This document shows positions 1 to 64,000 of a stretch of DNA of 64,000 nt, piece after piece. The stretch spans positions 9,910,350 through 9,974,349 of the forward strand of contig NC_084773.1 in the NCBI RefSeq assembly GCF_028858725.1, given 5' to 3'. Made by a program: the position numbers and the translations under genes. The stretch is from Colius striatus (taxonomy: Eukaryota > Chordata > Aves > Coliiformes > Coliidae). How positions within the stretch are numbered: the stretch's first letter is position 1; each line of letters opens with the position of its first letter. The notes under the pieces are model-generated. The model saw nothing but the letters and a program-made list of their open reading frames with translations. It was not told where the DNA came from and ran no database searches.

Positions 1-3000
1 TTCTTTTCTGTTTTTAGCATGTTTTTCAAGGTTTCCCTTCCCCCCTCAAAACAGACAGAGAGATCAGCTTTGATTTAAAGCTTTGGTAGATATCATACCT
101 GCTTCAACCTTTTCTGTCAGGTCCTTTAATTAGTTATATCCTTTCTATTCCTATTCCAGTCTTAATTTGAAGTCAGATCACCAGTTTAAAAAATCAATAC
201 TAGAATCCATTACCTTGCTCCCAGTCCCCAGTGCCTTCTGAAGGTTGAATCGCAGTGGCACTTCCCTCTAATTTACCTTCCTCTCCTCCACCATTGAGTC
301 TGCCCAGGCACAAGTTTTCAAGGGAACAAAAGACCCTTCTGCTGGGCCAGCATCATGCTCCTGCTTTCAGAGAGGTAAGATGCTTCAGAGGTACTATAGT
401 GCTTGGAAGCCTGATCTGCAGGAGCAAAGGTGCTGAGTTGTCTTCCCCATGTCAGGATTTGGCCTGTAGTTGGAAAATGCCTCTTTTCTTGTCCTTGAGA
501 CAGTTCCTGGTGAGTGGCATGGTGACTGGGCAAGATGTGCAAAGGGAAATTAAACCTCTTTTCAAAGGCATTGCTGCAGTGACTGAACTGGAGCTGGCTT
601 TCTTGGCAGCTTGTGTGAAATTTGGACTGAAGCAAAGATAATATAGACGCTGCCTGGTTTTCAAGCATCTAGAGAGTCACTCAGATTAGTGTGTATTGGT
701 GATATGTGATTGCCTTCAGCTCTGCTGAATTATCTCCCATCTGAGAAGAGGGGGTAGTACTGTAGACACCTTGTCTAGGGAGGTCGGTTTGAGGATGTAT
801 TAAACTGAGTGTGTGGCAAGCAAAATTGGCTAATACACAAGCTAGCTGTATGTTGAAAGGGAGCACTTAAAAATCACTTATCTGCTTTTTATTAAATTAG
901 CAATGCTGTGTTACACGTGTGACTCAGACCCATCTCTGGTTGCCTTAAGTTTGAAGACTGCTGACAAAGGTGCACAATTCAGTTTGGTTCTATGGATTAG
1001 CCCAGGCTGCTGGGTGGGGGCAAACCCTTCTTGGATGTGTCAGAGGTGGAAGAAAAAGCTAGGATGTTGGTGTGGGAAGTGATATATTTCTGGAGAAGAT
1101 TTTCCTTGTAGTGCTGGGCTGTGTACTGCTCCCAGCTGCCCATCACCAGTGCCCAGTTGCCACCCGTTGTCCCCGAGCTCTGGCAAACCTCTTGGCTAAT
1201 GTGGCTGAGCTCCCTCTCCTCCTCCTGAACCCCCATGGGCTGCCTCTCTTGCAGTTCCCATCCATTCAGTGATTTGGCTTTGCTTAAAGGAGACTTGCCT
1301 TTGACAAGACACAGATGCTGCTCTGAAGCTCAGCTTTTCCCGGGGGGAGCGTTGTCCTTCTGCTCACCTGGGACAATGGGGAGGTCAGCAGGGTGAGTGC
1401 TTTCAAGGCTGAGCCCTTTGGCTGGGCTGTTGACGTCCCTATTGTAACAAATACTGTAACAAAAGTGAATCTGGAGGGTGGGAGGAATATATTCATGCTT
1501 AGGCAAGTCCTTTGCTCACTAATTGTGAGAAGAGCCTTTATGAAGGACTGTGGCAGAGTCTTCACACATATCCATCTCAGTTCAGCCATAGGTGGGATAC
1601 ATTCATCCAGAGAGAGCTGCTGCCAGGGCATCTGCAGAGCAAATGTGTGTGGGGCTGCAGATGGCTGGGACACCTGAAGAGCGAGGGCTGCAGAGACCTG
1701 CCTGAGGTGTAGCTAACGTGGTGGTTGAAAGTGCAGTGCCCCTCTCCCCATGACACCCCACAGGCCAGCATTGCCTCCCTGCAGAGCCCACCTGCCCCGT
1801 GACAGGGCTGTGGAAGGCCTGCCTGGGCAAGCTTGGCTCAGCCCGAGTCTTGCACCACATCTCATCTGTTTCTGTGGCTGCTGGAGAAGACTGGCAGACC
1901 AAGAGGGAAGTGTTACCCACCTGGCTGTCATGGATAGTGCTGTAGTGGGAATAGGTTGCTGCCCAGAGGAGGGGATGGATTCCCACAGTAGTCCCTCTGA
2001 AATGTGTCTAAAAAACTGCTACATGATTTGGGCTCCTCTGGAGGGAAACTGCTGGTTAGATGTGTGTATCTGCAGCACTGGCAGTACACCACTGGCTTGC
2101 TGGTGGGATGGTGGGGAGGAACACACAGAAGGGGATGAGGAGGAAATCGGGGGAAGAGCTCAACAGGATGGCAACTGGGCTTGCATGGCAGGCGTGACCA
2201 CCTGTGAGCAGCGTGGGTGCCATGAGGTTCCCAAAATGGTTTTGGGCTGCTCAGGAGAAACAAAATCCCCACAGCAGTTTGTTCTGCTGGGCTGGGGAGG
2301 TGGAAAACCATCTGGAGCAGCAAGGTAATACCCAACGGTGGTGGCAGGAGTACCAAAACCACCTCCTGCTTGTGGGCTCTCCAGCAGATTCCTGGAAGTG
2401 GCCATATGACAAAGCTGCAGGCTGAAATAGCTGTCAGGATGTTTAATAAGCACAGACCTGCCCCTGCTGGTACAAGGGCTGAGGATGGTGCTGAGAGCGC
2501 ACTGAGACGTGTGTGGTGTAGTTACACCCTCAGATTGACGAGCTTGTTAATGGATTGATCTCATCCGAGTCCATTAGGAACTTGGTGCTTGGTGGAGTCA
2601 TAAGGGCTGCAGATGGACTGGAGGAAGCAGATTAGTGATAAGAGGCTGAACAAAGTGATCATTAAAACGAGCACTCATTAAAATGCTCATCCAAAAAGAC
2701 CTACCAGCAGTGGACTGAGGTAGGACCAGCCCTGCAGTATTCTGGTGAGGAAGATGTAAGTAAGGTACATAAAAGGATGACTCTCTCTCAAACAGCTGGG
2801 ATGCACAAGGACAGGCAGGTGACACTGCAGTGTTGTGGGTCCTCCTAAAGAGAAGTGACAGGACCATGCTGACATCTTAACCAGCGTATTTGTTTCTGTG
2901 CTAAATCACCATTCAGTGATTGATTTTTACCTCTTACCTCTTGTGTTTGTGCTCAGCTTCTGAAAGCTGGTGTCCTCTTTCACAGCTGGTTACCTGGGTT

Positions 3001-3711
3001 TCTGCTAGGCCAGTCACAGCTTCCCAAAATTTTAAGAGGGTACAGAGGCTTGTGTCCCACTAGCACGCTCCTTCCTTCATTACCTGCCTCACAAAACCCA
3101 CGTAACAAGCGCTGACAAGAATACGTTTTTTATTATATAATTGAAGCACTGAAGTCCTAATGAATTCACACCCCAAATACCCCGAAGCAATTTGCTAACA
3201 ATTGTATTTCTAATAAAGCAGATGAGCTGTTACTGTTAAACCTGGAGAGGTTTTCCCAGAGAGGGCTGAAGGTGTGCAGGAAGCTGTGCAGGAGGGAAGG
3301 ATGCAGCTCCTGTGCTCGGCTGCCTTGCTTGCTGACAGCCACTCGTGTTGTGGGTGCCTTGCCCCTGACTCAAAGATTCTAGCTTGGTTCTATGTTCTTT
3401 GACATACTCAGAGGACAGCTAATGCTTCAGCAGGATGGTGGATTTCAGGACTTTCTGACCATGCACCAGTTCTGGTACCTATTTCGAGTCATTCACTGCA
3501 TTAGCTGTGCAAGGAGAGGAGGCAGGTGGAGGCCTCAAAAATATGAGAGCTGAAATAACCCATGTGTCTTAAACTTGCTGGTTTTTTTGCTGCCAGTTTT
3601 TGACTGAATGAGGTCAACTGCCAGTCCCAAGACAAAGATTAGAGGAAACAGGCACCCAGACAACAGCTAGCTGTCAGGACCTCAGTAACCACTGGTTTTG
3701 CTATTGTGCAG
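1..3711 (+). other. NCKIPSD: NCKIPSD intron (5' end outside window)
   Basis: No exon was recognised. The open frames in this stretch have no family resemblance I can identify and lack matching splice sites. An AT-rich patch with inverted homeodomain-like sites lies at about 2540-2700 (see findings). The introns between the later NCKIPSD exons (3883-5073, 5161-6580, 6720-11677, 11759-12874, 13004-14772, 14866-16403, 16577-17129) hold ordinary unique sequence plus one CR1 fragment. Confidence 0.7.
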
Positions 3712-6700
3712 AATCTGAGTGCGGGGCTGCCCTCGGGACAGATCTGCCACGACGAGCAGCGTCTGGAGGTGATCTTTGCAGATCTGGCCAGGCACAAGGA
3801 CGATGCTCAGCAGCGCAGCTGGGCACTCTACGAGGATGAGAATGTCATCTGCTGCTACCTGGAGGAGCTGCTTCGCATCCTGGTGAGGAAATTTCTCTCT
3901 TTACAGGCAGGGCAGAGCAGATGGCCCCGATGAAGTTCCTTTTGTCTGACCTCCTTTGCCCCTGTTTGCCGTCGGATCTGCTGTTTCAGAGGGTGTTTCT
4001 TGTGCATCCTTTACTGTTGATGTGAAGCCCTGCCCTCCTATGTGGGGTCTGCAGTGCTCCTGAGCTGTCTTCCACTCCAGCTTATAAAGCTGCTCTGAAA
4101 AGAGTTGTGGAGCCATTCTTCATGGTAACTGTGGTATTTTCTATCACAGGAGAATATAAACTCTCACCTCCAAAAAAACCCAACCTTCCCACAGAAAACC
4201 CAGAAGCCTGCTCTGAGGGTTCATTGCACTCCTAGACTTATTTAAAATGTCTTCCATTTAAAACATCCTCTGAGGCTGGAAAGTACCTGCAGCAGGGTGA
4301 GGGCCGTTAAATGCTGAGAGAATTCCTTGTTGCCTTGAAAGTGAGCTTTAAAGCTATTTTAATGAGAAAGTATAAAGCATTTCACCACATCTGCATCCAG
4401 GAGAGATGCACCCCATAGTGAGAGCAGCAGACAGTACCGTCCCAGTGCTGTTCCTGGCATGTGCAAGCCTGTCTGTGTACAGTGAGTGTGGTGATACAGG
4501 AGCTGCTGCTCAGTGCAGTGACAGGCTCTGTGTTACAGGTGCTGCTGTTTGGCTCGGGCACCTGCTTTGTATTCCTCTCCAGTTCTAACATAATAAGCAG
4601 AACACATATTTTTCTGTGTAATAAATGCCAGTGTTTTTGTCCCCCAGCACACAGCCTGTGCCACCTCACTGTGGGCCTGCAGGGCAAGGCTGAAGGGGAT
4701 TTTGTGCAACCATTTTCTCATCATTTAGGAGTGGGAGATGTATGACACTGAGCAGGATGGAATTGGTGCTGGAGCTGCCCTGTGTAACTGCACAATGCCC
4801 TCACCAAGGTGCTGCTCAGGTCATGGATTTGTTAGATGTTTTCAGCCCAAGACATGCTGTATGGCAGAGATGTTTCTCAAGAATTCCTTTGGATGCAGAA
4901 TCTGCAGGGTGGCAGTTCTTGAGCTGGCTTTGTGCTCTGACTTCAGTTTCTTTGAGATGGTTGGGCTGGGGCTACTGACACCTGAAAGCAGCTGGCCTCC
5001 CTTGAGGTCCCTGCAGCAGACACCTTGCTGCTATGATGTGCCACTGGGCTGACCTGTTCATTCCTACTTCCAGACAGATGCAGACCCAGAAGTTTGCAAG
5101 AAAATGTGCAAGAAGAATGAGTTTGAATCCGTCTTGTCCCTCGTGGCATATTATCAGATGGTAAGGTGGCAGAATGCATCCAGTTTATCTTCCTGAGATT
5201 TCCCTGAAGATGCCAAAGAGCAGGGTTGCTGTGATGAATATATGTAAGATGTTCCCCCCGGATAGGGCAGTTGTAGCACCTCCCTTTGGATTGGAGTGCT
5301 GGCTAATGTGCTAATGTCAATGCTATGCATGCAAGTTGTGTGGAAGAGCAGAGGATGCTACGGCCTTGGAAGCGTAGCAAGCACTGTGAAGGGTAAAGCT
5401 TGCTGCTTTTATGAGCTCCATTGAGGGACAGAATTGGCATCACTAATACCTAGAGGAAGGATTTCCAAGGTTGCCTTGGGAAGGCTGACAGGCTGTGGCT
5501 GCTCCTCTTCTAATTGATGCACTCTGGTGCATTAGTAAATAGCTTTGCTTGGAAAGTAGGTTGTGAGTAGAAGCCTTGGGAGTGGGGAAGGAAATCAGTA
5601 TTCAGAGGAAGAAATGGAAGTCCTGCCTTCAGTGCCTATGCCCTGTTGCTTTGCTCCTCTTCTTCCTGAAATATATCATTGTAGGACTCAGTGGGGGTTG
5701 GAAGTTTGTCCCCATCTTGTCCCTAAGTCTCGAGATGCTCCAAGCCTTGTGGCATTTAGCTTTCACCTGGCACTTCTGTGTCAGAACCGAGAGCTCAGCA
5801 TCAGGGGCTGTAGCAGATCTGAGAGCAGTGGGAAGGCAAGCTGTGCATAATGGAGCCTGCTGGCTTTCACTGCCTGCTATTCTCTGACTAGGATTTCAAG
5901 GAAGTCTGACCAGGTGGAGAGCAGTTGGGTCTCCTGTCCTGGCTGTTGTCATGCCAGTGTCAGGGCTTGACTCGCTTCTGTTCTTTAAACACTGGAGTTG
6001 TTGGCTGGAGTATGAGGGTTACCCCAGCACCAGAGCTGCTGTGTGGGAGCTGCAGGTTGAGCATTGTCTTCGCTGGAATCCCTGCATGTCCCAAAACCTT
6101 CTGGATATGCCTTCTGCTCCCATCACAAACCCAGGGTGGAGGAGCTGCCCTGATCCTGCTGGTTAATGTGCTAAAGGGGGTTTGCAAATACTATATTGTC
6201 AGGAAACTTCCCTCGGAGCAGCTGAAAGATGTCACTGTGCTCAGAGAACCCTGGCTGCCCAGCAGATTCAGTCTGGAGATGGGTATAGGTTGTTGATTCA
6301 TGTCATATTTAGTGGATGAAGAGGGGCCTTTCAGATCTGAGCTCTGGCTGCCATATGCCCTCTGACTGCACATGCCAACAACCTCCAGCCAGTCCAGTTC
6401 TGAATGTTATCATAAAGTGACTCCTGTGCTGCTGTTAAAATGTGATGGAGCTTCTGGGTTCAATGTCACCCTGGGAGGGTGTTTGGCTTCCCAACAGTGG
6501 GAACTTCTAGCCAGTTATGTCCCTGCCTTAGAGTGAGATCTTGTCTGGGACATCACTTCATCTAAAAATTGGCTTTGCAGGAACACAGGGTGCCGTTACG
6601 GCTGCTGCTGCTCAAGTGCTTTGGAGCCATGTGCAACCTGGATGCTGCTGTCATCTCAACACTTGTAAACTCTGTGCTGCCGATGGAGCTGGCCCGGGAC

Positions 6701-6719
6701 ATGCAGACACACACTCAAG
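3712..6719 (+). CDS. NCKIPSD: NCKIPSD: first three exons in the window (start of leucine-rich domain)
   Basis: Exon 3712-3882 (57 codons, phase 0 at both ends) follows the acceptor ctattgtgcag and ends CGCATCCTG|gtgagg. Exon 5074-5160 (29 codons) carries [17 protein letters not shown]. Exon 6581-6719 (139 nt) ends with one base of the Asp codon completed by the next exon. These code for the first helical repeats of the Arp2/3-activating domain. The preceding exon, expected to end in a sequence like SLVEGK, was not found in 1-3711. Confidence 0.93.
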
Positions 6720-9700
6720 GTGAGCCAGAGCTTCTGCACCCACCTCCTCAGGAACGTGCCTTTCCATTAGATGATGGTTTACAGCAGCACTGGTGGCTCC
6801 TTGTTGCCTGACTGCTCTATGTGCTCAGTGCTGTGAGGAAAATGGTGTATGATTTTAAAGTTGTTCAGGTTCTTAGCAGCTGTAAGTGGAGAGTGCACAG
6901 GAGGGGATGTTTCAGTCCAATGGTGCAAGGCCCTCTAACTCCTGAACATGCCATTAATGATCTGCATCATGTCTTGTAGATGTCTTAAAGCACATTTTGA
7001 GCTGTTCCAGTTGTGTTTCATGATGCTGACAAGAGACACCACCAGGTCTTTGTGGTGTTTGTAGCTGGTAAATGAGATGTGTACTGGTTAAAGGAAAGGA
7101 CCTTCTCTCCACCACTGTAGTGCTATTAAAGTTGCAGTCCTGGTCCTCTGCAGGATAGTGCCACAGCCCTCAAGTTCCTTCCACTTCATGCTTCTGTTAG
7201 GACAACGTGTCACTGCTATTAACAGGAATGTCCTTCCTGCCCTTGGAGATCTGTGTGCTCAAAAGCTCCGTGGTGGTGGTTTGGTTGGCTTTTCCTAGCA
7301 TTGTTCTTCAGAGCTCTGGCTTGGCCCAGCATCCTTTCCTTTCAGCAGCCAGGGGCAGATGCTGAGGGAGAGCCTAAGAACAAGGTGAATGTGTAGCAAT
7401 ACTCCCCTGACATTGCCTTCCAGCTCCCCATGCGTGTCCAGCCCTGGCTAGTCACCGCTTTTGAAGTCGGCCTTTAGGCCATCAGTGCAGGCAGTGGTAC
7501 AGACTACTTTTTCCCTTAAAAGGAGTATTGAAAATCCATTGTTTTGTGCTAATCATGACCCATAATTAAAGTAGCTGTTGAGTGACCATGTGAATCAAAT
7601 CAAAAGAGCCCCAGTGTTTGGAACCCTGCTTCCCTGATGGCAGTCTGTAGCCTGTGGGTTTGCTGCAGGGGTCACGGAGCTGTGGAGAAGTGTGATTTGG
7701 TGATGAGGCTGTGGAGGGATTGCCCAGTCTTTACACAACAGGGACTGTGACATCCTTTCATGTGAGCCAAGTAAATGTCCAGGATGACCACCTTGGATGT
7801 GCATAATGAGTGTTTCTGTCCCCAGCATCCCACCACAGACTATGCCAATGTGGCTGTGTGGTGGACAGGACTAACAGGGCTAACCTGGTGTCTGGACAGG
7901 GAAATGAGAGGTGAAAATCAAGGCTGTTGCAGAAGGTTTTGTGCTTGTCTTTCAAAGGTGGGCAGTGTCTGAAAAACAGTGTTTCAGGGCAGGGCAAAGC
8001 ACTGGTGGTGTGGTGTGGGACAGAGACCATTATGCCTGTGTTGGCTACACTTTCTCTTTGTGCTAGCACTGCTTATCAATTCCATGCAGAGAACTTACCA
8101 GCCTGTTGATGGTTTATCTGGTTACACCTAAGAGGCTGCTTCTCTAGGCTTGAGGTTTTACTGCCCAAGAAGCAAATAGTACTTGTATATGGGACTATGA
8201 CTGTGCTTTGTGTGGCAACATCAGTCCTGATTTTGTGCTTTCAAAAATAACCTTTATTCTGCATCCATCATTAATTCATGAAGACTATCTCCAGGTGAGT
8301 GTCTTCTGCACCATGTCCAAAGAGGCTTCAGTCTCTTGCTCTGCTTCCTGAGCTGCCTTTGTGCAGATAGGACAGGCTGTCTGCCCTTGTTACTCCTTGT
8401 CTGGTTGCAGTGTTGCTGTCCAGGGCTTTTCCCAGGGGCTGCATCACCCAGATAGCACAGCTAACTCAGCCTCTTGGTATGATGGAGCATTGAGTTCTAA
8501 GTGACTTCTAAGTGACTTCTGCACTGATCTTCATGTAGCACTTCTGGTTGAAGCAGGCCTATCTCCCAGCAAGTGTGAGCTCTGCTTTGGGGAAGTAACC
8601 ATCATCAACCCAAACCTGTGTGTCCCTCAGAGGTGTTTTAGGGTGTTAGTAGGCCTCTCCTGCCATTCTGGTGCTTACTGCTTCATGTCCTGCCAGCAAA
8701 CAGCAGGCAGTACTTTGTGTGAAAACATGACCTTGAATCCTAGAACGACTTGAGCTTATTTTGGTACTAAAAACTGGGGAATAGCAGCTGATCCGTGACA
8801 TACTGTGGAAGAGCTAATCCCTTCTACGGATGGCAGGGGCCAGAGCAAGCGGTGCCAGCACTAAGCAACTGGGGAGCATTGAACTGGCTGCAGCAGCTCA
8901 GTGGGATCCCTCCTGGCTTGTTACTGAAGAGCAGCCAAGGCAGAAGCTCTGTTCATGGATGCTGGGTGCCTTTGATGAGAAGGCATTTTTACCCTGGGGC
9001 TGATGCAGGCCTGTTGGCTGCTGGCCAGTTCTTCTGCCAGATGCTTGGGTCTTATTGCTTCTGAACAGCCACTTCCCACTGCTGCGGCTGGCCTGCACAT
9101 CTATCCGTGTTAGAAGAGCTCATAATAAGCCATAGTGAGGCAGAATTAGCCAGAACAATTCCAGAGAAAACAGACAGGGATAATCCAGTCTGTAATTGTG
9201 ACTCTCCCTCATTGCAGCTCAGTGTACAACCAAGTCACCTGTCAGGCTCTTTTCACTTCAGTTGTACACAGTTGTGTCTGCTCCTGGTGCCTGGACTTTG
9301 CACTGCTGTGTTTAGAGGTTGGAAGGAAGGTCTTTGAAGGCTTCTGAGAAATATCTTTCATACATAACAGCAGTTTTCCTCCCAGTTCCTCAGCAGGCTT
9401 TGGAAATGGCTGGTGAGCAAACAACTGTGTCTCTCCTGCCCTTCATGGCCACTTGAGTGATGCTTATCAGTCTGTCGTCAGCAAAGCCCCTGTGCTTCAG
9501 GAGACTTCTGTTAATACTGTTTACTTTCATTCAGCCACTAGTGCTGCTCTGCAAGGAAAAAAACAAGTTGTGCTTTGCCTGGTAATTACTCTGTTCTTCA
9601 GCGTGGTGAGTCTTGCTGCAGCCGGGACACTCAGAAGACTTGTAGGCTCTGTGCTGAGCGAGTGCACCGGGTTAATCTGGATTTGCCCTGAGTTCAGCTA

Positions 9701-12700
9701 TTCTGTCTGGATTCAGCATCCTTAGGCAAATACAGCAACATTTGCCATCTTGTCATGGAGTCTCCTGTCAGTCAAGATGAAGGGACATCAGTCATGGCAG
9801 ATGAGCCAAGGGCATGTAAAACTACCCTCTCTCCCCCATCTCTGATGAATCTCTTCGTCCTTGTTTGCCACAGCCACGTGTTTATCACTGGCTTCTGGGT
9901 CTCAGAGCCTTATTTCATTGCATGTGACGTGATGAGAGAAAATGTTTTGTTCACAAAAGCTTTACTAGGAACATGGGAACAGCAGGTCTCTCTGTCTACC
10001 TACATACTCAACTCCAGAAGCCAGAGAGGAAAGAATGAAGAAATCGTGTGGTAAACAGTTTGTCAGATTCTTTTTCTGCTACAGTGAGCTTTGGCATCAC
10101 TGACACTTTATTGCTGAGAGCTTATGTAAGTGTGAATTATATTTAAGTCATTGAATATGCTCCCACTCTGTTTAACCAAGAGTAAACAGCAGTTTCCAGC
10201 TTTCCTTTGCTGCCACATGGTCTAGAGTGCTCTCCTACAAACTCTTAATCTTGTTAATGCTGTAGTGTGAGGTTAGTGGTTGGACTTGATTGTCTTAAAG
10301 GTCTTTTCTGACCATAATGATTCTGTGATGATTCTGTGATCTCTGGTTAAGCCCCAAATGATCTACTCAAAGTATTTGTTATTTGGAAACTTAGGCATCA
10401 TGTGGAGCTCTGACAAAGTCTTCTTGTTCTTCCTGTATAGAGGCTTTGCTTGCAGAGCTGGCTTTCCAGGGGCACGAGGCTGGAAGGATTCAATAGGGCT
10501 TTTTTTTTTCCCCTGTGCCAACAGTAAATCTAAGAGCTGCCAAGTGTTGTGAGTCCTTTGGGCAAGTCCTGGAGTATATGGTGACAGTGAAGGCATCAGC
10601 CTGTGCAGTGAAAACCAAGCTGCAGAGTGCAGGTGCTTAGAGATGGATTGCTTTGTGCATAGAGAAGTGAAATGTCTTAGTTTGGAGGGGGAACTGGAAG
10701 CAGCACGTGTTGTGCAGGGAAGCACTTGGGAGGAGCAGCATATGTTGAAGTGACTTTTTTCTCCTCTGTTTAAAAATAGTTTTGGTCACTTCTTCATAAA
10801 TACACCTTCATTTCCCTTGTAAAGAGTGCCCCTGGGCTCTTCCTGGCAGGTGTAGCTGAACTTTATTGAGGCAGTATATGTGGCAACCCACTTTGTAAAT
10901 ATGATATCCCTTTTCCTGTCGTCTTCAGACTTGAAGTGGACAGACACAATATTTGATGATGACACAGAGCCTTTTTCATTACTTCCCCCCCCCGCCCCCT
11001 TCTTCTTCAAATATCTATTGAGGTGTATCTGTTAATTAACATTCAGGCAAGGCCCTGGCTGTGGTTCTGTGGAGCGTTCACATAGAGCTGCTGCCAGCAA
11101 AAATTGTGCTGGGGGCTGTGTTATTGCTGAAGACACGTGTGGCCTGGGAGGTGGGCAGATGCACAGCCCAAGTCATCAGCAGTGATCTGGTCTCCCCAGA
11201 GACCTTTTATACCTCCAGGCAGAGCTGAGGTAGCAAAAGTAGAGCAGCACGGCAACAGTAACGAGCAGCATGGCTGTCCGGGGGTGGTGGTGGTTGGAAC
11301 AGGCAGTATTTCAAGGTGGCCAGATGGATGCTTTTTCTGGGTTCAGTAATTGCATAACTATGGGATGTGTCCTGGGACTGTGCAGGGGAGGTTTTTAATT
11401 ATTCAGATCAAGTTTGCCCAGATCATCTGAAGTGGAGGGGGAAAAAGAAAATTGACAATTCTTGTTGTGATTATTTTTAAATTGCTTTGGAAAGGCAGGG
11501 CACAGAAGGCATGTGGTGTGCTTAAACAAGGGGAAAAACACCCTTAGAGCTCAGAGGAACCAGGAGAAGTCTAATCAGTGGTAAATGTCTGTGTTAAATG
11601 TGTGACTTCCCAGCTACAGCTGGGGAAGAGTGTTTCACACCCTCAGAAGTAGTAATGACGGGACTTTTATCTTGCAGATCACCAAAAGATGTGCTACTCT
11701 GCACTGGTGCTGGCAATGATGTTCTCCATGGGGGAGCCCCTGCCATATCATCACTATGGTAAGAGCAGCTGATGCTTATGGCTTGGTAGGGCAGCAGAGG
11801 TGGTGGGAGAGCTGGGGTGTGCTGGCAGACACAGGGAAGGGACCAAGAGGCCAAGGTGGGGACAGCCCAGCAGGAGCAGGGCAAGAGTAGGGTCTGCTCC
11901 TGGCTGCAGAAATGCTGTGCTTAGATGCCTGATTTCCAGAGAGAGCAGCATAAATCTGGGTTGGAGCAGCAGAGGACTGATGCCACGCTGCAGAAGAGGT
12001 GGATTTGCCCAGTGCTGTGACTAAGCAGTGTTTTGTTTTACCTCTCACATGAAAGCAGAAGGTGCAGCCTCGTGTGTTTCAAACACCTTGGGCAAATGGG
12101 GACGATTAAGGGTATCGCAGCCAATGAGGAAGTGCAAACATTGTGCCAGATCTGCCTGTTTTATCCTCTCATTCTAACCTTCATCCAGAAAGCCCCTGCC
12201 TGCCTGCTTCTTCCCCAGGCCATGTTATGTTCTCTGAGTTTGGGAAACTGGGCCCGGTTTTCCCCAAAGTGCAGTAGAGATTTTTATAAGCATCTCCTCA
12301 GCAGCTTCACCATAACACTCTGTAAACACAAGATTTAAGCTGGTGCAGGAGAGACTGTGAAATGAGCCTCCACACCTCCTCCTTTGCTCTCCTCATGTAA
12401 CCCTGGCAATTATTTCCTGAAGGTGGAATTATTTCCATGAGCTCCTGAGCTTTCCTAATAGCTAAATTGAAAAATGGGAGATTACTAATGAACTAGATGA
12501 TTACTCTTTTTTAATAGATGGATTAAACCACTGGTCAAGAATACAAATCTCTTTCTGCCTGAAGCCTTCATTGGTGGCAATGATGCTGCAACAACAGCTA
12601 GAGCAGGATTTGGTGTTTTGTTTACTCAAAAACATTGCCAGTGGGGAACCAACTTTCAGTGTTTCCCTGCACTGTGTGTAGTTCTCTGAGCTACTTGGCT

Positions 12701-15700
12701 CTGCCATAAAGACCCTTCAGTGGTCCGTCCAGTCCATCTAACACATCTGGCTGCTGACACTGTCACTTCACTAATGTTTTTTAAGCATAAAGCCATGGAG
12801 AAGTGGCTTGCATGGTCCCTTGGTGCTTGGTGCATTTTCCCTGTGTTTAAATGCCCCTCTTTCTCCTTGCCCAGAACATCTCAACTCTCAGTTTGTGCAG
12901 TTCCTGCTGGATGTGATTGAGGACGGGCTGCCCTCGGACACCACTGACCAGCTGCCTGACTTATTTGTCAATGTCCTTCTAGCCTTCAATCTCCACATTC
13001 CAGGTGGGTTTGGTGCTGCTCTGCCTTGGCAGGATTTCAGTGGAGTGAGGGTGTGAAGAATGGGGAAGGAGGATCTCACTGGGTCTTCATGGTGCTGTGA
13101 TAACTTCTCCAGCTCCCCTCTGGCAATACGCTGTCTTTAAATATTAGGCAAAACCTTAGAGGAAGAAGTGGTCTAAGAGCCTGTGTCCAACCAATTGACC
13201 TGGAGCACAGCAGCTCTCTCAAGCCCAGCAGGTTTCTCTCTGTATTTGCACCATGCCTGGATCAAAGCAGCTGCTGGGCTGCACTTGCAGAGCACAGTGG
13301 GATTAACTCATAGGCACAGCTGATCTGGGAGAGAAAACACTTCATCAGGCATTTCTCAGTACCGGTCCGGAAAGACAGACCTCTGCCTTCTGCAGGTCGT
13401 GACAAACCTGCTTACTCATCTGCTCATTCAGTGCATGTGTCCAGGCCCTTCAGTGCTGGCCTGAGCTGCAGTCTCTCCTGATTGCCCTCACCCTCCTTGG
13501 TGAGCTCCACGAGCACAGACAACACATCTGCTACCGAGAGAAGGGCATTTGCCCTCTCGCTGCTGGTGAGTTTTGAAGCCTGTTGTTGGAAGGTTGGAAA
13601 GTAGTTCCTGGTCCTGCTAAGAAAGGCCATTCTTCAACTCAAAACCTCCTCTTGCTCCAATTGTCTTTAATTGCTTCCTCTTGTTTTGCTTCATGGCTTT
13701 ATCCTTGGGAGGGAGAGAGGAGGATAAAGCAGCAAGGACAAGTCCAGTAATTTACCTGGTATTTTGAGTTCATGTAAATGTTACTGAAGTGCAAAGTTTC
13801 TGATTTCATATGGAAGTTGATTGCACAGAGACTATATTTAATCAGTCTGTGCTATTTTTGCTTGTTACCTCTTCTCACACCCCTGTACTTCCTGGCTGCA
13901 GTGATTAGGCAATAATGCATGATGGGCAGTGTGGTGCTGGGGGACTCTTGTCCATCTGCGCTGCAGCTGAGAGCAGCAACTTGTTCTCACATGCTAAGAA
14001 CATGCTAAATGATGTTCACTTGCTTTTTGATTGATTTTTTTTTTTCCTTCCTCTGTCCGCAAGATTCATCCATCATACAGTCTGGGGTACAGCATTAGTT
14101 AAAAACTCCTAAAAGTATTATATTGATGGCTTTCAATGTAGGGGATCCTAAAGCACTTTGCAGCCTGTGCAGCATTGTGGGGTTGCCCATCCTGTGCCAC
14201 AGAAATAGCCACACTGTGTTGTTTGGATGCTTCTAACTGCACACTCACACACATGTGTAAGGTCTGCCAGGGTGAACATATTTAGTTCAAACAAATCACC
14301 CCTAAGGGAGGCTGGGGGGTATTTACTAGACATCTTTGGCCCCTACACTTGCACAGCCTGGTGCTGAGTGCTGGGAAGGACAACCTTCCTCTTCTGGCAT
14401 GCTCCTGGGACCTGATCATCCCTTCTTATGAGAGTTTGCAAGGCAATAAATTCCAGCAGGGCACTGCTGGTGGGAAATAAGAAGGTGCCAGAGAGCAGGG
14501 TTTGTCTGGCAGGACTGGAGCCCACATGTGAATTGGATGCACATAGGAAGCACAAAGTCCCAGGTGTTTCAGGCATGGTTCCCAGATTCATTTCCCCTTC
14601 CCTCTCCCTGCCCACCTGCTCTGTGGGGCTGAAACTTTTCATAGCCCAAATAGACTCTGGTTCGCCAAAGCTCCTCAGAGCACTGGTGCAAATCAGGAGC
14701 CCTCCACTCTGTTTTGTTATCACCATGGTCTTGAGGAAACAAAGGCATGTGCTGAACAGGTTTCTTCCTTAGTTCCAGAACACAGTGTGATCATGACTAC
14801 AATAAGCAAGCACTCGAATGTCAAGACGTTCACAGAAAAGCTGCTGCTGCTGCTGAACAGGGGAGGTGAGTGTCTGGCAGTGACATGCCTGGCAGGGGGT
14901 GCAGCTAATGGGGGCTCAGGGAGAGGAGCCCCCTGCTTGCTAAGGGCTGGGATGTGTCGGGGATGGGGCAGCTGAGGAGCTGTCAGCCCAGGCAGGACGT
15001 GCTGCTTCCCGCTGAGTTTGTGAGGGCGACAGGCTGCCTTGCTGAGAGTGCAGCTGCACAAGGGAAGCAGTGATGCTGATGGAAAAGAGGAGAGGCCTTT
15101 GGGTTGTGGTTTCCATGTATTTGGGGGTCAGATCAGCCCCATCTCACAGCATGGCCAGCTGCAATGTAAGCAAGCTCTGGTCTGGGAGAAAAGCTGGTCC
15201 TGGGCCACTTCTGTCCCTGGACAGCCAGGACTCCTGTCAGCACTGACACACAAACCTCAGCCCATGCTGGCAATCAGCTGCCCTGGGGAACAGCTCCAAA
15301 GGGAGGTCTTGCCTTCCAAAATGCTGCTTGGAGCGGCACTTCCCATTTCAGAATGGCCACAAAGGGTTGGCTTTGTGTCTGCTCCAGCCAGAGTGTGAAA
15401 CCCACTGTAGGTGTAGAGCTTTTGCAAAGCAGATTGCTAGAAAGCTGGAGGTGCCTCAGGAAGAGCGGTGCCAGGTATTTCTGCCTGTGCTGTGTGCCAC
15501 TATTGTGCTTTCTAATACCTTCTAGAGCACAGGGGCTTTGCTGCCTGAGGTTCATTTGTTGATTTACTGGGAAATAACTCATCTTGTGATGCTTGCAGCT
15601 CATCTTACTCTGGCTTTAGTTCTCTTTGGGGTTGCAAATCGCTTTCTCCACACTGTTTCAGCTTGAGGGCAGCCAGCATCTCAGTGCTTCTGTCTGGCCT

Positions 15701-17333
15701 CCTCCCAAAGCCTTTGTTTTAGCCCTTTTCCTGCCAGATTCCCTGCAGTGATCACCTTACTGTGAGGGGCTGGGAGAAGAAAGAGGAGGGCCACAACCTA
15801 ATAAAGATGTTTCTCTTTTGCCTGCCTTCCTGGCAACTGCTAGAGCTGGGGGCACAGTGTCTCAGAGCCCCTCTTGGGGTCTGCAGGGATATGTTTTTGG
15901 AGAGAACAGCATTGTGGTGGCTTATTGAAACTTGGTTTCTTCTCTTACTGCTGGGATGGTACTACCCTCATCTCTGTCGTGACAGCTCCTTTCTGGTGCA
16001 GGCTCTGTTGGGCTTTTCAGAGGGGTCATTGGACCAGACTTAATAAACCAGGGAGAAAATGAGTGGTAGCTGTTGAGCAAAGAAGGGAGGCACTGAGAGG
16101 CAACGTGCTAATGAGCTCTCACCTGGGATGGTGGGTGAAACATAAACAGTGATTAATGCTAATACTAATGAGTTTGGTCTCTGCTTCGTACCCTGCAGAG
16201 CTGCTGTCCTGATTGCACAGCTCTGTACAAGGCACTAAGGTCTGCTGGCACACAGCTGGCCCCAGGCAGGGAGCAGCTGGCCAGGGGCAGGGGCAGCCTG
16301 CTTCCCAAAGCCTGGAGGGCCCAGCGAAGGGGCGTGCACTGGAGATGCAGGACAAGGACAGTGGGGAGCATGTGGCTTAGCACAGTGTCTCTGCCTTCTC
16401 TAGATGATCCAGTTTGTATCTTCAAGCATCAGCCTCAGCCACCACACTCTGTGCTGAAGTTTCTGCAGGACATCTTTGCCAGCAAGGATACAGCCAGCAT
16501 CTTCTACCACACAGACATGATGGTCCTGATAGACATCCTGGTGCGGCAGATTGCTGATCTCTCTCCAGGAGACAAGGTGCTCACAGTAACCCACAGGCAC
16601 TGGGGAACGGAGCACAGTCCCAGAGCAATGGTGTTTCTCCTGGCCCTCCATGGGGCCTGCTGGGGCAGGCAAGAGTGGAATCCTGGGGTGGGCACAACAT
16701 TTCTGGGTGCTCAAATCGACCTTGGGCACTGAGGAGGAAGTGGGGATTTATCCTGCCCAGCACATAGCAGTTGAAAAGTGTGTTTGAGGAAAGATCTGTC
16801 AGGCTTCTGGTGGTCTGCAGCCTTCTGCGAGCCAGGGAGCCTCTGTGAGCAGTAGAAGGGGTCTCTCTGTATTGGTGTTGCAAGAGACAGGGAATGCCCA
16901 GGTTTGAGAGCAAGTGAAGCGCAACACTGGGTTGCTGTGGCAAAGGCAGAGTTTCCCCCAGCTACTAATGAGCCTGAAGGAAAAGCAGGTGCCTCTGGAG
17001 TCGCTCTCTGGCTGGTGGTGCAGCAGCAGCTGTTCTGCACTCATGCTGTAATGGAGGCTGGCATGCTTGTTTATCTCACTTTAAATCTTCCATTGTGCTC
17101 TGTGTTTTGTCTCCCCTCCCCCTTGGCAGCTGAGGATGGAGTATCTGTCCCTGATGCACGCCATCATCCGCTCCACGCCCTATCTGCAGCACCAGCACCG
17201 CCTCTCCGACCTGCAGGGCATCTTGCAGCGCATCCTGGGCGAGGAGGAGGAGGACCAGCAGTGCCAGATGGACAAACTGATCATCTTGGAGATTTATAAG
17301 GAGTTCCCAGAAATCTCTCCTGGTACCAGCTAA
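3712..17333 (+). CDS. NCKIPSD: NCKIPSD (SPIN90), C-terminal half, eight terminal coding exons
   Basis: Exons in my model: 3712-3882, 5074-5160, 6581-6719, 11678-11758, 12875-13003, 14773-14865, 16404-16576 and 17130-17333 (stop TAA 17331-17333). All introns are GT-AG, phases match at every join, and together they give 358 residues. Landmarks shared with vertebrate NCKIPSD as I remember it include [87 protein letters not shown] and [27 protein letters not shown] binds Nck, N-WASP and formins through its N-terminal SH3 and proline-rich part. The armadillo-like leucine-rich half encoded here is the part known to bind and activate Arp2/3 to seed linear actin filaments. The N-terminal exons (SH3, proline-rich) lie upstream of the window. 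The C-terminus is short and ends in GTS. Confidence 0.95.
10250..10341 (+). mobile_element. CR1 LINE 3'-end fragment
   Basis: The sequence ggttggacttgattgtctta followed by aaggtcttttctgaccataa and the repeat atgattctgtgatgattctg is the typical CR1 3' terminus, ending in the short ATTCTRTG direct repeats that CR1 uses instead of a poly(A) tail. It is a 5'-truncated copy in an NCKIPSD intron, in the sense orientation. Confidence 0.85.
11678..13003 (+). CDS. NCKIPSD: NCKIPSD: middle exons of the leucine-rich domain
   Basis: Exon 11678-11758 (81 nt) encodes [20 protein letters not shown] and onward; exon 12875-13003 (129 nt) encodes [20 protein letters not shown] and onward. Both are bounded by standard acceptors (cttgcag, ttgcccag) and donors (gtaaga, gtgggt), with phase 1 at each junction. 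The hydrophobic helical pattern is that of the armadillo-like fold known for SPIN90. Confidence 0.93.
14773..17333 (+). CDS. NCKIPSD: NCKIPSD: last three coding exons and stop
   Basis: Exon 14773-14865 (acceptor ttccttag), exon 16404-16576 and terminal exon 17130-17333. The first has a second AG six bases downstream (TTCCAG|AACAC), so an in-frame two-residue acceptor variant is possible. The terminal exon encodes [20 protein letters not shown], then an acidic [12 protein letters not shown] stretch, then the stop. Confidence 0.93.
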
Positions 17334-18730
17334 CCGCCCCTCAGCTCTGCCCGGAGTTTGAACCACTTGGATCAACGACGTCTCTTGTTGACACTCTCTC
17401 CCCATTCCCATCCAGTACAGCTCATACCTTATATCCCTCCCTGCGAGGCCTAAGGTTGGGACAGCGTGCAGGCCCTTCAGAGACGCCAGCAGCAGCAGCA
17501 GGGGCACGGCGGGGTGCCCGGGGCCTGGCGCCCGGGGCAGGAGGAGGCTCGCTGGTGCTGATGGGAAGGTGAACCAGAGCTTGTGAGGGATTTAGCAGCG
17601 GGGTGGGGGATGTTCAGCTGTGCTGGTGTCCCCGAGGTCCTGAAGAGAAAGGCCTTTGCCTTGGAGTATCACTTCTTTCCCATGTGCATCTCTCTCCCTG
17701 CAGTGACCAAGTGGAGTCCGCTGGTGCTTGGAAGAAGCTTTTGTCACACCCGTTTGTTCTGCTGCTCGTGCCAATGTGCCGCGGCCCTGCCAAGGGGAGG
17801 TAGCTCGCTCGCTGTCTAACGCCTCGTGTAGTGAGCCTTTCACTGCCCCCTGGCCCTCAGCTTTGCCTCTGGCTAGCAGCCCACCCAGGCTCATAGAGGT
17901 TCTTACCCCAGCAGCTGCTTATTTCAATCTGCTTTCTATAGTGACGTTGAGATCTGAATTTCTTGCACACCGCGGCAGCCCAGAAGTAACAACACGTGGG
18001 TGACGCTGCCCTTGGGACACAGCACAAAGAGGTGTCCTGCCAAGAGCCAGCTGCCACTCGCCACCTCTCTCCCCCTGAGCAGAGGGGCCGTGTGTGGGCA
18101 GGCACGCTCTGTCCCCGAAGCGTGTGCATTTCTTGCCGTGAGCTTCACCGTAGCTCTGCCTCGCTGCCCTCCCGCTCCCCTGGCAGCGCTCGGAGGCAGC
18201 GTCAGCCTCGTGTCCAGTAGCTGTTTGTGACTATGCACGAGTGTGGGGAACCCTTATTTATGTTTCCTGTAGGTTTCTAGCAAACGGGATTAACCTGTTT
18301 CCCTGTTACAGATAGTCACACACACTAACGTGGGTCTCTTAGATATTCGTGTGCGCGGTCTGGTCACTCCCTGTCCCCGGCTCTTCCTTTGCAGTATCCA
18401 GTGTAGGGGCTATTGGAAAGTGGAACTGGAAATACTGGGCACTGTATTTCTTTTCAGCTTGAGGTGATGACTCGAGCTCTGCTCTGCAGGCCTGGGCTCC
18501 GGGCCCTGGGGCAGTGGTGCTCGGGAACGGAGGGGGTTGGCCTGGCAGCCAAGCGGGGCAAGGGCCTCCTGCAGTCAGCCTGGCAATGCCCAAGCTTAAT
18601 ACCCACCCCCGTAGAGAAACCTATTTTTCCCCTGTAAAAATGTATGAATGTGAAAAGGGATCCTGTATTTTCTTAAACACTAAGTGTAACATGAAGAGGA
18701 ATAAAAATGTCTTAAACTGGACTTCTGTGA
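17334..18730 (+). other. NCKIPSD: NCKIPSD 3'UTR
   Basis: The stretch between the stop codon and the first canonical poly(A) signal contains no recognised coding sequence. Its end is inferred from AATAAA at 18700-18705; the exact cleavage site is not visible. Confidence 0.75.
18700..18705 (+). terminator. NCKIPSD: poly(A) signal AATAAA of NCKIPSD
   Basis: Canonical hexamer in an A-rich stretch (gaggaataaaaatgtcttaa), about 1.37 kb after the stop. The following GT/TG-containing sequence (tggacttctgtg) can serve as the downstream element. Confidence 0.8.
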
Positions 18731-21290
18731 AAGTCGCCCTGCCCAGCCCAGCCTGTCCTGAGGGGACTGAAGCGACAGGAGTGGCTCAGGCCAACCACTG
18801 AGTGCTGAGTAGTTTCCCCACATTCAGCTGCTTGCACTGTGTTTTCCCACCACACTGCTGGCAAACACGGGCAGCAACCCTTCTGAGGGGCACAGCCCTC
18901 ACCCCTGAGCACCTGCCCAGTGTCTGTGCTCCAGATGCAGGGTCCAGCAGTTCCCTTCCCACAAGGCCTGCCCAGCCTCAGCTGCCTCCTGCCAGCGCTG
19001 CAGGGTGTAACAGGCTCGAGTTGAGCGATAATAAATCGTGCTCTGGCTGCGGGTGCCACCTTGGGGAGAGGGGTGTGTGGGGAGGGCAGCAGGCATAGGG
19101 TAAAGCACTGAATTGGCAGCAGGGAAGCTGGTCTCTGGTCCTGGCTGCATGCCCAGGCAGCCAGACGGACAGTGGGCCAAGAGCCCTGGCCAAGAGCAGG
19201 GAGGCGAAGGCCAGGCACAGGCTGTGTCCCTCCAAATGTGGGGGCTGCATCACACACAGCTGCCTGCAGAAACAGCACCAGGGCTGCACCTGAGCTCCTG
19301 CCTCGCAGGCTGCTCTCTCCCAGGCCTGGAACCTTGCAGCATGTGGAGCTGCACGCCTTGGGAAAGAATCACAGGACGCGAGGGCTGTGTGTGCTTGTGT
19401 GGCACTCCTGTGCCTCCTTCCTCTCTGCAGCTTGTGGCCACACATCCCCCTGAGCTAACCTCGGCTTGGTGGCAGCTCCTGCGCTGCAGGAGGGGGACAT
19501 TCCTCTGGTTCTTGCCTCCAGTGAGGCAGCCCAGGCTTTGCTGTGCCAGGCTGGGGCAGACCCCGTGCCCAGCAGAAGCCCAGAAGTGGGCAGGCCCGGT
19601 GGCTCTGCTAGCCGAGCAGCACAGCCTGGCTCAGGCTTTGGTGACAGCCTTTCAGCCAGCAGCAGGCAAACTCCTGACCCCGGTCCTTCAGATAACACAT
19701 GCTCCTGCAAGCTGTGGCAGCTGCTCCTGCACTGGTGTCTCCTCCTCTGCCTGTGGCTTTGTTGTGGTGCAGCAGGCAGAGGGCGTGGGGGCTGGCACAA
19801 GGGGAGCAATGCCCTGCCCATGCCCTGCAGCTCTGCTTTGGGATCTGGGGTTCAGTTACACTAGTTTGTGGTAGTAATATGCTGATGATTTCCTCCTCCT
19901 CTGGGCTGTCAGCTGGGTAATGGGAACAAATTAACTTGAAAGCCATCATACTTTTTGGGAAGTATCACCTCTCTCCTGCTGGGCTTTGCTGTGGTGGTTC
20001 TGAAGCATCCTCAGCCCAGGTGGGACAAGGCCAAGCCCTGCTGCTCTGGGCCCTCTGCTGCCGCCCGGGTGCAGGCCAGGCCTGGGCTTCTGCCTGGGCA
20101 ATGGTGGTGAGAGGCACCAGCTCTGAGGGTGCTGAAAGGTGGTGTGGAGACATGCTGGACATGTTGCAGACCCTGCTTTGTGTTTGTTTAGTTTCCACAC
20201 TGGGAGTGGGAGGCTGCTTGCAGCCAAACTCCAAATCAGCAGCCAGCATGGGCTCTTCCCACCCTCTCGTTTACACTAACAGCCAGTGAGAGGGGACCAT
20301 CTGTCACCTTGCTGGAACCAAAGGCCATTGTGGTCGCAGTTGTGGGGGAAAGTGCTGGTGCCACCAGCATTCAGCACTGCAGCAGCAGCATGGGGGATGC
20401 CACAGCCCTGTCCACAGCTGGCACAGAGGCCACTGGCAGCTGGACCCTCTCCAGGTCCCCAGATCTGCTGTGCCCAGGGATCACCATGTCTCCTCTCGCC
20501 TCCTCCCTGCTGTGCAGATGGCCAGCACTGTCCAAAGCAGCTCTGGGCATTCAGCCCACTTAGACTTCTGCCAAGGGGCCTTGCACAGCCCCTGGGGAGC
20601 TACACAAGTGCTGGAGAAGGGGTGCTGGCGGTGCCCAGCATGGCTGTGGTGCACAGAGACCCCCAGCCCACCACCCCCAGTGTCCTGGAGGCTCTTGCAG
20701 CCCCCTGAAGCTCGGATGTGCATGTCCTGTGTACTCCCTGCCCTTCCCTACCCCATCAAAAGTTCCCCCCCATCTCCCAGCCTTACACTACCCTGACATG
20801 GCTCTTTCTTCCCCCAGCACTGTGCCTCAGGCTCCCTTCTTCAGCGGGACAGGGCTGAGGACACTCCCCTGCCATGGCACACTGAGCAGGAATGAGTTCC
20901 TAACCCTGTTATTCCTAAGCCTATTACAAGCTCCAGTGGATTAGGCTGTGATATTAGCTGATGGAGATCAAACCAACAGCTAAGTTGTAAGGCTGATGCG
21001 CTAATGAACCACCCCGGTGCAAGGGCCCCAAACTCAGTGGTCCTTGGAAACGTGGGGTTTTTTTCATGGATGTTGGGAAAACACCTTGCAACTTCCTCCC
21101 CAGTGTTGATGCTGTACGTGGCAGGTGGGAGCAGCGGAGGTCTGCACAGGGCACAGTACCTAAAATCCCTGGCGCTGCTCGGTGCCCGTGGGTGGTGGAG
21201 CCGAGTGGCAGCGGCTGGAAGGCTGCTGCAGGTGCCCAACATGTGCCTCTTGCCAAAACGCTGCCGCGTTCCGGCCTCAACCCTTCTACC
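18731..21290. other. Intergenic region NCKIPSD-CELSR3
   Basis: About 2.5 kb of GC-rich unique sequence. The open frames on both strands look like by-products of base composition, and I recognise no gene. An AT-rich island with ATTA/TAAT motifs at 20890-21015 stands out just before the CpG island. Confidence 0.6.
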
Positions 21291-21348
21291 AGCGGCACGG
21301 CGGGTGACCTCGCAGCACTCCCCGGCACTGGGGAAGCAGCTTGGCCCC

Positions 21349-21500
21349 GGGGACGCGGTGCCACCCGCGGCACAAGCGCCGTGCCCGCAGCCCGGCCCGG
21401 GGACGCGGTGCCACCCGCGGCACAAGCGCCGTGCCCGCAGCCCGGCCCGGGGACGCGGTGCCACCCGCGGCACAAGCGCCGTGCCCGCAGCCCGGCGCAC
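21349..21500 (+). repeat. 50-bp tandem triplication in the CELSR3 CpG island
   Basis: Three consecutive copies of a 50-bp unit beginning ggggacgcggtgccacccgc repeat with exact 50-base spacing: ccacccgcgg recurs at 21361, 21411 and 21461. The copies look identical by eye. The unit is CpG-rich, and no coding role is apparent. Confidence 0.9.
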
Positions 21501-21991
21501 CGGCAGAGCCGCGGCAGCGCTGCTGGGGGGTGCAGGCGGAGGTCCGCACCGTGGGTCCGCGCCGTGGGTGCCACGAGCCCGGCCTGACACGCTGTGCTCT
21601 CGGCTGGGAGACTGTGGGCAAGCGTCCCGCGGCACCAGGCAGGGCCAGGGGCCGGTTGGGGGCAGCCCCTGACCCACCCCAGCGGCCAAGCGCCGGCGGC
21701 CGTGGCCGGAGCCGGCAGGGCCGGGCTCTGCGTGCGGGCGGCTGTGCGGAGCAGCGCGCCCTTGCCCGAGGCCCGGGCTGCGCTGGGTACTGTGCCCGCC
21801 GGCGCCCGCACCTCCCGCAGGGATCTCGCCGGCGCCGGGCTCGGCGGGCGGCGAAGCCGACCGGCGCCAGGCGCCTCCCTCAGCGGCGGGGCCGCGTCCC
21901 TGGGCCCGCTCCCCGGGGCCGCCCCCCGCGCTGCGCACGGGCCCCGGGAGGCGGCTCCCGGCGGCGGGCCCGGCCGCGGCCCGCCCGCCCT

Positions 21992-22003
21992 CAAGATGGC
22001 GGC
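21992..22003 (+). promoter_or_regulatory. YY1-type site CAAGATGGCGGC upstream of CELSR3
   Basis: Matches the YY1 core AANATGGCGGC in the sense orientation, a configuration common just downstream of transcription starts of CpG-island genes. It suggests that transcription starts near 21.95-22.0 kb; this is inference. Confidence 0.5.
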
Positions 22004-22059
22004 GCTGGGGCGGGCGGGGGCGCGCGGCGGGGGCGGGGCGGGGCGGGGTGGCGGGAGCC

Positions 22060-22137
22060 ATGTTGGGGCTGCGGGAGGAGCCGCCACCCGCGGCAGCGGC
22101 GGCGGCAGCTGCGGAGCCGTGCGGGGGGCGGCCCTAG
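22060..22137 (+). other. Candidate upstream ORF in the CELSR3 leader (25 codons)
   Basis: ATG at 22060 (context gagccATGT, purine at -3) opens a 25-codon frame with an eight-alanine run and stops at TAG 22135-22137, 63 nt before the CELSR3 start. It is translated only if transcription begins upstream of 22060, which is not known. Confidence 0.4.
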
Positions 22138-22200
22138 GCGGGGGCGGTGTCGAGCGCGGACGCCGTCCAGCCCGGGCCGGGCGGCGGCCGCCGAGCCACC

Positions 22201-25200
22201 ATGGCGGCGGAGGAGCCGGTGGCCGTCCCGAGCCGCCGCCGCCGCCGTCGCTGCTGCCGCTGCCGGGGGCCGCCGCCGCCGCCGCTGCTGCTGCCGCTGC
22301 TGCTGCTGCTCCCTTTGTTCCCCCCCGGGCTGGGGGCCGCCGCGCCGCCGGGCTGGTCGCCGCCGGCCCGCGGGGGCTGCCCGGTCGCCGGGCCGTGCTG
22401 GGCGGCGGCGGCGCTGCCCCCGGGGCTGCCCCCGTCTCCGCGCCGCCGGTCCCCGCCGCGCTGCCCGCCTCGCGCCGCGCCGCCGCGCCCGCCGCCGGCC
22501 GCATCCCCGGGACGGCGGGGCCGGCGCGCAGCCCCCAACCGCCACCCGCTGTTCCCCCAGTACAACTACCAGGCGGAGGTGGCGGAGAACCAGCCGGCGG
22601 GCACGGCCGTGGTGGCGGTGGCGGCACAGGACCCCGACGGAGGCGAGGCGGGGCGGCTGGCGTACTCCATGGACGCCCTGATGAACAGCCGCTCGCGGGA
22701 GCTGTTCAGCATCGACCAGCGGACCGGGCTCATCAGCACCACGCAGCCCCTCGACCGCGAGAGCATGGAGCTGCACTACTTCCGCGTGACGGCCGCCGAC
22801 CACGGCGCTCCCCGGCTCTCCGCCACCACCATGGTGGCCATCACCGTGGCCGACCGCAACGACCACGACCCAGTGTTTGAGCAGGGCGAGTACCGGGAGA
22901 CCATCCGGGAGAACGTGGAGGAGGGATACCCCATCCTGCAGCTGCGGGCCACCGACGTCGACTCCTCGCCCAATGCCAACATCCGCTATCGCTTCGTCAA
23001 CGAGCGGGCTGCCCACGCTGTCTTCGAGATCGACCCGCGCTCCGGCCTCATCACCACCAGCGGGCCGGTGGACAGGGAGAAGATGGAGCGGTACTCCTTG
23101 GTGGTGGAGGCCAACGACCAGGGGAGGGAGCCGGGGCCGCGCTCCGCCACAGTCAAAGTCTACATCACGGTCCTTGATGAGAACGACAACACGCCTCAGT
23201 TCAGCGAGAAGCGCTACATCGTCCAGGTGAGGGAGGATGTACGGCCACACACCGAGATCTTACGCGTCACCGCCACGGACCTAGACAAGGACAACAACGC
23301 GCTGGTGCACTACAACATCATCAGCGGGAACAGCCGGGGCCAGTTCTCCATCGACAGCATCACCGGGGAGATACAGGTGGTGGCCCCGCTGGATTTTGAG
23401 GTAGAGCGGGAGTACGCCCTGAGGATCCGGGCTCAGGACGCGGGGCGCCCTCCCCTCTCTAACAACACTGGCATGGCCAGCATCCAGGTGGTGGACATCA
23501 ACGACCACGCTCCCATTTTTGTCAGCACCCCTTTCCAAATCTCCGTCCTGGAGAACGCTCCCCTCGGCCACTCCGTCATCCACATCCAGGCCGTGGACGC
23601 GGACTACGGGGAGAACTCGCGCCTGGAGTACAAACTGACGGGGGTCTCGGCTGACACACCCTTCGTGGTGAACAGTGCCACAGGGTGGATCACGGTCAGT
23701 GGACCCTTGGACCGGGAGTCGGTTGAGCACTATTTTTTTGGGGTGGAGGCTCGGGACCACGGCTCTCCGTCTTTATCCGCCTCTGCCAGTGTCACCATTA
23801 CCGTCATAGATGTCAACGACAACCGCCCCGAGTTCACCCAGAAGGAGTACTTCATCCGCCTGAACGAGGACGCGGCTGTGGGCACCAGCGTCCTCAGCGT
23901 CACGGCCATCGACCGGGACGTGAACAGTGCCATCACCTACCAGATCACCGGGGGCAACACGCGCAACCGCTTCTCCATCAGCACGCAGGGCGGGCTGGGG
24001 CTCATCACCCTGTCCCTGCCGCTGGACTACAAGCAGGAGAGGCGTTACGTGCTCACGGTGACGGCCTCCGATCGCACCCTGCGTGACAACTGCCACGTTC
24101 ACATCAACATCACCGATGCCAACACACACCGGCCCGTCTTCCAGAGTGCCCACTACTCCGTGAGCATCAACGAGGACCGGCCCGTGGGCAGCACCGTGGT
24201 GGTGATCAGTGCCACGGACGATGATGTGGGCGAAAACGCTCGCATCACGTACTACCTAGAAGACAACGTCCCTCAGTTTCGCATTGACCCAGACTCTGGG
24301 GCCATCACTCTTCAAGCAGAACTGGACTATGAGGACCAGGTCACATATACGTTGGCTATCACTGCCAAGGACAACGGGATCCCCCAGAAAGCAGACACGA
24401 CCTACGTTGAAATCATGGTGAATGACGTTAATGACAATGCCCCTCAGTTCGTCAGCCCTCATTACCAGGGCGTGATCTCTGAGGACGCGCCTCCCTTCAC
24501 CAGCGTGCTCCAGATCTCTGCCACTGACCGGGACGCGCACACCAACGGGCGAGTGCAGTACACCTTCCAGAACGGGGAGGACGGGGATGGGGACTTCACC
24601 ATAGAGCCCACCTCGGGGATCATCCGCACCGTCCGCAGGCTGGACCGTGAGAACGTTCCCGTCTACGAGCTGACGGCGTATGCCGTGGACAGGGGCATCC
24701 CTCCTCAGCGCACTCCTGTCCATATCCAGGTCACCATCCAGGATGTGAATGACAACACTCCTGTCTTTCCCGCTGAAGAGTTTGAGGTCTTGGTAAAGGA
24801 GAACAGCATCGTAGGCTCTGTCGTGGCCCAGATCACGGCCGTTGACCCGGATGAGGGACCCAATGCCCAGATCATGTACCAAATTGTGGAAGGCAACATC
24901 CCCGAGATATTCCAGATGGACATCTTTTCTGGGGAGCTCACAGCCTTGATAGACCTGGATTATGAGACAAAACCTGAGTATGTGATTGTGGTGCAGGCCA
25001 CCTCTGCCCCTCTGGTCAGCAGAGCCACGGTCCACATCAAACTCATTGACCAGAATGACAACAGCCCCGTTCTCAAGAACTTCCAGATCCTCTTCAACAA
25101 CTATGTGTCCAATAAGTCCAACACCTTCCCCTCAGGGGTCATAGGGAAGGTCCCGGCTTATGACCCAGATGTGTCCGACCGCCTGTCCTACACCTTTGAG

Positions 25201-25315
25201 CGGGGAAATGAACTGCACTTGTTGTTCGTGAATCAGTCGAGCGGGGAGCTGAGGCTGAGCCGTAAGCTGGACAACAATCGTCCGCTCGTGGCCTCCATGC
25301 TGGTGACTGTCACAG
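22201..25315 (+). CDS. CELSR3: CELSR3 exon 1: signal peptide, short pro-region, nine cadherin repeats
   Basis: Residues 1-1038. An Arg-rich start is followed by a hydrophobic core [12 protein letters not shown] (signal peptide). A low-complexity Pro/Ala/Arg pro-region ends in the basic GRRGRR, a likely furin site, before cadherin repeat 1 at about residue 116. Nine repeats follow, with calcium-binding motifs such as [55 protein letters not shown] and NDNSPVL. Repeat 5 ends in the atypical NTHRPVF. Nine cadherin repeats is the CELSR family number. The exon ends GTCACAG|gtaggg in phase 1. Confidence 0.97.
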
Positions 25316-28300
25316 GTAGGGTCTGAAAACGGCTAAGCCAGTAGCACCTTTAGTACTGCGCTAGACCAGTCCAGTACCTCTGGGGGGGCTCTGCATGGCC
25401 CCCTTCAGGGAGCTTGTTCTGCATCGGGGGGCAGGTTGGTGACTGGCAAGGAGGTTTATATCAGGAGCCTCTTCCAGTAACGCTGGGGGGCCGGGCATGG
25501 CAGCAGCAGGGCAGGCTGCAGGGGGAGCGTGCTGTGAGGGGGCCGAGGCCCGAGGTGCTCTGCAAGAACAAAGCCTCGTTGCTCAGCTGTGAGGATCGCT
25601 TGTAGCTGCCAGCGAGACATCTTTAGAGGTGCCGTCAGCAGCGAGGCTGTGATGTGTGCTGTACGGAGCCGGCCGGGCAAGTGGCCGGTGCTGGGGGTGG
25701 CCAAGCTGCCGCCCAGGGGCTGGAGCGCCGCTTCACTCCCCAGCCTGGGTGGCTCTTCTCCCTGTGGGACCGAGTGCTTCCTCCAGGCTGTGCTCCAGGG
25801 GGAGAGACTGAACTCAGTGTGGAGAGAGCCCTCTTCAAAATACCGGGTGTAGTGTGGCTTCTGCCATGGCACTTGTTCCCCTGTGCTTTGTGCTGTGGCT
25901 CTTAAGCCACCATACCACCTTTCTGCAGCCAGCTCGGCGTTGTAGGGGACAGCTGTGACCAACCCTGGACCGTGGTGCTGAAAACTCTCACATCATGTGC
26001 ACTGCCAGAGTATCTGAAAGCAGAAGGTAGCAGGAGCTGCTTGGGGGGCCTCTGGGGAGTGCTGGGATCCCCTCCAGCCGGGCTGAGGGCAGGACAAGGA
26101 TGGACAGGGGGCTTGGCTGTGAGTACATGGGGTTTGGACCCAGAGCTCCCTGCTGGCTGAGCTTTACCTTCCCCACCAGCCTTTCTTTGCTGGCAGATGC
26201 ATGATGTGAAATGGAGGCACCCATCCATGGCTGAGCCAAGGAGCGGCTTGAGGACAGGGAGGGCAAGAGCCTTCATGGGAAGGGCCAAGCACCGAATTAC
26301 CGAGTGCCTGGGGAGCCCATCATTAAACCAGGATGGTCCCCTGGTCCTCAGCTACCGACTTGCCTTCCCTTTTTACATCCTTGTCTGACTTATTCAGCAA
26401 GAGGAGGGTTTATTTCAAAGGATGGAGTGAGGGCTTTGAGGGGAGCCCTGCTCGAGGCAGTGCTGCGTGGCCAGCACCAGCCGGCCGTGGCTGGGGCTCT
26501 TTGGGGGTTAATCGTAACGGCTGACCGGGAGCGGGCAGACGTGCCCATCACCGGAGGTGGGGGGTGGTTTTGACCTTTCCAGCTTCTGCCCGAGTGTGTG
26601 TGCACGAGAGCCCTGCCTCCTTGCACACTTAACCCTGCACAAAGGCAGGAGACAATCACGTCCCCGAGTCCTTGGCTGAGCTGCCTCGCGGCGAGGGGGC
26701 CGTGCAGTGAGTGTCGTCATCTTCAGCGGGAAGGGAGCCTGGGAGAGGAGCTCGTGAAGGAGGGGAGAGGATGGAAGGGGAAGAGCTGTGCCAGGGAGGG
26801 AAGCGAGACACCGGGAAACGGGCCCTTTGTTGGCTTTGATATTGGCTGCGGAGGTGGAGGTCTGGTTTGGTTCTGCCGTTCTTATTGTTCGAAGCCCTCC
26901 GCCCAGCTGGCAGCTCTGCCGGCCCCGTGCTGTTGCTGTGTGCAGGGGGGGCTGGTGGGTGGGTTTGCAGAGCTGGTGGTCAGGACTTTCAGCCCCAGCT
27001 GCATTGTTTGCCTGGAGCAGGAGCACCTTCCCCCTGCAGGAAGGCAACAATAGGGCCTAGGTGTGTGTCCGGAGGACCAGCATCCAAGGAGGGAGCGGCC
27101 TCCCTGCCTGAGGGCTTTGAGAGAGGCTGGATGCCTGTGAAAGAAGGGCAGGGGGCCCTTCTGTCTGCCTATGGGCCATATTATCAGCTCAGCTCCTTGT
27201 AGTAGACAAGGAAAGCTTGGCCCATCACAAGACAGTGCCTTTCCAGGGCACTGACAGCCTCAAAACTGACCCCAGCTCCTTGCAGGTGTGTAGGCACCTA
27301 TGGCTGCTAAAATTGCCTCTGACAATGCAAGGCAGTGGGGAGATGGGGCTGTGTCCCTTACCAACAGCACAGCCTGAAATCAGGGCATTGTAGGAGACTG
27401 TTGTCCTGTTGACTTAAATCATTCCAGACTGGTTTCACTGGGCTAGACTGGCAAGGGTGGAAGCTCAGCTGCGCTTAGCTGTGGCTGCTGTATTGCCTGG
27501 TTCCCCTCAAGTTCTTTGTGCACAGCTTCTCTCAGCCTGCAGCCCAGGAGCTTGCCCTGGTGAGGAGACCCAAGATACCTCACCTAAAATCCCAGTCTGG
27601 CAGGGAAGACCTCCCCAAGAGCACATTTGTCTTGATTCCTATGTCTGAACATAGGAGAGTCATCTTTTCAAGTCAGGTAAGAGTCCTGGGGCTGCCTCTT
27701 CTCTCTGGAGGAGCCTGCTCTCAGGACCTTCCTCTCCTGTCCATCACAGCTGGAGTTACTGACCACAAAACCGGGATGAGAGGTTTAAGGATTTGTGTTC
27801 CTGGTTAGGGAATGGTTTTGGAGTCTTCTTGGTTATTATATTTTAGTTCCTGTCTTTAAAGCTCCCAGGAGAGTTGCATTTATACTCTGTGGTGAGTGGA
27901 GTCTGATTGACTTCCAAGATCTCTTAACCTGTCAAGTATCATCAGAATCTTGAGAGATCTGCAAAAGCCCTTCAGAAGTGGTGGGGAATGTTCACCTTAC
28001 CCATACCTGTCTCCTCCTGTCCTGACTTCTCCATCCGGAGGTGTTTTTTTGCTCCTCAGCTGCAAACACGGAAGCTGCCCCTGACTGTCCCTGAGCATTC
28101 TGTGACACTGGCCTGCCTCGGAAGAGGACAGGTAGTGATGCATTGGAGCCTGTTCCTTGAGCTCCTGGTCTCCCCAGAGAGGGGTGCATCCCCTCCTGGG
28201 TCAGGGAGGCTGTTTGAGGTGAGCTGCCTTCCTCCCAATCCTGGGAGCTCCTGGGGATGCTGAAAGCCACAATGTTTGCTGTAGTGGAAGGAGAAACTCT

Positions 28301-31300
28301 ACCAATGACTCCAACACTCTCTTGGCTGAAGCCCGTGCCTTGTGCCCCTTGCTGGGCTGGGGTGCTGCCTGGGGGTCTGGAGAGCCTCTGGCAATACAGG
28401 GGACAGGAGAGACAGGCTCTGTCCCTGGCACCCCCAGGAGACTGTCAGGCAGTGGCCAGCAGCCCTGCTCCCTCCAGGAGGTTTCTGGTGCAGGCCTGGA
28501 GCTCCATTCCCAGACTGACAGTGCAGCTCCCCGAGGACTCTGCTGCCCATCTCACCCAGCACTTCTTTCTGTAGCTTCACCGCTTTTGGAGTGGTAATTG
28601 CTGGTCTTGGAAATGCAAACACGGCGACTTGGAGCTGTCCAGCACTGGGATTAGAGTCTCTTGTGTCCCTTCTCCCTGCTCCTTTCCCTGTAGGCCTGTT
28701 TCCAGGGCTCCTCACCCTGCTGAATGAATATTCACCAGGCACCAGCCACAGGATTTAATCAGAAAGGCTGAGCATTCGTGATTAAAATATTTCCCAGGGG
28801 GGTCAGTGCCTCCAGCCAGCTTTGGGCTTTCTTTCAGTGGCTTTTTTTTCTGCCCCTGTTTGCAGCAGGTCATTCTCTTAACCATCTGCTTCCCCGTGCC
28901 TGGAGCAGGGGGGGAGGCAGCCCTGAGGGTTATGCCATGGGGATGGATGCTGTGGGAGAGCTTACCGAGGAGGGCTGTGGGTCAGGGCTGGCTCCACATT
29001 GCTGCAGAGGGCTGGGAAAGGGGCCCTTGGACTGTCCTGCTGGGGGCTGGGCAGTGCCAGGGGCATCAAGCACCCTGCAGCCCACCTTCTACCCCAGCCA
29101 CAGCGTCCTCGCTCCTGGGAGGTGTTGCTGGCCTCTGACCTGCCCCAGGACGCAGCATCACATCAGCCAAGGCCTAATAGCAGCCATAAATCAGGCAGAT
29201 GTCTGCCTGCCTATTGCTGGGTGCTGAGCAGCCCTTGGGGAGGGCGAGAGCTGTTCCCCGGCCCCACGGCTGCTTCCTCGCGAGCCACGAGCTGGAGACA
29301 GGGGAGTGGGAGGTGGCTGGGCTCTAACTGAGCTCCTGCCCACCTTGGTCAGAGAGACAGACTGCCAGGAGGGGACAAAGGGGGAGGGGAGGGAGCAGGG
29401 ACACAAAAGGGGCTGGTGTCAAAGGGGTGGTGTCCCAGGATGCTGCCTCAGCAGGCAGGCCCCTAGGGAGGGCTGTGAGAGCATCTCAGGGGCTTGGGGA
29501 GCATCTCGTGCCAGGCATGGCTGAGCCTGCCTTGTAGCTTTCCCCTCACTCCTGCCTCCCCTGGGCTGGGGGACATTGGCAGCCCATGAGCCTCTTGCAG
29601 AAGGAAGGTGCCTCAGGGTACAAAGGGAGGATCCAGTTCCTTGTTCTGAGGCCAGGCAGGTCTAAATCCCCAGCACATCCCAGCGGGTGCTGGATGGAGC
29701 TGTGCAGTACTTGCTGCGTGTGCTGCCCTCCATGGCAGGGTGTCGCACACAGGGGTGGCTTCCCACCGTGCTCTCATGTGGGGTGGGTGCAGTTTGATGT
29801 CAGAGAGAAGTGAAATCTTTCAGGAGATGAGCTCCTGGGGGGCCATACTGACACAGCTGCGCCCCAGCCCGGCACAAGCCTTATCTCCAGAGCACCAGCC
29901 CCGGCACACAGGCTGCTGCTTGCCTGGGAACTTGCAGGGTCACCAGAAAGCTTTCACCTTCTGAAGAGTGGAAGAGAGAGGAGGGGGAAGAAAGGGAGAC
30001 ATTTCAATCTTTAAATCCTCCTGCAGTGCAAACTTCAAACGGAGCTGAGGGGAATCAAAAGGCTTTGCAGCACAGCAGCTGTGGGAGGAGGAGAGGAGCA
30101 GTAAAGGCAGCTTTGCACCTGAGGCATAGAGCTGGGGCAGAGGCTGGGGAGCTGGCATTTACACCCCTGCTCCTCATTGGTCACGTGTAGGGGATGTTAC
30201 AGCATGGCTGGGTACCCAGGGGTAGTTCTGGGAGTCACCATTGAGATGTGCTGATGCAAATATTGTCGTGATGTGATGACGGAGGGCTGAGTTTCCAAGG
30301 AAACGTGGGAGTTTGGGGCTCTGGGGTGGATGTGGGGTGGGAGATGGGAACAGCAGCAGGCTGCCATGTGCTGCTGACACCCATGGGCCGTAAGTGTTGG
30401 TGTGCTGGCAGTGGCTGGGAGATGGGTCACCCCATTTCACCAGCAGCAGTGAGGTTCTTGATGAGCCTCACTGAACGTTTCTGGGGCTACAGAGGTTGAC
30501 GTGATCCTTGCTTTTCCAGCCAGCTCTGCCTGCTCTAGCCTACATTGGAGCAGGGCTGTGAAAGAGGAGGTATCCTGGAGCAGCAGACAGGCTTCACCCC
30601 TTGAGTGTCTTGGCCAAAGCTGCTAGGAAAGGTGCCTGGAGTGGCCTGAGCCAGACTGCTTTGTGGGGTACCTCCTGGCAAAGCCACTGACTTAAATCAC
30701 GTGGAAAGGAGAGTTAATGACTGAAAAATAAAACCACTACTCAAACCTCTGCCCAGGTAGAGAGGGGGAAGAGTGACAGCCCCAGCGAAGAGCCATGCAG
30801 CTTGCATTTGGGCAGTGTTCAGTGGTGAGGCTGAGGAATGGACTGGGGCAGTTGTGCTCCAGAAGGAACTGGTGGGAGTTTTAGCTGAGCAAGATATGGG
30901 GCTTGCTGCATGGCTGGTCCCCAGCTGGGGCTATTGCAGCCTCTGTCACTGGGAGGGATGCTGTGTACCTGCGTGTGCTTGTAGGAGGGTTTCCTGGAGG
31001 AATTAGGAATGTAGTCACACCTGTCTTGTCCCTAATTTACAGCAGGGTATGACCCTCCAAGGTGGTTGGATCACTGGGTTTCTGGGAGTGGGGGGAGGCA
31101 TGGACCTCAATTTGCTTAGCTGCTGTGGTGGGAGCTGTGCGATTGCCTGTCTGGGCTGGTGCAGGGCTGGCTGAGGCCCAGCAGGCTGAGCTGCTGGCAC
31201 CTGAGCATGCCTGCTGTGGGGCTGAGATGCTGCTAACGGCCCAGGTCCTGGCCGGGCACAGCCAAGCGTGTGTGCATGGGAGCGTGCTCACCCCGGGAGG

Positions 31301-34300
31301 TTGCTGGCATGGTGCTGGGTCCCAAGGGGAGGGAGTTTGCTTCCAAGGAAGGGAAAGATTAAAGAGAATTAAACAAACCGGAGATGGGCCGAGGGAGGAA
31401 GAGATGCAAAGCAGATGGTGGGAAGGGGGGAAGCAGGGAAACCAGCACAAAAGCCTTGGAGACCCTGGAGGAGAAAGGAGGAAGCGGGAGGAGGGGAGCA
31501 CAGGGAAAGGCAGCGTGGGGGAGGCAGACAGGGCGCAGCAGGGAAGGAAAACACCCCAGGCCTTGGCATCAGCTCCTGTGTTTGCCTAGCCTCCTGCTGG
31601 GACTTCCTTCTGCCCAGATCTCACCAGCATCTTTGTTCCTGAGAGCTCAATTTGCTGCCGAGATCCAAGACAAGGAGAGAACCCGAGTTATCTCACTGGA
31701 GGGAGCTCCTCCTCCAGCCTGGGTGTCACCCTGCGAGCCCCTGGGGCTGCGACTCCAAGCTTCCTTAGCCAAGGCCTTTCTGGGGCCTCACTGTGGTGTG
31801 GGGCTCTGCCCCGGGGTGGGAGGGAGAAGAGTCTCCAACAAGCAGCCAAAGACCTGCGGCATCATGTCCCCGTTGCCTCCCACAGACGGCATCCACAGCG
31901 TGACAGCCCAGTGCGTCCTGCGGGTGATCATCATCACGGAGGACATGTTGGCCAACAGCATCACGGTGCGGCTGGAGAACATGTGGCAGGAGCGCTTCCT
32001 CTCCCCGCTGCTGGCCGCCTTCCTGGAAGGGGTGGCCACCGTGCTGGCGACGCCCAAGGAGGACATCTTCATCTTCAACATCCAGAATGACACGGACGTG
32101 GGCGGCGCGGTGCTGAACGTCAGCTTCTCGGCGCTGTCGCCGCGCGGCGGGCGGTACCTGAGCTCGGAGGAGCTGCAGGAGCAGCTGTACATGAAGCGCA
32201 TGGCGCTGACCGGGGCCTCCATGCTGGACGTGCTGCCCTTCGACGACAACGTCTGCCTGCGGGAGCCCTGCCAGAACTACATGAAGTGCATCTCCGTCCT
32301 CAAGTTCGACAGCTCGGCCCCCTTCATCGCCTCGCCCTCCACCCTGTTCCGGCCCATCCACCCCATCACGGGGCTGCGCTGCCGCTGCCCGCAGGGCTTC
32401 ACCGGGGACTACTGCGAGACGGAGATCAACCTGTGCTACTCCAACCCGTGCCGCAACGGCGGGCTGTGCCGGCGCCGGGAGGGGGGCTACACCTGCGTGT
32501 GCCGGCAGCACTTCAGCGGTGAGTGCCAGGCTGCAGGGTGAGGGTCCCAGCGCTGCTGTCCCCGTGGCAAGGTGCCCGTCCCGGCGGGGTGGCGGGAGGC
32601 AGAGCCCCTCTGCCCGCAGGGGTCCGGCCCTGCTCCCGGCTCCCCCTGTTTCCATGCGCTGCATGTGCAAGGCTGGGGTCGCCACAGAAGTCTGTCCTGC
32701 AGGGAGGTGGTGTGGAGCGCTCTGGGGGATGCTGGCCACCACCCTTGTTTTTCACAGAGCAGGAGGACCAAGCTGGGCCTCAGCCAGGCTCATCAGCTCT
32801 GCCTTGTGCCAGTGGGGTGATGGGCTCTGGGACAACTGGAGATGCTGGTTTCAGCTGCTCTGGCAGAGGTGTGGAGTCCACAGTAGCCCCATGTTGCCCA
32901 CCCAAAACAAGGGGAGGCTGGGCCTAGCTGCCTCACCAGGCAGGATCTGATCCAGTACCAGCCATGGGAGCAATCCCTGGGCGGGTCAGTGTCTTATTTG
33001 GGGGACTGTTGCCAGTGTCTTGTTGCCACAAGTTCCCTGCAGGCTGTGCAGACCTATACCCAGCCACTGGCAACCTGCAGGTGGGGGAGGGTGGCCTGTG
33101 GCTACTGGGGAGGGAGCCTTTGCCTTGCCCTCCCTGCCGAGAGAGGGAGTTTGGCAGCAGATGGCTGCCTTGGAGCTGATCTCCTGTAGTGGCTCCTGGT
33201 GAGATAAGTAGTCAGTGGTAATTAACCTCTGGCATTTGAAGCATGAACAGCCATTAGTGGAAGGGTTAATGAGCTCGTTTCCCTGTCACTTCATGCTGTC
33301 TCCTGATGTCTTCCTCGTGTGCCACTAAGTGATGGGAGCAGGGCCCAGGGTGTAGGGTTGCAGAGTGATTCCCTGTGTGCTGTGGGGACAGCATGGAAGA
33401 AGGGCTGGTCTTCTCTGCACTGGGCATCCCCCTCACCCATGCCAGCAAGGTGCATGGGTATTTGGTGTCCAGTGATGGTGCCCAAGCAGGCACTCTCAGC
33501 TTCCCCAGGACTTCCCTGCCTTGTCCTTGACATTCTCTCCATCCTTAGGACTGTGCAGCCCACTTGCAGCCAGTCCACTCCTGTCCTGTTCCTGTGCCAT
33601 CCTGGGTCCAAACCTGCCTTTTACTATGGGATACACTTCGGTGCCACCTGGGTTGTCACTTCCTTTGCCTACCCAGAGCTGCCCCACAAACTCCTGCCTC
33701 AAGCATGGGCTTGAGCTCTGCTTTCCCTGGATGAGGAGCGGGTGGCTGGCAGCTGCACACGTGGCCCTCAGCCAGGCTGTGCCTGAGCCTCTCCTCTGGC
33801 TCCCCTCAGCCAGGCCATGCCTGAGCCTCTCCTCTGGCTCCCCTCAGCCAGGCCATGCCCGAGCCTCTCCTCTGGCTCCCCACAGGTGAGAACTGCGAGG
33901 TGGACCGGCGCTCGGGACGCTGCGTGCCCGGCATCTGCCGCAACGGCGGCACCTGCACCAACGGCGCCGATGGCGGCTTCCGCTGCCAGTGCCCGGCCGG
34001 CGGCTTCGAGCCACCCTTCTGCGAGGTGTCCACACGCTCCTTCCCACCGCGCTCCTTCGTCATGTTCCGGGGCCTGCGCCAGCGCTTCCACCTCACCCTC
34101 ACCCTCTCGTGAGTCCTCTCCTTCCTGCGCTGGACGCCAGCACCCGCCGGTCTCCTGGCCCTGCTCTGGCGGCTCTAATGTTCCCTGAGCCGGGCCAGGG
34201 ACTCGCTGATGCTCCCAGACCCCTGCGTTACCGTCTTTGCCTTGCCACGGGGAACCTTTAGCTACAGGGTTCTGAATATGCCCTGCCACGTCTCCCATGG

Positions 34301-37300
34301 CATCAGCCCGCCCTTCCTTCAGTGCCTCTGCCCTTCCCTGCTGCCAGCTCTCTGTCTCCCTGCCAGGCCCCCATGCTGCCAAAGCAGCCACGCGATCAAG
34401 CTTGCAGCCCCTTCCCACCTGGGCTTGCAGCCGGGGCCAGGCTCAGGTCTCACCCTGTCCCCGTGCCATGGAGAACGGGATCTCCGCGTGCTCCTTGGCA
34501 CGTGCTGCCCTCCCGCTTCCTCCCTTGCCCCAGGTTCAGCACAGTGGAACCCAGCGGCCTCCTGCTCTACAACGGGCGCCTGAACGAGAGGCACGACTTC
34601 CTGGCAGTGGAGATCATCCAGGGGCAGGTTCAGCTGAAGTACTCCACAGGTAGGCTCGGCCCTGCCTGTCGCAGGATTTGTGCTGTGGGAGCTGCCAGAG
34701 CTGTGCTGTTCTGGGTGGAGCCTGTGCTAAGGGAGACCGGGTTGAGGTGTTGGTGAGCATCAGTGGATGGCACAGGGAGTGGGCATGAGGACCCTTCCTA
34801 GGCTTAGGAGTATGAGTGCAGTGACAAGGGTGAGTACAAACCAGGACAAACCCTTTTGAGGTCTCTGCTGCACTTCTCTTATGTCACCATGAGCTTCACT
34901 TCCTGCCATGCCATGAGCCAGTCTGGAGAGGAAGGCTCTTCTGGGAGGATATTTGCTATCCTGCCAGCCTCTGCCTCTCTGTGCTGCCTTGTGCCATTGC
35001 TGTGCCCATCCTGCCTGCCCTGAGGGATGTTAGGATCTGCTGCCAGGAGCCCTCCTGTTAACAGCTGGGGGTTCCCTTTCATCCTGGGTCTAGCTCTCCT
35101 TCCTTCTGCCCTGCACACAGTGCCTCGTGACCATCCTGCTGCTGCTCTGGTTGCCCTGGTCTCCTCAGGGAGAGAGTCCAAGTGGCTGGTCAGGGGCCAG
35201 AGAGGAGCCACCCCGGGGTGCTGGCTGTTGGTCCCAGGGCTGTGACTCCCCCTGTCCTGCTCCCGCTGCAAGGCCAATGTACTGAGCTTGTCTCCCTGAA
35301 GCCTGTCTCCATCCCTGCACGGGGCTGTCAGCAGCACAGCGAGCTCAGGGCCTGCAGGTGTGGGCTGCCTGGCCTCGCTCAGCGTGCCCTCATCCCCTCT
35401 CTGCAGGAGAGTCCAGCACGGTGGTGAGCCCCTACGTGCCAGGAGGTGTGAGCGATGGGCAGTGGCACACGCTGCAGCTCCACTACTACAACAAGGTATG
35501 TGTGCCCCAGCTGCCCCACACACATGGGCCTCAAGAGAGCGGCTCTGCCTCTCCCTCTCCCTGCCTCTCCTGCTGTCTGTCTCTGCCCCATGGGGAGGTT
35601 GTGGAGAGAAGGTACAATGGAGCAGGCAGCTAGGTGCAGGGGGAGATTGACCCCCTTGGAGGCTGCACACAGTGCCCTTGCCCACATCCCTGCACCTCGT
35701 ACTCAGCTCCAGCAGTGCAGGGTGCCTGTGCCACACTAAGGCCCTTTCCTCGCTGCCCTGTGAGCCCTTGGGCTCCTGGGCCTGAGGGCACGTGTGCTGC
35801 TAACACTCTGCCTTTGGTTTCAGCCCAAGGTCAACGCCCTGGGGGTTGTTCAGGGCCCCTCCAAGGACAAGGTGGCCATCCTGACAGTGGATGAATGTGA
35901 TGCCTCGGTGGCCCTGCAGTTTGGCAGCGAGATCGGGAACTACTCCTGTGCTGCTGAGGGTGTGCAGACCAGCTCCAAGAAGTGAGTTCCTTGGGCACTG
36001 CTGGGCAGTGCTGCGATGGGGAAAGAAAGCAGCACGGTGTCTGGGTGCCCTGCAGAGTCAGCCCTTCACAGCTGGGCCCTTGGCTTTGTGTGTGCCTGTC
36101 CCCAGGGATGTTTGCTTCCCAGCCCCTTGCACTGGGGAGCCAGATGGCCAGCCTGAGGTCACTGTGCCTCTTAAAGCCCTGGGCTTCTTTCCTTGTAGGT
36201 CTCTGGACCTCACCGGTCCCTTGCTCCTCGGAGGAGTCCCCAACCTGCCAGAGAACTTCCCTGTTGCTCACCGGGACTTTGTGGGGTGCATGAGAGACCT
36301 GTACATTGACAGCAAACGCATCGACCTGGCCTCCTACATCGCCAACAACGGAACTGCTGCAGGTACCGGTGCCCAGCTCCTGCCAGCCTCTGGCCTGAGA
36401 AGCCTCTGCTGCTCGTGCACCAGCACTGCCGGCCTGTAACAGCATCACGGCAGCACAGCTGGAGCTGAGCAGCTTCTCATCAGAGCACAGATCCCCCTAA
36501 ATGAGCCAGTCACCACTCCAGCTAATGTTCTGGGAACGTCCCTTGATCTTAGCTGCAGAGGCCACAGAGCTGGCTGGGAGGTGCTGAATAGTCAGTCCAG
36601 CTCCCCAGTGTCTTTCTTCTGGTGTAAAGAGCGGCAGCAGCCTTGACTCATTGCTGAGCAGGCAGGGATGTGCAAAGGGGCTGAGCAGCTGGGCCTGCCT
36701 GGGGCAAGGACTGGTGGGCAGTGGTCCTGTCCCATCTGGGCTGGAGGAAGTTTGTGAGCAGGTTGAGGCTGACATGGGTGACTTTGATACCTCCAGGCTG
36801 CCATGCCAAGCACACATTCTGCGACTCCAGCCCCTGCAAGAACGGCGGCACCTGCTCTGTCAGCTGGGGGACCTACTCCTGCCTGTGTCCCGTGGGCTTC
36901 GGGGGCAAGGACTGCCGTCACCGTGAGTGTGGGCACTGCGGAGCGGGCAGGGCAGGCCGGGCACGGGCCAGGCGCTGCTGGGCTCACTGTGGAACCAGAG
37001 TTAAGGGGCCCATGTGAGAGGAACTAGCTCTGGCATCCCTGCATCTAGTGCTCCCTGCGCAGTGCCCATCCCTTCTCCTCACCTTTGCTTTCCTTTCCAG
37101 CCATGCACCATGCCCACTATTTCCAGGGCAACAGTGTTCTGACCTGGGACTTCAAGACAGACGTGAAGATCTCAGTGCCGTGGTACGTGGGGCTGGCGTT
37201 TCGGACACGGCAGCCAGACGGGGTGCTCCTGCAGGCCCACGCCGGCCAGTACACCACGCTGCTCTGCCAGGTAGGGCCACGGCCTCTGCCGCAGCACCGT

Positions 37301-40300
37301 GCCCCTGCCTCCTCTGCCCTCTGCCCCAGGAGAGTGGGAGGACCCTGCCCCTCCATGTTGGCTCCAGCCCAAGCAAAGGGTGGTTGTGGGGAGAGGCCTT
37401 TAGCAGGGCTGTGTGTCCCACCCCATGCTCAGAGGGCATTGGCAGAGCTTTTGCTCACTGCTGCCATTGCTGGTTCCATCCCTGCAGCTGGCTGGGGGCT
37501 TGCTGTCCTTGGTGGTGAGCAGAGGCTCTGGGCGCAGCACCAGCCTCCTCCTGGACCAGCTGCAGCTCAGCGATGGGAGGTGGCACGACCTCCAGCTGGA
37601 GCTGCGGGACGTGCACAGCGGGCGAGACTCGCGCTATGTCATCACCCTCACCGTGGACTTTGGGCTCTACCAGGTAGGTGCTGCCTGAGATCCCAGCACC
37701 AGGACAGAAACTGGGGGGGATGATTGGCATACACAGGCCAGGCTGAGCCGCTGCACCCTTGGGGAGCGCTGGGGCAGGGCTGCTGCCAGCTGCCCCACGT
37801 TACTCCCTTTCCTTCTGCAGGACACGGTGGTTGTCGGAAATGAGCTGCATGGGCTGAAGGTGAAACACCTCCACGTGGGGGGAGTCCTGGGCTCTGGTGA
37901 GGTGCAGAACGGGCTGAGGGGCTGCATTCAGGTAAGTATTGCTCTTAAGATCTCACTTTCCAGCAGGTCTGTTACATGGTTGGGTGGAAACACAGGCCTG
38001 GCAGCTGTTGTCAATGTCCATTCTGTCAGTGACACTCCCTCTGAGCATTCAAGGCTCTGAGGTGCTGTGGGGCAGCCAGAAATCAATCCTAAACTAATGA
38101 ATCCTGGGGCAGCAGGGGTGATGAGATGGCCACCCTGGGGGTCTGGAAGGCAGGAGGACTGGGAGTGTCGTGGGTCTGTTGTAGATTCACTGTGGGTTTG
38201 TGGCCTGTGTTACAGGGGGTGCGCCTGGGTGACAGTGTCACCGGGACTGTGCTGCCCAAGCCCAGCCATGCCCTGCGTGTGGAGGCTGGCTGCAGCGTGC
38301 CCAGCCCCTGCCACTCCAACCCCTGCCCGGCCAACAGCATCTGCAAGGATGAGTGGCAGAGTTACTCCTGTGTGTGCCAGCCAGGTAGGTTCTGCAGTGC
38401 CCTGCCACTGCTTTCCTCTCCATGCCTGTCTGTCAGCTCCTCTCCCCCTGTGACTGCTTTCCTGTCTATCCCTTGGGCAAGTCACATCCCTAGAGGGCAG
38501 AATCCTTCCTGAGCCCCCTGAATCCTCTCCTCTGTCCACATCTCAGGGTACTATGGAGGGGACTGCGTGGATGTGTGTCACCTCAACCCCTGCAAGAACA
38601 AGTCAGTGTGTCGCCGCAAGCCAGGTTCACCCCTGGGCTACGTCTGCGAGTGTGGAGGCAACTTTTTTGGGCAGTACTGTGAGCACAGGTGAGATGTGGG
38701 GCACAGGGCATGGCCACTGCCTCTGTGCCTGGCTCTACTGCCTTCTTCTCTTGGCTACTTGACCAGGGACTTCTCAGTGCCACCCGGCTCCTTGGAGCTG
38801 CTGAGCAGCTGGGCTGGTGGAAGGAGAAGGCCCAGGGTATTTGTTGTAACAGCAAAGGTATTTCTCTCCCTAGGATGGACCAGCAATGTCCGAAGGGCTG
38901 GTGGGGGAACCCCACCTGCGGGCCCTGTAACTGTGATGTGAACAAGGGCTTTGACCCTGACTGCAATAAAACCAACGGGCAGTGCCACTGCAAGGTGAGA
39001 GGCAGCTGTGCCCATGAGGACGTAGCCTATGGCTTGCCTGGAGCCCTGGATGCTGTTCCTTCTCTCCTCCAAAGGCCTGGCATCTGCCCAGGCCCTGCTT
39101 TGTATGCCCACTTCTGGGCTGGATCCCAGCTCGGCATCCTGCGCAGCCCTCCTGGCCCAGCACAGTGATGATGGGGGCAGGGAGTGCTCACACATCCCTT
39201 CCCTGGCCCTCCCTGCCCTGGCTGCTGCCCCAGCAGCTGCCTGATGGCTGCCCTTATCTCCCCCAGGACTTCCACTATCGCCCCAAAGGCAGCGACACGT
39301 GCCTGCCCTGCGACTGCTACCCCGTGGGCTCCACCTCGCGCTCCTGTGACAGGGAGTCGGGCCGGTGCCAGTGCCGGCCGGGGGTCATCGGCCGCCAGTG
39401 CAACAGCTGCGACAGCCCCTTCGCCGAGGTGACGCCGAGCGGCTGCGAGGGTGAGTGTGGGCATGGCAGGAGCTGGTGTGAGGGGAATGTGGGCACGGAG
39501 GGAGCTGGTGCCCTGGGCTGAGCAGCCACAGACACCCTCTCTGAGCTGCCCCTCCACCTGCGTGTCTCCACAGTGCTCTATGATGGCTGCCCAAAAAGCC
39601 TGAAGGCGGGTGTGTGGTGGCCCCAGACCAAGTTTGGCTTCTCGGCCGTGGTGCTGTGTCCCAAAGGCTCCCTGGGTGAGTGGGGATGCAATGGGGAGAG
39701 GGCAGCCTGGCTGTCCTGTCAGGGCTGTGGCAGCCCTTGCAACATCATAGTGTTCTTGTGCTGTCTCGGTCATGTTTAGCTGGGCTTGAGATCTGAGAGA
39801 AGGCAACTGGAGGAGAAATGCCATAGCCTTTGGGGAGAGCAGAGGGAGCTGGCCACAGGGCTGGAGAACAGGCTTGGGGGGTCTAGACCCATCACCCAGC
39901 CCCAGGGCTGTGCTGTTCCCTCAGCCTCAGTGCCCGCCTTCTCCCTGCTGCTACTTGGTTTCAGCTGGCTTAGGCTGGGGCCAGGCCTGGCCTGGCAGCT
40001 CATTGCCCGCAGCACCTTGCCTCAGGGTGCACTGCGAGGGGAGCAGGGCACAGTGAGCTGGTAGGTGAGTGTCTCTGGGAGGAGTCAGCATCCTGAGCTG
40101 GAGGAGACCATCCTTCAAAGGCATGGGCAGGGGCTGGGACTGTAGGGCAGCGCCAGCCTCAGAGGACAATACAAACCCTGTCCTTCTCCAGCCGTTCGCC
40201 CCAGGAGGAGGCAGGTTTGGCTCCTAACTGTTGTCGCTTCTCTCCCCGGTTCTCTCGCCCTCCGTGCTCAGGCTTGAGGGGTTCAGGTAAGGTTGTTCCC

Positions 40301-43300
40301 ATCTCTTTCCCTCTGTGCTGTAAGGGCTGTGCCATGCAGCTTTCCCTCCCTGCTCCCTGCCTGGCACGCTGCACACCCCTGCGCTTTCCCTGCTGCTTCT
40401 GGAGCTGCCGAGTGTGTTCCCACTGCTTTGCCTGGCCTCACTGCTGCCCCACACTCTGCCCTCTCCCAGCACACTGCCCAGCCCGAGCCTGCTGCACTGC
40501 CTCTGGATAGACCCTGGCTCCTGGGCTGGCACCTGCCTGCTTGGGCTGGGAGGGGATGGGAGCTGGTGATCAGCAATGGAGGGATGGCCGTGGGGTGGAG
40601 GAAGCGAGGAGTTGTTTGGGTGGGGAGCAGGAGATGGGGGCAGGAACTGATGGGCACACACAGCACGAGGTCCTGTTCCCTCTGCCCAGCTGGCATGGGA
40701 GGCAGAGGGGCCCAGGGACCAGATCCTGCCCAGATCTGCAGCTTGACTGATCTCTGATGATCTCTGTTCTTTCCCAGGGGAAGGGCTGCAGTGTGGAGGT
40801 TCTTTGTTCTCCCTGCTACAAAGGCACTGGTTCCCCAGCCTTTGGTGGCTGGAGAGGACAGCTTGAAGCTGGAGATGGACAGGGGAGCATGCTATTCACT
40901 GGGGCTCTTCCAAGCAGCACTTGGAGTCTGCCCCAGGCTCCCTCTCCCCACTCTGGCCGTGCCCCTGCCCTCTCCCACCCCTGGGCACCTGGAGCTGTCC
41001 CCAGGAGGGCCTGTCCCACAGTCCTACTGAGTACATAGGGGTCACCCAAGTTCCTCTTGCTCAAAGTGTGCATGGTGACAGTTCCAGCCCAGGACACTGC
41101 TCTGCGTGTGGCTTTAGCAGAGCTTCTGCAGGTGCTCAACACCTGATCCCACTCAGTGGTGGTATCTCCATGGCTGGGCCTCAGCCAGGGATTGGGCTCT
41201 GGCACTGGGGACTCAGCCCACACTGCTGGTGGGAGATCTCCATCCCACTCAACTGCAGGGGCTCGTCGCTGCGGAGGTGTTGTGTCCCAGGGGGACATTG
41301 CCCTGTGGAGAGAGGCAGGGCCTCAGCAGGCATTGCAGGCAGTCAGCCAGGAGGTGCCTACAGCTGCATGGGCCTCAGTAGTCTGGGATCAGGTGTGCCT
41401 GGCAGGTCAGGGTGACACATCCCCACCAGAGCCAGAGGGATTTCCAGCCTGAGCCCTGCCAAGTCACTTACTCCTCTTCGCAATTCTGTGTGATAGCACC
41501 TGGTGTGATGCAGCCCAGGTGCACGCAGGAACCCAGCCCAGGGAGGGAGGGGACATGATGGCAGCAGCTTGCTGAGATGATGCAGACTGGAGGGGTGGAA
41601 TGGTCCTGGGGCCATTACAGGCCTTCACATCCCTTGCCAGTGATGCTCTTTGGGGTTAGCTGGTGCAGAGAGTCCCTTCTGGAGGTGCAGCAGGGCAGCC
41701 CTGCATCCTGTGCTGAATTTCAGATGGGCTTTTCCTCCCGGATTTAGGTGCAGCCATCAGACACTGTGATGAGGAGAAGGGCTGGCTGGAGCCAGATCTC
41801 TTCAACTGCACGTCGCCTGCCTTCAAGGAGCTCTCTGTGCTGGTAATCCCCGCTCAGCTCTGCAGCCCTGGCAGGGCAGGAGCCATACAAACAAGGGCTC
41901 ATAGACATGTTTCAAAGACCTCAGCTGTCCGTGGGCACCTGTAGCAGGAGAGGGCCTTGCCACAGTGCTCACCACTTCTGCTCATCTCCTACCCCCAAAC
42001 CCATCCTGTGGGAGCATTGATCTGAGCTGAAGTTCACTTCAGTGTAATGTTTGGAGCGTCCCCATCAGAAACACCCTATGTCCTGCCCCAGTATTTAAGA
42101 AGTAAAAAAGTATCCTGAGCAGGGCTGAACTGCTTGATGCTGGCAGCATGTTTGCCCTTGGGACCTCTGTAGCCCTCAGACAGTGCCAAATCCCTTTGAA
42201 AAATGGAGGCAAGTTTATTGAACACTTGCATCCCACCAAAGCTGAACTGTAGCTGAAGCCAGGAGAGTTTCCAGGGAAGTCTGGCTAGATGCCTGCCCTG
42301 TCCTTTCATCTCCTTAGCCTCTATCACATAGGGTACTGGGTTAGCTGGGCCTGGCCCAGTACAGCCCTGTGTGCTGCTGGAGGCTGTCATCTAGAGATGC
42401 TTCCTGTTCTAGTGACCACCACTCTGAGTGTCCCTGGCTTATGCCATGGTTTCCAAAACCGTTCTGGGTTCAGTGGGGCCTGCAGCATCCCAATTTCCAA
42501 GTGAGCAACCTGCTTAGTTGTTTAATCCCCTTCTTCCTCCCTGCTGGCAGCTGGAGGGCTTGGAGAGGAACGAGACTGAGCTCAACACAATTGAAGCCAA
42601 GAAGCTGGCCCACCGGCTGCGGGCTGTGACAGACCACATGGACCACTACTTTGGCAACGACGTGCACATCACCTTCCGCCTGCTGTCCCACCTCATGGCC
42701 TTCGAGAGCCAGCAGCGTGGCTTTGGCCTCACAGCCACACAGGATGCTCACTTCAATGAGGTCAGTCCTTCACCACAGCAGGGTGGCTTCTGATGCTGCT
42801 TCTCTTCATCATCCACCACCAAGCCCGGGTCTCTATTGAGATTGACGCTGTTGTGAGACCATGTCAGGAGCAGTGGGCTCCCCAGTGCTACACAAGCATT
42901 AACCCACTGTGGAAGCCGCCTTATATGGTCAGGGCTGGAGCACAGGGTGGATGAGGAGAGGCAGAGAGCTGGATTTGTTCAGCCTGGGGAAGGGATGGCA
43001 GAGGGAGGTCTCATTGCTGTCTGCAGGCCGCTAATGGCAGGGATGCAGGGAGGATGTCTGCAGAATGCTGGCTGATGAGTAGTCAGGGTGAGGGCCTGTT
43101 GTAGGAGAACATACTCTTCTGTGAGCCCTTGTGCAGCAAGCTGGGCAGAGAGCACAGTGCCGCAGCCTGGGGTGGTTGGGCCGGGGCCCACAGGCTCCGC
43201 TTCCCTCATCCCCTGCCCCGACATCTCCCATGCAGAACCTGCTGCGCGCAGGCAGCTCCGTGCTGGCCCCCGAGAACCGGGCGCACTGGGCCATGCTGCC

Positions 43301-46300
43301 GCCCGGCGAGCACGGCAGCGCCAGCCTCATGGAGCAGCTGCGGGACTACTCGGGCACGCTGGCCAGCAACATGAAACTCACCTACCTCAACCCCGTCGGC
43401 GTCGTCACCCCCAACATCAGTGAGTAGCACCCAGCCGGTGGTGGGGCCGGGCTAGGGGGTGCAGAGCCACTCTTCCAGCACACCCTGTCCCCATCCCCTT
43501 GTCTCTCTGCACCTCAGCAAGGGTGCTGAACAGCTCTTGGTGGCTCTCTGAAACACAGGGAGATATTTGTGGGAGACATACTGGTCCTGTTCCTGCCTAG
43601 ACACACCCCTAACAGCCAGCAGAGCCAGGAGTGTGCTGCCCTCTCCCAGTTACCCCTAGTCCAACGTGAGTCTCTGGTGAAAAGCCACTGGTCCCAGTGG
43701 CAGAAGTGGCCTGCCCTCCAGCAGAGCAAGGCTCTGGGATGGGAAGGAGCACTGTAGATGCTGGGATCTCACATTATCATAGAATGTTCAGAGAGTTGGA
43801 AGGGACCTCTAGAAATCATCCAGTCCAATGCCCTGCTAAAGCAGGTTCACCTTGATCTGGGAACACAGGAACACATCCAGGTGGGGTTTGAAAACCTCCA
43901 GAGAAGGAGACTCCACACGCTCCCTGGGCAGCCTCTCCCTTGCAGCAAAGAAGATTTTCCTTGTGTTTAAGTGGAACTTGTGTTCCAGCTCATGTCCGTT
44001 ACCCCTTGTCCTGTCATTGGAGACTACAGAAAAAAGTGTCACCCCATCCTCCTGACATCCACCCGCTAGGAGCTTATAGGCGTTGGTGAGATCCCCCCTT
44101 AGCCTGCCCAACCACAGGGCATATCTACAACCCAGCCTGTGGTTTGTATGGTCCCTTCGCTGGTGATTTCAGACCTGGGGTGCCACGGTGCACAGCGGCT
44201 CTGCAGGTGGCATCCTAGAGCTGCTTTTCACTCCCTCACTCCTCGGCAGTGCTGAGCATCGATCGCATGGAGAACCACTCCCACGTCCGCCGGCGCTACC
44301 CGCGCTACCACAGCAGCCTCTTCCGAGGCCAGCCCGCCTGGGACCCACACACACACGTCGTGCTGCCGCTGTCGGTGCTGAGCCCCCCCAGACCTGAACG
44401 TGAGTGTGTGAGCATCACTGGGGAAATAGCGTGGGTGGGCATGGAAGGGAAGATCTGCCCCTGCTGCCGTCTGGCTCTGTCAGAGGGCTGCAAGTCACCT
44501 CTGAGAGCTCAGAGCTTCTGACTTCACCACATCCCAAGGGCTCCCAGTGGGCTCAAAAGCTGCCGTCAGAGCAGCCTGCCTGTGTTCTCACCATCCATCC
44601 CCCTGTGTGTCCCACAGCTGCCCCCACAGCGGTGCCCACAGCGTCTGGGGGCGAGGGGAACTACAGCGTGGAGAGCTCGTCCCCGCAGCAGGCGCTGCCA
44701 GAGCCCGAGCCCCCGCTCACCGTTGTCATCCTCATCATGTACCGCACGCTGGGCGGGCTGCTCCCCGCGCGCTACCGCGTGGATCGACGCAGCCTCAGGT
44801 ACGGCCTCCCCCTTGCCCTCCCCAGGCTCCAGTGCACAGAGGCAGGCTGGACTCTGCTCCACATAGGCTCTCTGTCTGTCTGCAGTGGCTTGGGTTTGGC
44901 TCCCACTCAGATGGTCGTGCCTGCTGCCCACCTTGGTGTTGCCCTGCCCTGTGTTTCCTGGCCGCTGGGTGTGAGCTGGGCAGAGCTGTTCCTCCGTGGT
45001 CGTCAGGGAGTCCCCGAAGGGCTGCAGCTGCCAGGCACACTGACAGTAGGGCTCTGTCACTCCTTGCAGACTCCCCAAGAATCCCGTGATGAACTCACCC
45101 ATCGTGAGCGTGTCTGTGTTCAGCAACCACACCTTCCTGCGGGGGCCCCTGGACACCCCTCTTGTGCTGGAGTTTCGTCTACTGGAGACAGCCAACAGGA
45201 GCAAACCTCTCTGTGTCCAGTGGAACCACTCCAACCCGTGAGTTGAGCACAGCTGAGCCACTCTCTTTGAGCTGCTCTCCCTAGGGACCTGCTCTCTCTC
45301 CCCGAGTCTTCCTGGTCACGACAAGCTGTGTGCTTGGGCAGTGCTGGGGCACAGAGGTTTCTGCCCTCTCCTGTAGGGCTCTGGCTGCAGTACTTCAGTA
45401 CTTCAGTTGTATCTTCTGGTAGAAAAGCCTCGCCTGTGGGACCTCTGCTCTGCAGTTCCTTCCCCACACACCACACTCATCTGTCTTCTCTCCTAAGCAC
45501 ACTCTTCTTTTTGGTGGCTGCAGGACCAACCCCTCCGGCTTCTGGACAGCTAGGGACTGCGAGCTTGTGTACCGAAACACCACACACGTCCACTGCCAGT
45601 GCTCCCAGTTTGGCACCTTTGGGGTTCTGATGGACAGCTCGCACCGGGAGGTAACCACGGCCTGTGGGGCTGGGACTGGGGGGTCTGTTAGCTGCTGGGT
45701 GCCACAATAGACAGGCAGAGGCAGAAAATTCCCTGTGGGACACAAGCAGAATTTGAGAGCTCAGCAGGCTTCCCCCATCTGCCCCTAACACTGCCGTTTG
45801 CCTTTGGTTCTCTGCTGCTGCAGCAACTGGAAGGCGACCTGGAGACACTGGCAATTGTCACCTATTCCTTGGTGTCTCTCTCCTTGGTGGCTCTGCTGCT
45901 GACCTTCTCTTTCCTGACCTGCCTCAAAGGCCTCAAGTCCAACACGCGGGGCATCCACTCCAACATATCAGTCACCCTCTTCTTCTCTGAGCTGCTCTTT
46001 CTCCTGGGCATCAACCGCACCGAGAACCAGGTCTGTGGGCTTGGAGAAACACAGCTGGAGGGGGTGGGGTGAGGCGTGGGTGATGTGGGTACCGTTGGCA
46101 GAGTGGGACCATCTCTGAATGGCTTTCTATCTCCCCAGTTTCTTTGCACTGTGATTGCCATCCTCCTCCACTGCTTCTTCCTCTCCACCTTCGCCTGGCT
46201 CTTTGTCCAGGGCCTGCACATCTACCGCATGCAGACCGAGGCCCGCAACGTCAACTTCGGGGCCATGCGTTTCTACTATGCCATCGGCTGGGGAGTGCCC

Positions 46301-49300
46301 GCCATCATCACCGGTACCAGCTGCTCGTCCTGCAGCCCTGCCACAGCCCCGGCTCTCAGCAGCCTCCCCGGCCCCTGCTGATGCCCAGCTGATTTGCCCG
46401 ATGGGGAGAGCTGGGGGTGGGCTTGCCACGGGCAGCAGTGCTGTGCTGGTCAGCTGCAGACCACGAATCAAGCGCTGTTGTCGCGCGTCCTGGGGAGCGG
46501 TGATTCCTCAGCACGTCTCCCCACGGCTTGTTTGGAAGGAAACAGAGGCCCTGATGCTGGGGTTCACAGCCCTGGCTCTTTCCCTGTGGCGGGGAAGCCT
46601 GTGGGCAGGGCAAGGAGCCAGGAGAGAACCCTTTTGCGGCCTTCAGTGCTGAGATGAGATCGATAGGGCTACAACAAGTCCAAGACTGCTGGGTCTGGGC
46701 CTGACCTCCGCCTTCCTCTTGCAGGGCTGGCTGTTGGCCTGGATCCTGAGGGCTACGGGAACCCCGACTTCTGCTGGATTTCCATTCATGATAAGCTGGT
46801 CTGGAGCTTTGCAGGCCCCATTACTGTCGTCATTGTGGTAAAACCCTGTCCTGTTTCACCCACAGCCCCCTCCTGCCTCCCTTCTCCACACCGCAGGCAC
46901 TCTCCCCTTCCTCGGCTGCCCACTGCCTGCCCCGATCTCTGTACTCCTTTCCTCAGTTAGTGGCCCTCCCTCTGTCCCTCCTCGCTGCAGCTGAACCTGG
47001 GGGAGGCCATGGCTTGGGCATGAAGGGGAAAGGAGGGGACGGTCACGTGGGCCTGGCAGACCTGGTATCTGCCCATGCTCTGCGCTGGGGATGTCAGTTA
47101 GAGCCCTTGGCACAGCTTCTAATCAGTGCCAACACTTTCAGATGAATGGGGTCATGTTCCTGCTTGTGGCCAAGATGTCCTGTTCCCCAGGCCAAAAGGA
47201 AAACAAGAAGAAATCAGTTCTGTGAGTATTAGTGGCCAAACTCCCAGCAGAGCTCCTGTGGCTCATGAGTTTTAGCATTTTCAGTGACCATCCTCCCTCT
47301 TCCGCCGTTGCAGAGTGCCCCTCTGGGCATCAGTGTCAGCCTCAAAGCCACTCTCCTCTCCCACACCTGCATTAACCCTTCCTAAACTTTGTCCTTTCCT
47401 CTTGTTCCTACGTTGCCATCCCCACACTGTCCTGCCAGCCTGTCCTCCTCCACCACCTGCCCTCACAGCCACCTCTCCTGTCTGCTTGGATTCAGCACTG
47501 CCCTTGTCAACTCTCAGCACCTGCTTCTTCTCACGTGCTCCTGCGAGACCTTTCCCCACTCGCTCCAGGGCCAGCCCTGGAGCTCAGCTCAGCTCTCTGT
47601 GGCTCCAGATGACCTGTGTCATTTGGGCCCGTGTGTGTGATCCAGAAGGGATGTCCTGGGAGTCGGGGAGCCGAAGCACCATGCCGCAGCGTGGCACAGT
47701 GGGAAGGGCTGGGCTTTCCCCTCTGGATCTCTGTCTGTGAGCACTAGGCTGTAGATTAACAATCCGCACTAACCTCTGGGTCTGTGCCTGTCTGTCTGTC
47801 TCTCTCTCTCCAGCATGACGTTACGGAGCTCCTTTGTTCTGCTTCTAGTTATTAGCACTACCTGGCTCTTTGGCCTCTTGGCTGTCAACAACAGTGTCCT
47901 GGCTTTCCACTACCTCTACACTGTCCTCTGCAGCCTCCAGGTAACTGCCTGGCCTCTGCCAGGGAAGGGCATGGGTCAGCCCAGGAGAGCATGTGTTCTA
48001 GTGGTCCCTGTGGCCACCTGTGGAGAGTGACTGGCCTGTGATGAGCCCACGGCATCCCATGGGGCTCCTCATCCCTTCTGTTGTCACCACTGCCAGTCCT
48101 GGCTCCTCTGCCCATGGTGAGCTGTGGCATTGATCAGGAGGTGTCTGCAAGGCAGGTGGTTAAGAGGTGACAACCAAGGGGCAGTGAGGACTGTCTTTGG
48201 AGGGAAGGGGCCTCCATGCTCTCAGAGAGTGGCCTGCAACAGAGGTGTTGGACACCCCAAACATGACCCACAGTGGCAGCACCCTGCAAATGTCCTGCCA
48301 CCATCATGGCTGGTGTTGCTGCAGGGGACTCTGCCAGCCTCTCCTTGGCTTCTGCTAGCCAGGAGGACAACCTGCCCTTTCCTTTCTCACCCATGGCCAC
48401 CGATTGGCATCAGGGCTCTTAGGTGCATCCCAGTCCTGGTGGCTGCCAGGGCCAGCACATTGGGCTGTGGAGGAGCCCGGGCCTGTCCCAGCACTGGCAG
48501 GCGAGCAGGTTGACTGGCAGCGAGGGGCTGTCTCTCCTCATGGCATCTCTCCTTGCAGGGCCTGGCTGCGCTGCTCCTGTTCTGCGTGCTGAACGAGGAG
48601 GTGCGGGAGGCCTGGAAGCTGGCCTGCCTCGGCAAGAAGGGGCAGGGCGAGGAGCCCACACGGAGCACGCAGGTGGGCAGGAGCAGCTCAGGGGACGGGG
48701 GACGGGAGCTGACAGGGACATCTCTGCCTCCCCAGGGGGATGGCAGGTGTGGGTGGGAAGGCCATCCACCTCCTTACCGGGGACTGTGCCCTCTCCCCCC
48801 GCTCCCAGGGCCCCAACGCTTACAACAACACGGCGCTGTTCGAGGAGAGTGGGCTCATCCGCATCACCCTGGGCGCCTCCACCATCTCGTCAGTGAGCAG
48901 TGTGCGCTCTGCCCGCACGCACTCCAGCCAGCGGCCTTACCTCAGGTAGGGCTGCTGCGGGTACCAGCGCGGGGCTGCGGGTGCTGGGGCACGGCTGGTG
49001 GTGCTGCCATGGGGCTGCGGGTGCTAGGGCAGGGCTGTGGGTGCCGGGGCAGGGCTGGCAGTGCTGCTGTGGGGCTGCGGGTGCTGGGGCACGGCTGGTG
49101 GTGCTGCCGTGGGGCTGCGGGTGCTGGGGCAGGGCTGGTGGTGCTGCCGTGGGGCTGTGGGTGCTGGGGCAGGGCTGGTGGTGCTGCCGTGGGGCTGCGG
49201 GTGCTGGGGCAGGGCTGGCAGTGCTGCTGTGGGGCTGTGGGTGCTAGGGCAGGGCTGTGGGTGCTAGGGCAGGGCTGTGGGTGCCGGGGCACGGCTGGTG

Positions 49301-52300
49301 GTGCTGCCTTGGGGCTGCGGGTGCTGGGGCACGGCTGGTGGTGCTGCCATGGGGCTGCGGGTGCTGGGGCAGGGCTGTGGGTGCTGGGGCACGGCTGGCG
49401 GTGCTGCCGTGGGGCTGTGGGTGCTGGGGCAGGGCTGGTGGTGCTGCCGTGGGGCTGTGGGTGCCGGGGCACGACTGGTGGTGCTGCCTTGGGGCTGCGG
49501 GTGCTGGGGCACGGCTGGTGGTGTTGCCATGGGGCTGCGGGTGCTGGGGCAGGGCTGTGGGTGCTGGGGCACGGCTGGCGGTGCTGCCGTGGGGCTGTGG
49601 GTGCTGGGGCAGGGCTGGTGGTGCTGCCGTGGGGCTGTGGGTGCCGGGGCACGACTGGTGGTGCTGCCTTGGGGCTGCGGGTGCTGGGGCACGGCTGGTG
49701 GTGCTGCTGTGGGGCTGCGGGTGCTGGGGCACGGCTGGTGGTGCTGCCTTGGGGCTGCGGGTGCTGGGGCACGGCTGGTGGTGCTGCCATGGGGCTGTGG
49801 GTGCTGGGGCAGGGCTGGCAGTGCTGCTGTGGGGCTGTGGGTGCCAGGGCAGGGCTGTGGGTGCCGGGGCAGGGCTGGCAGTGCTGCTGTGGGTGCCGGG
49901 GCAGGGTTGATGGTGCTACCATGGGGCTTCAGGTGCCAGGGCAGGGCTGGCAGCTACTTCTGCTATGACTGCTGGGGCCTCCTGTCTTTCAGAGACAACA
50001 TGGCTGCACGTCAGGGCTCGGCCCTGGACCATAGTCTGTTGGCTCATGCCGGTCCCACGGACATTGATGTGGCCATGTTCCACCGCGATGCTGGAGCAGG
50101 TAAAGCTGAGCCCTGTGCCTGGGTTTGGGACTGGCCACACACATCTCAACTCCTGGCTTAAGGAAATTGTTCCCAAGTGTGGGCTCTGGCTGTACAAGTA
50201 CATTGGTCCACGCCACGTTCAGCTGTGACTTCCAAACATGCTGTGTGAATAGGAGAGAGAGGCGGCAACCATGTTACTTAGCACAGTCTCCTCTTGGACA
50301 GATGGTGAAGAGCGTAGCCAGGCTCCAAGGAGCTAGAAAGGAAGGAGGCAGGAGGGGCATAGGCTGTTGCAGCATTCCTTGGTGCTCTGGGCTCCCCAGG
50401 ACAGCACGGGCATTTGACTTGCCGGAGTGTGACCAGCAGGGCCACCGTCACAGCTGAGGCTGGGGGAGATGGGTGAGCAGAGGCTGGGGGAGCTGGGTTG
50501 GTTCAGCCTGGAGGAGGAGGAAAGGAGATCTTATGGGTGTTTGCAACTGCCTTACGGAGAGGTGCAGCACAACGGAGCCAGACTCCTCTCGTGGGCACAG
50601 TGATAGGGCCAAAGGAGCAGGCACAAGCTGTGGCCAAGGGAAGGGCAGGCAGGGGTAAGGCAGCCTGTTGTCAACCCTGGAGTGGTTCTGCCTTCCTGGC
50701 CCTGTCACCAGGAGCCTCTCCCACCTTCATTCCAAACGTTTCTCCAACACACACCGTGTCCCTGCAGACCAGGACTCGGACTCGGACAGTGACCTGTCTC
50801 TGGATGAGGAGCGCAGCCTCTCCATCCCCTCCTCAGAGAGTGAGGAGAACGTCCGCCTGCGGGGCCGCTTCCAGCGCCAGTTCAAGCGGGCGGCGCACAG
50901 CGAGCGCCTCCTCACCAACCCCACCAACACCACTCCCAAAGGCAAGTCCCGGGGCCCTGGCAGGGCAAAGGCTGAGCTCAGGTCCCTGAGGGCCAGGTTG
51001 TGTCTTGGCATGGCTTTGATAGCTGTTCACAGAAATACTCTCTCTCTTCCCCGGCGCCTGTTCCGCTGTGTCCTTTGCCAGACGTGGATGGCAATGACCT
51101 GATGTCGTACTGGCCAGCTCTGGGTGAGTGCGAGGTGCACCCCTGCTCCCTGCAGAAGTGGGGCTCTGAGCGGAAGCTGGGATTCGACATCAACAAGGAT
51201 GCAGCCAACAACAATCAGCCAGACCTGGCCTTGACCAGCGGGGATGAGAACTCCCTCACCCAGACCCAACGGCAAAGAAAAGGTAACGGCTCAGAGCAAG
51301 GGTGGCCTCACCTGTCTCAGGGTGACATGGCCCTGAAGCCTCAGCGTCAGATCCAGCTTGTGTCCTTGGGGAAGTATGGTTTACCTCTCCTAGCTTGTGC
51401 ACCCTTTTCCCCGTTATGCAAAGATTTGACTCCTGTTTCTGTTGGGTGCAGGGATTTTGAAGAACCGCCTGCAGTACCCGCCGCCTCTCCAAGGTCTGCC
51501 AGCCGTCGGCAGGATGACCAACGAGCTGACGTGGTACAAAACCTCCACGCTGGGTCACAGGGCTGTCCCCGCTGCCTCCTACGGCAGGATCTACTCCGGG
51601 GCGGGCAGCTTGTCGCAGCCAGCCAGCCGGTACTCCTCACGGGAACAGCTGGACATGCTGATGAGGAGACAGATGTCCCGGGAGCAGCTGAGCAGACACA
51701 ACTCAGGAGAGTGCTTAGAAGCTGTGCCCAGCAGGCACGGCTCCAGGGAGGAGCTGGACACTATCCCCAGCAGGCACGGGTCTGCTGAACATCTGGAGAG
51801 CATCCCGAGCAGACACGGCTCTAGGGAGAACTTGGATCTGCTCACTGCCAGGCCCAGTCAGAAAGATCATGGGAACACGCTGCCCCGGAGGCAGGGCTCC
51901 AGAGATCACCTTGACTCTTTACCCTGCAGATTTGGGTCAAGAGAGCAGCTAGACTGTGGACCAGTAAGAGAGGTCTCGAGAGAGTGGCTAAACACATTGC
52001 CAAGTAGGCAAGTGTCCAGAGACCGAATAGGCACGTTGCCAAGTCGAGATACTTCTCGAGAACAGTTGGATTTGCTTTCTAGAAGACAGCCTTCAAGGGA
52101 CCAGCTGGCATCGGCTAGGCAAACTTCAAGGGAGCAGCTGGACTTTCTGTCCAGAAGATCTAATTCCAGAGAGCCTCTGGACACAGTGTCTAGCAGGCAG
52201 CCCTCGCAGGACAACCTGGGGAGCCTCTCCAGGAGGCAGCTGTCTAGGGAAGGCCTGGAGCCGCTGTCAAGGAGACAGCCCTCCAGAGAGAACCTAGAGG

Positions 52301-52888
52301 CCGTTCCCAGCCGACATCCTTCCACCGAACAGTTAGATATCCTTTCTTCCATCCTTGCTTCTTTTAACTCCTCCGTCCTGTCCTCGGTGCAATCTTCCAG
52401 CACGCCGTCAGGCCCCCAGACCAGCGCCACCCCCTCTGCCGTGCAGACCTCCCCAACACCCTCCGCAATGTGCCCCTCGACGCCGCGCTCTGCCACCTCC
52501 CACAGCATCTCGGAGCTGTCTCCAGACTCAGAGTAAGTGTGTCCCTGCCTCAGCCAGGCCCTGTCCAACTGCTCTCGTGCATCGTTCACCTGCCTGGCTC
52601 ATTCCCAGAGCAGGTTTGGCTTGAGGGGAGAGGGCTGAGTAAGGGTGAGCCCCAGGGTGAGAGGCGGGTGTGATTCTACAATTTTATGATCCCATCCCAT
52701 TCTTCCTTTCCCCTTCCCTGAACTCAGGGACCTGGAGACAGACATTCTTGCCCTGACACAGGAGTGGGTTTCTGCCCTGTTCCCATCTGACATAGCTGGG
52801 GGATAAAGCTGGAGCCCAGGGCAGATGTCACAGCTTAACACTGGTTTTCTTTCCTCCAAGAATAACGAGAAACGAGGGCCATTCCTGA
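22201..52888 (+). CDS. CELSR3: CELSR3 (Flamingo-type cadherin adhesion GPCR), complete coding region, 35 exons
   Basis: Start ATG 22201 sits in a perfect Kozak context (gagccaccATGG). Exons: 22201-25315, 31886-32518, 33886-34108, 34534-34649, 35407-35495, 35824-35981, 36199-36362, 36797-36922, 37101-37270, 37488-37673, 37821-37931, 38216-38384, 38547-38688, 38874-38994, 39267-39450, 39574-39675, 41748-41842, 42551-42760, 43236-43419, 44250-44399, 44618-44798, 45070-45237, 45524-45650, 45824-46030, 46139-46313, 46725-46837, 47142-47221, 47814-47940, 48559-48672, 48809-48945, 49993-50099, 50768-50941, 51082-51282, 51452-52532, 52861-52888. All phases join, giving 3,155 residues against about 3,312 in human from memory. 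Order: signal peptide, nine cadherin repeats, EGF and laminin-G modules, laminin-EGF, hormone-receptor motif, GAIN/GPS, seven membrane helices, long tail. CELSR3 acts at the neuronal surface in planar polarity and axon-tract formation with Frizzled3. The tail and the NCKIPSD/SLC26A6 neighbours distinguish it from CELSR1 and CELSR2. Confidence 0.97.
25316..31885 (+). other. CELSR3: CELSR3 intron 1 (6.6 kb)
   Basis: Longest intron of the gene. No exon or repeat family was recognised. It holds an AT-rich island at 28715-28800, an octamer ATGCAAAT at 30254-30261 close to a CRE-like TGATGTGATGACGG, and a CACGTG E-box at about 30182. Large first introns of neuronal genes often carry enhancers; that role is inference here. 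Confidence 0.6.
31886..34108 (+). CDS. CELSR3: CELSR3 exons 2-3: membrane-distal linker and EGF-like domains
   Basis: Exon 2 (31886-32518) covers residues 1039-1249: the conserved [10 protein letters not shown]...[13 protein letters not shown] region, then cysteine-rich EGF-like modules from [12 protein letters not shown] (about residue 1162) and [12 protein letters not shown]. Exon 3 (33886-34108) adds [14 protein letters not shown] and the [18 protein letters not shown] strand that opens the first laminin-G domain. Donors are AGCG|gtgagt and CTCTC|gtgagt. The acceptor of exon 3 lies in a triplicated 38-bp repeat (see findings). Confidence 0.95.
33769..33885 (+). repeat. 38-bp tandem triplication forming the exon 3 splice acceptor
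   Basis: Three copies begin with cagccagg at 33769, 33807 and 33845. Copies 1 and 2 each end in ctcccctcag and copy 3 ends in the used acceptor ctccccacag|GTGAG. The repeat therefore carries its own pyrimidine tract and AG. Confidence 0.9.
34534..36362 (+). CDS. CELSR3: CELSR3 exons 4-7: laminin G domain 1
   Basis: Exons 34534-34649, 35407-35495, 35824-35981 and 36199-36362 (residues about 1324-1499). Typical LamG features: [54 protein letters not shown] and [10 protein letters not shown] Cys pair ([15 protein letters not shown]) sits in exon 6. Phases are 2-1, 1-0, 0-2 and 2-1, matching the CELSR family exon structure. Confidence 0.95.
36797..37931 (+). CDS. CELSR3: CELSR3 exons 8-11: EGF-like domain and laminin G domain 2
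   Basis: Exon 8 (36797-36922) is one EGF module, [12 protein letters not shown]...[12 protein letters not shown]. Exons 37101-37270, 37488-37673 and 37821-37931 make LamG2, with [43 protein letters not shown] and [16 protein letters not shown]. LamG2 ends at about residue 1725 in exon 12. Confidence 0.95.
38216..39450 (+). CDS. CELSR3: CELSR3 exons 12-15: EGF-like domains and laminin-type EGF
   Basis: Exons 38216-38384, 38547-38688, 38874-38994 and 39267-39450. Two EGF modules ([13 protein letters not shown] and [13 protein letters not shown]) are followed by [20 protein letters not shown] and [16 protein letters not shown], then the laminin-EGF core [16 protein letters not shown] and [14 protein letters not shown]. 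The last sequence also occurs in mammalian CELSR3 as I recall it. N-glycosylation is possible at NKS and NKT. Confidence 0.95.
39574..41842 (+). CDS. CELSR3: CELSR3 exons 16-17: hormone-receptor motif (HRM)
   Basis: Exon 16 (39574-39675) carries [20 protein letters not shown]; exon 17 (41748-41842) carries [20 protein letters not shown]. Together they form the HRM fold of adhesion GPCRs. The 2-kb intron between them (39676-41747) is phase 1 and contains the candidate 15-nt microexon described below. Confidence 0.95.
39676..41747 (+). other. CELSR3: CELSR3 intron 16 (2.1 kb)
   Basis: Apart from the candidate microexon I see no exon, repeat or RNA gene. The rest is unremarkable GC-rich intronic sequence. 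Confidence 0.6.
40272..40286 (+). CDS. CELSR3: Candidate 15-nt in-frame microexon of CELSR3 (between exons 16 and 17)
   Basis: The 15-mer GCTTGAGGGGTTCAG is flanked by acceptor ccgtgctcag and donor gtaagg. Upstream are a branch-point match TCCTAAC (from about 40221) and a long pyrimidine tract. In phase 1 it inserts LRGSG-type residues (reading G-L-R-G-S-G across the joins) with no stop, into the loop before AIRHC of the HRM domain. The UGC just before the AG resembles the SRRM4 (nSR100) motif of neural microexons. No transcript evidence is available. Confidence 0.6.
42551..45650 (+). CDS. CELSR3: CELSR3 exons 18-23: GAIN domain and GPS motif
   Basis: Exons 42551-42760, 43236-43419, 44250-44399, 44618-44798, 45070-45237 and 45524-45650 (residues about 1969-2308). 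Landmarks: [78 protein letters not shown] and [13 protein letters not shown]. The GPS reads [14 protein letters not shown]: the CxC and FGVLM frame is kept, but the cleavage triplet HL(S/T) is replaced by QFG, so self-cleavage is not expected. Human CELSR3 also lacks the consensus as I recall. Confidence 0.95.
42928..43060 (+). mobile_element. Degenerate CR1 LINE fragment in CELSR3 intron 18
   Basis: The stretch ggctggagcacagggtggat, gagagctggatttgttcagc and gggaggtctcattgctgtct follows the order of a known segment in the 3' part of CR1. It is heavily diverged and in the sense orientation. Confidence 0.65.
43775..44120 (-). mobile_element. CR1 LINE 3' end, inserted antisense in CELSR3 intron 19
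   Basis: Begins with the reverse complement of the CR1 terminus (atcatagaatgttcagagag, then ttggaagggacctctagaaa and tcatccagtccaatgccctg) and continues through agaaggagactccacacgct and cccttgtcctgtcattggag. About 345 bp is retained. It is the least degraded transposon in the window. Confidence 0.93.
45824..48672 (+). CDS. CELSR3: CELSR3 exons 24-29: seven-transmembrane region
   Basis: Exons 45824-46030, 46139-46313, 46725-46837, 47142-47221, 47814-47940 and 48559-48672 (residues 2309-2580). TM1 [21 protein letters not shown]2 [18 protein letters not shown]3 [20 protein letters not shown] followed by [11 protein letters not shown]4 [17 protein letters not shown]; extracellular loop [16 protein letters not shown]5 [22 protein letters not shown]6 [21 protein letters not shown]7 [13 protein letters not shown] Met precedes TLRSS at the exon 27/28 join; I recall mammalian CELSR3 as lacking it. 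Confidence 0.95.
48809..51282 (+). CDS. CELSR3: CELSR3 exons 30-33: proximal cytoplasmic tail
   Basis: Exons 48809-48945, 49993-50099, 50768-50941 and 51082-51282. Conserved blocks: [39 protein letters not shown], an Asp/Ser-rich acidic run [20 protein letters not shown] (probable CK2-type sites), [18 protein letters not shown] and [19 protein letters not shown]. The intron after exon 32 starts with GC rather than GT (CCCAAAG|gcaagt). Intron 30 is almost entirely minisatellite. Confidence 0.94.
48949..49960 (+). repeat. Minisatellite (20-bp unit, 180-bp higher-order period) filling CELSR3 intron 30
   Basis: About 50 tandem variants of a G-rich 20-mer alternate between gtgctggggcacggctggtg-type and gtgctgccgtggggctgcgg-type units. 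The 120 bases 49381-49500 recur exactly at 49561-49680, so 180-bp blocks have been duplicated. No stops occur in several frames on both strands, which yields spurious long ORFs. It spans nearly all of the 1,047-bp intron. Confidence 0.95.
50478..50647 (+). mobile_element. CR1 LINE fragment in CELSR3 intron 31
   Basis: The segment gggggagctgggttggttca, gcctggaggaggaggaaagg, agatcttatgggtgtttgca and onward to gtgatagggccaaaggagca, acaagctgtggccaagggaa matches the order of the 3' portion of CR1 as I know it. It is sense-oriented, diverged and truncated at both ends. Confidence 0.8.
51452..52532 (+). CDS. CELSR3: CELSR3 exon 34: distal tail with 13-residue RxxSREQLD repeats
   Basis: Residues about 2787-3146. 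Starts [17 protein letters not shown], includes [20 protein letters not shown], then from about residue 2846 to 3086 a tandem array of some 18-19 units with consensus R-x-x-S-R-E-x-L-D-x-L-P-S (13 residues, 39 nt). It ends with the conserved [17 protein letters not shown] and [16 protein letters not shown] segments. Each unit is a basophilic-kinase-like RxxS site. The exon ends GACTCAGA|gtaagt; the first intron codon would be TAA in frame. Confidence 0.96.
51628..52349 (+). repeat. CELSR3: 39-bp coding tandem repeat (13-residue units) in CELSR3 exon 34
   Basis: Units such as [39 protein letters not shown] and [13 protein letters not shown] line up at a 13-residue period. The DNA copies have diverged (different codons), so the array is old and kept at the protein level rather than recently amplified. 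Confidence 0.9.
52861..52888 (+). CDS. CELSR3: CELSR3 exon 35: last nine residues and stop
   Basis: Acceptor ttcctccaag precedes AATAACGAGAAACGAGGGCC. Joined to exon 34 in phase 2 it gives [10 protein letters not shown] and TGA at 52886-52888. The EGHS end matches the mammalian CELSR3 C-terminus as I recall it (SEVPRSEGHS), which supports this join over termination at the TAA just inside the intron. Confidence 0.88.
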
Positions 52889-54930
52889 GGGGCCGAAGCT
52901 GTCCACAAGAGAGACAGAAGAAGCAGAGCCCCTGGCATGGCCAGGCACTGCCAGCTGAGGTTTGGTATCCCCAGGGCGCAGGGGCCAGAACTGATGGTGG
53001 TCAGAGGCCCAGGACCACCCCTGCCTTCCCCTGCCCTCCGGGCTGAGGGGCCGGCAGCCCGCGGTGCCCGCTGCCGGGAGCCTCTGGGCTGCCGCTGAGC
53101 TCGCCGACGCCTGCCCAGTGTGCTGGGCCTGGCAGGAGCTTGCTCGGGCACGGGTGGCACTGCCAGCCCTCCGGAGAGCCGCTGGTGTGCGGGGGTGAGT
53201 GTGTGCGGAGCGGGGGCCGGCGCAGGGGACAGAGCCCAGGACGGGGGCGCAGGGGAGGGTTTTCTACCTTTTTGTATCTTTGTAATCAGAGAGAAGAGAA
53301 ATTTCTATGGTTATTTTTACGGATGGTCTGTTCCCAGGACCTGGAGCATTTGTTTTACCAACAGCCCTTTGCCAGCTTCCCTGGGGATACCAGGGGCCGG
53401 GCTCCCAGGGGACTGGCGGGTGCCACGTCATCCCCCCTGTGCTGCGAGGCTGCTGCCCCTCCTCTCCCACCCCACAGCCCCACACCTCCGGGGGCCATCC
53501 TCCTGCCTGGCATCCCTCAGCCCCCTGCAGCCCCTCTGCCCTCTTGTGGGATCCCCTTGGGGCTGCCCCCAGTCCGTGAGCTGGTTTGCCCTGCTGTATG
53601 TTGTGCCCATTAACCTGGCTGTTATAAAGCAAAGCTCTGTTGGTCTGTGGGTCCAGGCAGGGGGCTGGATGACCCTGGCCCTGCTCAGCAGCAGGCTGGG
53701 CAATTCCCAGAGCCAGAGCTCGCCCCACAGAGGATCAGCACCCACAGGACCATGATGTAGCTCTAGTCTCGAGGTCCAGCATTACCCACAGAAGTCATAT
53801 CTAGCTAGTTCCCTGTGGGCTCTGCATACAAACAGACACATCTCTGCACTCCCTGGCTGGCTGAGGAGCCCCACTCAGAGTGGCCTGGATGTTGGCAGAT
53901 GGAAACAGACAGCACTTTGCCTTCTCTGGAAATTCAGGCCACCGTGATGGTTTTTTTGGCCCTGGGTTCCCACTGACCCTGTTGCAAGGCAACACTCCTC
54001 TGTGCCTGGCCTAGCCTGGGGTCAGGGGCGCTGGGCCCCTAGGCCAGCACGCTCCCTTTCACCTGCCGAGTGCGGGGCCTCTGCTCAGCTGCCCTCACGG
54101 TGCTTTTGGAGCTGCATGCCAGCACGCTCCTTACTGCCTTACTGCCACACTGCCACAGCGTCTTACTGCAGCCCAGCCTGACGTTTACAGGAGAGGACTT
54201 GTGCTGCTGTCCTCTGGGGCCCCGGGGAGGCCAAGGCCTCTTGGCTGCATCCTGAGACAGAGAGGGGAGCGTGCAGGGAGCGGAAGGGCTGGGTGACGGG
54301 GATGCCATGGGCTGCCTGCCCCCAGCACAGCCCCAGTGAGGCAGGCTCGCTGCCACCCTTCTCCCAGGGATGGGGAGGGAAGGGCCTGCTGACCTGTTTA
54401 CATTCTATTCAGGACCAACGCGCAGAGCAGAGGGAGCGCCTGCCAGGGCCCCTGTGCCTGACGTCTTTGCCTTGGGAACAAGCTCGTTTACATGTTTTTC
54501 TCTGGCTGTGCAGAACCAGCACCAGAGTCCCGCAGCCCTGTCCCACTGCGCTGTAGGGCCCATGCTTCTGCCAAGTTGGGTGCAAGGGGCTCTTTGTGCT
54601 GGTGCCAAATGGAGAGCAAGTGCCAAGTGCCAAAAAGAAGAGAGTGGCGGAGCCGGTGGCTGTCCCCACAGGGACGGGCTGGTCTAGAAGCAGGAGTCAG
54701 GCTGCAGCTTGGTACCTGATTGTAATGCTGTGGCCTGGGCTCTGGGAAGCACCCTTCTTGGGTTTGGTTTGTTTCTTTGAGGGCTTTGGTTGGATTTTTT
54801 CCCCTCTCTCCATCTCCCGAGTCTGTGGGCAGGGAGCGGGGACATGCCCGCGCCCTCCCTCCCACCCCGGCTGTGTAAAAGTGTGTCATGGAAGCGCCAG
54901 ATTTGGAAATAAAAGTCTATGAAGTGGTAC
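52889..54930 (+). other. CELSR3: CELSR3 3'UTR
   Basis: GC-rich sequence to the poly(A) signal at 54908, with one AT-rich insertion at about 53265-53335. No ORF here resembles a known protein. The extent is inferred from the hexamer. Confidence 0.7.
54908..54913 (+). terminator. CELSR3: poly(A) signal AATAAA of CELSR3
   Basis: The hexamer in ggaaataaaagtctatgaag lies about 2.0 kb after the stop and is followed by a GT-containing stretch (gaagtggtactgg). It is the only canonical signal I noted between the stop and SLC26A6 that fits the gene end. Confidence 0.8.
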
Positions 54931-57592
54931 TGGCCTCTCTGCCATCTCCCTGTGCCCAGGGGCTGGGGCTGTGGGTGCAGTGCCCGGGCTCGAGGCGATG
55001 CCGGCGGGCAGGAGGGCAGTCGTGGTGGCCCAGGGTGACCAGCTGACGGGGATTTCAGGTGCTGCCAGTTGCTTACACTTGGTTGAGCCCAGGCTGGTTC
55101 ACCCAGAGGTGGGGGCTGCTGTGGTGCCCAGAGACCCTGGCTGGCAGGTTTGCAGCACCACAGTTGCTGTGTTTGACCACAGGACCGTGCCTTGGGAGAG
55201 AATTCACTGTGTGAAGACAGTGTGACGTCAGTGGGGCCAGTCTGGGCCACGGGCAAGGAGAGGGGATGTGAGGAGCAGAGGCTGAATGTGATGCTGGTGC
55301 ATTCCGTCCCTCCCTTTCTTGCTGCTGGAGGGGAAAGAGCAGGTGAGCAAAGGGCAGCATTGATCCACGGCACCCTGAGCAAGGGTCACCGTCCATCGCC
55401 GTCCCTCCGTCCTGAGCGCTGGCCTGAGCCTGACCTGGCCCAGGGTGGCCCCTGGGCAGCGGCTGCAGTCCCTCCCTGCCTGGGGCCTGGGCGCTGGGCA
55501 GAGCTGGCAGGGGCTGGGGGGCCCAGGGCGAGCAGCCGGCCCCAGGCACGGGGGGAGCAGGAAGTGGAGCAGGGTGGGGACTGAGCTGTGATAAGGAGGC
55601 AGTAAAGGCCTTCAGCACTATCAGCTGCTATCGAGCACGAGCCCTGTGACAGCCTCCACTGCCAGGTGAGCAGAGACGCGCCGGGCAGGCAGCGGCTGCG
55701 CGCTCACAGCTGCATTGGCGGCGGCCGCTGCCTGGCCTCTGTGGGACCAATGCGCTGGACGGGGGGGTGGGGGGTGGGGATGGAGAGGCTGAGGGGAGCA
55801 GGCTGGGCCCCACTGCTGAAAGGCAGCCAAGGACTCTTCGGGTGGCCCCTGTGGGACCTGGCTCACGCCGAGCCCGGGGACAGCCGGGGTGTCCAGGGGT
55901 TGCCTCATCCAACCGAGCAGCAACAGGAACGGCTCGCTCTGACCCTGGAGAGCACAGTCCCGGCTGCTGCCACTCGTGCCACTCACCAGCCCCATCCCAC
56001 CACCCAGGGCACCCAGGAGTCCCATGTGCCTGCCCTGCTCTGCCCTATCCACTGACTTCCACCCGCTCCCTGCCGCGAGGCAGCCCAGCTCACGGGTGCC
56101 TGGATTTCCACTGCGATGTCCCCACGGGCCTGGGCCAAGCGTGACTCAGAACTGCCCCGAAACCAATATCAGAACCAGGTCATGGTGGAGCCCAGGAAGG
56201 TGTGATGGGTTCAGTGGGACACTTGTGCCCGCTGGGGACCTTTGGAACAAGATAACGGCTGGGTCTGTGAGCAGTGTGGAAAAGCAGGGCAGTCCACAGG
56301 GCACAGCGCTCCCGTTTCAAGCAGGTAAGCGGGGTCTGGAGCCTGGGGGAAATACCCTGGATGCCACAGCTGGCGGCTGCAGGTAACCCACCTTGCCCAC
56401 AGCACAGCTCCTGCTCCAGGCCGTGGGGCGGGGAGGGGATGGCCACAGGAGCCCTGGGAGCACAGGAAGGTGACGGTGGGACCCCAAGCAGCATCCCGGG
56501 AAGGCGAGTGCCAAGCAGCTCTTGGCAGGGATTGGCACTAGGATGTGGCTAGTGGGAGTAAGACCTCTGTCCTGCACCTGGCAGGTGCTGGGGCACAGCA
56601 ACCCTCTGGATGTGGCTGTGGGCTGGGAGCTGAGACTGGCCAGCAGTCCCCAGGATGGGATGGCGTGGGGGACAGCAGTGACAGCCTGGCCTGCCACAGC
56701 CAGGGAACCAGCACAAGAGCAGCGGTGGAGTGCGGCAGGTGCCACGCAGCAGCGGGGCTGGGAAGCGGGTGGCAGCTCCTCGGCAGGGCAGGAGGGAGAG
56801 CAGGAGGCAGGGAGCGGTGTCTCAAAGATCACAGGCTGGTATTAATAAAAAGGACGGAACAGAGCTGTCTCCTGGCTTGTGAGACCTGACCAGCTTGGGT
56901 ACAGCAGGCAGGGGAGCTGAGGGAAACACGGGGACTCGGGCTGACACAGACCTGGGCATCCCGCGAGTAGCTTGCAGGTGGGTGAGCACCTCAGGAGTGG
57001 CCAGGTGAGCCCGAGAGGATGGTGGTAGCTCTCAGTTCGAGCCTTGAGCAAAGCCAGGCTGCAGATCCACACAGAGACACCCTGGTCCTCCCTTCCTAGG
57101 GAGGGCACCGGGGCAGTGATGGCACGTGAGAGCCCTTGATGCACCGGAGGCTGGACATTCCTGCTCCCCTCATGTGTAAAGGGCCAAAGTCTGCAGGCAG
57201 GTGGTGGGTGTCTGGGGCTTTGCTCAGCAGCCACGCTGGCCCGCTGCCCTGGCTGTGCTGCAGGACACCCAGAACGCTGGTTGTGCCGAGGTGGGTCCTG
57301 CATGGGCAGGTGGAGGGGGAGCACCCCCATGCAGCCCACGAGGCAGAGAAGTTGGCATGGGGCAGAGGAAGGCAGTGCCAAGTGCTGAGGCCTCAGCTCC
57401 CTCCCTGTCCACATGCCCGCTACCTGCCGCCCTCCCTGGAGCTGCTCCCGCTGCTTCAGGACTCCTGGAACTTGGCTCAGCCCTGGCCTCGGGCCCATCC
57501 TGCACGCCTGGCTGGGACGGGATGGCTCTGCAGGGCGAGTGGGGCTGCAGGAGGGGCTGTGGGGACGTGGCTGAGCCGTCTGTCTCCCACAG
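54931..57592. other. Intergenic / SLC26A6 5' flank
   Basis: No coding gene was recognised. At 55600-55665 a stretch ends in the good donor CTGCCAG|gtgagc, followed by a CpG-rich patch (55676-55760) with an inverted CCAAT box (ATTGG, about 55715) and a CCAAT motif (ACCAAT, about 55746). This could be a non-coding first exon and promoter of SLC26A6, but transcript data would be required. An isolated AATAAA occurs at 56844. Confidence 0.45.
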
Positions 57593-57601
57593 CGGGCTGG
57601 C

Positions 57602-57747
57602 ATGCGGGAGGGCCAGGTGGCCATGGCGGAGATGGCGCTGAGCCACCGGGCACCCCGTGAGGTGCTGAGCGAGGCCGACCTGGAGGAGGTGGCACAGCGG
57701 AAACCTCCCGCCGAGCCCTCGCTGTGTGGCTGTCTCCATAAGACCAG
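57602..57747 (+). CDS. SLC26A6: SLC26A6 first coding exon with two candidate starts
   Basis: A sequence like an acceptor (gtctgtctcccacag, ending 57592) precedes CGGGCTGGCATG, so this is probably exon 2 of the transcript. ATG 57602 and ATG 57623 are in frame, and the frame is open upstream to the acceptor, so a longer N-terminus spliced from upstream is also possible. Encodes [20 protein letters not shown], the cytosolic N-terminus. Ends ACCAG|gtagga in phase 2. Confidence 0.75.
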
Positions 57748-60700
57748 GTAGGACGGTGCTGGCCCGGGGATCCCGTCAGGCACCGCGCAGCCCCACTGCC
57801 ACGGGGAGCCTGGCGCCGGCTGCCGCAGTCCCTGCGATGAACCCCGGCGGTGGCATCCCCGCAGCCCAAACACCCGTGTCCCCACTCTGTCCTCCTGCCT
57901 CGAGGGACACTCGGCTCCAGTGGATGGAGCTGGGGGTCCTACAGGCACAAGTTGCTCCCCACGGGACCCATTGCTTCCCATGGGGACCCATCCACCCCCA
58001 CAGACGTCCCCAAGCCCCTGTGCTCCCGCTCCTTCCCCACCAGATGCTCGGCCTCCGCCGCCAAGTCCCTGCTCTTCCGGTTCCTGCCCTTCCTGCGCTG
58101 GCTGCCGCGCTACCCCGTCAAGGACTGGCTCCTGGGGGACATCATCTCGGGCTTCAGCGTGGGCATCATGCACCTGCCCCAGGGTGAGCAAGGCCGTGCC
58201 CAGGTGCTGCCCATGTGTCAAGGGCCAGGGTCCAGCTGTGACACGTGTTCCTGCTCCCTGCACAGGGCTTGCCTACGCGCTGCTGGCCGGGCTGCCACCT
58301 GTCACCGGGCTCTACTCCTCCTTTTACCCTGTCTTCCTCTACTTCTTCTTCGGGACATCCAGGCACAACTCTGTGGGTGAGCTGAGTGAGCACATGCTCC
58401 CACAGGGAGTGGGGGGAAGGAGTGAGGATGAAAGGGATGAGCCTTCACCCACAACACAGTATGGCTACAGTGGTCGTGGGGACCTTTCCTCCCTTTATTG
58501 CCCCCCCCCACAAGAAAGTGGCTAGCCAAACTGGAGCCAAAGCACCGTGTGTGTGCTTTGAGCTCAGCCTAAGGAGATGTGTCTGTGGATCTCGGAGAGG
58601 TCCCGTTGCCGACCTTGTGCTTCCTGCCCACACCTTGTCTGTGCCCAGGCCCCTTTGCCGTCATCTCCGTCATGATCGGGAGCTTGACGGACTCTCTGAT
58701 GCCCAGCGAGAACTTCATGGACTCCGTCAACGGCAGCAACGCGACGGTCAATGAGGCCCTGCGGGACACTGCCAGGGTGGAGCTGGTGGCCACCATCACT
58801 GTCCTGACAGGCATCTTCCAGGCAAGGGGGCCCCAGCCCAGCCTGGCAGGGAATGGGCAGCCACGGTGCCCTGGAGCCATAAGCCATGGGTCACTTCTGC
58901 TGCCTCTCCTTCCAGGTGGCCCTGGGCCTCCTGCAGTTCGGCTTTGTGGTGACCTACCTCTCGGACCCGCTGGTGCGTGGCTACACCACTGCTGCCTCCG
59001 TGCACGTCCTGGTCTCACAGCTCAAGAATGTCTTTGGGGTCTCCGTGGGTGAGCACTCAGGGCCACTCTCAATGTTCAAGGTGAGTGAGGGTTCACTGCT
59101 GGATAGAACCCACCTGTAGGGCACACAGAGGCCTCCAAAAACCTGCCAAGGAGGCATCTGCTTTCCTTAAATCATTCCTTCCTCCATGTCCCCTAGAGCA
59201 TCATTGACATCTGTCAAAAGCTGCCACAGACCAACGTGGGCACCCTGGTGACAGCCATCATTGCCATGGTGGCCATCTTCATTGTGAAGGAGCTCAACCA
59301 CAAGTTCGCAGCCAAGCTGCCCATGCCCATCCCCATCGAGCTTATCACGGTACCCAGCGCTGCCCCAGCTCCCTGTGGGGACTCAGTCATGGGTAGCCCT
59401 GTTCCCCCCAGGGTGGGGAGCGTTGGGATGAGGTGCCTTGGCGAGCCCAGCTCCAAGGCACAGGTCTCCTACTCCTCCACCACGGTCCCTGTGCAGGAAG
59501 GCTCTGCCTCACTCCAGCCATCTTCCCTCCCCCAGATCATCATCTCCACTGGCATCTCCTACGGCGCCAACCTGAGCGACAAGTTTGGCATCTCCGTGGT
59601 GGGGGACATTCCCAGTGGGTGAGCAGGGCCGGGCAGTGGGGGTGCTGGGGCGCTCTGCCAACCACGGGACACCCCCTCTGAGTCCCATTTCCCTCTCTTG
59701 GCTGCAGGTTGAAGCCACCCGTGGTCCCTAACTTCAGCTACTTTGGGCAGGTGGTGGGCAATGCCTTTGCCATTGCCGTGGTGGGCTACGCCATCTGCAT
59801 CTCCCTGGGCAAGATCTTTGCCCTCAAGCACGGCTACAAAGTGGACAGCAACCAGGTGATGCTCTGAGGTGTAGGGCCCCTTCCGTGGCTGGAACCCGGG
59901 TGCTTCCTGCAGCCAGGGGAAGGCATGGTGCTCCCCCACTGCTGCTCTATCCCTGCAGGAGCTGATCGCGTTGGGCCTCTGCAACTTCCTGGGGGGCTTC
60001 TTCCAGTGTTTCGCTGTCAGCTGCTCCATGTCCCGGAGCCTGGTGCAGGAGAGCACGGGTGGCAACAGCCAGGTGGGTCTGGGCAGCGCTGCCCTTCCAT
60101 GGGGCTGGGCCAGGGCAAGCAACACAGCGGGTGCTGGGGAGCTCACCTTGCGCCTCCCGTTCTCCTTCTGCTCAGGTAGCCGGTGTCATTGCCTCCCTGG
60201 TCATCCTGGTGACCATCCTGAAGATTGGAGAGCTCTTCCGGGACCTGCCTAAGGTACACCCAGTCTCAGCCTCTGTGCCACGTTCCACCCCTGTCTCTGT
60301 CCCATGGTACACGTCCCATGTGGGAGAACAGCCTAGACCTGCCCTCAGCATCCCCACAGCTGCAGTGACTTCTCTCCTAGGCTATCTTATCTGCCATCAT
60401 CATCATCAACCTCAAGGGCATGTTCAAACAGTTCGTTGACCTCCGTGTGCTGTGGAAGTCTAACCGTGTGGACCTGGTAAGGCACTGACTGAGCCCAGGG
60501 CTTTGCTGTTGTCCCTGGAGCAGGTTTCTCCACTCTCCCTGAGGCTTGCAGGTGCTGGCAGGGAGGCTGTGCCGCCGCTGACTGTGTCCCCCCTCCAGCT
60601 GGTTTGGATTGTGACATTCGTGGCCACTCTCCTGCTGAACTTGGACATTGGCCTGGGGGCCTCGGTGGCCTTTGGGCTGCTCACCGTCATCTTCCGCACC

Positions 60701-62662
60701 CAGCTGTAAGTACCTCGGGGCTGAGGCCAGGGCCACCTCCCGAGGGCAGGGGAAGCCCGTGGTGACCTCAGCCCCCTGCTTTGCTCCACACAGCCCCCAC
60801 TACTCTGTCCTGGGACGCATCTCCGACACCGATGTCTACAGGGACGTGGCTGAATACCAGATGGTAACAGCACTAGGGGGTGGAAGAAGAGCTGCCTGCG
60901 GTGCAGGGGGGAGTTCAAAGCACCCCCAGGGGCTGCTTGCTGGCAAAAGGAGCTGGGGGCATTTAGGAGGGGGAGGGAAGGGGAGCAGGGGGCTCTGGCC
61001 CTAGGGTAGCAGACCCCCATCTGCCCCCAGGCACAGGAGATCCCGGGGGTGAAGATCTTCCGCTCCTCCTCCACCCTCTATTTTGCCAATGTGGAGCTGT
61101 ATGCTGAGGCCCTGAAGAAGAAGGTAGGAGAGGTGACAGCCCCCCCGGTACCCCCCACCTGCCAGCACTGGGGTGGTGAAGGGGCTCATGGGGACATGGG
61201 GCTGTGGTGTTGTGCAGAGTGGCACCAATGTGGACCGCCTGATCGAGAAGAAGAAGAAGGCCCTCAAGAAGCTGAAGAAACAGCAGAAAAAAGCAGAGAA
61301 AGAGAAGGCAAAGAGGAAAAAGGTGCTTCCCTGTACACCTCTGGTGCCACCCTCTGTCAGCTGCCTGCCTGGCCCTGGCCCTCGTGCCCTTGCCCTCACA
61401 GGGCTCAGTGGCCCACGGGACACCTGGGGCCAAGTGGGGCTGTGGCGTCACACCCAAGGCTGGCGGGAAGAGCCGGGCCGTTAATCATTAGGTGACTGAG
61501 CAAGCCTTTAGCCATTGTGTGAGTTAATCAGAATTAGGAGCAAGAGCAAAGGCTGAACTGGCACTATCTAATGAGCCCAGCTCTGGAGAGGGTTGTTAGG
61601 GAGGGGGGTGGGTACATCTGGAAAGAGCCCACAAGTGAGTGAAGGTGTGAGCGAGCCTCCCCTTGCCACAACCAAACCCTGCCTGTGCCTTGATGCGGCC
61701 ACAGAGCCTTGCCAAGCCCTGCTGGGCTACGGGGCAGGGCAAGCCTGGGGGCATATGAAGCGAGGCCAGGCCTCCTTCCCTCTCCCAGGACATGGAGGAC
61801 GGTCCAGGTGTGGCGGTGATCGATGTGAGCAGTACAGAGGGCAGTGCACTCCCCGAGCCCACCCTGCACACCCTGGGGCTGCCCCAGCCCAGCTTCCACA
61901 CCATCATCCTGGACTTCAGCCCCGTCAGCTTCGTGGACACCGTCTCCATCAAGATCCTGAAGAACGTAAGCAGCCAGGAGAGCAGGAGGGCTGGCAGCCT
62001 CACTAAGGGCGTCCCTACGACCCTGTGGGGCAGCTCGATGGTTGCTGCTCATCCTTCCTCCCAGGTGAAATGATACCTGCTGTTTGCAGATCTTCAGGGA
62101 TTTCCATGATATAGAAGTGGACGTCTTCATTGCTGGCTGCTCGGGTGAGGAGGCCCTGCAGAGAGAGCCCCCAGCCCCTGCTGGGCACGGACACCCCTTT
62201 GGGACAGGGCTGCTCCTCTCATCATGTCCCTATCCCCAGGGTTTCCCCAAGGAACAGGTGCTGCAGGATGTCCCACGGCCCCTGTCTGAGCCCCACAGTC
62301 CCTGGCAAGGCAGCCGGAGCCTCGGTGATGGCCACGGTGTCCCCCACAGCACAGGGGGAGAGAGGCTGCTCTGGGTGGGGGGTGGGGGTGTCCGCTGGGT
62401 GCCATAGCTTCCCACGTTTCTCCCTTCACACAGTGAACGTCCTCGTCCAGCTGGAGAAAGGCAACTTCTTCAGCTCGGCCATCACCAAGCACTGCTTCTT
62501 CCCCTCGGTGCACGACGCCGTGGCCCACGTCAGCAGGGAGCGGCGCCAGGGCTCGGTGAGCACCCAGCCTCACAGGCCCTGCCGCAGGGACGCGCGGGGA
62601 GCAGCCACGCCAGCCCTGCTCTGTCTGTCTGTCCCTAGGTGGACCTCAGCACCAAGATGTAG
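57602..62662 (+). CDS. SLC26A6: SLC26A6 anion exchanger, 19 coding exons
   Basis: Exons: 57602-57747, 58044-58183, 58266-58376, 58649-58821, 58916-59080, 59197-59349, 59536-59618, 59708-59855, 59959-60072, 60176-60253, 60381-60476, 60599-60705, 60794-60863, 61031-61123, 61218-61322, 61789-61965, 62090-62144, 62434-62555, 62639-62662. All phases join. The first ATG (57602) gives 719 residues; the in-frame ATG at 57623 (gtggccATGG) has the better Kozak context and gives 712, against about 759 in human from memory. SLC26A6 exchanges chloride for oxalate, bicarbonate, sulfate or formate at the apical membrane of epithelia. The family marks are the SulP signature ([20 protein letters not shown]), a 14-helix membrane domain and a C-terminal STAS domain. 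Synteny between CELSR3 and UQCRC1 supports SLC26A6 over paralogues. Confidence 0.94.
58044..60863 (+). CDS. SLC26A6: SLC26A6 exons 2-13: transmembrane transport domain
   Basis: Residues about 42-521 (from the 57623 start). [20 protein letters not shown] and [20 protein letters not shown] open the core and gate domains. An extracellular loop [12 protein letters not shown] has two N-glycosylation sequons. Later landmarks: [90 protein letters not shown] and [20 protein letters not shown]. Intron 4 begins with GC (CTTCCAG|gcaagg). Confidence 0.94.
61031..62662 (+). CDS. SLC26A6: SLC26A6 exons 14-19: STAS domain with Lys-rich insert, PDZ-type end
   Basis: Exon 14 ([20 protein letters not shown]) opens the STAS fold. 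Exon 15 (61218-61322) is a lysine-rich helix with [20 protein letters not shown]. Exon 16 resumes STAS with [20 protein letters not shown] and [11 protein letters not shown]; exons 17-18 finish it. The C-terminus STKM fits a class I PDZ ligand (Thr at -2, hydrophobic end), as does the TRL end of the human protein. The variable loop is shorter than I recall for human. Confidence 0.92.
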
Positions 62663-62854
62663 CCCACCAAGCTGCAGACGTCTCCCCGAGGAGCCGGATG
62701 GGCGAGGGCAGCTTTGCTACCCAGACGGCCCCAGCAGCCCCCGAGGGCTCTACCCGCTCGGCCCAGCACCGGCTGGTTCCCCCGGGACGGGCCCTGGGTT
62801 GGGGGGCAGCAGAGGGGTCCCAGGAGCCGCTGCCGGCAGCGGGATGGCGTCGCG

Positions 62855-62860
62855 AATAAA
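62855..62860 (+). terminator. SLC26A6: poly(A) signal AATAAA of SLC26A6
   Basis: Hexamer in gcgaataaaaccgtgtaccg, 193 nt after the TAG. The 3'UTR is therefore about 200-220 nt and ends only some 0.5 kb before the UQCRC1 start codon. Confidence 0.85.
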
Positions 62861-62899
62861 ACCGTGTACCGCTTCTCAGGCTTCGCTTGAATGCACTTT

Positions 62900-63450
62900 C
62901 CTTACTAAAGGTGACGCGAGGCCGAGCTGGCTGTCCCGCCGCCACCGTCACCACAGCCCTTCGCTGCCGTTCCTGCCCCCGCTCCCGCCCCTGCCCTGCT
63001 CTCTCTCCGCTCCCGTTCCCTCTCCCGCTCCGTTCCCGCAGCCTCTGCGGCCGCGCGGGGCCGGTGACTGTGCGGCTGTGACGCCGCCTCCCCGGCAGGG
63101 GGCGCCCGGCGCCACCTGAGCCCGGTGCTTGGCCCCGCCCCGGCGCTTGGCCCCTCCTCTTGTCCCCGCCCCTTTCCCCCGCCCCTTGGTCCCGCCCCGC
63201 CTCTTGGCCCCGCCTCTTGGCCCCCGCCCCGCCTCTTGGCCCCGCCTCTTGCCCCCCGCCTATTGCCCCGCCCATTTTCCCCCGCCCTTGGCCCCGCCCC
63301 TTGTCCCCGCCCCCGCGCTTGGTCCCGCCCCCGGCGCAGGCGCGCGGCTCAGGGCCGGGCGGCGGCGGGGACAAGATGGCGGCGGCCTCGGTGTGCCGGG
63401 CGGGCGGCGCGGCCGGGCGCGCCGTGCTGCGAGGCCTTCGCTCCTCCGTG
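62900..63450 (+). promoter_or_regulatory. UQCRC1: UQCRC1 CpG-island promoter with a GC-box array
   Basis: From about 63120 to 63345 the sequence is a degenerate tandem series of cttggccccgcccc / cctcttggccccgcc units. Each contains an inverted Sp1/KLF box (CCCCGCCC or CCCCGCC), at least ten in 220 bp. No TATA box is seen. This is typical of a housekeeping mitochondrial gene promoter; the start site is not determinable here. Confidence 0.8.
63372..63383 (+). promoter_or_regulatory. UQCRC1: YY1-type site overlapping the UQCRC1 start codon
   Basis: CAAGATGGCGGC contains the initiating ATG (63376). YY1 sites of this form at the start of nuclear-encoded respiratory-chain genes are well known. Confidence 0.6.
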
Positions 63451-64000
63451 AGTCGCGGCCGCGGGGCCGGGGGGAGGCCGGCGGGGCGGCGCGGGCGGCG
63501 GGAGGCCCCGCGAGGCCGCGCGCTGCCGGGCCTGACTCGCGCGCCGGCCGGGAAGGTCACGGGGACGCGGCGGGCGGCGCGGGACGGGCAGCGGTCGCTG
63601 CGGAGACCCCGCGGCCCCGCAGCGGGGGCGGTCGCGGCCTCTTCTCGTTGCGGGCTTGCCGGGGCCTGCTGTCCGCCCCGCTGCGTTCCTGGCTCTCCAC
63701 CCTGAAGCTTTCGGGCTCCCCGGAGCCTCGGGCCTGCGGAGGGTTTGCGGCCCCGGGTTAGTGAGCGGTGTGTAGCAGGGATCCCCCGCGTAAAGCTGAA
63801 GGAGCTTGTGTGGCCTGGCTGGGCTCGGCTGCGTGCTCCGCAGGCTGCGTTCTCAGGGCTGTCCTGCAGAGAGTAGAGCCTGCTTGGTGCCGATGACAGC
63901 CTTTCCTTTCTTTAGGCGGCTTTATTGACTTTGACGAGGAACAGAGGTGCTGCCACCTATGCCCAGACACTCCAAAATATCCCTGAGACCCAAGTCACCA
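63376..64000 (+). CDS. UQCRC1: UQCRC1 (complex III core protein 1), first two exons, partial
   Basis: Exon 1 63376-63447 encodes 24 residues, MAAASVCRAGGAAGRAVLRG and onward, ending CTCCTCC|gtgagt. Exon 2 starts 63916 after acceptor tttctttag and encodes AALLTLTRNRGAATYAQTLQ then NIPETQVT, running off the window at 64000. The Arg/Ala-rich, acid-free start is a mitochondrial presequence. ATYAQTLQNIPETQV corresponds to ATFAQALQFVPETQV in the human protein as I recall it. UQCRC1 is a matrix-facing core subunit of cytochrome bc1. The peptidase-like body lies outside the window. Confidence 0.95.
63448..63915 (+). other. UQCRC1: UQCRC1 intron 1
   Basis: A 468-nt intron, CpG-rich in its first 250 nt as a continuation of the promoter island. 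The open frames crossing it are by-products of composition. Confidence 0.8.

Follow-up and report, generated by a model that had tools for sequence, protein, structure and literature searches.

A candidate 15-nt neural microexon in the HRM domain of CELSR3

Fly eMIC exons are marked by a UGC near the 3′ splice site, a long AG exclusion zone, a UCUC tract and a CUAAY branch point. They lie in short introns and have an extremely weak 3′ splice site, a weak donor, a strong upstream donor and a strong downstream branch point (described in excerpts of PMC8797185). All of these marks are also seen in mammals, save those that concern the exon's own donor and the downstream branch point, and PTBP1 is the main repressor there (same excerpts of PMC8797185). 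In Ptk2, autophosphorylation rises on inclusion of the microexon (passage of PMC13281805).

Short cassettes in receptor ectodomains have been described for the PAC1 receptor (ADCYAP1R1), where variants that skip exon 5 (7 residues), exons 5–6 (21 residues) or exons 4–6 (57 residues) occur, with expression in brain (excerpt of PMC3659299). The 21-residue segment is located in the β3–β4 loop (excerpt of PMC5511175), which is constrained by the Cys77–Cys113 bridge (excerpt of PMC3098264). Latrophilin-3 (ADGRL3) is a synaptic adhesion GPCR that is alternatively spliced with functional consequence (excerpts of PMC10830413 and PMC13197933); it is a different gene from the one discussed here, and the likeness is of that general kind.

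The window analysed here is a 64-kb stretch that forms part of contig C17 in a genome of 1.21 Gb and 191 contigs. Pfam matches in the window give the gene order on the + strand as a SPIN90-type gene, a receptor with cadherin, HRM and secretin-family 7TM domains, and an SLC26-type transporter. The matches for the receptor and its flanking genes fall at 16.2, 22.1, 45.8 and 58.9–59.9 kb, and the cadherin repeats of the receptor comprise eight matched stretches and a CELSR2-like ninth. Chimeric transcripts of human CELSR3 with NCKIPSD and with SLC26A6 are tabulated in the part of PMC11039983 available. On the strength of the gene order, with NCKIPSD (SPIN90) and SLC26-type neighbours, and of these human transcripts we assign the receptor gene as CELSR3. 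An earlier note on this DNA had placed a 15-nt microexon in a phase 1 intron within the HRM domain of CELSR3; gene, domain and intron phase agree with the Pfam matches and exon boundaries. The relevant features (positions in the window) are as follows.

39574..39675, + strand: upstream CELSR3 exon, first half of HRM; ends in phase 1 at TGG/gtgagt
39676..41747, + strand: host intron of 2,072 nt, phase 1, between the two HRM exons
40215..40269, + strand: AG-free stretch of 55 nt before the acceptor AG, with a UCUC-rich pyrimidine tract
40222..40228, + strand: TCCTAAC, matching the branch-point consensus; its A at 40227 is the branch A (−45)
40265..40267, + strand: TGC motif of SRRM4/eMIC type at −7
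40272..40286, + strand: candidate 15-nt microexon GCTTGAGGGGTTCAG, which adds LRGSG; flanked by acceptor and donor motifs
40287..40292, + strand: donor (CAG/gtaagg); of 12 scored CELSR3 donors, one is stronger
41748..41842, + strand: downstream CELSR3 exon, second half of HRM; acceptor atttag/GTGCAG

The branch point TCCTAAC, the long pyrimidine tract, the 15-mer and the donor gtaagg are all present, as the earlier note had stated. The TGC does not directly abut the acceptor CAG as had been claimed; one T lies between them (tgcTcag). Within 70 nt upstream of the candidate exon TCCTAAC was the sole match to YNCTRAY, TCTC occurs five times in the upstream 100 nt, and GCTTGAGGGGTTCAG has a single occurrence in the window. 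The exon would be inserted in phase 1, in frame and free of stops, as five residues before AIRHC (GSL-GLRGSG-AAIRHC), just as had been stated. Since 92% of the 15-mers in the host intron are stop-free, the open frame alone is weak evidence. An 8-nt exon starting from the internal AG was ruled out by its acceptor score (−3.4) and by its length, which would disrupt the reading frame.

Under generic, approximate log-odds splice matrices the acceptor of the candidate scores 5.5 and its donor 7.4. The comparison set consists of 13 CELSR3 exons (13 acceptors and 12 donors scored) that were chosen partly via the same scores. Within this set five of the 13 acceptors are stronger than the candidate's, and the donor of the upstream exon (4.8) is average, in the mid-range of the 12. 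The AG exclusion zones of the 13 real acceptors span 22–58 nt, and only two are longer than the 55 nt of the candidate.

The short distance between acceptor and donor recalls a recursive-splicing site. However, the two sites are 15 nt apart and do not abut, and the host intron is short. Known recursive splice sites are found in very long introns. We rejected recursive splicing on account of the spacing and the short intron, and regard its probability as negligible. It is very improbable that the element is a decoy exon, one that is not itself included but controls intron retention by engaging the spliceosome at its splice sites: strong paired sites within an intron could act in this way, but nothing in the present data points to regulated retention.

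We asked how often such a pair of sites arises by chance. No other site of 3–27 nt (divisible by 3) has both scores as high on either strand of the 64-kb window, and none reached both scores in 424,000 strand-bases of null sequence. The null comprises eighteen 10-kb stretches of this genome, read on both strands, and the antisense strand of the window; eight of the 18 are on the window's own contig and six of those eight adjoin the window. Its GC content is 0.443, versus about 0.57–0.69 in the CELSR3 region (20 to 56 kb). Because the null stretches are poorer in GC, shuffles of CELSR3 were used as well. On average, shuffles of the host intron (n = 200) contained 0.000 sites when both scores had to be reached and 0.005 when their sum was used, and 20 shuffles of 25.3–52.6 kb gave no site with both candidate scores. 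A rule that dispenses with the matrices (exact [AC]AGGT[AG]AG donor, YAG acceptor, at least 15 of 18 pyrimidines) matches only the candidate on the + strand of the window and nothing in the same null; in dinucleotide shuffles of 25.3–52.6 kb (27 kb) it found at least one site in 4 of 200. At looser thresholds (acceptor ≥ 2, donor ≥ 4) the null yielded 16 sites, none of which (0/16) has a branch-point match. A chance origin of the paired splice sites is thus unlikely, and the window scan, the null and the shuffles all disfavour chance occurrence as the leading reading.

These tests bear directly on the possibility of a pseudo-exon, a chance or normally silenced cryptic exon that is absent from mature mRNA. 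CELSR3 is among the candidates listed in a human study of TDP-43-dependent cryptic exons (excerpt of PMC12267460, which gives the gene and no position in it), so cryptic exons may occur in this gene. Yet a pseudo-exon would have to reach a strength seen 0 times in the 424-kb null and in only 4 of 200 shuffles of the 27-kb region, and branch point, exclusion zone, UGC, frame and a length divisible by 3 would all have to coincide with it. We consider it quite improbable. Taking these observations together, we judge that the candidate is probably a real microexon.

As a positive control, the same scan was applied to PTK2.

G000:C6:93376550-93379060 (stretch L048), minus strand: 21-nt element of PTK2, located by the microexon scan

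The element ranked first of the three sites listed for its intron and reads KSYGIDEA in the intron phase; we take it to be FAK box 7, a known neuronal microexon of PTK2. It is the one known microexon that the scan recovered, if this identification is right. Like the CELSR3 candidate, box 7 (21 nt) is the scan's best candidate of its intron and has a TGC within 14 nt of the exon. Its scores are weaker (acceptor/donor 3.1/2.8 versus 5.5/7.4), its exclusion zone is shorter (28 nt) and it has no branch-point match; moreover, PTK2 is an intracellular kinase, whereas the CELSR3 insert would belong to a receptor ectodomain. The scores of the PTK2 element are reached by 21 null sites. Its low scores indicate that a real microexon need not match the CELSR3 site, and that score alone is no proof. 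The same scan gave nothing convincing in a second PTK2 stretch (L049). With an approximate ITSN1 query, the best match was elsewhere, probably in ITSN2, and the known 15-nt ITSN1 microexon was absent from the ∼ 4.5 kb examined upstream.

The genome has two further CELSR genes, on contigs C1 and C27. We take this pair as CELSR1, whose HRM exon is close to the solved CELSR1, and, by exclusion, CELSR2. Both have a homologous intron at the same codon position and in the same phase, and in neither did the scan find an element comparable to the CELSR3 candidate, a comparison between paralogues and not between orthologues. The CELSR1 intron holds one weak site.

5367-5387 of stretch L039: weak 21-nt in-frame site CCAAGAATCCCAGTCTGGAAG in the CELSR1 intron; acceptor 3.8, donor 2.9

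This site has a branch-point match at −36, but its AG exclusion zone spans just 22 nt, the 14 nt next to it contain no UGC, and sites like it occur at about 0.03 per kb in null sequence. Considered as a paralogous microexon of CELSR1, it is probably due to chance. Since the CELSR1 and CELSR2 introns carry no comparable element, the candidate is thus particular to CELSR3 in this genome, either gained there or lost in CELSR1 and CELSR2; we count this absence as a point against the neural-microexon reading.

The Pfam HRM profile (PF02793, cut-off 26.2 bits) is passed both ways, with 45.3 bits for the skipped form and 49.7 bits for the form that includes the insert. When nine random 15-mers from the host intron were inserted instead, with no exon-like ends (final G) imposed, the scores were 41.2–46.6 bits, and three of the nine beat the skipped form. 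The gain is thus modest, and it indicates no more than that the profile tolerates the insert and fits it mildly. In the HRM alignment the five residues fall between the cysteines C29 and C46, and the HRM sequences of CELSR1 (8vy2) and latrophilin-1 (4dlq) are without them. We infer that the insert would lie in the β3–β4 loop.

It is this loop that invites comparison with PAC1. In both, a small cassette, alternatively spliced in PAC1 and putatively so in CELSR3, belongs to an ectodomain of the hormone-receptor type, and the CELSR3 insert lies between cysteines that we take as equivalent. PAC1 differs in being a class B peptide receptor, with a loop that contacts extracellular loop 3, whereas in CELSR3 a GAIN domain lies between HRM and the 7TM region. 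The profile match of the CELSR3 HRM to PAC1 is weak (E 0.18–0.19); this match and the cysteine pattern suggest that the two loops are equivalent. Nothing suggests a shared ancestry of the PAC1 and CELSR3 exons. For ADGRB2, packing of HormR against GAIN has been predicted, and Celsr3 is cited as resistant to autoproteolysis (both in excerpts of PMC13062082). On this basis, an effect of the insert on HRM–GAIN packing is a reasonable idea.

Turning to regulation, the candidate carries four of the eMIC marks, namely the UGC, the long AG exclusion zone, the UCUC tract and the CUAAY branch point, and its 15 nt lie within the size range of SRRM3/4 microexons (3–27 nt) and are divisible by 3. It resembles SRRM3/4 (eMIC) neural microexons in all of these respects and also as an in-frame insert in a neuronal protein. 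It differs in that its 3′ splice site is not weak by our matrices and in that the CELSR3 candidate is known from sequence alone. By these crude matrices the candidate has neither an especially weak 3′ splice site nor a notably strong upstream donor, both of which are published, though not obligatory, tendencies of eMIC exons. The genome has two matches to SRRM_C (PF15230), both above the curated cut-off; we take SRRM_C to be the C-terminus of SRRM3/4 with the eMIC domain. The suggestion of SRRM4-type signals therefore holds for the UGC, the branch point, the tract and the exclusion zone, and is joined by the two SRRM_C matches, but does not extend to the acceptor, which is not weak.

Two further properties of the surrounding sequence were noted.

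40287..40486, + strand: TGC/YGCY cluster with 16 TGC in 200 nt, directly downstream of the candidate exon

When the host intron was shuffled 200 times, no 200-nt segment (sampled every 20 nt) held as many TGC. Across the window a comparable TGC density is found in 17 of 1,276 segments in all; outside this cluster they lie around 34.9 kb and within the minisatellite (48.9–49.7 kb). The cluster may act as an MBNL/CELF-type enhancer. The RNA around the candidate is more weakly folded than every one of 200 shuffles (z +2.33), which fits accessible splice sites.

Accessible, strong sites would also be expected of a genuine microexon that is constitutive or broadly used, where the ordinary machinery includes the exon in all cells that express CELSR3. 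The donor at 7.4 beats 11 of 12 real CELSR3 donors and the acceptor exceeds 8 of 13, whereas eMIC exons are described as having weak 3′ splice sites, and the weakly folded surroundings point the same way. Because the acceptor is not weak and the upstream donor is not notably strong, we have weighed the neural SRRM reading down and this rival up. Against it stands the presence of a UGC, a long exclusion zone free of AG, a tract rich in UCUC and a CUAAY branch point, all of eMIC type, and the HRM domains of CELSR1 and latrophilin-1, which are without the five residues, indicate that the domain does not need them. Overall we consider constitutive or broad inclusion rather unlikely. Our preferred reading is a neural SRRM3/4-type cassette microexon of CELSR3 that is included mainly in neurons, to which we assign a probability of roughly two in three.

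The sequence signals, the reading frame, the site within the domain and the SRRM3/4-type domains in the genome are shown; inclusion, neural restriction, the regulators and the effect on the receptor are all inferred in the scheme that we propose for such a cassette. In non-neuronal cells PTBP1 would occupy the UCUC-rich tract and the exon, too short for exon definition, would be skipped, so that exons 39574–39675 and 41748–41842 are joined directly. In neurons SRRM3/SRRM4 would use the UGC, the strong branch point and the strong donor via the eMIC domain, and the exon would be defined. The included form would then carry LRGSG between two HRM cysteines, in the putative β3–β4 loop, where it might tune HRM–GAIN packing or a contact with a partner. 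We speculate further, and only tentatively, that a CELSR3-specific neural microexon switches the length of this loop, and that an uncleaved adhesion GPCR thereby sets its conformation or choice of partner in neurons by splicing of the very loop that PAC1 employs; we think this extended version doubtful.

We found no paper that names a CELSR3 microexon among the matches listed in a search of literature text. In the one paper that contains both CELSR3 and ‘microexon’, the two words stand in passages unconnected with each other, and the ‘splice’ phrase match for CELSR3 that was examined refers to a zebrafish morpholino. The insert-spanning peptides LRGSGAA and GALGLRG had no match in the literature text searched, and ‘CELSR’ is absent from the main text of PMC8797185, PMC12626424, PMC7935315, PMC7821500 and PMC13281805. 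The 15-nt exon may already be annotated in splice databases or tables.

If the preferred reading is correct, a five-residue, probably neuron-specific change beside the GAIN domain would provide a compact handle on tuning of the receptor, and constructs without the exon may miss a neuronal form of CELSR3. CELSR3 functions in axon guidance and synapse formation. The HRM β3–β4 loop may also be a site that splicing has exploited on separate occasions, once in PAC1 and once in an adhesion GPCR.

Elsewhere in CELSR3, at 33884–33891 of the window, an exon seems to start with GTGAGA directly after its acceptor (cccacag/gtgaga), and these abutting acceptor (6.4) and donor (6.9) motifs have the layout of a recursive-splicing site. 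A tandem array at 33765–33885 (3.2 copies of a 38-nt unit) ends exactly at this acceptor. A minisatellite occupies 49032–49864 in a late CELSR3 intron, with ∼ 21 copies of a G-rich 40-nt unit; it can alternatively be described by a period of 180 over 49192–49746.
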